DNA of 64,000 nucleotides from Blastocystis hominis. Lineage: Eukaryota > Sar > Bigyra > Opalinata > Blastocystidae. Below the pieces are notes generated by a model. It was given only the letters and a program-made list of their open reading frames with translations. It did no database searches and was not told where the DNA came from. Every line of letters begins with the position of its first letter. Position 1 is the stretch's first letter. The DNA lies in the NCBI RefSeq assembly GCF_000151665.1, contig NW_013171823.1:248001-312000 (forward strand). The letters run 5' to 3'. Position numbers and translations under genes: made by a program. Shown one piece after another: positions 1 through 64,000 of the stretch.

Positions 1-1
1 C

Positions 2-391
2 GCGCTGGGAAGGCCGCCGCGGCGTTTTCTAGATCGCATTCCGTATGAGCATGTTCGGGAGCAGTTGGAGAAGTACAAGGAGAAGAAAATCGACTGGAAC
101 CAGTACTTCCGATTTATCCCGAGTGAGCTTTCCGATCTACTGAATCATATGCTGGTAGGGGAGAGGAATGGAGTAGACATGTAGGAATATAACGATGAAG
201 AAAGGATCGATGTGAAGAAGGCTCTGGAACATCCTTTCTTCGAGTCTGTTCGCGATGTCGGCTTAGAGGTTGAGTGTGAGAGTCCTGTGGATCTTTCGAA
301 GCTGAATACGATCGCGACGATGAATATGGACGAGATGAATCATTTCCTAGAAGAGGAATTATCTTTTTGGGAAGGCAAACAATCTCTTTAG
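2..391 (+). CDS. Protein kinase C-terminal end (CMGC/MAPK-like), partial
   Basis: Only the 3' end lies in the window. A 30-nt intron (155-184, GT...TAG) joins two exons in frame. The spliced protein reads through 'LLNHMLEYNDEERIDVKKAL' and continues with EHPFF. This is the last helices of a kinase domain, where MAP kinases read roughly 'L(L)..ML.(F/Y)....RI....AL.HP(F/Y)'. About 40 further acidic residues follow, ending in TAG at 389-391. The glycine loop, HRD and DFG motifs lie upstream of the window, so activity cannot be judged. A TTTGTTTG run near 440 could be its 3'-end signal. MAPK is the best match by eye; another CMGC kinase is possible. Confidence 0.75.
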
Positions 392-813
392 GGTGCTTAT
401 AAGCAGGAATGCGTTTTTATAAGTGAGCTCTTCTTTAGAATTTGTTTGAGAAAGAGAAAATAACGTGCTGCAGAGTTATAGGCGTGATGTGCAGTGATCA
501 CATATTCACCAACAGTATTCTTTGGGCAAAAGCTGCAAGCACACCAGTGAAAGGCAAAACAATACAATCATAAAATGAAAATAGTCTCTTTCGTGTTCCA
601 TTTGTAGTTCTTACCAATATAAACGCATAAAAACGTATCTGGCAAATATTCATCGAAGAGTAAAAACTATTCTAGCAGGCACCGCTCGAAAAACAAAAAT
701 ATCATACAGAAATCAATCGAAAAATGGAAAAGCAAAAGAAAAGGCATGGTTTCAGCGTATTCATTTATTATTCTCTTGAATTCTTCTGTTTTTGGGGGTT
801 GAATTGTGTAACA
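392..813. other. Intergenic, nothing recognised
   Basis: AT-rich spacer between the kinase 3' end and the first in-frame ATG of the PDI gene. I see no convincing coding exon, RNA or repeat. Confidence 0.6.
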
Positions 814-840
814 ATGGAAGGAAACGTGTGTGGTTCATCA

Positions 841-2371
841 ATGGTGAATAGGATGAAGAAACTATTGTGTTTGGTGTTTTTCCTTGTTTTTGTGAATGTA
901 AGCTGTGTCATGGACTGTTTACGTTAGAGTAAGCCTGTTTTTGAAATGGAGAAAGAAGACGTCACATATTATACATCTCACAATAAGACTCTTATTCTGA
1001 AGATGTATATGAACGTAGTTATTGAGTGCGTGCGGCTCAGTATTAGTGGTGCCCTTATTGTAAACGTTTTGCTCCAGTGTTTCAGCAATTGGCTAATTCC
1101 TTTGATGATAAGTACACATCATTATGGAATTTGATTTAGACCTGAAGTTGTTCTGGGTCAAGTGGATTGCCAGCTCAATAAAAGACTGTGCAGTGATTAT
1201 GTCGTGTATGAATATCCCTCAGTTCGACTAGTCAAGCCAGGCGGAGAAATGCTTGCCTATATGGATAAGCTGAATGCTACCCAAATTATGAGTTTCGTGT
1301 ATGGAATGACAGGTTTGTTTTTCATCTGCTATCTTCCTCTCAGGAATCGGTTCTCCTGTAGCTCCTCCTGTCGACCTTCTCACATACCTGTCTCCCGCGG
1401 AGATTCCGGATAAGATAAAGGACAATGGCCATATCAGTGTTATCTATGTGTGGCGTAACGGCGACGACAACACGCAAGGAGCCGAGATCGCGCGTCACTT
1501 AGCGTGGAACTTCCTGGTAGATCCTTTGGTGCAATTCTACCAAACTCCGATGTCGAGCGATCTCCCCAGCTCCGTTCTGAAGGTGATGTCCACTAACTTC
1601 CCTCAATATCTGGTACCATTGCCTGGGCTTTCTTCTCATTTGTAGGTGATTTTCCATGGGAAGGTCAGACGGTACGACGTGGATCCGAGCGACAGCAAGG
1701 AGGATCAGGAAGAAATGCTGCTGGATGTGCTGAATATGTATGCGGGCACCTTCCTGACCATCGACGGAAGCCAGTACTACCCGTCAGGAAGAGACCAGAA
1801 GATGGAGAGCGCGTTGAAGCGAATCAAGACATGGGACAGCAATGGACTGGCGATGATTCGAAGAGCGGTGGAGGAATTGCTGCGGACGAAGACTGAGTTG
1901 AAGGAGAGGTACAACAAGGCGCTGGATCTGCTGGAGAAGGACGGAATGAAAGCGATCTGGAAGAAATGGCACCAGAACCGAAGATTGGTGGAGCAGTTGG
2001 AGGACGATGATCCGAAGCTCGAGGAAGCGGAGATGGAGTGCATGGTACTGAGGTCGCTGACCAAGTATTTGAAGAAGAAGAGTTTGGCAGGACCGGGGAA
2101 GGCAGCAGCGGGTGAAGCGAAGAAAGAGGAGGTGGAGAAGCCAAAGGAAGAGGCTCCAGAGGCTCCAGAGGCTCCAGAGGCTCCAGAGGCTCCAGAGGCT
2201 CCAGAGGCTCCAGAGGCTCCAGAGGCTCCAGAAGCGATGAAAACGGACATTCCTAAAGAGGAAGTGGTGGTCCAGGAGCAAGAGAGAGCTGAAACACCGA
2301 AGGAGGAAGTGGAGAAGCCAAAGGAAGATAGAAAAGCAGAGGAAAAGCAAGAAGAAGAAGAAGAGCTTTGA
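841..2371 (+). CDS. Protein disulfide isomerase-like protein with acidic repeat tail
   Basis: A secretory thioredoxin-fold protein. Five introns (898-927, 1015-1046, 1112-1139, 1313-1343, 1613-1645) restore one frame. The N-terminus is a signal peptide (MKKLLCLVFFLVFVNS). Next is a thioredoxin domain with the redox motif WCPYC in 'WCPYCKRFAPVF', followed by 'GQVDCQLNKRLCSDY' and 'YEYPSVRLVKPG', typical PDI strands. A second thioredoxin-like stretch lacks CxxC, and a helical region with lysine and glutamate runs follows. The tail has about ten Glu-Ala-Pro units from a 9-bp repeat near 2150-2237 and ends in EEEEEL, not a classical KDEL. ATG 814 or 853 could also be the start. Likely role: oxidative folding in the ER. 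The TGA at 2369 has its T exactly five bases before TGTTTGTT. Confidence 0.85.
2150..2237 (+). repeat. 9-bp tandem repeat encoding Glu-Ala-Pro
   Basis: About ten near-perfect copies of GAGGCTCCA inside the PDI tail. The opposite strand reads as long Ser-Gly-Ala or Trp-Ser-Leu ORFs, which are artefacts of this repeat. Confidence 0.9.
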
Positions 2372-2373
2372 AT

Positions 2374-2381
2374 TGTTTGTT
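2374..2381 (+). terminator. TGTTTGTT 3'-end element of the PDI gene
   Basis: TGTTTGTT starts five bases after the T of the genomic TGA (T-GAAT-TGTTTGTT). Cleavage after that T would give TAA from the poly(A) tail in the same codon where a TGA already stands. Confidence 0.75.
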
Positions 2382-2490
2382 CCACAATCTTCCTTCTCTT
2401 TGCATAGATCGCGAGGTGGGAACACAAAAGTCTTTTAGCAAAGCCAATCCAAAGCCTCCTTACTGATCTATTTTTATTCCTACTTGCTTT

Positions 2491-3460
2491 ATGAGTGTCA
2501 GAAAAGCTCCGTCAGCAAAGTATACAGCTTTGACCGCCACTTGTGCATCGACCGTTACTCAGATGGTAGTTGTTCCATGCGAGACAATCAAAATTCAACT
2601 ACAGGTATGAATTCCTGTTTTGATGGGAATGTAGTTATTTCAGAAGATGAACGGAAAAGGCCAAAGTGCACTTATGAGTAGTTTGCGTTTCATTTATCGG
2701 AATGAAGTATGGAATTAGGAGGACACTTTGACCCAATAGGGATTCTTAGGTTTTTGGAGAGGCTATTTCGTTTCATTATCGTGTAGTTTACCATCATGTG
2801 CTATCTATTACTCTGTTTTCGAAACTCTGCGAAAGTCTCTTTATCGTGAAAGCGAAAAGCATCCTGGGTATGTGCTCCTTGTCCTCTTAACGCAAAGCTT
2901 GCTGCCCTTTATCCCCGCACTTGCTAGTAGCATAGGTCAAACCGTAACTTGTTTGACAACCTCTCCCATTGACCGTTTCCGAACTCAGTTTTGGGCAGAC
3001 CGACACCAAAAAGTGTCTCGCCTGCTAAAATTAACAATCAATCAAGCCAAATCCGAGGGCTTACCGAGCCTGTACCACGGCTTGAAGCCCCTGCTCGTCC
3101 GAGACATTCTCTTTTCTTCGATTTACTGGACATCCTACGAGCGACTTCGCTCCTCCACGCACTCTCTCGGCGCGCCGCCTATCTTCCAGAACTTCATCGC
3201 TGGGTCTGTGGGTGGGATGCTGACCAGCGCCGCCATCACGCCGATCGATCTTGTGAAGACGAGGCAGCAAGTGCTGAACACGAAGGAGAGTATCTGGCAA
3301 ACGCTGCGGTTCATTCAACGGACGGAGGGCGTGCGAGGACTGTTCCGAGGCCTGACGCCGCGTGTGATCCAAACGATGCCTGTAATGTCGATAATGATGA
3401 TTATTTATGATGGACTGAACCGGTTCATTTTGAGCTTGGAGAATGATGATTCCAGTGAGT
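2491..3460 (+). CDS. Mitochondrial carrier, SLC25A39/40 (MTM1)-like
   Basis: A six-helix carrier for the inner membrane of the mitochondrion-related organelle. Introns at 2605-2634, 2707-2739 and 2868-2897 restore the frame. Three carrier signatures are visible: VPCETIKIQLQ, SPIDRFRTQFW and TPIDLVKTRQQ. Each repeat also has the second-half pattern (GFWRGY, SLYHGLKP, GLFRGLTPR). 'LVRDILFSSIYWTSYE' resembles the SLC25A39/40/MTM1 subfamily, which in other eukaryotes is tied to mitochondrial glutathione import; transfer of that function is inference. No genomic stop lies near the expected end: the frame runs on to 3537. The T at 3460 is first in its codon and five bases before TGTTTGTT, so polyadenylation would create TAA there. 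Convergent with the E2 gene. Confidence 0.88.
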
Positions 3461-3485
3461 CGAGTGTTTGTTTGAAAACAGAAGA
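3460..3485. terminator. Shared 3'-end element of two convergent genes
   Basis: On the plus strand TGTTTGTT (3465-3472) follows an in-frame T at 3460. On the minus strand the same segment reads TGTTTTCA (3480-3473), with an in-frame T at 3485 five bases before it. One short element could therefore end both the carrier and the E2 gene and supply both stops. The same composite recurs at 40237-40261. Confidence 0.6.
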
Positions 3486-4119
3486 GAGACGGGGACGAAC
3501 TATCTTGCGGATCTCACCGCACTTGGGGCATTTATAGGTTGTGGACTGCGCGTGAGCACGATGGGAAAACGATACCTTGAGTGCGAGCGAACGAACTTCC
3601 TCATCTGGCGTTTCGATCGATCCGATGGCTCCGGGAGTGGGGACAGGGAACATACTCGAGATTGCAGTGATAATTGTTTCGACTAGGAGTGAGACTGACA
3701 GAGGATTGCGAGTACTCGTCCATGAAGGAGACCACTCCTCTTTGTGGAAGGATGTAATCGTGAGACAGATCTTTTTATTCACCTCAAAACGACCGTTTTC
3801 CTACAAATCACAGAAAACAGCGAGTTGCACTGTAAAAAAGTAAATATCGGGAGGAGACATCGGAAAGTCAGAAGGGAGCACGATCTTTCCATGGTATACA
3901 CCCTTTTCGTAAGGAGTCTCTGTAGGACCTCTTAAAGTGAAATGCCATTCAAAGGAGTTGTTCTATTTCATGAACAGCAAAATCGTAGCAAAAACTGGAA
4001 GAGGAGCAGCATGAAAGTCCGGATTGGTGTTCTTCCGCATCAACTGGATCTCCTACACGTTCACTACACTCTCTGAGGGGTACTTTGTTAATTCGTCCGA
4101 TTGTGATTTTCCGAGACAT
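3485..4119 (-). CDS. Ubiquitin-conjugating enzyme E2, UBE2J/Ubc6 family
   Basis: An E2 of the ER-associated degradation type. Introns (plus coordinates 4053-4083, 3963-3995, 3801-3830, 3683-3715, 3546-3575) give one frame. The fold is clear: an N-terminal helix, then 'FEWHFTLRGPTETPYEKGVY', 'FPMSPPDIYF', 'ENGRFEVNKKICLTITSFH' with the active-site Cys, and 'GAIGSIETPDEEVRSLAL', as in Ubc6/UBE2J. After the core comes a CPKCGE segment. The membrane anchor usual for this family is not seen, so the protein may be soluble or anchored by a partner. The end is uncertain: a genomic TAA lies at 3405, but an in-frame T at 3485 precedes TGTTTTCA with the same spacing as other polyadenylation-made stops. 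Confidence 0.85.
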
Positions 4120-4208
4120 TTTTTTGCAAATTATAGAGGAGACATAGTTACCAAACAATACTGGGTTGTATTGAGAATCACATACATTTCTTTGGGTTTT
4201 CTGGAACA

Positions 4209-5140
4209 ATGGAAAAGGAGCAAATATTAGGAGATATGAAGCCTACTGAAGCTTGGACAGAGGATTCATGGGATCCCTAGTAGAATTGGGCGGCTTGCCT
4301 GACTTGTGTAGTAAATATACTGCGGAAAAGAGAAAGGAGATCTTGAGTACCATGAGTAAGAAAGCTCGGGAAGAGCAAAAGAAGTTGGAAGTAGCTTTTT
4401 GTCTTTGGAGACTGAGGGATAGGAAGCGAGAAAGAAGGAGGAGGAGGAGCGAAAGCAGCAGGAACTAAAGGAGGAAGTACAAGTCTTGCCTTGTTTTACT
4501 ATTGTAGCTTGAAAGAAAGCAGAAAGAGGAAAAGGAAAAGCAAAGCAAGAAAGAGAATGAGAAGAAGAAGAAAGATAAGAAGAAAAACGACACGCTGATC
4601 CCCACCTACACAAAAGCAGAGCTGAAGCGTGCGGAAGCGATAAGACGAGAGAAGCAGCGTGAGAGAGATATCAAAAGAAACGGTATATCCTGTGTGTTTT
4701 TGGAAGTTGATTTCTAGAAGAGGCAAAAGAGAAGGAGCGCGAGATGGAGGAGGCGATGCTGGCAGAGTCTGCTGCGGAATCCGCTTCCTCAGCCTCTACT
4801 GCCGAGGAGGAGTACAAAGTGGACCAGTCGGCTCATTGGTGTCCGTTGTTCGTCGGCTTCTTGGTGGTTGTCCTGCTGTTCGTGCTGGTGGTTCGCTTGT
4901 TTCCGACCTACCGCCTGGTGCTGGATGTCCCGTATGGCTCGCTGAAAGCGTTCTATGAGCTGGTGGACCGAATGAAGGGCGTGTATGGGTCTCGCCTGGT
5001 GCTCAGCGAGATGGACGACCGCGTTCCCGAGAAGGTGAAGCAGCTCTATTTCCAGATTAGTTTCTCGAAGTTCAGCGAACTCTGCGATTTCTATCTTTCG
5101 CCGTGGTTCAAGCATCTGGTCCACTACTACTGGATGGATT
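4209..5140 (+). CDS. Charged coiled-coil protein with one membrane helix, unknown function
   Basis: I do not recognise the family. Introns at 4280-4311, 4391-4422, 4477-4507 and 4683-4717 join a long Lys/Glu-rich N-terminal half, likely coiled coil, to an acidic linker, one hydrophobic segment (FVGFLVVVLLFVLVVRLF) and a folded-looking region of about 80 residues ending HYYWMD. The layout suggests a single-pass membrane protein with a large charged domain on one side. The reading frame is open to 5385, but that stretch is antisense to the cathepsin gene. The likely end is the T at 5140, first in its codon and five bases before TGTTTGTT (5145-5152), giving TAA on polyadenylation. Exon 1 is the least certain part. 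Confidence 0.65.
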
Positions 5141-5144
5141 GTTG

Positions 5145-5152
5145 TGTTTGTT
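5145..5152 (+). terminator. TGTTTGTT 3'-end element
   Basis: Follows in-frame T 5140 by four bases. The next genomic stop in frame is at 5383-5385, inside the oppositely oriented protease gene. Confidence 0.75.
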
Positions 5153-5173
5153 GCAAACAGAGAAAGACAGATT

Positions 5174-6955
5174 TCAGAAGTCGATCACTGGCACTCCCCA
5201 AGTGCACATCTGCTCGATGTTCAGCAGGTTCTGACCCATCGCAATCCGGAACCAGCCATTCTCGCCCCAATACGTGCCCCAGCTGTTGCGAACGATCCAG
5301 TAGGGCGTTCTCGTCTCCTCGTCCACTCCCCAACCAGTCACTTCCACGGCGTGCTTACCCAGCCACTTGCCTTCTCGGCTTGTGAACACTCCGCCCGTGT
5401 AGTCCAGGAAGGTCTGCGTCACGTCCATCACACAGCTGATGGGACCTCGCGCGTAGATCTCGGCCTGCATGTGCGCAGCGTCCTTCACGTAGCCGTACTC
5501 GCTCACCTTCACGCGGCGATACTCCTCGACAGCGAAGCAAGGCTCGTCCGGCCAGCAGTTTTTGCATCGATTGATGGGCTCGCAGTACTTATCGATCGCC
5601 TCGTACACCGCGCAGGTCTGATCGGGGATTCCCTCGCGGTAGGCGTAGGAATACACCACATCAGGAAGGCCGCCATGGCAAGAACCGCCTCCCGAGCAGT
5701 TGATGACTTCCTGCTCGGAGAGGTTGATCGTCGGCCACTTGCCCTTGCGCATCAGGTTGATTCGGTCCGACAGCGCGGAGGTGGGAGCCTGCGCCCAGCA
5801 CGATCCGCAGTAATGAGGAATGTGCTGGTTCTTGTCCCACGTCGCGTAGTTATAGCCGTCAATGTTGCGGATATCGTAGCTCGTCGGAAGATCCTCCGTC
5901 TTGATGTAGGTGTGCGGAAGCGGCGATTTGATCACTTCCTCCATTTCCTTTCGGCTCTCTATCAATGAGTCCCCACACATAGACACCGACCCAGCACGCA
6001 GCCTTGAGGGAAGTAGTTGATTCTGTGCTTGACTCCCAGCGAGACAGGGTTCGTGATCTTCTCCTCAGGGATCCGAGGAATACCGTAGGTGCATCCCTCT
6101 TCGATTCCCAGATTGTTTTTGCCGCGCACAATCCGGAAGAAGCCCTCCTCGCCCCAGTAGGTTCCCCAGCTGTTGCGAACGATCCAGTAAGGAATTCCGT
6201 TCTCCTCGCCCCATCCCACGACGCTGATATCGTGGCCATCGCCGGCAATTCCGGTCTTGTCTTCATAGATTCCTCCCTTGTACTCCAGGAGATCGTCGGG
6301 AACGTCGATCGAGCAGGTGACAGGTCCATGCGCGTAGATTTCCTTCATGATGTTCTCCACGCCCTCCACATGGCCGTACTCCTCCACGTAGTACTTCGTG
6401 TAGTTATGCACCGCCCAGCAACTCTCCGCATCGCAATTCTGGCAGATGTGAATGTCGTCACACACTTCGTTGTCACGAGCCTCGTAGCGCTGGCAACCCT
6501 CTTCGGGGATTCCCACCTCGTTCGCATACTGGTAAATGTGAATGGGCAAACCTCCATGGCAACCATTATCGATCTCTGAGCAATACAGAATTACTTGGAT
6601 CGAGAGGTCGTGCTCAGGCCAGACATTCTTTGTCATGTATTTCAAACGATCAGTAATAGAAGAGGTGGCAGCGTGCGCCCAACAAGATCCGCAGTACTGA
6701 GGAATGTGCTGATTACGGGCAAGAGAGACATAGCTCTTTCCATCGATGTTTCGCCTATTTCTCAGCCAAGCGAGAAATAATATACAAATCGAAGTTTTTG
6801 GGAAGTTCCTCCGTCTTGATTACATCCCAGGCATGCGGATTCTTTACGAGTTCCTCTCGAATCACATCGGGCTTCCAAGCCAAAGCAATCGTCAGGACCA
6901 ACACTAGTCATTATCAATATCAATTGTAGGTACACAAAATGCAATTACGGATCAT
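5174..6955 (-). CDS. Tandem two-domain cathepsin Z (X)-like cysteine protease
   Basis: A secreted or lysosomal papain-family protease with two complete cathepsin Z-like domains in one frame, about 560 residues. Exon 1 and exon 2 make a signal peptide (MIRNCILLLVLTIALA). Domain 1 has NQHIPQYCGSCWAHA (catalytic Cys), DGHDISVVGWG (His) and YWIVRNSWGTYWG (Asn). Domain 2 has NQHIPHYCGSCWAQA, GKHAVEVTGWG and YWIVRNSWGTYWG. Introns lie at plus 6904-6933, 6755-6785 and 5959-5990. The last one joins the two domains in phase: no start signal peptide and no 3'-end motif is seen between them, and the second domain keeps a short propeptide-like linker (ESRKEMEEVIKSPLPH). Ends in TGA at 5174. Two adjacent genes remain possible. 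Confidence 0.85.
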
Positions 6956-7387
6956 TTACAATAGATATCTGCAGAAAAACAAAGGTGGAAACTGTTTTCG
7001 AAAACTCAATTTAGATCGATAAGCTGGAAATAAGCTGGATGCGAGGTTACTATACACACATTGAAGAGTGCAGAATGGAGGGAGAAAGCTTGTGGATAGC
7101 CATTAGAAGACAAGCAAGTCGTGAAATCGTCATACATATTGTACAATGGAGATGCCAACGGATTTCATGATCAATTAGATCAAGCAAATGAGAATAGAAG
7201 ACCTCCTCAGTCACAACACAGCGCCATTCAAGTGTACATTTGCTAGTCTCCCAATGAAACGAGTACAAAAATGAGCTACGATTTGTCACAGGAATCGCCT
7301 ATGACTACAATTATAATAGACTCCAGCAATTCGTTCCTTCAATCTCTCAAGTGGAACAAACACAACTGCAAAAGGAAACAAATTAAA
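6956..7387. other. Intergenic, nothing recognised
   Basis: Spacer between two minus-strand genes. AACAAACA at 7355-7362 (TGTTTGTT on the minus strand) fits the 3' end of the SNF2 gene. No coding exon is convincing. Confidence 0.6.
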
Positions 7388-9857
7388 TTACACGCTATGA
7401 ATACGTTTACATCTTCGAGTAGCTTTCTGCTTTGGTAGCTGTCGCTTCCCCACATGGATCCCATCTTTATTGACCGATCCAAAAATCTCGCTCTCAGACG
7501 AGCATGAAACAACAACGTATCCATCTCCCTTGGGCGGAATATCGGCAAAACTCTCTGCTAACGCTCGGATCCCCTCTTTCTGCCTGTCACAGAGCAACGA
7601 TTCAATCCTACAGAAATGGGTTTCGCTCCGTCCTCTCCCGCGAGGGCGTTCGATTTGGAGAGTTCCAAATATTCCTCAAAAGAGAGCATTTTCAGCTTCG
7701 TTGCCTATCCATAAGACAAATGGGCGAAGACTACTGCACGATCATGGTGAGTGACAATACGTTCCAGCTTCCGTTTTTCTTCGGCAATCTTGAGGAGCTG
7801 CACATCCATCGTTCCCAGTGTCACAAAGCGATACACCACAACGTCCCGCTTCTGGCCAAGTCGATGGGCACGATCCATCGCCTGGATATCCTGCTGTGGA
7901 TTCCAGTCAGAGTCGTACAGAATGACCGTATCGGCTGCACTCAGATTGATTCCCAACCCTCCAGAGCGAGTCGTTAAAAGGAAGATCGGAATGTCCTCTC
8001 TAGACTGGAAGTCTTTGATCTCTTGGTCTCGATCGCTTTGCAGTGTAGAGCCATGAATGGAGCAGTTTTCATACCCACGGAATGTGCAATAATCTTCGAG
8101 TAGATGCAAAGTCTACAAAGAGAAAAGAAGGGAAGAAGCGGAACCTCTACAAACTGAACGAAGACTAAAACTCGATGGCCTTTAGGAATGAGAACTTTGA
8201 GTAGATTGTCTAAAAGAGTTAATTTCGAGGATTTCTGAATAATCGATTCGTCTGTAATATAAGAACCAGAGGACGATTTTTCCTCGTAGACATTATAGGG
8301 ATGACTGACGAGTTGCCGAAGGATTTGCATTCGGAAGTTTCGAGAGGTCGACTGCATTTGCAAATTGCGACTTTGGAGAAGCTTCTCGTAGCGACCATCA
8401 GACGAGCAGATAATGTCATACCTAGATCACACCAGCGTTCGAACCTATACAGTTCCTTCTCGTAGGACGTCATTTCCGTGTAAACAAGAACTTCCACCTT
8501 TCGAGGAAGATAAATGTCGATATCGGACTTGACTCTTCGAAGGAAAAAAGGAGAAACCACCTTTCGAAGAGTGTTTACAATATCGGCTTTCAGTGATTCA
8601 GAGCTGCTGTTGTTGAAATCAAACCTACGGTCAGAGCAAGCCAGGACACCCAACCATTTTAAGAAATCCGCTGCGCTTGAAAACACATCGGGAAGTAAGA
8701 AATGCATAAGAGACCAGAGCTCTTTTAAATTGTTCTACATCACACAGAGTACCAAAAACTCCAACCTGAAGAGGCGTTCCAGTGAGAATGAGACGAGAGG
8801 TGTTCGGGCTATGAGCGAACGTAAACAGACATTGCATTAGCTGGCACTCGTTGTTCTTCAGTCGATGCCCTTCATCCACGATCAAATAGAACCATTCCAC
8901 TCGCTGAAAGGCAGACGCATCGAATCGGACCATTTCGTAGGAGGTTACGAACACCGCGTTATCCATCTACCCATAAATAAAAACGATCAGAGAAGAAGAG
9001 ATACGCCTCTCTTTGTTTCCTCTGCTTGCAACTGCGTTCGGAGCTGCTTGCGTTCCTCCTTTGTTCCGTGGTATTTGATAACCTCAACGGACGGCAGCCA
9101 CTTCGCAAACTCGCTCACCCAGTTCCCGAGAGTACTTAAGGGAGCGATGATCAATACCGGACCCCACACGCCTGCTTCTCGTAGACAGGCGAGGAGACCG
9201 ATCACCTGGATCGTCTTTCCCAGACCCATTTCATCTGCCAACATGCCATGAGACCCATTTTCGAAGAGACGCATCATCCAACTGACGCCTTGAAGCTGGT
9301 AGGGAAGCAGCTTTCCCTTGAGCGACTTGGGCTGCTTGATAATCGAAGGATCAGTTGAATTGAATTGCCGCTGCATTTCTTCCACAAACGTGACAGCCCT
9401 ATTGACGAGGGTCTTCATGTTTTTCTGGTTTGTTTGCCTAACAGATCACAGGTTCTCAGAACGCCTACACCGACGACTTATCCTTTTCCGCCCATTTCTA
9501 AATAGTAGACACAAATACAACACATACCCGAAATTCCTCATCAATTTGATCGGAATCTCCCACAGACTCCGGTGCAACGCAATCAATGTCGCTATCAATG
9601 CAACCGACACAGTCTGTCTCTTCTCTTTGGATCTGTTTTTCCGCTGAATGGTCTCTAGACCCGATTAGCACATTCCACCGTAAAAACACCCAAACCTACT
9701 CTGCAACGTCCTTAACACTCCCGGTATCCGAAGAGAAATCGTCTACGACCGACTTTGGACTGGGATGTTGAGTCAACTTTGAATTTCCGATTGAATCGGT
9801 TGGTAACGCAATGCACTTTTTGGGCTTGAAGAACTGTGCAATAGAGACCTGACTCAT
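7388..9857 (-). CDS. SNF2-family chromatin remodeler, LSH/DDM1-like, with N-terminal PIP box
   Basis: A nuclear ATPase that moves nucleosomes; LSH/DDM1 relatives act in DNA methylation and heterochromatin. The start at 9857 opens MSQVSIAQFFKPKK, a perfect PCNA-interacting motif (QxxIxxFF). Helicase lobe 1 shows KLLPYQLQGVSWMM, ADEMGLGKTIQ (motif I), IIAPLSTLGNWVSEF, IVDEGHRLKN (motif II, DEGH as in DDM1) and LILTGTPLQ. Lobe 2 shows FFLRRVKSDI, SIHGSTLQSD, LLTTRSGGLGINLSAAD, LYDSDWNPQQDIQAMDRAHRLGQ. At least eight short introns are needed; those in the last third are clear (a 30-nt and a 32-nt intron near 7600-7740). A TAA at 7388 ends the most coherent reading, about 27 nt before TGTTTGTT on the minus strand. 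Subfamily call rests on motif wording only. Confidence 0.85.
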
Positions 9858-9962
9858 AACCAAAATCTATAGCGGCAAAATTAGGCGGCAATTTGAAAAC
9901 AAACAAAAAGTGTCATAATCCTATGGTACACAAATCAGATCCACTAAAGGACACGTAGGAAG

Positions 9963-10906
9963 CTACATTCCTGCCGCATTGGTTTCGAAAAGGACACCAT
10001 CAAACTTCGCATCACTGTTGTCTTGAAAACCCAAGGTACGTAATCGAAAGAAGGTCTCGACAGTCACTTTGCTGTCACTTCCAGATTGGTGCGCAGTTCC
10101 ATCACGAGTTACCTACCCCTCACCGTCACATCCCATCGCTCTACATGAAGCAGTTCTGCTACATGATTCAATCCCCCTGTATACTCAGGGCACATCGTCA
10201 ACATCATCTTTACATCGTAGAAATGGGGAAAATACACGCGGAGAATACTCAGAAACTCCTTCTGGGTCTCAGGCAAGTCACATCCGGTTAGGATATGAAG
10301 CAAGTAAGCAAAGTCGTAGACACCATGGAACACGACCCAAGTCATCGAGGGTGAGAGAACGAGTCCGGACATTGTGAAGAGTTCACCAAAACGACGCGGA
10401 TTCACACCATTCTTTGCATGAGCGTCGAAGTTAATTCCAGCTTTTTGAAGGAGATCAATCGACTCTGAGTTGCATACATCTTCCCTGCAATTAAACAAGC
10501 GCAATACAAGCAGATACGTTAAGCTAAATCGAAAATTAAACTGCCACGACGGAACGTCTTCCGCCACCTTTCCATCCGAAGTACAGAAAGTGATACCTAG
10601 TTGGATAAGCTTCAGCTGATTGACATTCTCGCGAATGATCGAGTAGTCGGACAGCTTTCTCTGCAGGTCTTTCGAGCAGAAGCAGATCCCTGGAAATTCG
10701 GTGTCCTGCGAATAAACCCTTCCTAGAGACCCTACCATCCCAATAACTGGATATTTCGTTGCAGCTATCATGATCTGATTCATTTCCTTATCCAGATTAT
10801 AACACCAGACCTCTCGTATTTCATGTTTCTGAGGGTTCGCAGTTGGGGCTAATCTCCGAGAATCCGAGGTTAACCCACTGTTTAAAGCTCGACATGAAGA
10901 TTCCAT
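9963..10906 (-). CDS. CCR4-NOT deadenylase catalytic subunit, CAF1/POP2-like
   Basis: A 3'-5' exoribonuclease that shortens poly(A) tails. Introns (plus 10706-10735, 10485-10517, 10113-10144) restore all four DEDD residues: DTEFPG (Asp, Glu), FHGVYDFAYLL (Asp) and HQSGSD (His, Asp). Flanking family wording is good: HEIREVWCYNLDKEMNQI, KLIQLGITF, WQFNFRFSL, SIDLLQKAGINF, FFPHFYDVKMM. The third intron matters: without it the frame stops before HQSGSD and the enzyme would look truncated. The tail after SDSKVTVETFF reads to TAG at 9963. Divergent from the methyltransferase gene; the 191-bp spacer should hold both promoters. Deadenylation is of interest in a genome where poly(A) addition makes stop codons. 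Confidence 0.9.
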
Positions 10907-11097
10907 TGTAGTAGCAATGATAATACCAAGAGCACTTACGATACAATGTTTCCAACCTTAGAAGGCTTTAGAATCTAGTTCTCTACAAATAGGCAAATAA
11001 GACCTATAGAAAGGTAGTCACCAAAGCTAGAAATGGTATGGTACCACTTTTTATGTATTTCCAGTTTTTGGCCCCTTTTTTCAGTTCCAATTCTTAA

Positions 11098-11810
11098 ATG
11101 TCGGAATCTGTTTCGGAAGCCAAGCCTAAACCTGATGGGTATTTGGTTCTCGCCAATATCTCGAAGAACCATAATATCGGAAATATGGTGCGGAGTGCTT
11201 GTGCATTTGGTATGAAGGAAGTGAGGATTCGATTATTTTAGTAAGGACTAGGTCATCGTCATCGGCCAGCCCAAATTAATGCTCTACGGTTCTCATGGAA
11301 CCGCTCACCACATAAAGATCCGCAAATTCGGAACGATGGAGGAGGCCAAAGCATGGTTCAAGGAAAATAACATCATTGTTTGTGGAGTTGAGATTGTGCC
11401 AGAAGCAGAGGACGTTCGCACCCACCCGTTCCGCGGAAACACTGCGATCATGATGGGCAACGAGGTATTCGGGTATTTGAAGTGTTTGTAATCACTAGGG
11501 TTCCGGAATGAATGAGAAGCAGCTGGGGATGTGTGACCATTTTGTCTATATTCCACAGTTCAGTCAGGGGACGGCATCGTTGAATGTGAATGTCGCCGCC
11601 TCTATAGTGATGCATCATTTTAGCACATGGGCAGGGTATGAAGAGGCAGAGCGAGAGAAAGACCGAGCGAAATTCGTCGTAGAGTCGTTCGTGACTGGGA
11701 AAGATAGGGAGCGGACAGAGGAGGAAATCCAGCTTTCTCAGGAGCGACGTCGACTGCGCGAAGAGAGAGAAAATGAAGATATTGACATGGAAGGTGTACT
11801 TGAGGACTAG
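11098..11810 (+). CDS. SpoU/TrmH-family RNA 2'-O-methyltransferase
   Basis: A SPOUT-class methyltransferase that uses S-adenosylmethionine. Introns 11221-11251 and 11465-11498 give one frame. The three SpoU motifs are present: motif 1 ISKNHNIGNMVRSACAFG, motif 2 around GNEGSGM, motif 3 FVYIPQFSQGTASLNVNVAA. The N-terminus is short, without an added RNA-binding domain, and the C-terminus is a charged helix (REKDRAKFVVESF, then RRRLREERENEDIDMEG). tRNA Gm18-type and rRNA targets are both possible; the sequence does not decide. Confidence 0.87.
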
Positions 11811-11845
11811 TTGATACTCTTTTCTATTGTTTCTTTAAAACGGGT

Positions 11846-13177
11846 ATGGAAGAGAAGGAAAAGAAGGAGGAGGAAGCTCCCCAGGAGGAGATACACGACA
11901 CGGAGTGGTATTTGGATGTATTGCGTGCTACGCAAGAACTGAGGATGAAACGCTATCGCGATGTATATCTTATCGTTTCTGATGCGTTTACACCTAGATT
12001 CCTGCTTCCCTCGAGAATCCGCAGGCTTGCGTGACCAAACTGGTGCGTACATTAAAGAAAGTCAGAATGTTCCAGTTGCGGAAGCAGCGCAGACGGTTGG
12101 AGAGTTTGGAGAGTCGTTTTTGTTGCGGTTCCTGACTGCGTAGAAAGTGAGTCAAAGGATGAGTCAGAAATTGAGTCTGTAAACCAGCTGATTCAAAACC
12201 TGCAGGTTGGACATTTTCCGTCCTGGTGAGATTGTGTAGTCAATCGACATATTCTCTGTTGCGAAGTCCCTCCTTCCAACTCTGATAATGATTCCCGTGC
12301 CCAAAGTCGCGGTGTTGGAGAAGGTTGAGTGTAGAAATACCAGAAGCCGATTTCTCCCGAGCTCCAGCGTGCACAGGACTTAGTCATATCATCAAACGAC
12401 GTAAAGAACTTTATCGCCTCCCAGCAAGTGATTCGCAGGTAGGGCAGGAAAGAGGCGTGCATCTCTCCTAGTATCCCTCGGTACCAGGTCGACAAAGACA
12501 ATGCAGAAGAAGTTGTGAAGGATGCTGTAAGGGTTCATCGGCGTTGCTACGAGTAGATTTCGTCGTCACGCGAAGAGATTCTGCGAGACAGCAAGAAGCG
12601 TCCGATCCGTTTAGAAGACATGACGCGGAAGCAGCGGCGTGCTGCGGAATATCGAATTATGCGCGAGGCTGAGAACAAAACCTCGAAGTTTATCACCAGG
12701 TAGAGTATGTGAGAGAAGTACACAAACGTAGTTTGAAGGACAGTAAGGGAATGGGAGTGGCGAGTATTCACAGTCGGCAAGAAGCGGCTCGAAAGGCTCT
12801 AATGAGTATGGAGCTTCCCGATAAGATTCGAGGTGAGGGAGAGTGGGAAAGATAGATGAGGGATAGAGGAAGTGTTGAACAAGGACAAGGATACAGACAA
12901 AGAAAAGGACAAGGACAAGGACAAGGGAAGAGAGGGATCTACCAAGCGAGGCCAGGGAGGAAGGAAGCAGGGAACCAGCAAGAATGGGAAAAAAGATTCG
13001 AAGCAGTGGAAAAAGCCAACGAAGGGAGAGGAGAAGTCGAAGAAAGCGGACCCGTCGAAGCAAACGAAGCAGCCAATTCATCCGTCGTGGGAAGCGCAGA
13101 AGGAAAACCGAGAGAAACAACGATTGCACATCGATCTCTCGGCTCCAAAGGAAAACAAGAGTATAATATTTGAATAG
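11846..13177 (+). CDS. BUD22/SRFBP1-like ribosome biogenesis protein
   Basis: Assigned mainly from its ends. The last exon carries 'HPSWEAQKENREKQ' and closes in KSIIFE, matching the BUD22/SRFBP1 C-terminus (HPSWEA...F.GKKI.F). The N-terminal part (EWYLDVLRATQELRMKRYRD, then LVRTLKKVRMFQLRKQRRRL) is the helical BUD22-type region. About nine introns of 28-41 nt are needed, for example one from 12212 (GTTGGACA...GTGTAG) and 12840-12873. A Lys/Asp run (KDKDKEKDKDKDKDK, near 12878-12930) comes from a 6-bp repeat. BUD22 in yeast works in 40S subunit formation in the nucleolus; that role here is inferred. Exon joins between 12240 and 12560 are the weakest. TAG at 13175. Confidence 0.6.
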
Positions 13178-13225
13178 TCCACTAGCTCCATGTATTTGTT
13201 GAAACAAAACGTGTAATAGAATATT

Positions 13226-13545
13226 TTACTGGAAGGTCGCACGAGTTGCTTTCGTTCTGTCGGGTGTTTCATACTGTCTCTACAATTTGAGGCGGATAAT
13301 GGAATGCATACATCTTGAGCACTCTTTCCCACAAGATACACAAAACAAGGAACAAGTCCTAAAAACACGATGGTATTCATAATATTCTGTCCACTCCACT
13401 CGAAGCGATTGGTGAGATCCTCCTTAATACCGTTGTGCTCTTCAATCCAGATATTCTTGCGGACGGCAGTTTCGCTAAAGTTGCGACGGCAGCATCGTCC
13501 TGCCATTCTCGAGACGTTCTTTACAAACAAACGAGCAGCGTTCAT
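13226..13545 (-). CDS. Small organelle-targeted membrane protein, possibly a complex I accessory subunit
   Basis: One intron (plus 13280-13311) and TAA at 13226. The start MNAARLFVKNVSRMAGRCC begins a basic, Ser/Arg-rich presequence of the mitochondrial type. A single hydrophobic helix follows (NTIVFLGLVPCFVYLVG) and a short hydrophilic tail (ending TKATRATFQ). The size, about 95 residues, and layout fit a single-pass accessory subunit of respiratory complex I, which Blastocystis keeps, but no family signature is certain. Convergent with the BUD22-like gene, 48 bp apart. Confidence 0.55.
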
Positions 13546-13669
13546 CTTGTATATTGTGTAGAATCTCGATAGTAGAAAGGGAAAGTACTCCCGCGGGAAT
13601 ATCCGAAAAGTGGCAACCTCTTCTGTCTCCATTCACTCGTTTAGTACTTATTCATACATTTTCTAAGCA

Positions 13670-14333
13670 ATGAAAAAGGGTTTCCGAAGCGGTCGCAAAA
13701 AGCAGTTTGCAAAGCAACGGAGTGAATATTACTTTGCCCCAGTGGACAAGGCAAATCGCGAAAAGATTTACAAGCGTCTTCTGGTAAACACGTATTTAAA
13801 CAACGCCAGCGGTATGTCCGTTTTCTCAAAGCCATTTGTAGAGTTGGAGGCGGTAAAGATGGTAATCGAGGGCGAAGCTCCTGTGGAGTCCTTGGAATCG
13901 AAGCAGAAGGCTAGTAAGCCAGACGAGAAGCGTCCGTTTGCCTTTATCGAGCGTACGTGGGAAGTGAAGAATCCAACGGAGGAAGAGGTAGGTGTGAGTG
14001 ATTGAGCATGTTGCCTCGATGTCAACGTCGAGCTATTCGGTAGTGGATAGTTCAAGTTGTGTTCGAGAGAGTAGTGGCAACCGCGTTTTGCATTGTTGCC
14101 AACCCGTGGTCCTTAAGGCATCCTCTGGATAGGGGTAGAGAGCATTCTCTCGTAAATCCCCTGTCGATGACGTTTTTTGCGTTAACATTTGAGGTTATCG
14201 AGTCATAACCGCGACACATACTAATCTTCTTTAGGTGGAGGCAGCGTTGAAGGCGAAAAAGGCGACCGAAGAGTTTGAGAAGGAGGAATCTGCTCGACGG
14301 AAAGCAGCTCTCGCTGAAAAGAAAAGTCAGTAG
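13670..14333 (+). CDS. Small basic protein with a long internal intron, unknown function
   Basis: Two exons: 13670-13987 and 14235-14333 (106 and 32 codons plus TAG). The N-terminus is highly basic (MKKGFRSGRKKQFAKQRSE), the middle is soluble and mixed (SVFSKPFVELEAVKMVIEG), and the end is a charged helix (KAKKATEEFEKEESARRK). This resembles a ribosomal or RNA-binding protein in composition, but I do not recognise the family. The TAG is followed directly by TTTGTTTT. Its intron, 247 nt, is about eight times the local norm. Confidence 0.6.
13988..14234 (+). ncRNA. Structured long intron, candidate host of a small RNA
   Basis: A 247-nt intron (GTAGGT...TACTAAT...CTTTAG) among introns of about 31 nt. 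It contains several perfect or near-perfect hairpins: CTCGATG-TCAA-CGTCGAG near 14014-14031, TGGCAAC...GTTGCCA near 14077-14102, GAGAG-CATT-CTCTC near 14138-14151 enclosed by GGGG...CCCC, and GGTTAT...ATAACC near 14192-14209, with an ACA close to the 3' end. This is compatible with an H/ACA-type or other intronic RNA; no class is certain. Confidence 0.4.
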
Positions 14334-14432
14334 TTTGTTTTAGTTTAGCTTACTTTTGTACAATGAAATGTTTGTGAGAGAAATCCAAGTGACAGTTGTG
14401 GGAGCAGTGTTAGGTTTTAGATTACTTTTTGG

Positions 14433-16442
14433 ATGAGTGAATTTAAACGAGTGGCACTCTACAACCTTCCTGAAGACGTCAGGAAGGAAATTTTGGAGCT
14501 ATCTGTGGTGCCTAAAAAAGAAGATGGGCTTTCTACCTCTACGGAGAATGAAAATAGCCAGGATGGATTCCAAAAGGAGAATACTTTAGTTCATTTTGCG
14601 TGTTCGCTCTGTAGATTATCATTTGCCTCTTTACAGGAGCAACGCGACCACTTTCACTCTGATTCGCATCTACAAAGACTCCGTTCTCAGTACAGCGATG
14701 ATAGTGAAGAAGAGGGGGAGGATGAAGATAGCAATGGCGAAGAAAAGGAAAGGGAAGAGGGTGACGAAGTGAATCTCGTAGAAGAAGAAGGCAGTCTTTT
14801 ATCGCTTCAACTCTCCGACAAGCGCATAACACTGTACAAACGGTTGGTGGAGAGTGGGATGAACGACAAAGAGTTGAAGCTCTCCCAGTTGGCTTCTCAT
14901 TTGGATGGTCATTTTTGCATTCTGTTGTATCGCAGTGGCTATTTCATAATGGGAATCTATGATCATGGAAAGCTGCTTATTACGCGGCAGGAAAAGCGGT
15001 ATACAACGCGTCGGAAGCAAGGAGGCGCACAGCGGAAGAAGGATAATACGACTGGCAAAGCGAGGAGCATGGGAGCGCGTCTTCGCCGTCACAACGAGGC
15101 GTTAATGGAAGAGTTTGTGCGAAAGACACTGCGCGAAAACAAGGAAGAAATCATGAAGTGCAGTGCGGTGTTCATAGGTGCTACGAAGCTGAATTTGTAT
15201 TGTTTATGGAGTGTGGCGATGAGTGGATAGAGGTTTATTCTTCGAGGAAGGATGTCTAGACAGGAATGCCTCGATCATTCGCAAGGTTCCGTTGTTCTAT
15301 AAGCGCCCCAACTTGACCGAAATGAATCGCGTGTACCTCCAACTGGTAACAGTGACGCTCTCGCCGCTCGATCTTTCTCCATCAGAGCCAATTCCTGTGG
15401 ATGTTGCGACGGTGCCAGAGCCCGAGGCAGAGATTGTTTCCGTCCCCTCTGCGAATGAGCCGATCGCAGAGCAAAAGGGGGAGGAGAAGGAGAAGGAGAA
15501 GGAGAAGGAGAAGGAGAAGGAGGGTGTTGCGGACAGCTTCAATCCTTTGCTTTTGGAAGATGCTTGTTTGATACTCGGATTTGCTGTGAGGGAATAGATG
15601 TGAATTTCTGGAAAGCGGTGAACGAGTCAGACATGGCTGCGATCCGAGTGATTCTATCGGAACGTCCTCACTACAACTATTTATGGTGCGAATCTAGAAG
15701 CGGCTTGATCGGTAGGAATGAGGACGGAGAGACACCGCTGCACGTTGCAACGCTTACAGACAACGTCGAAATGGTTCTACTTGTTGATGGGGTGGTTATT
15801 GGCAGATTACGGTCTTGCTGGAGTGTGGCAGCGATCCCACGATTCGTGACGAGTTTGAGCGGCTTCCCTATCCGCTGTGTGTTTCAAAGAACGCTCGGGA
15901 AGCCTACCGAGATTACCGCGGAGCTCATCCAGACCAATACAAGTGGGGAGAATCGGCTGTGCCTGAACCCATAACGGAGGAGCAGAAGCAGAAGCAGAAG
16001 GAAAAGCGAGCGAAAGCAAGAGCAAAAGCGAAGGCGAGAGCCAAAGAAAAGGCGAAGGAGAAGGCGAAGGTTGGAGAGACGGAAGAAGGAGATGATGGTT
16101 AGGAGAAAGAAGCTCAGGCAGAACCCGTTGTGGACGTGAAAAAGGTGAACGACTCCTTCACAGATGAGAGTAAGAGGAAGCTCGATATGAAGGAGCAGGT
16201 CAGACCGAGTCCACTGTATAAAATGTAGTTAGAGTTGTCGAATCGACTGCATCGGATCGCCTCCCGCCTACAGGTCACCTATCGAACCTTGGTGACATAT
16301 CTGTCCCAAACACCCGGTTCAATGATAGAAAAGGTTCAGAATTTGGAGGTAGGTTGAGTTCATTGCCTGTTGACTGTAGGATGTGCTGAATAGTGGAAGT
16401 GTCCCTGTAGAAATAATATTGGAGAATATGATGGGTTTCTAA
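14433..16442 (+). CDS. VMS1/ANKZF1-like ribosome quality control factor
   Basis: Vms1/ANKZF1 releases stalled nascent chains from tRNA on 60S subunits. A C2H2-like zinc finger is present (CSLCRLSF...DHFHSDSHLQRL), then the VLRF1 release domain with RYTTRRKQGGAQ (the Gln expected to be catalytic) and GARLRRHNEALMEEFV, then FFEEGC and PLFYKRPN. An ankyrin unit follows (NEDGETPLHVA, LLECGSDPTIRDEFERLPY), then a Lys/Ala helix. Introns include 34 nt from 15209, 32 nt from 15562, 30 nt from 15686, 32 nt from 15772, 33 nt from 16070 and 16349-16379; each is supported by phase and conserved wording. The last 90 residues (to TAA 16440) do not match what I recall of the family end. TGTTTGTT lies at 16455-16462. 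Confidence 0.85.
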
Positions 16443-16663
16443 ATCGTTTTGGCGTGTTTGTTGAAAAGAAAAAAGAGTATTGTATACCCATAATCAAAAA
16501 GTGAGATAAAGGCTTAAGTGATCAGAAATGGGAAAATAACGTTACTTCATCAGTAGATCATAAATGTCTACGAAAAAACCTATAATAATTTACATGATGC
16601 GAACAGGAAGATATGAGAAGCGATGATTTTTCATAACGACAACTTGCTGATAAATTATTATTA

Positions 16664-17574
16664 TTACCATTCCTTTAATCGAACTTCATTTCCATCCAAA
16701 CAAACAATCCAAGAAAAATCAAAATAGGGTATTCGAGCAACTCGAGAAGTAGGAATCGGCTTCACCTCTCTGAATTCTCCAGGGACAAGATTTCCCAACG
16801 AGTAGGCGCCAAAATTGGTACGCACAAGCTTTTCCACATTCAGACCGACAAATCCCAGTAAATTCTTCACTTCATGGTACTACAAGCATAGTATGCCAAA
16901 CCCATTCTCTACTTTGCCTTCCGTCACTTGAATCGTGCACCAGTGTTCCATCGCATTCGCCGATGAACGATCTAAATCACGCTTGACGAGGCACCCCTTG
17001 TACCTCTTTCCATCAATAATGTTGCTGTGACTCAAGGCCAAGACTCTGGAGTCATCCCACCTCCCGTACACTTTCGCCCGATATCGCCGAGGAATGGCAT
17101 TAGACGGATGCTCCAGATATCTCGCATAATCTCCGTCATTCGTCAACAGCAACAACCCTTCTGTGTGAAAATCCAGCTGTCCCTACAACAACACAAATGG
17201 TCACTAGCGATACGACTGGCATGATGTGACATTCGAGTCCCGTTTTTCTCAATCGATCAAAGATGGTGAGACGATCTAAGCTCGAAAAGAAGCAAAGTGC
17301 ATATACGCTGACTGTCCGACGTTGTAACCAGCTCTCCGTCTAATTTGTTTGCTATAATCACGCGAGTTCGCTGAATTGGAGAAAGCGGCTTATTATCGAC
17401 ATGAATTATGTCCTGCTGTGTGACATTGATTGCGGGCGAAGTAATAACTTTACCGTTAAGAGTGACCCGACCCATCTCGATCCAGCGCTCTGCTTCACGT
17501 CTGGAACATACACCACTTCGTGCAATTCGCTTCGCTATTCGCATCGACAATGCGGCAGCATTTGGAGGGAGCAT
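16664..17574 (-). CDS. RsuA/RluB-family pseudouridine synthase with S4 domain
   Basis: Makes pseudouridine in rRNA. An N-terminal S4 RNA-binding domain (MRIAKRIARSGVCSRREAER, then VTLNGKVI) is followed by the RsuA/RluB catalytic domain: GQLDFHTEGLLLLTNDGDY with the catalytic Asp, then IPRRYRAKVYGRW, 'YHEVKNLLGFVGLNVEKLVR' and LGNLVPGEFREV. Introns (plus 17276-17306, 17183-17216, 16880-16912) are needed; without them the frame breaks just before the catalytic loop. Bacterial-type, so probably of organelle or bacterial origin, though no clear targeting peptide is seen. Convergent with the VMS1-like gene across a 220-bp spacer. Confidence 0.88.
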
Positions 17575-17648
17575 TCTTTGCGAACCGTTATAGACTTCGA
17601 ATCAAAACAAACACGAAACATGAAAAACGTATGGTACATTAAAATTAC

Positions 17649-18055
17649 TCAACACTTTGAACAAGACTACACAGTCAGCAGAACGTTACAAAATTCTAAC
17701 ATGGATATATTCCATCATGTCCTCCAAAACCTTTTTCTGCTCACTCAGTCGTTTCAGTTCTTCCTGGATCAATTGAATTTCGACCTGACATTCTTCTTCC
17801 ATCGCCATGGCCTCCTTCACTTGTTCCCTATCCGACACTTTTTTCGCTGCTCCTTAAACAGAATTCAATTCAATACCTTCAACTTTTTCAACATATGTTA
17901 CTGTCGTTGGGGCCTTCTTTTGGAGGGCGATTCGCCTTAAAAGAGCACTACAATTTCAAACGAACGCCAAAACTCTACTCTTTATAGCGCTCACGCTTGT
18001 CTCCACTGGTATAATTGAATAAGTGGTTGAAACGAATCTTGATTTTCTCGTTCAT
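17649..18055 (-). CDS. Small coiled-coil protein, unknown
   Basis: Four exons with introns at plus 17948-17978, 17847-17876 and 17667-17700. The N-terminus reads MNEKIKIRFNHLFNYTSGDK followed by RERYKDALLRRIALQKK; the rest is a long coiled coil (EECQVEIQLIQEELKRLSEQ). The first 35 residues faintly recall ENY2-type helices, but the remainder does not, so I leave it unnamed. TGA at 17649 and TGTTTGTT on the minus strand near 17608-17615 define the 3' end. The tRNA gene lies just upstream. Confidence 0.6.
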
Positions 18056-18118
18056 AAAAACATGAGATGAAAATGGAGGGGTAGGACTGATATAGGTTTG
18101 TTTTGAAAGCAAATCACA

Positions 18119-18191
18119 GCGGGTTTGGCTCAGTTGGAAGAGCGCGGGTCTCATAATCCCGAGGTCGTGAGTTCGAGCCTCACAACCCGCA
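18119..18191 (+). tRNA. tRNA-Met (CAT), elongator type
   Basis: A full cloverleaf of 73 nt without intron. Acceptor GCGGGTT pairs with AACCCGC, with discriminator A. The D arm holds GGCTCAGTTGGAAGAGC (A box), the anticodon loop is CTCATAA (anticodon CAT), and the T arm is GTGAGTTCGAGCCTCAC (B box). The T-T pair closing the anticodon loop and the TCTCATAATC context match eukaryotic elongator tRNA-Met; initiator tRNA would differ in the acceptor and T loop. Confidence 0.95.
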
Positions 18192-18231
18192 TTCTTTTTT
18201 CCAGATAATGGTATCTCTTTATTGAAGCATA

Positions 18232-18435
18232 ATGGAAGGGGAGAATGTGATATTGGTTCAGAATATTGGGGATGAAGATATGGATTTAACAAGCAAGCGA
18301 TTCATTGACCTACAGGAGATCGTGAATGAGCTGTTCCCTATTATTATTATGCCAATATCTTCTGGTTATGGACTTGTTCCTACTAGCCTACTTATGGAGT
18401 CTGCTTGCTATCCCTTTATGCCAGATACCTTATAG
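18232..18435 (+). CDS. Short hypothetical protein
   Basis: An ATG-led ORF of 67 codons right after the tRNA (starts MEGENVILVQNIGDEDMD). The acidic N-terminus looks coding; the second half (from NELFPIII) may include an unrecognised intron. No family match. Confidence 0.35.
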   Translation: MEGENVILVQNIGDEDMDLTSKRFIDLQEIVNELFPIIIMPISSGYGLVPTSLLMESACYPFMPDTL

Positions 18436-19484
18436 AGTGAGCCATTCGTAGTAAGTGTTTTGTAAGAATCTTGCTACTTCCTCACAACCGATCAACCAGC
18501 TCATCTTTCTTGACAAAAGACTTTCCATTACCAATACACAGCGTCTGGATTATCTCACAATCCTTTTTTCCTTCCTTCCTGTGTTTAGAATCGAATCATC
18601 CTTTCTTCCTTCCTTCCCAAAACTCTCCGTATTATGAAAGATAAGGAACAGAATGGTGTTGGTGAATGATGTCAGAAATGAGAAGATTTGGTCGCGATCA
18701 TGAAATGATCGATAATGGATGCGTAATGCAGAATGGTATTTTGTAACATAAAAAGAGAAAATGGAGGATGATGCAGGCAGTAGTGGTATTTCCGTGAGTA
18801 ATTCACAAGGATCATTTCAGTGCTCAGTCAAATTCGATGATGGTTCTAAACGCGATTTGTTATGTTTGTTGCACATCCAACAGAAATGGGAATGACGATA
18901 CTGTCTGTTATAGAGAACACCACTCATCATTGTTAACATTACATTACACTAATTTACCAATCTAACAAATTTCCAAAGAAAACTATCAAATATCATGTTT
19001 GAATCAATTCAATAGAATTAATTGAAAATCAAATGTACTCCTTATTAATAGTAATGAATTAATGAATTTTCAATTGTGAATGGGTTATTCATTATTAATT
19101 GTTTCTATATTATGAATTTCACAATCTTATACTGGATTCTCCATAAATTTCTATTATCAAAATATTCTAATAACAATAAAATGAAAACATGTAAAATACG
19201 ATTGTAATTACTATGAACAGATAAATTAAAATGTATTAATTTTCCAACACATATTAGAATCAATTAAATACTTACAATTATTTCCCACATCTATCCCACC
19301 CACTTCGATCACTTAGTCTACATAAACAATTTCTCTCCGATTGAAGTTCCCTTAAAAATCGACATTGCTCCTTGTCACTCTCTCAATCCACCCCCACTTT
19401 TCCCTTCAAGAGAGCAGCGAGAAGAAGGAACGCACACACCACAAGTCGCTTTCCATCGAGTTCGAAACAATCAAATGGCAGGAC
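18436..19484. other. AT-rich intergenic region, nothing recognised
   Basis: A very AT-rich stretch (about 18900-19330) with many short ATTAAT and AATTAA runs. No coding exon, RNA or transposon is seen. It probably holds the promoter of the Mei2-like gene at its right end. Confidence 0.6.
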
Positions 19485-21073
19485 ATGCACGCTGTGAATA
19501 AAGATCTAAAAGAAGATCATGATTCGGATCCGTTATTTAATTGGATTTTTGGTTGGTTTCATTTCACCGTGTTTTTACTTTCCGCGGTATTAAGTTTTTG
19601 ATTTTCAATTTTTTTTGGCCGAAGCGCTTACTATGCATCCGGTGGACATGATTACGCAGAAATAACGTGTAGAGACTAACATCTTCTGAAGATGTATATA
19701 GATCGACGTCAGGCTCAGTTCATTCCAACTATTATTATGTATTATGAATTTTATGGCAATTCCAATGTTTAGGATACAGCGAACGAGAATACTTCAACTG
19801 GTCAGAGAAAAAAAGAGGTCGACTCGGATTTAGAGAATTATTTGCGCTATAATTCTAGCAGCACTGATTTACGTTTGGATTCCGCTTCGAACCCTGACCT
19901 TGATTTTGATTGGCAAACTCCAACTTTTTCAAGATATAACCACGGAGGATCGATGGCTTCTGGATTCGATCCTTCGTTATCTTCGTTTTCCTCAACTTGT
20001 GAGGGTGTGGCAGCTCCGAGTTCGTTTTATATGCCCGATGCCTATGGCTACTCCTATCGGCCTAGAAACGGAGCCCTTGTCGATGAAGACCTGTTCATGG
20101 AGTTTCAACCTCTGTACCCGGAAACCGATATCTATCCGCTCAGTCCCATGTATGAATCGGGTCTCTGGGAGCCTCACCGCATGCGCGCGGCCTCCGAGAT
20201 GATTCGTCAGCGTAATCGCACATCTTCGGTCACTGCCTCGATTCCTCGATCCTACAGCTCCGTCGACACGGAAATCTTCGCCTCCCCGTACTCCCTCTAC
20301 AACCCTCTCCCCTCCACCACGCTCTCCAGTCCGGTCAGTTCCGCCGCGGACCTTCCCTCCGAGCCCGTCGATCCCTCCCCCAAGAAGCCTCAGCCCGCCC
20401 TCTCCTCCTCCACCGCCTCCTCCTCCCTGCCCTCCAGCGCTCCGCCGCGCAGCGGGCAGGCCAGCAGCGTCTCTTCGGGCGGACAGCGCAGCGGCAGCGG
20501 CAGCGTGGCCTCCGACCGGCAGCGCGGCGGCGCGGGCCGCGGACGGTCGGGAAGCCAGGCGAGCGGGGCGTCGGGGAGCCAGGCGAGCGGACGGTCGGGG
20601 AGCCAGGGGGGCGGGCACGCGAAGAAAAGGGGGAACGGCGAGGGAGAGGACGTGAATGTCGACAAATTGAGGTCGGGAGAGGACTCGCGGACGTGCGTGA
20701 TGCTGCGGAACCTGCCGAACCGGTACCACATGGAGAACCTGCACAATATGCTGTACGAGGCGGTGGGCGATCACTACAACATCGTGAGTTTGCCGTTGGA
20801 TTCGGACACGCACCGAAACCTGGGGTACTGTTTTGTGAAGTTTAGGTCGGTGGATGATTTGATTCGCGCGTATGAACACGTAGCGATGGGGCGGCGATGT
20901 GATGGTAGATGCAGGGGAGATCCTGGCCCTATTCAGAAAGCTTCAAGACGTGCCGTTTTTGCTATGCGAAAATCCAAAGGGAAAGTTCGACCTCTAAGTC
21001 CCAGTTGCGCTCTAAAAAACGGGTGGCTACTTATACAGTCCCTTTTGAGACTGCTAGCGAATCGTTTTATTGA
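19485..21073 (+). CDS. Mei2-type RNA-binding protein (C-terminal RRM)
   Basis: Mei2-like proteins bind RNA through a distinctive last RRM. Here the conserved block begins GEDSRTCVMLRNLPNRYHME, runs through YNIVSLPLDSDTHRNLGYCF and VKFRSVDD, and after a 29-nt intron (20880-20908) continues RSWPYSESFKTCRFCYAKIQ, matching the Mei2 order (..T.M.RNIPN.Y.., GY.F.NF, YA.IQ). The 300 residues before it are low complexity, rich in Ser/Pro/Gly, with GSQASG repeats near 20560-20610 and high GC. The N-terminus is uncertain: exon 1 from ATG 19485 joins by a long intron (19587-19772). TGA at 21071. Confidence 0.78.
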
Positions 21074-21150
21074 AACTATTTACTTCATGGTTTGTTTTGC
21101 CCAGTAGTAGTATTTTGTTTGTTTTGATAACCGAACCTTCTCCAAGCAGG

Positions 21151-21860
21151 ATGGACAGCCTTTTCTTGTGTAGAAACCTTCTCGATGAAATTATGAACAA
21201 TCCTGACGCTGGTGCGATGAAGTTTGTCTCTGTGATTTCTAGAGCCCTTTATGACTCCTGTGCCTTGGAAGGAGTGGAATTTATTCGATTATCCCGAAAT
21301 TGTGAAGAATCCAATGGATTTGTCAACTGTCAAGGTTTTCCCCGTTCTTTCAATATCAGATGTAGCAAAAGTTAACAGATAACAAGTACCCAGATGCCTA
21401 CGCGTTTGCCGAGGACATGAGGTTGATCTGGAGCAATTGTATTCTCTATAACCCAGAAGGAACGGAAGTAAGGGCTGCGGGAGAGCACTTTTCGGTGCTA
21501 TTCGAGGAGAAATGGAAGGCGTTACTGAACAAGCGTAGGTTCTTTCTCTCGATGAATAACAATTAGTTCCGGAAAATTGCAAGTGCTTTTGTCGGCGATT
21601 TGAGCCTTATGTGTAGAATTCCATCCAAAGAAAAGAAAACTCAATTCGCAGAAAACTTCTCGCGTTTAACCTCGGAACAAATAGAACACATTGTTACCAC
21701 CTTGCAAGAGCAATGTCCAAAAGCCCTTTCCCAAGTAGAAGATGCGGAAGCGTTGTTGAAAGTGTAGGGAGAAGAAGGGCAGCTGGATATTATAATCGAT
21801 TCGATTAGTGTTGGTGCTTTTTATCCACTCTTCCAGTATCAATTGGATTGTTTATCATAG
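21151..21860 (+). CDS. BET-like protein: one bromodomain plus ET domain
   Basis: Reads acetylated histones. Introns 21212-21242, 21335-21371, 21535-21566, 21583-21616 and 21735-21767 restore one frame of about 180 residues. The bromodomain shows PFMTPVPWKEWNLFDYPEIV, KNPMDLSTVK (PMDL), YAFAEDMRLIWSNCILYNPE with the acetyl-lysine-binding Asn in YNPEG. The ET domain follows: SKEKKTQFAENFSRLTSEQI, EHIVTTLQEQCP and LDIIIDSISV. BET proteins of animals have two bromodomains, plant GTEs one; this is the GTE-like layout but with almost no extra sequence, so it is a minimal BET protein. TAG at 21858. Confidence 0.88.
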
Positions 21861-22319
21861 AGTTGTGTGAAATAGAAGATATGGTTAGGTTATCTGTTAT
21901 ATTGATTTATTGATTTATTGATTTAGTTAGTTAGTAATTCACTTGTTTGTTTCCTAAAATGCTAGGTTGTTTCGTACTACATACATTTTATATTTTAAGA
22001 ATAACGAAAGAAATAGAATCTCACAGGAACCCGTACAATACCATGGAGGAATCACCCTTCGATCGTTGGATCGATCCGCAGCAATCCATCGCAATCCAAT
22101 CCACACGATTTTGTACAACAAATAAACAAATAGGAACTACTAATATACTCCATCATCTTCTCGCGCAATATCGTCACAACATACTCATACGAGGAAGCCA
22201 AACGGACCGTTTTCTGACCTACGATCAACAATCGGTCTCAACAATACCGCGATTACCGCCTGTAATTTCGATAACATACAGCAGTGTTTGATCGCGCCGC
22301 TTGCTCGTCACCGGGCCAA
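21861..22319. other. Intergenic between convergent genes
   Basis: Spacer of AT-rich sequence. A plus-strand ORF at 21947-22291 has no codon or family support. The alternative, longer reading of the minus-strand Q/N-rich gene would end here at 22253. Confidence 0.5.
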
Positions 22320-23397
22320 TCATTTACGGATCGGGAGAACTCCACAATGCGTACTAAACATCGATGGATTGGAAGGCTCCAATACACTGCTCGACGGAAT
22401 TTCCAGTCGTTGAGCGTTTGATACAGTTGCAGGGCATTGGGGATCAGCATGAACACGCAGTGCTTCCATTTCTTGAAGACGAGCTTTGTTTGGGTCTGCT
22501 TGAGAATTAATCCACACAGAAAAGTATCACAGTAGAACAACGGAGGAAGAGTACTATTAAACTGGAGGGATGAAGCAGTTGCATTCGTATAATTTGGAAT
22601 TGAATTGGAGGGATTCACGCCCACAGGCACGACTTGCGGTGGGTTTTGGTTGTATGAATAGAGAGAGGAGTAAGTGTACACCGCCTGCGGCTGAACCTCT
22701 GGCGCATTGTAATAGTTTTGTGTTGTTTGCTGGACATATGTAGCGTATTGCATGTCTCTTTGGTAAAGCAGATCCAAATTATCGTTGTCTCGATGAAGCA
22801 GAGAGACCAGGAGCGAACTATTTCCCTGGGAATGCTGAGCAATCGCATCACGAACACGCAAATCTCCTTGAAATGCAAGTTGATGCAACTCCGCTGATTC
22901 CGCTTCAGTTATTTCACCAGCTGCAAACAGGAGATCGATTTCATCGTATATCACTTGCAGAGCAGTCTTGGGTGCATGCACTACCGTAGCAGTTTGATAG
23001 TTGCAGCTGAGCACATCCGACTGTTGCTGATACCCATTTTGAACTTGCAACGATCCCTGTCCTGGATCATAGCCTCTATTATTGGAATAATCATAGTTAT
23101 CCAGAGTCGTGTTGTTACTGACAACAATATCTTGAGCAGAAGTATTTGCTCCCTCAACATTGTATTGATTCTCCTCGCTTCCATAGTAAGCATCTGGGGA
23201 CTCGTTTGTTTCATTCTCAGACACGAAATCTTGAGTGGTTGGACCAACACCCATTGAAACAGGAGGAGGCGTGTAATTATGACTCCAACCACTGCGATAA
23301 TGAGGATGCTCAGGCTGGATTAGCTTCTAAAATGGTAATCGACGATAAGCCTCACATCAGGATGCCGTTGTGACCACGGAATTGTAGAATTATCCAT
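22320..23397 (-). CDS. Q/N/Y-rich low-complexity protein, unknown
   Basis: Exon 1 (MDNSTIPWSQRHPDK) joins the large exon by a 29-nt intron (plus 23327-23355). The body is rich in Asn, Gln, Tyr and Ser (for example TTQNYYNAPEVQPQAVYTYS), with one short helical patch (ALQVIYDEIDLLFAAGEITE, then AESAELHQLAFQGDL). Such composition suits an RNA-granule or transcription protein, but I recognise no domain. Near the end a 32-nt intron (GTGATACT...CTCAAG) gives a second reading (DPNKARLQEMEALRVHADPQ) that stops at TGA 22320; without it the frame continues to 22253. Confidence 0.6.
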
Positions 23398-23516
23398 TCT
23401 TGTATAAAATAATGAATCAACGTGCAAAAAACGAAAACGCGTGCCATTCTCGTGTTTTCGTTGTTTGCAGGGACGTATTTATCAACTCAACTCAACATGA
23501 TGATACAACGCATTCT

Positions 23517-23524
23517 AACAAACA
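23517..23524 (-). terminator. TGTTTGTT 3'-end element of the USP gene
   Basis: T(23529)-CGTT-TGTTTGTT on the minus strand, with the T in frame. Confidence 0.75.
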
Positions 23525-23528
23525 AACG

Positions 23529-24984
23529 AATCCTCAATAGCCCGATAAAATAACATGTAAGGTGCGCACTGTAATACTTCCTGGAAACTAACTTCTCTTA
23601 TGACATCGTCGTTGCAGCAAATCCATCCCCTATCGAAACGATAACAATACGCTAGATAGTGTCCATGCATCAAATCGTTTCCAATATGGCTAATTACCTA
23701 CAATTCACGGCTATTCCATATTTCAACAGCAAAAAGTTCATATTTTTCATATTTTAACGTCGAAACACTTGGGTACTCCGCAATGGACAGGTTCTTTTCA
23801 AAGCGAATCGTCTTTCGAATTTTCTCCAGACTTGCGAGTTTCCGGTTATAAGTAAAACGAAGCAGATGGAGAACCAGACAGGGAGGCGACTGTTCGAAGG
23901 AATACCCCATCCCCTACCCATGAGCCGAGCGAACTGGGTTTACATCTCTCGCTCCACGCAAAAAGGCGCGCAAAGCGTCCTCCACCGAAGTAATCTACGC
24001 TTCAACCGAATTGCTGTGCGCTACTCCCGCTCCAATGATAGGAAGAGACAGCGTGATATACGATTGCATTTCGATGTGATCTCTTTTCGAGCGCAGCGCG
24101 GTCTAGCTTTCAAAAAACCTCACCGTTCTCACATTTCTGCGCAGCTGGGTTTCAAATAACGAGTTAATGAGCGAAGTGTCCATGACAGAGCGCGTTAAGA
24201 GCACGCTCCGACCTCCATTTCCCACTTCCTCCCATTCTCCATCCGAATTGTCGGTGTGGGGTATCTCAGTCAGAGATGCCACTTCTTTGGAGATTTCTTC
24301 CATCAGAAACAGAAAGAATTCCTGGACATCGGATTGCTCGCCAGCAAACATGCAATTCCGAACGGCGAATACTAAGGAATCACAGGTTCGTGACATACTC
24401 ACACTCCCGTAGCTCCTGAAGATTCACGCGAGGCTTCCTTTTGTCTTCCTTCCATTTTTCCTCGGCTTTCTTCATAACCGCGATCAAGCGGAAAAGCAGA
24501 GTTAATAAAGGGAGATTGGGATTATCCACACCTTTCGATATGGAACACATATTCGAAAGTAATTTAAAGAGAGGAGGACAATGCAAAATGCACTAATAAT
24601 CACAATGAAAGAGGAACAAACCTGGATAACGCTATTTTGATAACAGTTGTTGCATTCGTTAACCAGTCCAACGGTTTTGTACTCCGACATTACAGAAGAA
24701 TCGGTTAGCTTGTCTTCATTTTGTAATATTGTAGTCACATCGTTAGCTACAGCAGAAATGTAGTCTCTCAATAGATTTTGAACCCCATTTACAGAAAGAT
24801 TCTCTTCCTGTGATTGAAATCGAATATCGTATTCTTGGAATGCTTTTGTTTCATAACTAGCACTAATAGGAGAGACAGAATTCTCTGGTGAAGGAGGTAC
24901 TTTCGGACGATTGCTTTTCAAAATATGGCTACTCCCCTTTGATAACCAAGGATTAGTAAACTTTTTGGGTGCCTCCTCTGACAT
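23529..24984 (-). CDS. Ubiquitin-specific protease (USP/C19)
   Basis: A deubiquitinating cysteine protease. The Cys box is GLVNECNNCYQNSVIQ (family: GL.N.GNTCYMNS.LQ), with Gly-Asn changed to Glu-Cys before the CNNCY core. Next are FAGEQSDVQEFFLFLMEEI, the C-terminal PCLVLHLLRFTYNRK, and the His box HIGNDLMHGHYLAYCYRFD with WICCNDD. Seven introns of 28-31 nt are implied, including plus 24593-24621 and 24401ff; each joins in phase. The zinc-binding CxxC pairs of the fingers are not seen. The genomic frame reads through the motif to TAG, but the T at 23529 is first in its codon and lies five bases before TGTTTGTT, so the protein probably ends AIED with a polyadenylation-made TAA. Confidence 0.85.
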
Positions 24985-25146
24985 AAAACAAATTTTGAAA
25001 AAAAGAGTGACAAAACAAATACACAGAGTAAACTATTCTCTTTGCATTTTTAATTCGTGGCAAGTAAGTAATGTAATATGCTCAACAAAGGACAAGGTGC
25101 GAATCAACGATGACAGATTACACTATATTGCCCACGATTGATGATT

Positions 25147-25203
25147 GGTATGTTTAAGAAGGGAAATTGCTTTTGGAATGTCATTTCCTCGCGTTATCGT
25201 CAT
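25147..25203 (-). pseudogene. Truncated duplicate of the phosphoserine phosphatase 5' end
   Basis: Minus-strand MTITRGNDIPKAISLLK matches the first 17 codons of the intact gene that starts at 34771 except for one residue. Similarity ends there and the frame soon stops. The block continues, more diverged, across the spacer toward the xylulokinase gene, as it does at 34772-35033. Confidence 0.8.
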
Positions 25204-25452
25204 GATATTACGTTAATATTGTCTAATCAATCAATCTTCACGACAATCATAAAACTAGCTATATAGAAAACTAGGAAATGGGCTGAAAGTCGATTTCAAT
25301 CCGATTTTCTATATTAAATGATTTATGACCATAGTTATAAATGAACTTAGTTCCAACACAAATGATGCATAAAATACTATCTATTTTCGTTTTGTATATT
25401 ATTGTATTACGTTAATAAATGTACATATAAGAGATTTAGATAGCTACTTCAA

Positions 25453-27343
<1,891 letters not shown>

Positions 27344-27975
27344 GATTAGATGATACATATTATAAATATTGTTTTTCACAAATCTATAAACTTCTTTGAT
27401 CATGATGTGTAATATACGTGCTGTGTTTTTGTTAATTAAAGGATATTTAGAAATAATAGAGTTTATTGAAATTCATTTTGCTTATCGCGTAAGCTACATT
27501 ATGGTAGAGGGTTTTCATAAGCTACGGATTGATAATGTAATACCAAATTGAAGGATCAAGATCGATCAGTCAACACAGAAAGTGCTATTAAGAAAATATA
27601 CGGGATAATTAGTAAATGGAAAGGGTCAACAATGTGTATTAGTAATTTGAAAACATACGAACTATCATCCTACAGTCAATCATTGTTTTTCGAATTATGG
27701 GAATAATGCATAAGTACGCGAGTATATAGGGCGAAAATGTATGTAAAATATGCATATTAGACTAAGAAATCACGATACCCTATACCATAGTAACATAAAA
27801 CGTAATATAATTTATATCAATATAGATTGGCTTAATGAAAGGAGTGCGTTTGACATCTTGGCATGATTATTATGTTTGAATCAAACTCAATGTCACATAT
27901 TAAGGAATGAATAGTATAAGGCCTCTATACTGTTCTAGATTCCCAGTTATACCGAGTTACGCAAATCTTTGATAA
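27344..27975. other. AT-rich intergenic region
   Basis: Sequence unrelated to that following copy 2 of the kinase; the duplication ends at the stop codon. No gene seen. Confidence 0.6.
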
Positions 27976-30004
27976 TTACTTCTTGATTTTGACACGATCA
28001 GCAAGAACAGGAGAAACATCTAAGAATGATTAAATTAGGAAAGTATTACTCGTAATTGATTTGGATTGAACAGTTAAAAACGGCTGGAAAATATCAACCT
28101 CTTGAAGATTGGGAATATCTATATCAAATCAGTATTTTCGATCTCAAGTACTGTCTAGTATAACATTCCGAACATCGCGGAAACTCCATCCATCAGAATA
28201 AATGGATACAAGATTTGGTAGATCTACATTCACTCATTTCTAACCATTCCAATCATACTTCGCATTACCAGTAAGCATGAATAAATGTCAATAATACCAC
28301 AAAGTGAGCCTAAACCGAGTTTAATAGATTTCAGTTGCGGGAGATCTATATCAATCATTTCATTCGGATTCATAAATACTTTCGATTATTGTAATTGCGG
28401 AGAAAGCGAATGTATATTCACCTAAATAAATGGATTGTAAATTAGGAAAATCTAATCGTTCAAAAATTCTATATCAAATCAATACCTCGAATCACGAATG
28501 AACTACAAAAGAAATTGTATGAATTCCTTTCTATTGTACCAATATGAATAGATTGCAGTTGTGGTAGATTTTTCAATTCAAAGTCTCCAGCAAAATCACT
28601 GAAACTAAATTGACCAATTTCTATCGATTCTAATGATTCACAATTCAATATGTGCAATGATTTCGATTCATCAATACCATAATAATTCTTAATCTGAGTA
28701 AATGATTTTTCACCGATTTTAAGAGTTTTCAAATGATTTAATCCATCGATTTTGATCGCTTTAACTGATCCAAAACATTCATTACCGATTACGAATGATT
28801 CGATTGATTCACAATTTGCCATGTAAAATGCTTTTGGTAATTCAGTACAGAAATCTCCACCTAAATCTCTATCATCTAAAATGCTGTCATAAATATCTCT
28901 TAGATAGTTCTGAACATAAGAATTGTATTCACTTTTCTTCGAATAGGAACGTTGGAATCCATCAATTTTGATTGTTGTTACTGATCCAAAACATTCATCT
29001 TGAATTTCAATTGAAATGAGTGACTGACAGTTTGTTATGCAGAATAATTTAAACCCATTATCGCTTCTATGAATTGAATAATTATCATAATAATCATCAC
29101 TCTGATCACTGAAAGAATTACTACTATATTCATCGTAATAATCTCCATATATATCCCTGTCATTATCAAAATAGTTATAGATATCTTCGAGGTATCTTTG
29201 ATTAAAGGAGTTCTTGCCGATTTTGATCGTTTTCAATCGATTCAGTCCATCGATTTTGAATGTTTTCACTAATCCAAAACGATCATTGTTAGTTTCGAGT
29301 GATTCCAGATTATACAACAATGAAACATCCCATTTATTCAATAAACAATTGTCACTCAATTTCAATTGTTTGATTCCAATATTGATTGGATCTAAGCCAT
29401 TTCCTTCATATTCTTTAATATCACTTTCAATCCCATTATACCACATGCATTCATTCACTAATTTCCCTGATCGATCATACAGTTTTCCACTTCCAAATCG
29501 CTTATCATCACACCAATATCCTTCATATTCAATACATCCATTATCATGATAACTCGTTCCATATCCAAATCGTTTCCAATTGATCATTATGCCCTTGTAC
29601 ACCAATATTCCATCATCATCATACATTTCACCATATCCAAATGGAATTCCAATTTTACCTTCGTTTTCTTTTTCTGTCAATATCAAGCCTTCAAATCGAC
29701 TTCCATGATCCAAATCCACGATTCCTTCTACTACTATGGATTGTTCTTCATTATATGAAATAGCACCAAATTGATGATTTCCGAACACTTTCAACACTTT
29801 CTGCTCATTGAGTACAAATCCTTGATTCATGAATACTCCATTATCGAATTGCAATACTATGCATTCTCTATTACTCAATATGAGTGAAATCCAGCCATCG
29901 ACTCTCCACTCTTCATTCAGGTATGCTTGTACATTTTGGATGATGGAACTATCAATATGATAGTCATTAATAACAGAATTGACGAAATCAGCAATGTTTT
30001 GCAT
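27976..30004 (-). CDS. MORN-repeat and leucine-rich-repeat protein
   Basis: A large first exon carries an N-terminal unique region (MQNIADFVNSVINDY), then MORN-like units (DLDHGSRFEGLIL, FGYGTSYHDNGCIEYEGYW, DKRFGSGKLYDRSGKLV) and then LRRs of the BspA/LRR_5 kind (LKTIKIGKNSF, SVTTIKIDGF, LKTLKIGEKSF, QLQSIHIG). Beyond the apparent stop at 28469 the repeats continue: introns of 30-34 nt sit inside the repeat unit (for example GTATTGAT...GATTAG before DFPNLQSIYLGEYTF), and the chain ends KIKK-TAA at 27976. An upstream in-frame ATG at 30064 is possible. Such proteins form expanded families in protists; function unknown. A decayed relative lies head to head at 31651. Confidence 0.7.
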
Positions 30005-30064
30005 GGAAAAATATGGTGCAAACATGACTTTTACAAAACACGTGATAGTACATTTTCTTATCAT

Positions 30065-31650
30065 AAAAAAGATTATCGTAGTATTTTCTTTTTTCTAAAT
30101 ATGGTGTTTACTCATGAATTGAGATAGGAATTATAGGATACTTTCATGGCAGTTCATCCGCTATAATTTGCTGTGTTTTCCTACATTTATTAATTTTCAA
30201 CCTAGCGATATTTTAGTAATAAATAAGAAATGTATGATAAGCATATCAGGACTATTATTTAAAACTACAGTAAAAAATACATCCAGCATTGTGTTGTATA
30301 TAAATAACATTATCATAGGAAAATGCATTTAGTACTTTTATCAAAAAGGAGGAAAAACGGTAGTATTGTTTTTTAGATTATACTTGATAAAGGCACATGA
30401 AGCTGGTTTCGCAATGCGATATAATATATATTTGGCTACTTGTAAGAAAAGAAATCAAATCACGTGATCCAATTTAAATTTTGATTGACATATTATAGTT
30501 CATTTACCTGTAATTGTATCTCACATAGTACCTACGTTTTAGACATTATGTGAGAATCATATGCTGTTCAATAAATACTAATAATAAATATAAATGCAAA
30601 AGAATGGGGGTAACTATTCGTCATATGTATTATTACATAGCGATAATAGCTTCTATGATTGTATCATTTTACTTTAATTATAGTATCAACATATCACGTG
30701 CATCTCTAAGTAGATTACAATAAGAAAGTCACACAATTACCACACTTTGATAGGATCTGTCGTATTCAAATTATGGAGTTTGAATTATACTCGAAGCATT
30801 TTATGCTTTTTGAACATAGATAAGGACAGACATGTGTAGACATCATTTAAGAAACGTGGCTTGCTTAATTATAACGCTTATTTTGTCATTGCTTTGTAGA
30901 TCATATAATGGATAATTACTTCAATAAGGAAATATGATAATAAAAATGCTAAATATAGCTATTTTTAAAAAAGATATCGATAGCATTCATAATAAAGGTT
31001 AACAAGAATATTCATGAAGTCAAAAATAAATTGTTCTGTCTCAAGCTATAAACGTTATCTGTAAGCTATATTTCAGAACAACGAATATACTAACCTTATA
31101 AAATTACATATCGATAATAAACAGATGTATTATTCAACTGTAGAGAAAGCTTTTACTGAAACGTATCATTACCTAAAGACTAATATGGTGAAAAGAGAAC
31201 CACTATTCGACACAAGATTCTACAAAGAACTTGAGTATTGTTCGAAAAAAGAGAATACTATATGATGTTTCATTTGATGATTGTGAAATAGGATAATTAT
31301 TGATGTACCCTTACAGATAATAGTAAACAAAAACAATTATGATAAACTTAGTTTTTGCTACATGCAGTAGCACAGATATTTATCAATTTCTTTTGTTTGT
31401 GATGGTATTTTCCAGAAAATCATAAATGATATTACTAATAATAATGAACTATAATGAATTTGTCATATTGCTTTTTGCATAAACGGTGCTAGCTCATATA
31501 CATTCTTATTTCAGCTCGTTATTTGTGTAAATTAGTAAATAATTAAACTAACTACTAGAAAAATGTTTGAATTTGAATTCTATTCTATGCAGCTTTTTAT
31601 TAAAGAACTGTGTCTCCAAAGCCGATTACCTTTTTCCCCTGTTTTTTTCG
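30065..31650. other. AT-rich spacer between head-to-head paralogs
   Basis: About 1.6 kb, strongly AT-rich, without a supported exon, RNA or transposase fragment. It separates the divergent MORN/LRR gene and its decayed copy. Confidence 0.55.
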
Positions 31651-32690
31651 ATGCAAAACACTGTTGATTTTGTCAATTCTGCATGTAATAATTATTATAT
31701 TGATAGTTCAATTATACAGAATACACAAGCATGCCTGAATGTACAGTGGGAAGCTGATAAATGGATTTCACTCCTATCGAGTAACAGAGAATGCATAGTA
31801 TTGAAATACAATATTGGAGTATTCATTAATCAAGGATTTGTGGTCAATAATGAGAAAGTACTCAAAGTGTTAGGAAAGCATCAAACTGGTAACAATTCAA
31901 ATAATGACGGAGTCACTACTAAAGGAATCGTGGATTTGGATCATGGAAGTCGATATGAAGGATTGGTGTTGACAGAAAATGAAGGGAAAGTAATAAATGG
32001 AATTCTATTTGATAATGGAACGAGTTATCATAATAATGGTTTGGTAGAATATGAAGGATACTGGTATGATAACAAGCGATTTGGAAATGGGAAAGTGTAT
32101 GTTTGATATGGTAAATTAGTGAATAAATGTAAATGGTATAATGGAATTGAATGTGAAGAATATGAAGAAGATGGCTCAGAACCAACGAATATCGGAATGA
32201 AACATTTGAAACTGAGTGACAATTGAGTATTAGTTAATTGAGTTGTTTCTTGGTCGTTTAAAAAAGGAATCACTTGAAATTAACAATGATAGTATTGNNN
32301 NNNNNNNNNNNNNNNNNNNNNNNNNNNNNNNNNNNNNNNNNNNNNNNNNNNNNNNNNNNNNNNNNNNNNNNNNNNNNNNNNNNNNNNNNNNNNNNNNNNN
32401 NNNNNNNNNNNNNNNNNNNNNNNNNNNNNNNNNNNNNNNNNNNNNNNTTAGGACCGGTCACGGCCCGTGCTGGACCAAATAGGAATTGTGACTGGATTGA
32501 AGACTATCATAATCAGCAACAATATAATTAATCATATTATGAATAGTGCTGGAAATGATAGATCGTAATCATTCCACATATGGAGTTGTGAATCATTGGA
32601 ATCTATTCGAATTGGTACATTGAAAGTGATTCATTCAATTGCTATTGTAGTTCATTTGCAATTCGAGGTATTGAACCAATATTACATATG
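31651..32690 (+). pseudogene. Decayed copy of the MORN/LRR gene
   Basis: MQNTVDFVNSACNNYYID... matches the start of the gene at 30004 closely, including DLDHGSRYEGLVLTE and NNGLVEYEGYWYDNKRFGNG. It then meets in-frame stops (TGA at 32104, and twice more in the segment matching LKLSDNCLLNKWDVS), has lost a stretch of MORN sequence, and runs into the assembly gap. After the gap, similarity to the LRR end returns (GTLKVIHS..., 32600-32690). The stops are not inside intron-like segments, so this is a pseudogene. Confidence 0.75.
32298..32447. other. Assembly gap of 150 N
   Basis: A run of exactly 150 N, a scaffold join of unknown true length inside the duplicated, AT-rich region. Confidence 0.99.
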
Positions 32691-32699
32691 GTATAATTA

Positions 32700-33384
32700 G
32701 ATCCCTTATCTTCAATTCATTACATCTGTACTCATCATTTATATATAGGACACATGATTCGATAGAAGGTATATAGGTCCTATAGAAATGATTTAAAGGC
32801 ACCAATACTTGGAGTGTTTTTCAAACTATTTGCCAACTTGTTTTGAGTTGTCATGTATAGATTCGTATTAAGTATAGTCCCCAGGTAATACAGAAAAATA
32901 GCATCCGATGTTGAATATACAAAATTGTTTTTTACCAACAATTGATATCATAATAACCCATTTTACTGTCGAAAATTGTTTTGCAATATATAATCTGGAA
33001 TACCTTATTATTAATATAATCAAGCAGAAAATAGTTTTCCATTTATCAACTAATTGCTCTTATGATTCCATATTTGAGTATTATCATTGTTTCTATCAAT
33101 GCAAATAGTGACTGGCTGTTGACTATTGATGTCATCAATTAATGACATCTGACAATTAAATACTATTGACTTTATTCCAGGAATGATTGATTCTTTCTCA
33201 CGTTAGCACCCATTTGCCTCCTTTCTTTTACCTGGGAAATATTCAAAATCACTCTTCCTGTTGCTGCTAATGTACATTTTTCATTCTATTCTTTTCCCTG
33301 AGGTGTGTTTTTATATCAAAAATTCCATTTTTAAAATTCAATAACCGTTCATAAAACAAAGAGTGTATCATCATCCTAATAGTT
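32700..33384. other. AT-rich intergenic region
   Basis: No supported gene. A plus-strand ORF at 32908-33108 lacks any family signal. Confidence 0.5.
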
Positions 33385-33800
33385 CTATTTACCACTAGTT
33401 TGATACTGTTCTGTTTCGGTGCTTTCTTTTTGACTACTCAACTGGATATTTACAAAAACGTAATATAGTCTATCAACAACGTAATATTGATAGAATTGAG
33501 CTATCACGAGTGCAATGAAGGCCAGGCAAGATAACGTGACGTTATCAAATGATGGAATGAATATTAAGGAAAACAATGCAACATATAACCATAGACTTCT
33601 CCAATTACGATAGTACTGTTAAGATCACATAGACCACTTCGTTGGATATAATATCAAGCAGAGACAACTTCTCATAAATACTTGATAATATGCCTATTAC
33701 TGGAAAAACAACGAGCGGTATAGTGAACAGTAGACCAATGCAAAGGATCTGATAATAATAATTCTATTAGTTCTGTAGTACTGCCTCCAATATACAAAAA
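33385..33800 (-). CDS. Probable small multi-span membrane protein
   Basis: Minus-strand reading gives hydrophobic segments in at least two exons: ILCIGLLFTIPLVVFPVIGI, then WLYVALFSLIFIPSFDNVTL and CLAFIALVIAQFYQYY, ending in a polar tail (SSQKESTETEQYQTSGK) and TAG at 33385, followed by TTTGTTTT. The junction near 33610 does not resolve into a clean intron by eye and the start is unknown. No family recognised. Confidence 0.4.
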
Positions 33801-33966
33801 ACACGAAGTTGTATTGAATAGAACAATAAACCTTTTTTCACTCTATATATTTAGCGCAGTAAGAGAGTACTGTTGCGGGCGTTGAATCATCATCATTTGC
33901 CTCCAGATATTAGAACGCTCAATTCTCAAATCTATCAATCATTATTCATGACACCGCCTGTGAAGA

Positions 33967-33974
33967 AACAAACA
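33967..33974 (-). terminator. TGTTTGTT 3'-end element of the phosphatase
   Basis: T(33979)-CATT-TGTTTGTT on the minus strand, T in frame. Confidence 0.75.
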
Positions 33975-33978
33975 AATG

Positions 33979-34771
33979 ATAAGTTTCGTACGATTTCACA
34001 CAAATCTTCAAAGCTGTCGACGACCATCATTGCTTCCTTAAGAGCTTTTTCCTTATGAGTCACTCCACAATATCCAATAAAGGCATCTGTTGCAGGATAA
34101 GCGTTTGCATCAACGAGACCATCCCCAATATTGACAATTGTCCCTTTCCCTTGTAAGTAGGTATTTCTCAGCCTTATTCATGAAAAAAAAGAAACAATAT
34201 TACTTTGTGGCAACGACAGCTTTTCCTTTAATGTTAATCAAATCACTGCTTTTATCATAGCCAATGAATTCACCAGCATCATCAAAGAGTAGTGGAATAG
34301 CAATTAGATTGGACATGTCCAAATCGAGCTTAGGTAACAGAGGGACAACCATCTATTTTTCACATAATACAATAGAAAATACAGGAACATATCCAGAAGA
34401 AACCAAAAACACCTTCTTCCCTTTTTCCTTACAGAGTGCGATAAACTCCTTGACATATGGAACAATCTCATGCGGGCACTCCTTAATACTCGATTCAATC
34501 ACCGCTTTCGAAGGTTTTATAGCTTCCAAACAGCGCACGACAAATTCCTCAAAACTTATTTCTCCGTTTAATATTCTATCATAACAACAACAAATGTGCA
34601 TTCTTACGCTAACTTTAGTTGACTGATTTCTTTTTCTTTCTTTCCGTAACGAGCCAAAATATCAATTCCTTCACTCCGAATGATAGTTCCATCTACATCG
34701 ATTATTACTATGTCGGCTTGCTTAAGAAGGGAAATTGCTTTAGGAACGTCATTTCCTCGCGTTATCGTCAT
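33979..34771 (-). CDS. Phosphoserine phosphatase-like HAD hydrolase
   Basis: Last step of serine synthesis in the family. The HAD nucleophile motif is IVIIDVDGTIIRSEGIDILA, followed after a 37-nt intron by GEISFEEFVVRCLEAIKPS and PYVKEFIALC...VFLVSSGY (motif II Ser). Two more introns (GTTCCTGT...AAATAG; GTAATATT...AATAAG) lead to KGTIVNIGDGLVDANAYPAT (motif III/IV). These match human PSPH wording. No genomic stop lies at the expected end: T 33979 is first in its codon and five bases before TGTTTGTT, so the protein ends ...EIVRNL with a polyadenylation-made TAA. Its first exon is also found, truncated, upstream of xylulokinase copy 1. Confidence 0.88.
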
Positions 34772-35033
34772 ATTATTACGTTAATATTGCCTAGTCAATC
34801 AATCTTCACGACAATCATAAAACCAGCTATATAGAAAACAAGATTTAAGAAGATTAAGTCATTGCAACCCCATTTTCTAAATCAAATGATTTGTGACCGC
34901 GGTTATTATGTAATGATCCTCTGTTTTTGTAACTGCTCCGTAATTGCCTTTATTTGTATATTCGCATTTTGTATATTATTTTAAATCACATATTACAAAA
35001 TCTATACTGATCAAGCATTAATTATTATTTTCT

Positions 35034-36920
<1,887 letters not shown>

Positions 36921-37100
36921 GATTAAATCCTATCAATATCACCACGATCATGAACAGTGTTCGAATAATGGTTTGTCGGTTTGCTAACAATAAAATGGTT
37001 ATTCATATGAGATATAGATGTTTTTACCCCGTATTTTCGCAATTCCTATAAAAGCCTGTATTAGTATTTGGCCAACCTTTTCTTTTGCAAATAGAGTACA

Positions 37101-37767
37101 ATGAAGGAGCTATCTCCACTTGCAAAAAAGTACAAAGATGCCTTTGAAGGAAAGATGATTGTGTTTGATATGGATGGTTAGCATAGTCGTCTCTTTTTCA
37201 TTAGGTACATTGTGGTGGTTTTGGCAAGACACACATCCCGACCCTCCAATTCATGCCAAGGGTATGGGTTTTGCCGATAGGTATTCATTTTGTATTATAA
37301 TCATAATAATATAAAGAAATGGAGAACTGTTTGATTTTTATCCCGAAACTCGGGAGATTCTTCTTGCTCTGTATGATGCTGACATTCCTATTGCACTCGC
37401 GAGTAGTACATGGGCCCCTCGTTTGTTAGATGTGGTGAATCATTTTAATGAAATAGAGGACGTCAGATTATTAGAACCATCAAAGTGGACTCAAACAGAA
37501 CATTGGGAGATATTGTGTCCTATCAACAGCTCATTACCTGCCAAAAGTTCACCCATTTTGCCAATATTAAGAGAGACTCAGGATATGAGTATGACCAAAT
37601 GATTTTTATCGATGACGAATATCACAATATAGAAGACGTATATTTTATTCTATTTTCGCTACTTTTAGATTAGTACTCTCGGTGTTTTGTGCTTTTATGA
37701 ACCTAAGGGAATCTCGAAGAAGGTGTTTGAAAAAAACATTTCTCGTGTTAAAGAGTCCCAAAATTAA
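37101..37767 (+). CDS. MDP1-like magnesium-dependent HAD phosphatase
   Basis: Family members act on phosphotyrosine or glycated protein and sugar phosphates. Four introns restore the chain: one of 28 nt inside the nucleophile motif (VFDMDG/TLWWFWQDTHPDPP), 38 nt from 37280, 35 nt from 37431 and 30 nt from 37640. The spliced order is MIVFDMDGTLWWFWQDTHPD, DRNGELFDFYPETREILL, ALASSTWAPRLLD, KFTHFANIKRDSGYEYDQMI, FIDDEYHNIED, LGVLCFYEPKG, which follows human MDP1 closely. MDP1 has DLDYTLW; here Tyr is Gly (DMDGTLW), as in ordinary HAD enzymes. TAA at 37765 is followed by TTGTTTCG. Confidence 0.87.
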
Positions 37768-37831
37768 TTGTTTCGTGTGCTTTGTATAAACACGCAAATC
37801 TAATTCTTCGTTTTTGCATATTTCTTTAAAG

Positions 37832-38399
37832 ATGTTTTACTTATTAGTACTCTGTTTGATTGTAATCGATTCTGTACGAGCGATTACCCTAGAATCGATT
37901 CCCTCTTCTGACGATATTTCTGTGATTTGCTTGGAATCTAGAGGGGATTCCTATTATATTACTATTCCTTATTATCTTCTCTCTTGTAGAGATTTCACTT
38001 ATCCCGAGTCGCCTTATGACTTCTTAGACGATTTAGTTGTTCAATCTCCGCTCTCCATTGAATGGATCCAGCACACGGCATGTCCAGCAGCTCCCAAAAG
38101 CCCTTCGGTGAGTCTGCTTTGCTGCCAACCTCCATCGTCTCCCTTTTTTCTACCCTTATCCTCTCCACAGGTTTCTAAAGAAATCCACGTTTTTTAATTT
38201 TATTTTCATTTGAGCGCAGATCCGGGGGTGTCAACCCGTTCTACTCTCTTTACCTTCTGAAGGTACGAGAAGTCTGAATGATACAAGGGATGCCTATTTT
38301 GTTTTTGAAAATCCGCCACAAACACGCGACTTTTCTCTTATTCTTGTCGTTGTTTTGGGAGGAATCTTTCTTTCCTTAGTCGTTGTATACCTTCTCTAG
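37832..38399 (+). CDS. Type I membrane protein, unknown
   Basis: Starts with a signal peptide (MFYLLVLCLIVIDSVRA). A luminal or outer domain of about 120 residues follows with a few Cys, then one membrane helix (FSLILVVVLGGIFLSLVVVY) and an almost absent tail (LL-TAG). The topology and small size suit an ER or Golgi accessory protein, but I recognise no family. An intron of 112 nt (38108-38219) is long for this genome and could contain a second short exon. Confidence 0.55.
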
Positions 38400-38430
38400 T
38401 TGCTTCTATTCTGTTTCTTCTTATTTTCTT

Positions 38431-40233
38431 AGTCATTTTCTCAACTATGTGTGCGTTCGGAACAAGATTGTGGGAGCCGCGAAACTGTGGTCTTATGCAC
38501 GAGCCCCAATCTCTTCACACTGGAAGTTGAAGGGAGGAATCAATGGGACCTGGATCCGCAAAAAAGAACACTCTGGTGATGGGCATGTAATTTATTATTC
38601 TGCCCCTTCAAATCAACTTCAATGGCTGCCAGAAGAATGCTATCCTGGCATTCCAGCCAAATGTCTCAATGTTGCAGCTCTGTATGAGGACACTCTGAAA
38701 CATAAACTGACCTGGTTTTATTCTCAAGTGCAGTTGTTTTGGATTGATGATCGTAGATTGCGCAGCTATGCACAGAGAAACGAATTCGGATTATTTTGAA
38801 TCGCAAGACTGTGCTGCATGACACGCTGCTGGCGTTTGCTACGCTGACTCCTGAAGATATGGTGAAGCAGATTCGTCTTCAATTTAATGGAGAGGTAAAT
38901 TGCTGGGATAGAGATCGATTATAGCCAGGTGTGGATGCAGGCGGCTTGTCGAGAGAGTGGATGGCTTTGCTCATGAAGAACGTTTTCTCAAACGATGAAA
39001 TCCCGAAGGTGAAAATTACGGAAGAAAGATTTGTAATGCGAATCGATCATGTGTCTCCCAAGGATGACGATCAAGAAACAATCAAATACTTTCGAGACAC
39101 TTCAATGAACACTCGATCCTTTGTGAATATGTTTATGTTCTTACGATCACGTTTTCTCATTTCTAGTCTCACTCCGAATGGCTATCTTCCCAACCCTGCT
39201 TTGAATTATCACCAAAACTACATCGATGATCTCGAGCTTCCAAAATGTGCTTCTGACGCCATTTCCCAAAATTATCAGTTTGTTGGAAGGCTTATCGGGC
39301 GAGCCATTTTTGATGGAATTCCTCTGGGTGTTCATTTCAATCCTCTTTTGTAAGAGTTGATATCTGATAAGTAAATCTAGAATCAAAGCGATTTTATCGG
39401 TCCCAATTGTTCGATCGGATATTCAGTTAATCGATCCTACTCTTTATCATGGAATGAAGCGATTAGAAGACTCACTGGCTCAAGATCCTTCTCTGGAGCA
39501 ATCTCTCGAGTTAACCTTTAGTGTTGATATTACGAATTCTGTGGATATTGACAATCCTTGCATTGAAGAGATGGATCTGTGCAAAGGAGGGAGGAATCGA
39601 TTTGTTTCATCCGAGAATATTGATGAATACAACGAGCTCATGTTGAAACACGCTGTTTATGATAATTATCGGAACAGTTTCTATTTCATTTTGAAGGGGA
39701 TTTTCGAAGTCATTCCTCAGTTTTTCTTCTCTGTTTTTACGGAGTCTGAGCTGAGAACGGTCTTAGAGGGAGAAACCGGTAAAAGAAAACCTATCCATCG
39801 ATTGTAGTGATTGATGTGGAGGACTGGAAGCAAAACACTGTTTATACAAACGAATTCTGTGCCAATCACCCCGTCGTTCGGAGCTTCTGGGAGATTGTTG
39901 AAAGCTTCTCGAACGAGCAGCGATCGTTACTTCTGTTATTTGCTACAGGCTATTCGTACCCTCCAGTAGATTTGTTTTTTTCTTGTTTTCCTTTAGATTT
40001 TGGGGTTTTCGCACTTGAAGGGTCCGGATGGGAGAACGATGCCTTTCTGTCTCTCTCCTCTGCCTTTTGTTGTTCGATCTGTTGACCCAGAGGCAGTTGT
40101 GGGCTACCAAATTCGCTCGCACACCTGTTTTCATAAATTGGAAATACCATTATTGGATAAGAAGCAGTTGGAGCGTGTCATTCTGGCCACAATCCAATCG
40201 GACAACGGATGTTATGGATTTAATGAAGAGTAA
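38431..40233 (+). CDS. HECT-type E3 ubiquitin ligase with a WW-like segment
   Basis: Transfers ubiquitin through a thioester Cys. The HECT domain is well marked: KTVLHDTLLAFATLTPEDMV, GVDAGGLSREWMALLMKNVF, QFVGRLIGRAIFDGIPLGVH, 'NSFYFILKGIFEVIP', and near the end LPFVVRSVDPE with RSHTCFHKLEIPLL, where Cys is catalytic. Ahead of it, TWIRKKEHSGDGHVIYY...LQWLP resembles one WW domain (W...YY...W), as in NEDD4-type ligases, and ALYEDTLKHKLTWF matches the linker helix. Several introns are needed (for example 38893-38922 and near 39354-39380); one junction near 38745 is unclear, and the 5' end is not fixed. TAA at 40231 comes before TGTTTGTT (40242-40249). Confidence 0.82.
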
Positions 40234-40236
40234 ATA

Positions 40237-40261
40237 TCGAGTGTTTGTTGAAAACAGTTGA
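40237..40261. terminator. Shared 3'-end element of convergent genes, second case
   Basis: Plus strand: T(40237)-CGAG-TGTTTGTT. Minus strand: T(40261)-CAAC-TGTTTTCA. Both Ts are codon position 1 in their genes. Nearly the same sequence as at 3460-3485. Confidence 0.6.
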
Positions 40262-41561
40262 GGGGTGTTGAAAGAGTGATCGGATGGAACAAAAGAATGA
40301 GGAGAATATATTGCTGAATGAGGGTTTCTGACTTGGGGTTTGAGAAATGACTGGCTTTTCAACCTCAGGAGATTGCGAAGGAAGGCTTGCGTGAAGAGGA
40401 GACAACTCAGGGGATTCTGCTGAGTTGGCAGATAAAAATGATTCCACTGATTCATCTGATTGCACTGATGCGAAGGGTTCATCATATGCATCTGGCTGAA
40501 ATGACTGTAATGATTTGCGTAAGTCAGCGAATTCATTTGATTGATCTGATTCATTCAATTCATTGGATCTATTCGACTCATTCAATTCATTGGATCTATT
40601 CGACTCATTCAATTCATTGGATCTATTCGACTCATTCAATTCATTGGATCTATTCGACTCATTCAATTCATTGGATCTATTCGACTCATTCAATTCATTG
40701 GATCTATTCGACTCATTCAATTCATTGGATCTATTCGACTCATTCAATTCATTGGATCTATTCGACTCATTCAATTCATTGGATTCACTCAATTTATTTG
40801 ATTCTTTTGATAAATTCATATCATTCACCACTTTTGAATTCCCAACTACATTACTATTCAAGATCGATTTTGGGCCTTTTTTTTCTTTTCCTTTTCCTTT
40901 TCCTTTGACTGAATCGATTGACATTTCCCACTCTGCTGTACCTTGGTTTTCGATACATCAACAGACTTCACCGCATTCTCCGCCTTTTTTCTGGGTTGCG
41001 GCTTGACACAAATCTCTTCATCAGGAGGAATGGGCAAACTGGGCAACGAAGGCATGCCGATCCTATCCCACTCCTCGTTTCTTTGCAATACCTCTTTTAT
41101 GTAGACATATCGACGAAGAGTGCTTCTCTTTTTGGGAGAATGGTAATCAGCATCCAAGGTAACACTTACAGAATCGGACTCATTTATTGGCTTCTTGATA
41201 GGCGATACAGGAAGTGACTCTCCTGGTAGCTAAATATCAAAAGATAAAACAACCATTACTGAAAAACGAACTCGTTTGGGTGAAGTTGTTTGGACGGGGT
41301 TACTACGTTTTGGCCGTGGAGGAGTTGGTATCTCAATCGTAATCTTTTGTGATTTTGGCTTTTTGGTCTTCTCTTTGCCATTTGGGTCACAATTTTGATC
41401 TTTAGGGATTGAAGCAGCAGAGCATCCACAGATACATCCATTTTGCGTGCAACTTGCTTGTTTATCTACAATTTGCTACACATCGTTATTATCTTACTAC
41501 TATTATCACCAACCAAACTACTATTGCTATTGCAAAGCGTGCTGCTTTTATTTTGATCCAT
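40261..41561 (-). CDS. Charged repeat-rich protein with cysteine-rich N-terminus, unknown
   Basis: Introns restore one chain: M..STLCNSN, then CTQNGCICGCSAASIP (Cys cluster), basic/proline segments (EIPTPPRPKRSNP, SPKRVRFS, SPIKKPINESDS, HSPKKRSTLRRYVYIKE), then a Lys/Gly run and eight copies of the nonapeptide RSNELNESN, then an acidic Ser-rich tail. The SPKK-type motifs and composition suggest a nuclear or chromatin protein. The likely end is the in-frame T at 40261 before TGTTTTCA; the genomic stop would be at 40220, inside the HECT gene's 3' end. No family recognised. Confidence 0.6.
40565..40781 (-). repeat. 27-bp tandem repeat, eight units, coding
   Basis: Eight near-perfect copies of a 27-bp unit containing GGATCTATTCGAC (plus strand). 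It encodes a 9-residue Asn/Ser/Glu repeat in the minus-strand gene. Uniform copies suggest recent slippage or unequal exchange. Confidence 0.9.
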
Positions 41562-41669
41562 TCTCATTCAACGAAAGGAATGAATGCTGATTAGTTCAAA
41601 CAAACACTTCAATATGAACTATATTCCCAATATTGAATATCCTCCATCCACTAACAATCACTCTCCATT

Positions 41670-42586
41670 CTATTCACTACCGTTTATGACTTGTCCTGTA
41701 ATGCCTTTCGAATAATCGCTGCATAACCATGCTGCTGTCCCGCAAACGTCCTCGACTACACTTTTCTGCTTCAACGGCTGCTTTTCCAAGAACTGGTTCT
41801 TCATTTCCTACATTCGCAACTTCGATCGAATTCTACGAGAAAGCGAGGAATTCCGCGAGCTGCCAGCGTATTCACCGGAGCCGCACGAATCACATTCACT
41901 CGAATTCCAGAGCTCCCAAGGTCGCCTGCGAGCTGGAGCGCCGTGGATTCCAATGCTGCCTTCGCGATGGACATAATGCCGTAGTTTTGGAAATAGCGCG
42001 TACTACCAAGGAAGGAAAGAGCGGTGATCGATGAAGATGGTGACAGCAAGGGCTGCATGGCTTTGGTAAGAGAGAGTAAAGAGTAAGTGGAGATCGACAA
42101 GGTTGTGTTGAAGTCTTCTTTTGAAATGTCAAGAAGTGGGTTCTGTAAATCGATGGAGAAAGAGAATCGAGTACATGTAAGGCGCTTGACGGGGAATAAG
42201 CAATCGAATGAAATAAAGAATCCAAATGACCATAGGTTGACGCTATGAAATAAAGTCATCGTAGACAGGAAATACAGATGAAGGTTTGCAGTTCTTTTAG
42301 ATCGTTCTCTTCGATTGCATTACAGCAAAAAGTGGATACCAACTGTTTACTCTTAAGATAATAAGGAATGCTGTGAAATACGTCCTGTGATGTCAATTCG
42401 TCCTTTATTAGAGCATCTATTTTATTCTTAAACTCGGGACGTTGATATGTAATTATAATTGAGGCTTTCTCTTGATACAATTTCTTTCTCACTATTTAGT
42501 AGAAAATATCTACCTTCGCTATGTTCCATGCAATCGAACGGCCATTAGCTATTCCTGTTACAAGAACCACCTTATTGGCCAACATG
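41670..42586 (-). CDS. Enoyl-ACP reductase, FabI-like (SDR)
   Basis: NADH-dependent last step of type II fatty acid synthesis. Introns of 29-33 nt give: MLANKVVLVTGIANGRSIAW (FabI nucleotide motif GxxxxxSxA), YQRPEFKNKI, GHLDSLFHSIAYSP, NPLLDISKEDFNTTLSISTY, LSFLGSTRYFQNYGIMSIAK (Tyr-x6-Lys catalytic pair), AALESTALQLAGDLGSSGIR, VNTLAARGI, and SDYSKGITGQ. The second active-site Tyr of bacterial FabI (in SYLG) is Phe here (SFLG). No clear organelle presequence precedes the Rossmann fold, but an upstream exon could be missed. TAG at 41670. A prokaryotic or plastid/mitochondrial type enzyme in a nucleus; role in the reduced organelle is inference. Confidence 0.85.
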
Positions 42587-42673
42587 CTTACAAAAACAAA
42601 TGAAAATCCTACGGTTGTGTCTCAAACAAAGAAAGCGTTTCATGACCAACTTCTGATTACATAAATGTCGAAC

Positions 42674-43072
42674 TTATTGCTTGCGAGTCAAGATGTAGTG
42701 ACCACGCTTAGAGATCTCGACGATCTTTCCCTGCTTGACCAACTCACGGATTCCAGCACGAGCACAAGATCCGTTGATCTTCAGACGATCGACAATGGTG
42801 TAGACGGTGATCAGCTTCATCTGAATCATAAAATAAACCATTCTGCACAATACCTTAGGCACTTCGCTGAGAAGCTTCTCATAATCAGCCTGCTCAAAGT
42901 ACACCTTGTTATCAATAGTTTCTCTCACCTTTCCCTTGCTCCACTTCTAAAACTATAAAAATGATGAACCAACGCGTTACCTTCTTTCCGTTAGCCGACT
43001 ATTTCATGGTTAGTTACCCAGTTCATACCCAATTGTCAACAACACCAAGCAAAACACAACCACACCTACCAT
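42674..43072 (-). CDS. RPS25: 40S ribosomal protein S25
   Basis: The spliced chain is MSANGKKKWSKGKVRETIDN, then KVYFEQADYEKLLSEVPK, MKLITVYTIVDRLKINGSCA, RAGIRELVKQGKIVEISKRG, HYILTRKQ, which is eS25 from end to end. Introns (plus 42999-43069, 42947-42980, 42821-42853). The first intron, 71 nt, begins directly after the ATG, an arrangement common in ribosomal protein genes, and is twice the usual length here. TAA at 42674. Confidence 0.93.
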
Positions 43073-43201
43073 TCTATAATCAATGTGCTATTTGAAACAA
43101 TCTAAGTGAAAGGTAAAAACAATCGGATTGGAGCATCGTTAATTATCAAGTACGATTTTGACTTCTGAATTCTGCCGTGACCTTCTCTTTCCTGCATTTC
43201 T

Positions 43202-43209
43202 AACAAACA
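43202..43209 (-). terminator. TGTTTGTT 3'-end element of the TPR-like gene
   Basis: T(43214)GA-AT-TGTTTGTT: the same ten bases, TGAATTGTTTGTT, as at the PDI gene end. Confidence 0.75.
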
Positions 43210-43211
43210 AT

Positions 43212-46200
43212 TCATTTGCTATTTTCCTTCATCATAAGCAGAAAATCATCTTCGGTCTGAATTCTCAACAACTCCTCCATCTGCTCCGTTGTTACGTGGT
43301 GCCTACAAATAAACCCTCTTTTCGACCCCCACTGTTCGCAGAACTCCGAGAAGATTTGCTGAGGAGACTTTCCTTCATCCACCATCGTCTTGAACTGCGA
43401 TACCCATTGCCTTACCTGCGTCGGAAACCACTTTTTCAGGCCATAACGACAGCGCAATTTCGCCAGACTCATCGACATGATCCCATGTCCATCGTTCTCC
43501 ACTCGCGCATTCTTCCGATTCTCCACAATCTCCTCCGCCATTCTCTTCTTCGGCGCGATCTCTCCCTCCTCCCTCCTCCCCGTCTTCTCCGCCTCCTCCA
43601 CACCGCCGCTCTCCGCCTCCGACGCTCCCGCTCCTTCCATTTCCAGCGGCGTCGCCACCGTCATCGGCGTCTCCACGCACGCCTCCTCCGTCGACGCCTC
43701 CTCCATCGGATGCTCCGCCACCGCCATCGGCAGCACCGACGGCTCCAGCTGCGGCCGCAACGGCCGATTCGCTCGCAGCAGCTCCTGCCGCAGCTCCGCG
43801 TTCTGCGACTGCGCCGCCCACCGCTCCACCTGCAGCCAGCGAATCGCTTCCTCCGCCCTCTCCACCGAGCGACGAAGCACTTCCGCGGTTTTCTCGAATC
43901 GACTCTCCGCGAGTTCCCGCGACTCCGTCGACTCGGGCGATTGGGTCGATTTGGCTTCGATTTGGGGTTTCTCGGTTTCCCCGGTTTCTCCTTTTTGGTT
44001 CTCCAACTACATCGAAGGGCGCCTGCATTGGGTACCGCGCGAATTCGATCGAACAGCTGCTCTGTTTGCAGGATGGTGAGCGTTAACCGCGGGAAAAGCG
44101 TCGGTTCGTCGGTCGGCCACTTCGCTTGCATCCGCTCAATGCTCGCTAAGCTGCTCTTCCAGCGCTCGTTCTCCCGCTCCATCCGCGCATTCGCCTATTT
44201 TTGAACCTTCCCCGCGGTTCTACTTCTTTCAATTCGGTTACCTGACGCAGATAATCGCGGTTTTTCGCCTTTTCCTGCTCCAACGCTTCCTTCAGTTTTT
44301 CCATCTCCAGTTTCTCCAGTTTCTCCGATTTCTCCGATGTGGATGACTCGGCGGGTTTCTCCGTTTCCACGGTTCGACCAAGGTCCACCGATTCCGTCTC
44401 CATCGTCTCTATCGTTTCCATCGTTTCCACAGTTTCCACAGTTTCCACGGTTTCCACACTATCGGATTTCGCGGAGTCCGCCATCTTTCCCTCGATTTCT
44501 GCGAAGATCCGATTCCCGCGGAGATCGATGCCTTCTCGCAGCGCCTTTTCGAGCCTCAAAACCTGGGAGGCGAGCGACAGCGTCTGGGTCTGGAGCTGGT
44601 CGTGCTCTCGCTGCATTCGGTCCATGGCGGTGCTCATGTCCTCGGCTTCCTCCTCCATTTCCTGCATCGTTTCTTCCAGCTCCTTCTTCTGGACGCGCAG
44701 AGCGGAGAGTTCCGCGGGGATGTCGAGCGGAGCGAGCGGCGCGGCGTCGGAGAGCGCGGGGAGGGAGGGCGCGGGCGGGAAGGAGCATTGCTGGAGCGAC
44801 TGGGAAAGCTCCACGGTGGCGTGCTGGAGCGAAAGGAGGAGATTCGTGATGCCGGAATTGGAGAGAAGAACGGACTGCAAGAGCTGCTCGGCGGATTCCT
44901 CGTGGATGAACTGCGTTATCTAGAGCGATTACAGCGCAGAGAAGCAGAGTACATGGGAGAGAAGCGAAATCTGGTCGAATTTTGCCATTCCGTTTTTCAG
45001 CTCGATTTCGGAAAGGCGCGTTGTGAGCTGCGAAATTCGCTTTTGATAGGCTTCGCAGCTCGTTTTGAATCGATCTCGCTCTTCCTGCAACAATCCATGT
45101 TCTCTCTCCCTGGTTTCCACGATTCCACGTTTCGAGTCCATTTCCCATCGCAGTTGTTTCTCGCGTTCTCTCATTTCTTCCATTTCCTTCTCCAGTTTCT
45201 CCTTTTCGACTCGCTTTGTTTCTTCTTCCTTCTCCAACAATCGTTTCATCGCGTCGTCGCAGCGTCGATCCACCAAAAGACGCCGATAGAAATCGCGCTG
45301 CTGCTCCGTGATCGCAACCCTCTCTTGAGCACGCTGGCTTTCGCGGCTCAATCTCCGCATCTCCGCGTACAACGCATTCAGCAGCTCGTCCGACGCTGCA
45401 TCCTCACCAGAGGGTTGGACAGACGCCACGTGGCCGTTCCATCGCTGCAGCAGCGCGTGATAATCTTCCTGCAGAGCCTCAAACGCCTTCTGTCGAGCCT
45501 CCAAGATGGGGGTTTTGTCTTCTAATTCGCGGAGAATGTGCTCTAAATAAATGCTCAATTCTTCCTTTTCGCGCGTCACCTGCAGCAGTTTGCTCTGCGT
45601 TGCATCCGCGCTGCTGGGAATCTCCACACACCGCACGGTTCCCATCTCGCCGAGCAGGCGGAGCTTCTCGTCTTGCAGAGTGGAGATTTTGGCCTGCTGC
45701 GTTTGGAGCTGGAGAGAAAGCTCCCGGTTCTGCGACGACAGCGACTCGATTCTGCGAGTTTGTCTAGAATCGACCGCGATAAAAATGAAAACTCTCCGAG
45801 CAGACAATCCATCTGCTTTTCTAGCAGAACGCACTTTTCACTCGCTTCGGCGGAGACCTGCTGCGCGGTTTGGAGGTTCGATCGCGCGACTTCCAGCTCG
45901 TTTTGCAGCGAATCGACCTGCGTTCAACACTGTGCTTCCGAAGACGTACTTCTGTTTGCAACTGCAGTCGCGTGGCTTCGAATGATTCGGTCTGCGCGTG
46001 CAGCGATCGGCATTCCTCGCATTTCTGCTGATAGCTCCGCGCGATCGAAGCGTTTGTGAATCGGCACTGCGCGAAGAGCGACTGCAAGCGATTCTGCAGC
46101 ACGTGATGGTTCGAAATCTGCTGCTGATTCATCCATGGGACACGAACGATCGTTTCGAACTGACGGCTGCGCTCTTCGACGAGCTGCGAGAGCTCGGTGA

Positions 46201-47066
46201 TCGAGTTGAACGTCGCTTGGAACTCGTCGAGTCGGGAGCATTGCTGTCGGCTCTGAGTGTTAGAAGTTATGACAAGCGCGGTACGGTGGAATAAAGCTGT
46301 CGGACACGCTCCAGTTCATTTAGCAGGATTTGGTTCTCGTAGTTTTTCACGTGCACCAGGCGAGTCAAGTCTTCGAGGGAGAGAAGCGAAGCAGGGTCAG
46401 GGTCAGGGTCAGGGTCAGGGGCGGAGGCTGCGGCTGCGGCTACAGAGTTTTCTTCAGAGGATTGTGCAGGCTGAGGAGTTTCGGTGGCTTCAGATTTCGC
46501 AACCACTTCCATTGCTTCAGGGGATTGCGCAGGCTGAGGGGTTTCGGGGTTTGCAGGCATTTCTTTATTCTCTACAGTTTCTTTATTCTCTGCAGCCTTC
46601 GAATTCTCCACATTCTCTTCCACCTCCAGAGTTCCTGCATTCCCACTACTTTCACCCATTTCAGCACCAATCATCTCCTTATCTCCCATTCCATGCTCCA
46701 CATTCCGAATTTCAGTCGAATCTACCACATCTTCTCTGGTTAGTGCCTTTTCAGGCTCATCATTTTGTCGTTGCACTATTTGAACATCGTTATTATTTCT
46801 ACCCTTTCAAAATCACCCAACATCCTACATTGACTCGATTTCTCCTTCCACAACCATATCCATATTTTGATCATCTAGAAAATCAAAAACATTCAAGTTT
46901 ATCTTACCAAACTGACCGTCTAATACTTCTTTGCCAGAAGTGTCTGGTACACTGCTATTCTCTACAGGTTGTGCAGCTATCCCTATTTCCTAAACGATGG
47001 TAAGTGTATGTTGCAAAAATACGAAAACGAGCTTCTTACATCAGGATTTGCTTCAAAATCAGACAT
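43212..47066 (-). CDS. Nucleoporin TPR/Mlp-like coiled-coil protein
   Basis: A nuclear-basket filament protein. Three introns in the first 300 bases (for example a 51-nt one after MSDFEANPD) lead into a low-complexity acidic region, then roughly 700 residues of coiled coil. Two segments match the conserved centre of TPR: YLEHILRELEDKTPILEARQ (TPR: YLDEIVKEVEAKAPIL) and ERVAITEQQRDFYRRLLV (TPR: ..VRQRDMYR.LL). The C-terminal part has VET/MET repeats and a globular end (KKWFPTQVRQWVSQFKTMVD). It is shorter than animal TPR (over 2,000 residues). TGA at 43214 has its T five bases before TGTTTGTT. Divergent from the Nup93 gene. Confidence 0.75.
44398..44460 (-). repeat. Short coding repeat (Val/Met-Glu-Thr units)
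   Basis: Plus-strand GTTTCCA(C/T) units repeated about seven times; minus strand encodes VETVETVETMETIETMET in the TPR-like protein. Confidence 0.85.
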
Positions 47067-47226
47067 AATTCTTCCCGCAAATCAACAATATCAACAATGA
47101 AGTTTTGTGAGATTGGGGAAGAAATGACTACGCATTTCATTATATCCATTGCGTTGCTTAAAGAGCGTTGCTATATATCAAATTGGGAGTAAGGAACGAG
47201 CGATCACTCAGATTTCTCTTTAGACG
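47067..47226. promoter_or_regulatory. Bidirectional promoter region of two nucleoporin genes
   Basis: Only 160 bp separate the start codons of the TPR-like gene (minus, 47066) and the Nup93-like gene (plus, 47227). Both transcripts must start within it. No TATA box is evident. Confidence 0.6.
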
Positions 47227-50200
47227 ATGGACAGCAAACTACGCGAGATCATCCAAAGAAGTCAGCTCCTGTCGATGCAAACGTCAGGCCAAGGAACCAC
47301 TCCAATTCAGGTAGATGAAGGAAGTTTGTTAAAACAAAGCGAACTCCGGCGTTCATTCAATCCGTTGAACAGAATGCGAAGTTTGGAGAAGAGCGACCTT
47401 CGACCCATACTCGAGACAATGCGTAAGTGTGTTTTCGTGATTGGTGAGGATAAGTCATTTGTTTTGGATGGAAAAGGGAGTTGACACTTCAAAACTCGGC
47501 AAATTGTTGGAGGAAGGACGTTCCAAGTTGTCTCTCGCACATACATCGAGTGTGAATGAATATGACGTTGAAGGGTGCTTCCTTATGTGTTTTTGTGATG
47601 TGCAGTCATATTAACGAATACCACGAGAATGCCATCCTGTCGACTCTGGACGAGTCCCAGGCAATGTTTGAGAGCAGCGCCTCTCAGCGAATTTGGGACA
47701 TGATGGACAAAGAATTCGAAGCAGCAAAAACGAGCATTCTCGAAAATGAGCGAACCAAAACATCGATTCACTTATCACCTCCTTTATCCAGTAGATTCAT
47801 TCATTCATTCATTCACTCATTTCCCAGACAATCTTCCTCTCAACACACGCAAACTCGTTACTCCTCCCATTCTCTCTAGTACGTATCAGCAGTTTCATCA
47901 ACCACAGGTCAAAACCCGAACGATGACATCTCGAAAGCCGTTCTCTTCGAGAACGCCATGTCCACCATTTTCGAGGCCATTTGCGCCCACGAAACGCCCA
48001 ATGTGGCGGGAATTCTCCTCAACGCCCTCCGCGAATCCAAACAAGACGTTCTCTTTTTAATATATTTTCTCTCATTTCTAGCTGAGCGGCGAAATCTTCA
48101 CATGGAACTTGCTGATTCGACAGCTCGAGCTGGACGACTCCGACCCCTACGTTCTCGAACAACAGTTTTTCCCCCGATTTTTGTCAACCGCAGCGCGCCC
48201 TTCCCGCAGAAATCGCTCGCTCGCAACGCGCTGCTCTTCCTCTGCGAGCAATTCGAGGACTACATGCGTCGCGTCGTCATCCGCGCTCGTTCCATCGCAG
48301 GTTTCCACGTTTCCACTTTTTGAGGTGTTCAGCACTGCCGTCATCAAATCTGGTGGCGCTGTGCGAAACGTACTGCTCGGTTCTCTCGCAGGGCGACGCG
48401 TCGTCGATGCTGGAGCGCGACAGTCGCTCGGGGCAGCCGCTGTGGATGCTTCTCTTCGCGCTGCTGCGCTCTGGCTGCACGCGGGACGTCATCGAGGGCT
48501 TCCAAGACGACATTCTGCGCCATGGCGGCGCGGTGGGCCACGACATTTACCGCCTTCTCATCGCCTTCGTCGAGTAGTTGATTTGTGTTCCTTGTGTTCC
48601 AGTGAGCTGCATCGCGAGCCGCGGAAATCCGAGATTTCCGATCTGTCTGCGATGATTTCCCGTGTGCGTGGGACGTACCATCGCCTTATCGGTTCTGGGT
48701 GTGACGACATGCACAAGTAGGCAATGCTTTTTTTATTTTTTAATCTTTTTAAATCTTTTTTTAATCCTTCTTTTTTTTCTTATCTTTTTAATTGGTTTTT
48801 AAATCTTTTTTTCTTATCTCTTTAAATTCTTTTTTCTTTTTTAATCTTTTTTATTCCCATAATTTTCTAACCAACTCCCTCAGACTTCTCCTTCTCTCGC
48901 TGCTGAGCCACGAAAACCCCTTCGCTTCCAGCCCCGTCATTTCCCAGAGCACCGGGGAAACCCGGATCCCCCAGAGCGAAACGCTCGTCACCATCCAGGA
49001 CTGGCTCTGGCACAAGCTCCTCTCCATCTTCGGTTTCCACGTTTCCACGATTTGAGGAATAGCGAACGAGACGGTGTTCTACGCGGTGCGTGAGCGCGGC
49101 GAAGCGTTCCAGCTGGACGGGCTGCGTCGGCGGATCCTGGACTGCGGCGCGGAGCACTTCGACCCGCGCGGAACCACGCCGTTCTCCTTCGTGGAGAACC
49201 TGGTGATCGTGGGCTGCTGGCGCGAGGCCGTGGAGTACCTGCTGCGTCAGCACCACCTGCTCTCCGCCACGCACCTCAGCCTGGTGCTCTACTGGTACAA
49301 CGTCCAGCCCTCGCTGACGCGCGAGCTTTTCATCACCTGCGTGCTCCGCGCTCTGCCTCTTCTCTGGACCCACCTCGCTCTCTGCGTCGCCTACTGCGCC
49401 GTTCTGCGCGAGCCCGCCTTCCGCGACGACCTCCTCGTCGTAGACATCCCCGCGGTTCTTCACTCTAGATGGTCATCGTGGGGTCCGGTCAGACCGCCGC
49501 GCTGGTCGGAGAGAAACTCCCGCAGGGCGATCGCCGCCGCGGCCTGCTCCGGAAACTCTTGTCGCGGGAGGAGCTCGCGCTCGTGGCGCGCGCAGCCGCG
49601 GCGCAGCTGGCGGTAGGACCGCGGAGAAGGGCCGATGGGTAGACGAACAATGAGTGGAGACGTGCGCTGGAACTGTTCGTGCTGTGCGACAACTTCGACA
49701 GCGCCGCCGCGCTGCTCATCTCTCACACTGCGGGCACTCTAGCCGGACGACGCGGAGCTAGCGAAGCTGGTAGTGCGAGCAATGCAAGCAATGCAAGCAA
49801 TGCGAGCAATGCTGGCGAGCTGAGTGAGCTGGGAAAGCAGATTGATGCATTTGTGGAGAAGGCGGAGCGGAGCGCGAAGAATGATCTGTCGCAGCAGAAT
49901 CGCTTCGTGCTGTCGATTTTGAAGGACGTGATCACGCTGTTTATGTCGATTGATGCGAACCGGATGGAGGAGGCGCTGGAGGTGCTGCAGCACATCCCGC
50001 TGCTTCCGAACAGCTGCGAAATGCTGGAAATCCGCAAGAGCGTGGCCAATCTGTCGGGTGTGCCTAATTGCGTGCTTTCGCTGATCCCTGAAGTGCTTTT
50101 GAGCGCATGCACCTGCATCTGCTATTACTACAACCAGTTTAAGGCTCAATATGTATCTCTATTGTGGAAATGGTGAACTGTAGTATGTGGCTGTGGACGA

Positions 50201-50345
50201 CGAGGAGAAGCGGGGAATTCAGGAGCGGATGAATTACTACAGGCAAATCATCCAGAGCTACGAGCAGTTTGTGGGTAGTTTAGGCATCCGCGTGCCACCG
50301 GGCATAAATGATAAGTTGTCCCAAATAGTTATTAATATGTCCTAA
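47227..50345 (+). CDS. Nucleoporin Nup93/Nic96-like
   Basis: A scaffold protein of the nuclear pore inner ring. Conserved patches: 'ALCETYCSVLSQGD', DIYRLLIAF, IQDWLWHKLLSIF, YGAEHF-type CGAEHFDPRGTTPFSFVENL followed by WREAVEYLL, HLLSATHLSLVLYWY, ELFVLCDNFDSAAALL, and 'QQNRFVLSILKDVITLFM' with EEALEVLQHIPLLP, which follow human Nup93 in order. About ten introns, mostly 27-58 nt; one near 48718-48881 is about 164 nt and T-rich. Two introns, at 48302-48333 and 49027-49056, share an almost identical 5' half. A SNASNASNA repeat (about 49775-49815) interrupts a loop. The middle (48100-48320) is the least certain. TAA at 50343. Confidence 0.82.
48718..48881 (+). other. Long T-rich intron in the Nup93-like gene
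   Basis: GTAGGCAATG...CTCAG joins HK/LLLLSLLSHEN in phase. It consists of repeated TTTTTAATC and TTTTTTCTTATC runs, about five times longer than its neighbours. Confidence 0.7.
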
Positions 50346-50389
50346 TTATTTTCTCTGTTTGAGGCTACATATATTAATTTATTCTTTCA

Positions 50390-51782
50390 ATGCAGTACCT
50401 TTCTGACTCTTTTGACCGCCTCAGTTTTTTTTGTTCTGTACCTCCTTGTGCGCCAACTCAACAGATGAAGGGCCCAAATAACCACAGTACTACCATCGCC
50501 TTCGTTGAAGAGGGTAGTGTTTTGGCCCTTGCTAGCCAGGAGCCAAGCTCTCTTGAAAGCAGTAATGATGAATTTAGCAGCAATATTGCAAATTCATCAT
50601 TTACTGGTGAGGAGAGTGCTCATGGTTTTTGTAATACTGGAAGCTTGGACCTAAAGCAGGGAAGCAGAATTGTTTTCCCAACATATCCGTTTGATATGAA
50701 CTGCTCTTTCCCTGATGATTTTACTAGTGGTTTGGGGAGTGTGGATGAGTTTTCTGACCATTGTATCAATGACACACTGAGTGATCTAACCACTTCGTCG
50801 GACCTGGTAGATTATTCAAGTGATTTCAGTCTCCCATTGGAATTCGGTACGGAATTCAGTGGGGTGGTCAGCCCATCGAGTAATTGTGTTGGTGCGCTCA
50901 AGGACTTGCCCTTGGAATACTCACAATGTGATTGTATTGAACCTAACGGTTATAGTTGCACAAATAACTCTTCTGGATCTTATGGAGCTGAGGATTCACG
51001 TGGATCAAAGGGATCAGACTATTCATCTGATCAGAGAGATTCTGATGAATACCATGATCCCATGAGAAGTGATGTGTTGATTAGTAATTCGAATCAACAC
51101 TCTCTCTCGACCTCCCTCCTCCTGGATCAAAGAGATATTTGTGTTACCATGGGCATTGAAGGATATGTCAACCCGGTTCCTTATTGTTTTCCTTCGGGTG
51201 CTGACATCCTTACAGATCAAGCAGAAGAGGTCTGCCAGGAGCCAGATGGTTATCGTACTTCTTTTAATGCATCAGCCTCAGCCTTACCTTCATTAGATAA
51301 TTGTTTCTTACCTTGCACTTTTTCAACTGGCGAAACTCTTTGTACTACTAGTGACAATTGTAATTCTTTTTGTATTGTAAGGTTTTCTGAGAGTGCGTGA
51401 CGCTTAGAAGCCCAGAAAGACTAGAAGTTCCTCAAAGGCTTCTAGAAAGCGTAAAGACCATCCCAAGACCAATGTAAACTTACGAACTGTACCAATTAGA
51501 AGGTCAAAGGGATCCGATGATTATAAGGATGACACTGTAGTGAGGTGTCGTTCTCCCTATACTCCAGAAGTTCGAAGAAGGTTGGACCGTTTTATGGAGG
51601 AGCATGTGAATTATCCGTATGCGATAAAGGAAGAAAAGAAGCAATTGATGTTTGCAACTGGACTCAGTGAACATCAGATTACTCAATACCTGTCCAACTA
51701 TCGCCGCCGCCGCCTTCCAAAGAACAATATCAAGTTTAAGCGATCGAAGTATAATATGAAAAATAATCCTAAGAAACATTGA
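50390..51782 (+). CDS. Homeodomain transcription factor, TALE-like
   Basis: A nuclear DNA-binding protein. A long Ser/Asp/Asn-rich acidic N-terminus (about 330 residues, for example DEFSDHCINDTLSDLTTSSD) looks like an activation region. A 31-nt intron (from 51376) leads into a basic segment (KPRKTRSSSKASRKRK) and the homeodomain: YTPEVRRRLDRFMEEHVNYP, YAIKEEKKQLMFATGLSEHQ, ITQYLSNYRRRRLPK. The 'NYPYAIKEEKKQL' part fits the three-residue-extended TALE class. In the recognition helix, Asn51 and Arg53 are kept but the usual Trp48-Phe49 are Tyr-Leu. TGA at 51780. The N-terminal exon uses an unbroken ORF, unusual for this genome. Confidence 0.82.
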
Positions 51783-51833
51783 GGGATTATTAGTTCATAC
51801 CAATCAATTATTATTATTATTAATATTATTCTT

Positions 51834-52717
51834 TTACAGAAATATTCTTATTCTATTTCTATAATATTTACTGTTTGTTGTTTGTTGGAACAAGGATCTG
51901 AACAGAGACAAGTTGAATAATCTCCTTTGGAGAGCCCGTTGTTTGGCTCGACATTCACTCGGATATCTAAGACCCTTAGAAAGCGTTAATATAACCAAAT
52001 TACATTTTTGACTTTCCTCCAACTCCACTTGTCGCCCCTCTCCCGGGAGCTTCTCTACCACCTTTCTGAATACCGTGTCTATGTTATAATTACATTTTGC
52101 GGAGGACTCAAAGAACATGGCATTGTTATCTTCCGCCAATTTTTGTCCTTCTTCAATCGTTACTGCTCTAAAATGATACTACAGCAGAAAATCCAAACCG
52201 GCTGTCACTCAAGTCCGTTTTATTGCCCACAATTACCAGAATGACTTCATCGCGTTGATCCCTCACATCCCTCACCCATTTCATCACATTGTCAAAGGAG
52301 CTGCGACTTGAAATATCATACACGATGACAGCTACTGAGGAGTCGCGAATGTAGCTTGGAATCAAGCTTTGGAATCTTCTACTATAACGACCCTCTTCTC
52401 AACTACTACTCCTGTCCTGCTGTGTCCCATAGCTGCATGCGAATAGGACGGTTGTTGTAAAGGATTGTTTTCGACAGAAAGTCGATCCCAATCGTGGACT
52501 ACATTGCACGGACATATTAGCTGTACTTGGTATGTTGGGTCAAAACTGTCATAGATGAACCTTGTGATAATCGATGTTTTTCCTGTTCCAGCATCTCCTA
52601 AAAATACGAATTTATATCTTTCGGATGACTTGACCCACGACTGTAGTACTTTTCGACAGGAGAGATGGGTTGAACCGTCTCTCCGCAAATCTTTTTTTCG
52701 TCATCTACCACTTGCAT
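51834..52717 (-). CDS. Rab GTPase, Rab6-like
   Basis: Directs Golgi vesicle traffic in the family. Spliced from [20 protein letters not shown] through [20 protein letters not shown] (P loop), [12 protein letters not shown] (switch I Thr), [20 protein letters not shown] (switch II), [13 protein letters not shown] (NKxD) and [19 protein letters not shown] (SAK). '[10 protein letters not shown]' and '[14 protein letters not shown]' wording is Rab6. Introns of 28-31 nt interrupt near the P loop, after TYQ, inside GQE/R and after DSR. The expected C-terminal Cys pair is not found: after ELEESQK the frame either continues to 51834 or splices on without a prenylation motif. The true end is open. Confidence 0.82.
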
Positions 52718-53433
52718 TGAATAACTCAATACTGTCAAATATTTGAATTCTTCACGAAGGGTTTGATAACTTCGTTTGACACTATTACGAGTGTTTGCTT
52801 GACAATAGGAATTAGGCGAGCTTATGCATGCACTCTCTCTGCGATGGACAATTTATGATTGGTAATATGATTATTTTTCTTCATTGTGCATGCTAGAGTC
52901 CATTCGTGTTGTTCGAATTGTTTGTGGTACTTTTTGATCTTTTAATACAGTATCCTATTTTCTTTTATTGGAAAATACAATCCCTATCTTGAAATCGATC
53001 GATATTAAGCATCATATGCTGTTTACAATATGTGTTTTTTACACAAATCGCTGTTCGATCCTTTTTTGTAAGATCGTAAACGATTTCATTCTTCTGGTTC
53101 GCAAGTCTATTAAGAGTTTTATTCATCTCTACCACTTTTATCACCATGACACGAAAAGGTATAAACACATCCTAAATTTGCATAATTTCACTCTCCCTTC
53201 ATTCTTACGACATATATACAACCATTCGAGCTATACTCCAAAGGATTTATCTTCATCATGAGAGTCCAGCTCCAATATTCATTTAACATTGCACATAATG
53301 TAGAAATGAGTAGACTCATACGATCTACATGTACAAAACAATGATTGTAATAGGTGGCGGTTCTGCTGATTGGACGGTTTCTCTTATTCCTCAGATTCTC
53401 ATTATTCGTTGATTCAAAGAGAAGGCGTCGGAA
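52718..53433. other. Intergenic, nothing recognised
   Basis: AT-rich spacer between divergent genes (Rab6-like, minus; transporter, plus). A plus-strand ORF at 52968-53261 shows no coding character. Confidence 0.6.
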
Positions 53434-55006
53434 ATGTCAATCAAGAACCCCATCGATATGTTTTGGACAAGCTCTATCGAGCCACGGATCTTTCTGTTGT
53501 ATTTTCTCATCCAGATTGGTCAGGGTTTGCCATGGAGTGCGGTATCGCTGATGCTCACGCGCGACATTGTACCGAGCGTCTGGACGGTTGCTTATGAATA
53601 GGGTTGCACATACGAGCAGATGAATGAATATTATTCGATTACCTATTTGCCTTGGAGTTTTAAGGTGTGAGTACCGCTCCTTTTTCATCACTAGCTTGTG
53701 TTTGGTTACATTTCTGATTCTCTTCCCATGCTTCATCATCGTCGTGTTCCCTACTTTGTGTTCTACTCGATCTGTGTGACCATTTCGTTTTGTCTCTACG
53801 GCTTGCTCGCCCGAAGCTATACAAGTGCTGTAGTGATGGGAGTCATTCTCGCGTCTGCGGAATGCGGAGCGCAGCTCATGGTGGACACTCTCGTGGTCGA
53901 GCGTGTCGTCAAAGAAACCGATGACGAAGGTCAAGGTCAGAGTCTCGCCATGGCCGCCAAAACGGCGGGTACCGTCGTAGCCACAATCCTCTCTCTCCTC
54001 CTCATGCTTGTTTTCCTCTCTTTTTCTCCCTCTCAACGGTAGAAAGTGCACGACGACGGCACGCCGGTAATTCCCTACAAAAGCTTCTTCTTCATGGCGG
54101 GTCTTCCCTATTTCATCGCTGCCATCGTGGCTCTCAAGATCCAAGATCGCGTTGTCACGCAGCACGTACCCTCCTTCCGCTCTCTCCTCACCTTCCAAGT
54201 CCTTTTTGAACACCATCACGGAGGGCAGCAAGCTCATCTTCTGCGGCAAGCGCGGCCTGGACGCGATGTCGAAGAACAAACCGCTCTTCCCGCTGATGCT
54301 CTTCCTCATTCTGCGCTCGCTGATCCCCTCCACCACCACCAACATCTACGCCTTCCTCTCCTACAACGTCAGCGTCCAGCCCTGGCAGTACAACACGCTG
54401 AACATCTCCACGTCCGTCGCCTCGCTCCTCGCCTCCTTCCTCTACCATCGCTTCCTCGTCGGCAAAAACCTTCTCGTCGTCGTCGTCGCCACCACCATCG
54501 CTGCCTGCCTCACCGGCATTCTGCAGATCTACATGGTCAGCGGACTCTTTAACGGAATCACGCTCTTCTGGGTCTGCATCGTCATCATGGACATCAACTC
54601 CATCGCATCGCAGATGGCATTCATCCCGCTCCTCATCCTCGTGTCCAAAGCGTGTCCCACTGGCTACGAGGCCTCCATGTGGGCCATTTTCTTCTCGTTA
54701 AACGACCTCGCTGGCTCGATGGGAGGCAAATTCGTACGGGTGCGAGGAAAGCGTGAATTGTAGAGTAGCATGCTTACTGGATATTATGGAATTACGCAGA
54801 AGGATTATTCGAATCTGTACAAGTACTGCATTAGCTGTTCATTGATGTCGCTGCTGCCGCTGCTGTATTTGATTGTGATTCGAAACTACTTCATGGTGGT
54901 GTCGGAAATGAGCGACGATCGACAGGAACTGCGAGGCAATCTGAATCTGTTGAAGAATGAAGAGTTGGAGATTAGCATGCAGAAGACTGTGTATTCTCCC
55001 ATGTAA
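53434..55006 (+). CDS. BT1/folate-biopterin transporter family membrane protein
   Basis: A 12-helix major-facilitator-type carrier. Starts MSIKNPIDMFWTSSIEPRIF. Introns of 30-34 nt (from 53566, 53666, 54009, 54164, 54736) give a continuous chain: LLYFLIQIGQGLPWSAVSLM, SFKLVFGYISDSLPMLHHRR (family motif K..YG..SD..P..G.RR), GVILASAECGAQLMVDTLVV, RSLIPSTTTNIYAFLSYN, TGILQIYMV, 'ACPTGYEASMWAIFFSLNDL' (P.G.E.S.F....S..N). The 'D..P......R' and 'P.G.E' motifs are those of BT1 carriers of trypanosomatids and plants. The substrate could be folate, pterin or another compound. GC-rich compared with neighbours. TAA at 55004. Confidence 0.85.
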
Positions 55007-55019
55007 AGAAAGGAAATGG

Positions 55020-55090
55020 ATTGCTGGGATTGCTGGGTTTGCTGGGTTTGCTGGGGCTGTAGTTTGGTTTGGTTTGGTTTGGTTTGGTTT
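55020..55090 (+). repeat. Simple repeats in the transporter 3' flank
   Basis: Three to four copies of (G)ATTGCTGG/GTTTGCTGG followed by five copies of TTTGG (GGTTTGGTTTGG...). The G/T-rich run is reminiscent of repeated, imperfect TGTTTGTT-like elements. Confidence 0.75.
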
Positions 55091-55391
55091 GCTCGATTTT
55101 TTGGTTGTGAGTTGTTTGTTGGAGTCAACGCGGATCGAAAAGGACTTTATGCTTTGAAGAGTGAAGAAAGATTTTGAAATCAACGCAGTCCAATCCTCAC
55201 ACCCCAGTTTATATGATATAAAAATCCAGTATCACAGTGTATGAATCGTTCATTTCGATCCTTCATATCCATTTTCAAAGATTGTTCCCTCATTTTTCCT
55301 CCACCTCCTTTTTCCTCCTATTCTTTCTCTCTTCTTTCTCTTCTTCTTCCTTTTCTCAACATTCCACCCTCTCCCCAACTCTCCTATCTCC

Positions 55392-55399
55392 AACAAACA
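55392..55399 (-). terminator. TGTTTGTT 3'-end element of the MORN gene
   Basis: T(55404)-GGAA-TGTTTGTT on the minus strand; the motif itself lies within the genomic reading frame. Confidence 0.75.
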
Positions 55400-55403
55400 T
55401 TCC

Positions 55404-56423
55404 ACAGCATTTCAAAATACTTATATTCGTGCTCCACATGCATCTTCGGCTCCTTATACTCCGTAACCACATCCTTCGACCCCACTTTCATCCTCATAAA
55501 CTCCACTCCCATGAACTTGTACATCACGCCATTCCGCGGCGTCGTCCCCGAGACTTCGCCCACAAACACATCTCCATTATAATAGAACAAATATCCCAGG
55601 TTCTCGCGGTCCACGATAAACACGCCCTGATCGAAGAAAAAGTTCCTTCCCGCCAGCGGCTCGACGCCGATGACAAAATTCCTGGCGTTCTTCGCCGACG
55701 GAATTGCCGCCAAAAATGCCTGGACGTCATTATTTGCTGCGGGGAAGTAGCCGGACACGAAGAACCCGTTCGGGAACACCAGCCTGCCCATTCCGTACAG
55801 CTCGCCGTTCACAAACGTGCCGCATTGCAGCACGCCGTTGGGCTGATGGCGGATGCCCGATGTCAGAAGACCGTTCGCGAAATCGCCTTCTTCGATCAGC
55901 TTGCCGCCGGAATAGCGCTTTCCACGGCCGCTGTAGACGCCGTCTTTGAATGATCCGTCATAGACCGCGAGGCGGGTAGCGAGGTCGTAAACGGTGCCTT
56001 TGCCGTCAGGCTCGCCGCACTTGAGCTCGCCAACATAGAGAAGGGAGGCGGAAAGACGGTACATGCCTTCACCTCTCTCAGGGAGCTGCACGCGAGGCGC
56101 TCTCATGAAATTCAGGGTCGAGACGGTGTTCACCGTGCTCGCGTTCAACTCTCTGTAGTTCGTGCTGTATCCTACGATCCTGATTCAAATAGGTGCGGAT
56201 CCTACTTCTGTATCGCTCGGCGCTAAGACTTTCATCAATCGCTTTCATTTCTTCCTTACTAGACATAACGACATTACCACTCACCTTACTATTTATCCTT
56301 GTGAGTTTCGATGAACTGTTTGTCGCTTGCACTAAGATATTCGATGATATCCTTCGATTTGCGATAAAGGTCCATGAACGTTTCTCTCTCTTTATCCACC
56401 ACGGGATTTTCCTCAACCTGCAT
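55404..56423 (-). CDS. MORN-repeat protein
   Basis: Spliced start M-Q-RETFMDLYRKSKDIIEYL with introns of 28, 31 and 34 nt. A helical N-terminus is followed by about six MORN units: LLYVGELKCGEPDGKG, 'YDGSFKDGVYSGRGKRYSGG', LIEEGDFANGLLTSG, LQCGTFVNGELYGMGRLVFP, NGFFVSGYFP, YYNGDVFVGEVSG. MORN arrays often bind membrane lipids or scaffold cytoskeleton. The frame reads through the signal to TAG 55384, but T 55404 (first base of TGG) is five bases before TGTTTGTT, so the protein should end ...EYKYFEML. Confidence 0.82.
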
Positions 56424-56609
56424 TCTGACTCAAAATAGCGACAATCTCCTTGTAAGGAAAAGAAATAATAAGGTCATTTACTCAGGTTATTTGTCTCTTT
56501 TTATACATATATTTCTTTTTCCTGAAGGATCTTGCAGCGTTTGAAAGCAGAAATTGTAGTACTGTCGTCAAACCGCACAATTATATAAAACAAACAGATC
56601 CAAAACCAT

Positions 56610-58548
56610 CTAAAAAAACAAAGGCGACCATTTGTCCGATGCCTCGTAAACAAAGCGCCATCGCTTCGTGTACTCCACTGCATCGTTCAGAGCGTTCAAT
56701 ACATTCATCAGCGGAGGACTTACCAGATTGTCGGAGAACTCGCGCCGTTTCAAATAGAACTTTCCCCTCGCGTACAATTTCTCGGCGTCATCGCGACGAT
56801 CTTGCTTTAGCCACTTCGAGTGATACGTTGTCACGCTCACATAGTGCATGCGAGACATCCAGCCAATGTTCGAAAACCACATTTCATAAAAATACGGCGG
56901 ATTGCACTCGATCAACGTCGAATGCGGCGCGGTAAACAGCAGATTCACTAATGCGGAACCATGCGGGGAGAACACCAGATCCGATGAATAGAATAGCTGG
57001 ATTTGGTCCTTTACGCTCAGACCATCCATCGTAGAGAATTTCATCGCGAGATCCTACACCATTACTTCATGCCCTTTCATAATACTGGGAATCGGTTCAT
57101 GATCGCTTTCTTTAGCTTCTTGGGGTCTCGGAACCCTCTCTTCTTCTTTCGATCCAAAAACAACAGTGTCAGTTGGTTCGGACCGAGATGTCTGGACTCC
57201 ACACTGGCATAACGGTACGCCGTTCCCTTCATCAAGTCTTGCGAGGCAAAGCCTGCAAACAAGCCACCATCGTTGTTATACGCACAGCGATCCAGCAGGG
57301 TCTATTTCACAGCGAACTCACACCACTACCACAGATCGAAAACAAACGCCTCGTTTCAGTTTAAACGCATCCGCAAAATGCACATTCGGCCTCAACTTTT
57401 TCGGATACAACTCTAACAAAAGCTGGAGATAGGTTTTGGACCATGCGAATTCATTGTCCTTAAACAGTGGCAAATACCAATCTGTAACTTCCGGGTAAAA
57501 CTCCGGATAGCGTAGTTTCAATAAAGCCTGGTTTACGGACTCCGCGAAGTGTCCGATATGACGTGTTAGGTACGGTTGGGACACGAAAAAATGTCCGTTT
57601 TCGATCCAAAGGGTCGTGTTTGGGAGCTTTTTGTATTGCACATTGAATTTGTATTCCCACCGAAAGCCTGCTATTTACGTTCCCGCGGTTATTCTACTCT
57701 GTTTGGTGGGGTATCGAAAGCGAAACGTCCCGCCCTCGAAGAAAAAGTTCCAGACGTGCGAGCTATCAATGCAAATATTGTGTGCGTCGATAAACGGACT
57801 GTTGCTTCCCTTAATGAACCGAATTTGGTATTTGGAGTACGAAGCATGCCGCGCTTTTTCGTTGCTGGAGTTTCGATTGGATTCGCTGAGAGAGTGAAAA
57901 GAAGAGAAGGAGAGAGTACGAGGCGATGTAGTGCTGCTGGAGGGAGTCGAGGAAGGCTTGGTAGGCGGGTTCCCTGAAAGTGAAGAAAGGAGGGAAGCAA
58001 AACCATTGGTCGCTGGAAAACGAGTAGCCCTTCGTAAACCAGGCAGATTCGTCAGGTAGCAGCGAGGAGATGAGAAGGCGGGTTGAAGAGACGGAGAAAT
58101 CAGGAGAGAGGAACGCTTTGATCGGGGAAGGAACGTGATCGACCAGAATGCCGTAACTCTCCCGAAACAGGAGATCGGTTGTTGTCTTAAACTCTGAATG
58201 ACTCACCATATCCTTTTCCCTTGAAATGTCCTCCTCAAACGAAGTGGGAAGTTCAGAATCATCAAGAGAAGGTTGGTCAATCTCCTCCTCTTCCGAAACT
58301 GGACTACCTTCAGCGTCCACTATTTTAGATAAAGTAGAAGGCAGGTTTATTCTTGTTTGTTGAAAATCACGTTGAGACGTTTTCACAGGAAATAAAGTAC
58401 TCGAATCAGGTTCAGAAATTAAAATCTTTCTCAGAGAATCACGGGCTGCGAGGGATAGAGTTCCCTGCCGCCGATAGCTCATTCCAGTAAGTACAATCGA
58501 AACACAAAGGGAAATGAGCACAACACCAAATATCAGTAAAGTCTTCAT
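56610..58548 (-). CDS. GT61-family (DUF563) glycosyltransferase
   Basis: A type II Golgi or ER membrane enzyme: short tail, anchor LLIFGVVLISLCVSIVLTG, then a Ser/Glu-rich stem. The catalytic part shows LWIENGHFFVSQPYLTRHIG, HFAESVNQALLKLRYPE, then LTLLFLDRKKKRGFRDPKKL and the hallmark IQLFYSSDLVFSPHGSALVN followed by 'LLFTAPHSTLIECNPPYFYE' (GT61: ..D..VGPHGAGL.N..F..P...V.E..P). EOGT and plant xylosyltransferases are relatives. Several short introns between 57040 and 57960 are needed and not all were fixed. ATG 58590 is an alternative start. TAG 56610; TGTTTGTT follows in the 3' flank. Confidence 0.82.
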
Positions 58549-58705
58549 ACTCCTCGACTGATACAAACGATTGACTAACAAACACTCCAAACCTCACTAG
58601 TTTCCACAACGTTATACCCCTGATTCCTCGCAAACCCCCAAAACTCCATCCAGTTCCAGAAGAAGCCCTTGTCATACGGGTTTCGAAAGTGTCCATTCTA
58701 CATCA

Positions 58706-60424
58706 TCACAGCAACTCCATCAATTCCACCTGGTCCTGCATATACGGATAATGTCTCCAGTTAATCGACTCATTCGTGGTGTAATTCCGACTCACCTGCC
58801 ACAACTGTCTCAACAGCAGCTGCACGCAGAACACTCCCAGCCACGCCAGCAGCGAAAAAAAGCCCGCAATTCCGGCAATCAGCAGCACATCCCGCGATTC
58901 CCGAAGCGACACTTTTAAAGCTCCTCCTACGACTCATCGACCGCGCACAATCTCACGTCGAACAAGATCTTGGAGAATGTAAAAAACGAGCGTGATCTGC
59001 ACCGTGCAGCTACCAAGAAACAGCAGAAAAACGCGGTGACTGCGAGTGAACCGCTCCCTTCGTCCTCACTTTTTGTATCCCACGCAGTTGTTCAGCCAGC
59101 CACAGTGGTGATCCATGCGGAACACACACTTGTTGCAGCGGGAACAGTGTTTGCACCGCCGAATCCGCTCGATTTCGCACGTGGAGCAAAGTCCTTCCGT
59201 CGAAACGCGCTCTCCGGCCATGATTTCGATGTACGTTTGCTTGAGATCGACATTGCTAAACGGAGAGGCCTGCAGTTTCCCGCGGGAATCGACGGCCCAG
59301 CCAGGATCGGAGAAGGAGAGATAGATCCAGAGAAGGAAATTGATGATGGTGGCGAAAACGTAAAGAGTGGAAGGGGTGGAAAGCGAGGGAACCGCGAACA
59401 TTCCGAGAAAGGAAAGAACGAAAAGACCGAGAATCAGCACGCAAGGGAAGAGCAGAAAGGCGAAATAGTGGTTAATAAAGTCTTGAAACTCGTAAAGAAT
59501 TCGATGGTATTGGAATTGGCGTAACAACCGAAGTGTTTTTCGCAAGTTTCGCACGTTTCCACCGAAGTGTTCGATTGGGTATTCTTTCATCGCCTTTGAG
59601 TCAACAAACAATCAAAACAATGCTTCCAGCGGCGTCCGCACCGCGAAATCCACCGTGCGCACCAACTGCGGACCGTACCGCGAGTCTAGAATTCGTTTTG
59701 TGATGGTGGGAGCTGCGGAGCACGCCGCCCAGTGCAACGCCGTACGACCCGAACTGTCCTGGTCGAGAATGCGAGCGCGGTGGCGAAGAAGCCAATCAAA
59801 TGCCTAAGGATCGAGTGTGTGGATGGGATGGACGATGATGTTGTCGTCGAGACACGCCAGCATTAGAGGCGTTCGGCCTTTGTTGTCGCGAACATCGAGA
59901 TTGGCCTTCTTTAGGTAGAGCATCGAGAGGACGGTCGCATGGCCGTGCATTGCGGCGATATGAATAGGAGTAAAACCCTTTTTGTCTCGGGCATCGATTT
60001 TCGCGCCGTGTTGAAGACATAAACCCACTGGACATCAAACCACGAACAGGAGGGGTACCGATATTCACATTACCAACTTCGGCTGCAACATGAAGCGAGT
60101 TTTGTGACTGCGAGTTGAGTTGGTTCACATTGGCACCAGAAGCGATCAAATACGATGCAATATCAAATTTGTTCTGTTTTATTACCTATATATATCACCA
60201 ACATCCTGGCAAATACATAATGCAACAGGGGAAGTCCTTCGATCACAATAACCGCTTTCGCATCAACATTCCTTTTAACCTATACCGTAAGACAGAACCA
60301 AACACAAAAATACAAACTCCAAATCACACTTGATAATTGCAGTTTGCAACTCAGTGTACTGACTATTCGTTGCAACGTCACTGTCAGAACCCGAATCGTT
60401 AAAGGAATCGATTCCCTTGTCCAT
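58706..60424 (-). CDS. Ankyrin-repeat DHHC palmitoyltransferase
   Basis: HIP14/Akr1-type enzyme that attaches palmitate to Cys. N-terminus MDKGIDSFNDSGSDSDVATN; ankyrin repeats ASGANVNQLNSQSQNSLHVA, GAKIDARDKKGFTPIHIAAM, ANLDVRDNKGRTPLMLACLD and QDSSGRTALHWAA. Two hydrophobic helices follow, then the Cys-rich domain CSTCEIERIRRCKHCSRCNK and 'CVFRMDHHCGWLNNCVG' (DHHC), then two more helices and NYTTNESINW (TTxE motif). Introns include 50, 43 and 41 nt in the ankyrin part and 30 nt after DHHC (from 59065) and before SLRESRD. The ankyrin-DHHC order is conserved across eukaryotes. TGA at 58706. Confidence 0.87.
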
Positions 60425-60748
60425 CAAACAGAGTTTTTATTTAGAGTGGATAGTTTCTATATATATATATTTTTATATCAAATGATTTTCGGAGAGAGTG
60501 GGGTGTGAAAAGCGTGAATTTGGCAAAGGTGAGTTTTGCATGATTTTAATGCAAAAGCGAAGGGGTGGATACTGCCTAGCCGGTACACAGCATATAAAAA
60601 AAGGCGTGACCATACAAAATGTTTGCGTTTAATGAATGGAAAAAAGGTACGAATGGGCGTTTCATTGGAGTTTTATGGTTGATCGTCTTTCTCCATAGAG
60701 AGTTCACTGAACTACGCTTTTTTGCTAGTATTGTTTGACTGAGCTCCC
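60425..60748. other. Intergenic, divergent promoters
   Basis: AT-rich spacer with a TATATATATATATTTTTATAT run near 60457-60478. Feeds the DHHC gene (minus) and NOG1 (plus). No gene seen. Confidence 0.55.
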
Positions 60749-62796
60749 ATGTCCAAAGACTTTAAGTCAATAACTCCCATTCCGAACGGTTCGCAGATGG
60801 TGGACATTATCCTCTCGAAGACTCAGAGGAAAACGCCCACCGTTGTCCGACCCGGGTAAGCACATCCGCATGGGAATCTAATGGTATAGTTTCAAGATCC
60901 AGCGTATTCAAGCTTTCTATATGAGAAAAGTGAAATTCACACAGCAGAACATTATCGAGCGTTTCCAGCTCATTCTGGACCAGTTTCCTCACTTGGAGGT
61001 AGGTTTTGGTTCGTAGAGCGATGGTTTAGGAAATCCACCCGTTCTTTGCAGATCTAATCAACGTGCTGTACGACCGCGACCACTACAAACTGGCTCTGGG
61101 TCAGATCAACACTGCTAAGAATGTGGTAGCCCAAATCGGTCAGGACTACGTGCGTCTGCTGAAGTACGCGGAGTCTCTCTACCGCTGCAAGCAGCTGAAG
61201 CACGCGGCTCTGGGTCGTATGTGCACGGTGATGAAGAAGCTGAACGCGTCTCTGTGCTACCTGGAAGAAGTCCGCAAGCACATGAACCGTCTGCCCGCGA
61301 TCGACCCAACGGACCGCACGCTGATTCTGTGCGGGTTCCCGAACGTGGGTAAATCGAGCTTCATGAACAAAGTGACGCGCGCGAACGTGGACGTGCAGCC
61401 CTACGCGTTCACGACGAAGTCGCTCTTCCTGGGCCACATGGACTACGAGTACATCCGGTGGCAAGTGATCGACACGCCCGGCATCCTGGACCACCCCATC
61501 GAGGAGCGCAACACCATCGAAATGCAGAGCATCACCGCGCTGGCCCACCTCCAGGCCTCCATTCTCTTCTTCGTCGACCTCAGCGGCCAGTGCAACTACT
61601 CCATCGACGAGCAGCTCTCTCTCTTCCGCAGCATCCACCCGCTCTTCGTCGGCAAGCCGCTCTTCTTCGTCTGCACCAAGGCCGACGTCCTCGCCTTCCC
61701 CGACCTTCCCGCCGACGAGCAGGCCAAGATCAACCAGGCCATCGAGCAGAGCGGCGCCACGCTCATGCACATCTCCACGCTCACCGAGCAGGGCGTCATG
61801 GAGCTCCGCAACGCCGCCTGCGAGCAGCTGCTCAAGCTCCGCATCACCGCCAAGCTCTCCAGCCAGAAGTCCCGCGCCGTCGTCGACCGCCTGCAGATCG
61901 TGCAGCCCAAGCCGCGCGACGACAAGCAGCGCGGCGTGTCGATCCCCGACAGCGTGCTGCAGCTCCGCGCCGCCAACGCGCAGACGCGCACGGTGATCTC
62001 GACGGGCCGCACGGGCCGGCTGGAGAAGGAGGAGATGGAGAAGCAGCGCGACGCGGCGGGCATTCCGCGACGCGTCGGGTACGACAAGAAGCAGTGGGAG
62101 TTCGGCGGGCCGGGCCGGTTCAGCTTCCCCGAGACGGAGCATTATCGAGGCCAGCTGGCGAACGACGAGTGGATCACGGATATCATCCCGCAGTTTATGG
62201 ACGGGAAGAACGTGGCGGACTTCTACGACCCCGACATCGAAGCCAAGCTGGCGGCGCTGGAGGCGGAGGAGCTGCAGCTGTCGGCGGAGTTCGAGGCGGA
62301 GCAGAAGCCGGAGGAGGACGCGGACTACGACGCGTGGCTGCAGAAGACGTACCAGCTGATCCAGGACAAGACGGCGATGCTGCGGAACGAGCGGATCCTG
62401 GGGAAGGAGACGAACCACCCGACGGTGGGGCGGAAGGAGACGGGCATCAAGCTGGACCAGATGGTGAAGGAGATGAGCGATTTGGGGCTGGAGGTCGAGG
62501 AGGTCGAGAAGAAGTCCGCGAAGCGGTCGCGCAGCCGGCTGGCGGAGCGCATCGGGCAGAGCGAGGAGCTGCAGAAGGAGCTGGAGCGCGCGAAGACGCA
62601 CTCGCGGAAGCCGCAGAAGGACATCCGCGATTTGGACGAAGGACTGCGGAAGAGAGCAAGAGCTGCTTCGCAGCTTAGTCAGAGACGGATGAAGCTGACT
62701 GGGCAGAAGGGAGAGGGAGATCGGTTCAATAAGGCGAGCTTGGAGAAACACTTGTATGCGGGAAAGAGGACGAATGGAACGCACAGATCTCGATAA
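60749..62796 (+). CDS. NOG1: NOG1 (GTPBP4) nucleolar GTPase
   Basis: Needed for late 60S subunit assembly. Two introns only, near the 5' end (from 60857 and 60999); the rest, 61063-62796, is one open exon. NOG1-specific N-terminus ([30 protein letters not shown]), then the Obg-type G domain: [20 protein letters not shown] (G1), PYAFTTKSL (G2), [16 protein letters not shown] (G3), [27 protein letters not shown] (G4). The C-terminal half is charged, with the NOG1 tail ([15 protein letters not shown]). The coding region is strikingly GC-rich, near two thirds by eye, against AT-rich flanks. TAA 62794; TGTTTGTT at 62826. Confidence 0.95.
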
Positions 62797-63703
62797 GAGG
62801 AGTTTTTGTTCTTTTATTAGGGACATGTTTGTTGGATACACAGGATGTTGGGTGTGGCTAAAATATTGGTGAGGAATACGAGAGTCGATTACTTGGGAAA
62901 TTCTTTGTATTCTGTGTCCTTTTTTTTCTTTGAAATTATGATTTATTGTATTACAAAACAAGAATAGAGTAGAGAAAACAAGGGAGTCTCAAAAATGGTG
63001 TGTAACTCGTGATAAGTGATTTGAAAAGACGTATATCGTCGTACTATGATACGCATAGACAATGAACAACAATTTGGGGTAAAACGATCTGATTTGTACA
63101 CATATATTTATAGAGAGAGAGACGAATTCTGTATTCTACAAGAATCCATTAAGGTATTGTACCTATTTATCACACTCCACTTTTACAAATGGAAATAAGC
63201 AGAGGATAGTATTAAAAAATGATCATAACGGTAATATTCACAAAATATAGCCATAAAAACAAAAAAGGACCGGGTGATGAAGAAGATGCCACAGATAACA
63301 ATCCAGCAAACTAGCATATGGAAAAAAAGTATAATATGATGCGTATATTAATAGCAATGCTATTAATACCCCATAAAATATAGGTAAATACGAAGAAAAA
63401 TGACACCGTTTATTCGGAAAGAAGTACTGCAAAACAGAGAAAATATTACTTTTCACAGAATATCAAAAGTGCTTCTCTGTAAAAAGGGTAAATTCTATAT
63501 ATAATACCTGTAAGCAATCATTCGATAAGCAAATCAACAAGTTTGGATATACAGAGAAAATTACCAAAGTACTATTTTCGGAAAATAGCGGGGAATGAAT
63601 CATCTCCTGACTTTTGAAACGATTTTCAGTAGGACTTATGTGAATGTGTTTCATTGTAGATACAACACCCATTTTTCATAATTATGAAAGAATCGGCGAA
63701 CCT
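62797..63703. other. AT-rich intergenic region
   Basis: Low-GC sequence with no supported exon. The antisense ORF over NOG1 ends its apparent start here, but it is a shadow. Confidence 0.6.
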
Positions 63704-64000
63704 ATGCCATATATAAAATGCGGAAAGGATTATTATATGCAGCGCTATAGTGGAGAGCATGAGAATGAGTATACGTTAATAAATGAGCAGGAAATATGCC
63801 ATTACCAAAATGGTTTATTACTGAATGTATGGAAACTCGAAAACGGTGAAGCAACTGGAGAGTATGAATCGTTCGGTAAGGGCTGTGCGAAATACTATGA
63901 AAGGTACAAACCAGGAAGAAAGAACACACAAATCCATGTTAAGAATAGTAAAGCAGGTTGCATAAAAGAAATAATTGACATGAATACTGAAATTGTGATA
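63704..64000 (+). CDS. Partial ORF at the window edge, unknown
   Basis: From ATG 63704 the plus frame stays open to the end of the window: MPYIKCGKDYYMQRYSGEHE..., then NGLLLNVWKLENGEATGEYE and FGKGCAKYYERYKPGRKNTQ. The frame is also open for some codons upstream, so an earlier exon may exist. 'NGEATGEYESFGKG' is faintly MORN-like. An open frame of 99 codons in AT-rich DNA is good evidence of coding, but the family is not clear. Confidence 0.5.
   Translation, partial: MPYIKCGKDYYMQRYSGEHENEYTLINEQEICHYQNGLLLNVWKLENGEATGEYESFGKGCAKYYERYKPGRKNTQIHVKNSKAGCIKEIIDMNTEIVI

What the first reader, a model, noticed from the sequence alone, without database searches (positions are those of the whole stretch)
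3440..3480. Stop codon of the SLC25 gene appears to be made by polyadenylation
Seen: the carrier frame has no genomic stop at its expected end; T 3460 is codon position 1 and is followed by CGAG-TGTTTGTT. Known: in Blastocystis some mRNAs gain UAA/UGA from the poly(A) tail upstream of TGTTTGTT. Inference: cleavage after 3460 gives TAA. Four more genes in the window show the same T-N4-TGTTTGTT geometry (5140, 23529, 33979, 55404), each with the T in frame. The constancy of both spacing and phase is hard to get by chance.
Basis: partly seen in the sequence, partly recalled or inferred. Interest (0 to 1): 0.75.

Follow-up and report, generated by a model that had tools for sequence, protein, structure and literature searches.

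The report
Stop codons completed by poly(A) tails
In this gut protist (Blastocystis) a transporter gene and the gene facing it both lack stop codons in the DNA and very probably get them from the poly(A) tail, a known trick of this organism; the two genes' tail signals sit back to back in about 24 bases, an arrangement that recurs far more often in the genome than chance would give.

Summary
At all five places named, an in-frame T lies exactly four bases before an exact TGTTTGTT, with no genomic stop there.

Frame statistics without transcripts recover the rule: a stop is made in 15 of 19 open coding frames at offset -5; random frames reach this once in 20,000. Relatives of the SLC25 protein end near the same place or keep compatible in-frame geometry.

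Less expected: the gene facing SLC25 is a UBE2J/Ubc6-type E2. Its frame also has no stop and meets T-N4-TGTTTTCA at 3485; the predicted 159-residue protein ends where the 159-residue ST1 protein ends. Two stops thus seem to be made on either side of one 24-base spacer. Genome-wide, convergent exact motif pairs 0-6 bases apart number 58, against 6 at 20-26 bases and 2 in opposite order. I infer a shared bidirectional poly(A) element. No transcript data were available.

The parts
2491..3460 (+). SLC25-type mitochondrial carrier gene; predicted exons 2491-2604, 2644-2706, 2740-2867, 2898-3460; 289 residues; stop made from T3460 plus poly(A)
   Evidence: (Mito_carr, three stretches, E 1e-53); intron borders inferred from GT-AG, frame and relatives
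3460..3460 (+). predicted cleavage base of the SLC25 mRNA, codon position 1
3465..3472 (+). downstream element TGTTTGTT of the SLC25 gene
3473..3480 (-). degenerate downstream element TGTTTTCA (3 mismatches) of the facing E2 gene
   Evidence: of nine candidates with 3 mismatches on this strand in 3300-3560 (none had fewer), the only one with the TGTTT core; three candidates have T at -5
3461..3484 (.). 24-base spacer between the two predicted mRNA ends, holding both elements
3485..4119 (-). UBE2J/Ubc6-type E2 gene; predicted exons 4119-4084, 4052-3996, 3962-3831, 3800-3716, 3682-3576, 3545-3486 plus T3485; 159 residues; introns 31, 33, 30, 33, 30 bases
4711..5140 (+). last exon frame of a membrane-like protein gene, stop made from T5140
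5145..5159 (.). overlapping convergent elements TGTTTGTTGCAAACA: TGTTTGTT on + and TGTTTGCA (2 mismatches) on -
5164..5776 (-). 3' part of a papain-family protease gene with an ordinary genomic TGA (5176-5174), predicted cleavage base T5164
   Evidence: Peptidase_C1, E 5.9e-39
23529..23697 (-). last exon frame of a ubiquitin hydrolase (UCH) gene, stop made from T23529
33979..34177 (-). last exon frame resembling the C-terminus of phosphoserine phosphatase (weak, E 0.002), stop made from T33979
55404..56184 (-). open frame with MORN repeat (24 bits, cut-off 22.5), stop made from T55404
16711..16879 (-). further candidate: 56-codon frame, T16711 in phase 1, no Pfam match
58589..58697 (-). further, tentative candidate: last exon of an ankyrin/DHHC gene, T58589 in phase 1

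Best explanation
The window is Blastocystis nuclear DNA. Pre-mRNA is cut four bases before a UGUUUGUU-type downstream element and the poly(A) tail turns the in-frame terminal U into UAA. At the SLC25 gene this happens after T3460. The facing UBE2J-type E2 gene very probably does the same after T3485, so two convergent genes without genomic stops end on either side of a 24-base spacer that holds both elements back to back. I infer that such back-to-back pairs act as compact bidirectional poly(A) elements that let convergent genes abut without overlapping mRNAs. Shown here: the geometry, the phase statistics, the enrichment of convergent pairs at 0-6 bases, coding frames converging on the pairs examined, and relatives ending at matching places. 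Inferred: actual cleavage at these bases, use of the degenerate TGTTTTCA, and function of the pair as one unit.
For: Geometry. Offset peak at -5 in 15 of 19 open frames and frame shuffles. SLC25 relatives. E2 gene: match to UBE2J2 and Ubc6 structures; predicted length 159 and end KIVRPRL against ST1 protein P0021 of 159 residues ending KIIRPRM. Conserved convergent order: 94-residue tail of P0008 aligns with the strand opposite the E2 gene, 3466-3744. Exact convergent pairs: 58 at 0-6 bases, 15 at 7-19, 6 at 20-26, 2 in opposite order at 0-6; at least 4 of the 58 (50 of 58 seen in the listing) and about half of the 15 are registers of tandem runs; independent placement predicts about 5 per 7 spacings. 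Core pairs TGTTTG-CAAACA: 456 at 0-10, 71 at 20-30, 35 in opposite order. In 20 pairs (of 58) fetched, coding frames with a stop converge from both sides in 10 of 20 at score 5, against 49 of 2000 random places and 6 of 81 single-motif places; the top reading of 40 sides was genomic stop 21, poly(A)-made 13, converted 1, no stop 1, too weak 4; both sides poly(A)-made in L029, L035 and, weakly on one side, L036. Published reporter test: mutating the motif and two upstream Ts cut expression 324-fold (PMC6395660, passages).
Against: No transcript evidence for any site here. The E2 gene's element has three mismatches; Klimes found three or more mismatches and/or altered spacing in only about 4% of genes. 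Its last exon is short and codon usage alone scores only 2.4, under my cut-off. Another place with the same TGTTTTCA opposite an exact motif (40242) shows no stop on the opposite side. Of the six Blastocystis-like E2 relatives shown, only P0021 supports the end; P0022 and P0024 end differently and P0023 and P0025 are read-through translations. P0004 lacks the C-terminal block of the carrier altogether. In the 20 pairs only 23 of 40 sides have T at -5. Enrichment of pairs could partly be passive: compact convergent genes bring their elements together.
Confidence: 0.85

Rival explanations
1. The SLC25 frame is simply read through to the genomic TAG, giving a protein 25 residues longer.
For: The frame is open to TAG, and a metagenome prediction (P0001) carries that extension.
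Against: The tail contains the exact element; four of nine relatives that reach NRFIL end before it; the tail matches in another frame in P0007, and in P0008 it matches the antisense of the E2 gene while the window's frame has stops. P0001 appears to read TAG as Q, so it is a mechanical prediction.
Confidence: 0.06
2. A further intron carries the frame past the motif to a normal stop codon in a downstream exon.
For: Introns here are short (30-39 bases) and an annotated B. hominis protein (P0122) for the 5140 gene ends in a way that an intron 4918-4948 would produce (reading).
Against: That model removes a C-terminus conserved in four non-identical relatives, the artefact described by Klimes. 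The carrier domain is already complete.
Confidence: 0.05
3. Back-to-back motif pairs are a passive result of gene compaction, with two independent unidirectional sites and no joint function.
For: Each element alone explains its own gene; a downstream element by nature lies between convergent genes. Pairs of many forms occur, not one fixed palindrome.
Against: The excess is confined to 0-6 bases; at 7-19 and 20-26 bases counts fall to near the chance level. Compaction alone should give a broader decay, though selection for minimal length could sharpen it.
Confidence: 0.45
4. The E2 gene does not end at 3485 but reads on, overlapping the SLC25 exon, to the genomic TAA near 3403.
For: The frame is open to there and only a degenerate element lies at 3473-3480.
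Against: ST1 P0021 ends at the homologous residue with the same total length; in 3300-3400 on that strand only three candidates with 3 mismatches occur, none with T at -5.
Confidence: 0.12

Closest known systems
Polyadenylation-made termination codons of Blastocystis nuclear genes (Klimes et al. 2014, PMC4159000; Gentekaki et al. 2017, PMC5608401)
   Same: Same organism group, same TGTTTGTT element, same four-base spacing, T completed to UAA, false introns in older annotation.
   Different: These loci are not named in the parts I saw. A find for convergent, overlap, palindrom, bidirectional, inverted and opposite (or opposite strand) returned no occurrence in PMC4159000 and only overlap in PMC5608401, so I saw no description of back-to-back element pairs.
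Mitochondrial UAA completion, and PAY* of mammalian genes (as described in Klimes 2014)
   Same: Poly(A) supplies one or two As of a stop codon.
   Different: Mitochondrial in one case; in PAY* an internal Tyr codon is converted in an alternative isoform. Here it is the only stop near the end of the gene.
Shared polyadenylation region of convergent gene pairs in Arabidopsis (PMC3032780; title and start of abstract only)
   Same: Sense and antisense genes using a common 3' region.
   Different: There overlapping long antisense transcripts; here predicted mRNA ends separated by 24 bases with no overlap, and stops made by the tail.
Bidirectional poly(A) signals such as that of SV40 (recalled, no call)
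   Same: One short DNA segment serving 3' ends on both strands.
   Different: Element lies downstream of cleavage and no AAUAAA is involved (absence of a conserved upstream motif per Klimes).

Membership tests
Blastocystis genes with poly(A)-made stop codon | coding frame without a complete genomic stop up to the cleavage base | tested here: met
   five of five named sites
Blastocystis genes with poly(A)-made stop codon | TGTTTGTT (up to two substitutions) exactly four bases downstream | tested here: met
   exact at the five named sites; for the E2 gene on the facing strand NOT met in this strict form (three mismatches), only in the roughly 4% tail reported by Klimes
Blastocystis genes with poly(A)-made stop codon | terminal T, TA or TG in frame so that the tail gives UAA or UGA | tested here: met
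   T at codon position 1 in five of five, and at 3485
Blastocystis genes with poly(A)-made stop codon | EST or RNA-seq read with the poly(A) junction | not testable with these tools
   no transcript data held
Blastocystis genes with poly(A)-made stop codon | organism is Blastocystis | tested here: met
   best named relatives of the genes are Blastocystis; motif density 25 in 64 kb against published 1 per about 2.8 kb in ST7; genome size 18.7 Mb
SLC25 mitochondrial carriers | three Mito_carr repeats | tested here: met
   three stretches, E 1e-53
UBE2J/Ubc6 E2 enzymes | UBC fold with UBE2J/Ubc6-like sequence | tested here: met
   UQ_con E 6.8e-19; best structures UBE2J2 and Ubc6
UBE2J/Ubc6 E2 enzymes | C-terminal membrane anchor (recalled as usual for the family) | tested here: not met
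   neither the 159-residue form nor the read-through tail shows one on reading; the ST1 protein lacks it too. So UBE2J-like E2, not a full tail-anchored member
bidirectional poly(A) element | one segment directs 3' ends on both strands | tested here: inconclusive
   sequence arrangement and converging frames only

The most novel reading that the evidence does not exclude
Blastocystis uses a class of compact bidirectional poly(A) elements, two UGUUUGUU-type downstream elements head to head within 0-6 bases, at some hundreds of convergent gene pairs; at some of them, SLC25/E2 in this window and L029 and L035 elsewhere, the same short segment creates the stop codons of both genes, so that about 24 bases replace two stop codons, two 3' UTRs and the intergenic region.
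Probability: 0.6. Interest if true: 0.55.

Novelty: new variant of a known kind. Interest (0 to 1): 0.42.

Why it matters
The poly(A)-made stop is known, so the five loci mainly help correct gene models: the 5140 gene has an annotated B. hominis protein that lacks its conserved C-terminus. The paired arrangement matters more. It shows how far 3' ends can shrink when the signal lies downstream of the cut and is read with single-base precision, and it makes testable whether one short palindrome can end and complete two genes at once. It also gives annotators a simple rule for separating convergent genes whose models overlap.

Tried and rejected
Reversed-pattern control of the genome search for TGTTTGTT (5,456 against 7,304): not a clean control, since a T before the motif (56% of sites) creates the reversed word; I used shuffles and spacing controls instead. 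Two-mismatch scan of reverse elements around the 81 local motifs: 22 at offsets 3-20 against 11 at 21-45, suggestive but noisy, replaced by whole-genome exact counts. Pfam on the 143-residue exon gave only EssA below its cut-off, taken as chance. Pfam found nothing for the 33979, 16711 and 58589 pieces. Paper searches for bidirectional or convergent poly(A) signals listed 20 and 15 papers and no relevant Blastocystis paper; other searches listed only the known ones on this subject; absence from print is claimed only for these searches, in an open-licence library.

Full report
What was checked. All five have the stated geometry and phase. The window holds 25 exact motifs against 2.85 expected from shuffles.

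Is it more than chance? A codon-usage model was trained on 68 long open frames (genes of the window are among them). Where upstream coding frame was clear, 26 sites, 7 had an ordinary genomic stop before the cleavage base, 15 of the other 19 received a stop at offset -5, and 4 received none. Offsets other than -4 gave at most 7. Random frames reach 15 once in 20,000. The 15 include 5 genomic TGA codons that become UAA; without these it is 10 of 14. So the sequence alone recovers the published rule, with exceptions: 51874, C1 175943, C1 120824 and C1 97046 have frames that get no stop, and some may be motifs inside genes.

Known ground. Klimes 2014 (parts 1-2 of 3 read) reports 372 of 2,419 ST7 genes with poly(A)-made stops, 90 converted stops, and the motif at exactly four bases with up to two substitutions in 2,333 of 2,419. 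Gentekaki 2017 (passages) reports 26% of ST1 genes. Li 2014 (passages) independently places UGUUUG(UU) at the fourth base downstream. The transfection paper PMC6395660 (passages) shows that mutating the motif and two upstream Ts cuts reporter expression 324-fold.

The SLC25 gene. With three introns of 39, 33 and 30 bases it gives 289 residues and three Mito_carr stretches, the last ending at residue 280. Twenty proteins matched; I fetched the best 11. Nine reach the NRFIL block. Four end 1 to 8 residues beyond it (P0002 from ST1, labelled partial; P0003; P0005; P0006); this gene's prediction is 9 residues. Five (P0001, P0007, P0008, P0010, P0011) continue with an in-frame V-C pair, as T-N4-TGTTTGTT in phase 1 would encode; P0001 is near-identical to the window and P0008 and P0010 share a tail, so these are fewer than five independent cases. 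P0004 and P0009 do not reach the block. The P0008 tail aligns with + strand 3466-3744, opposite the E2 gene, where the window's frame has two stops; the P0007 tail aligns in another frame. Nothing suggests that the tail is translated.

The facing gene. The minus strand 4119-3485 encodes an E2 of the UBE2J/Ubc6 type: best structures UBE2J2 (1.3e-34) and Ubc6 (9e-29) (query with one intron wrongly retained). Correctly spliced it has five introns of 30-33 bases and 159 residues up to T3485, which is codon position 1 and is followed by CTTC and TGTTTTCA. The ST1 protein P0021 has 159 residues and ends KIIRPRM where this one ends KIVRPRL. This is the best single piece of evidence for a second poly(A)-made stop. 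Against it stand the three mismatches in the element, the low codon-usage score of 2.4, and other relatives that do not settle the point (P0022 and P0024 end differently). The two predicted mRNA ends, 3460 and 3485, are separated by 24 bases holding both elements. The order SLC25 then E2, tail to tail, is kept in the relative behind P0008.

A second pair lies at 5145-5159, TGTTTGTTGCAAACA. The + gene has a poly(A)-made stop at 5140, with YWMD-xxVC kept in four non-identical relatives. The - gene is a papain-family protease (Peptidase_C1, E 5.9e-39) with an ordinary TGA at 5176-5174 and a predicted cut after T5164. The annotated B. hominis protein P0122 for the + gene ends FPTYRLRSMSWWTE; by my reading this fits a false 31-base intron 4918-4948.

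Genome-wide pairs. Exact convergent pairs TGTTTGTT-N-AACAAACA: 58 at N 0-6, 15 at 7-19, 6 at 20-26, and 2 in the opposite order at 0-6. Per spacing this is about 8.3, 1.2, 0.9 and 0.3; independent placement of 3,601 and 3,703 motifs in 18.7 Mb predicts about 0.7 (hand calculation). Some counts are registers of tandem runs: 4 of the 50 places listed for 0-6, 6 of 15, and 2 of 6. Core pairs TGTTTG-N-CAAACA: 456 at 0-10, 71 at 20-30, 35 in opposite order, an excess of about 400, not corrected for tandem runs. In 20 of the 58 pairs (first listed, tandem run left out) the top reading of 40 sides was genomic stop 21, poly(A)-made 13, converted 1, no stop 1, weak 4; T stood at -5 in 23 of 40. Coding frames with a stop converge from both sides in 10 of 20 at score 5 (14 of 20 at score 3), against 49 of 2000 (207 of 2000) random places and 6 of 81 (16 of 81) single-motif places. 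Both sides are poly(A)-made in L029 and L035 and, weakly on one side, in L036; L044 has one converted and one made.

Interpretation. Because the signal lies downstream of the cut and is read at single-base precision, two convergent genes need only 4+8+(0 to a few)+8+4 bases between their last coding bases. Whether the pair acts as one unit or as two independent sites cannot be told from sequence. I found no description of such pairs in the papers and searches named, in an open-licence library.

Verdict. Observation confirmed; interpretation supported and already known; the paired, bidirectional arrangement is a variant that I did not find in print.

Noticed in passing
window 4918-4948 (+): Annotated B. 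hominis protein P0122 fits a false 31-base intron here that removes the conserved C-terminus of the gene ending at 5140 (reading).
   Followed up: partly
window 59603-59610 (-): Exact TGTTTGTT inside an ankyrin/DHHC gene (DHHC E 1e-16; Ank below cut-off), next to an in-frame TGA; may lie in a 30-base GC-AG intron. A cut four bases upstream would give no stop in that frame.
   Followed up: partly
window 2369, 43214, 41611: Genomic TGA at the cleavage T would be converted to UAA; 41611 has only 13 open codons.
   Followed up: partly
downstream of exact motifs, 264 kb sample: Positions +10 to +15 after the motif start are A-rich (41-57% A against 28%), partly but perhaps not wholly from reverse elements.
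   Followed up: no
window 2158-2235 (+): In-frame PEA tripeptide repeat near the end of the gene that ends at 2369.
   Followed up: no
window 3485-4119 (-): The UBE2J-like E2 shows no membrane anchor on reading, in this genome and in ST1 P0021.
   Followed up: no
G000:C4:192615-192648: Two + strand motifs and one - strand motif within 34 bases.
   Followed up: no
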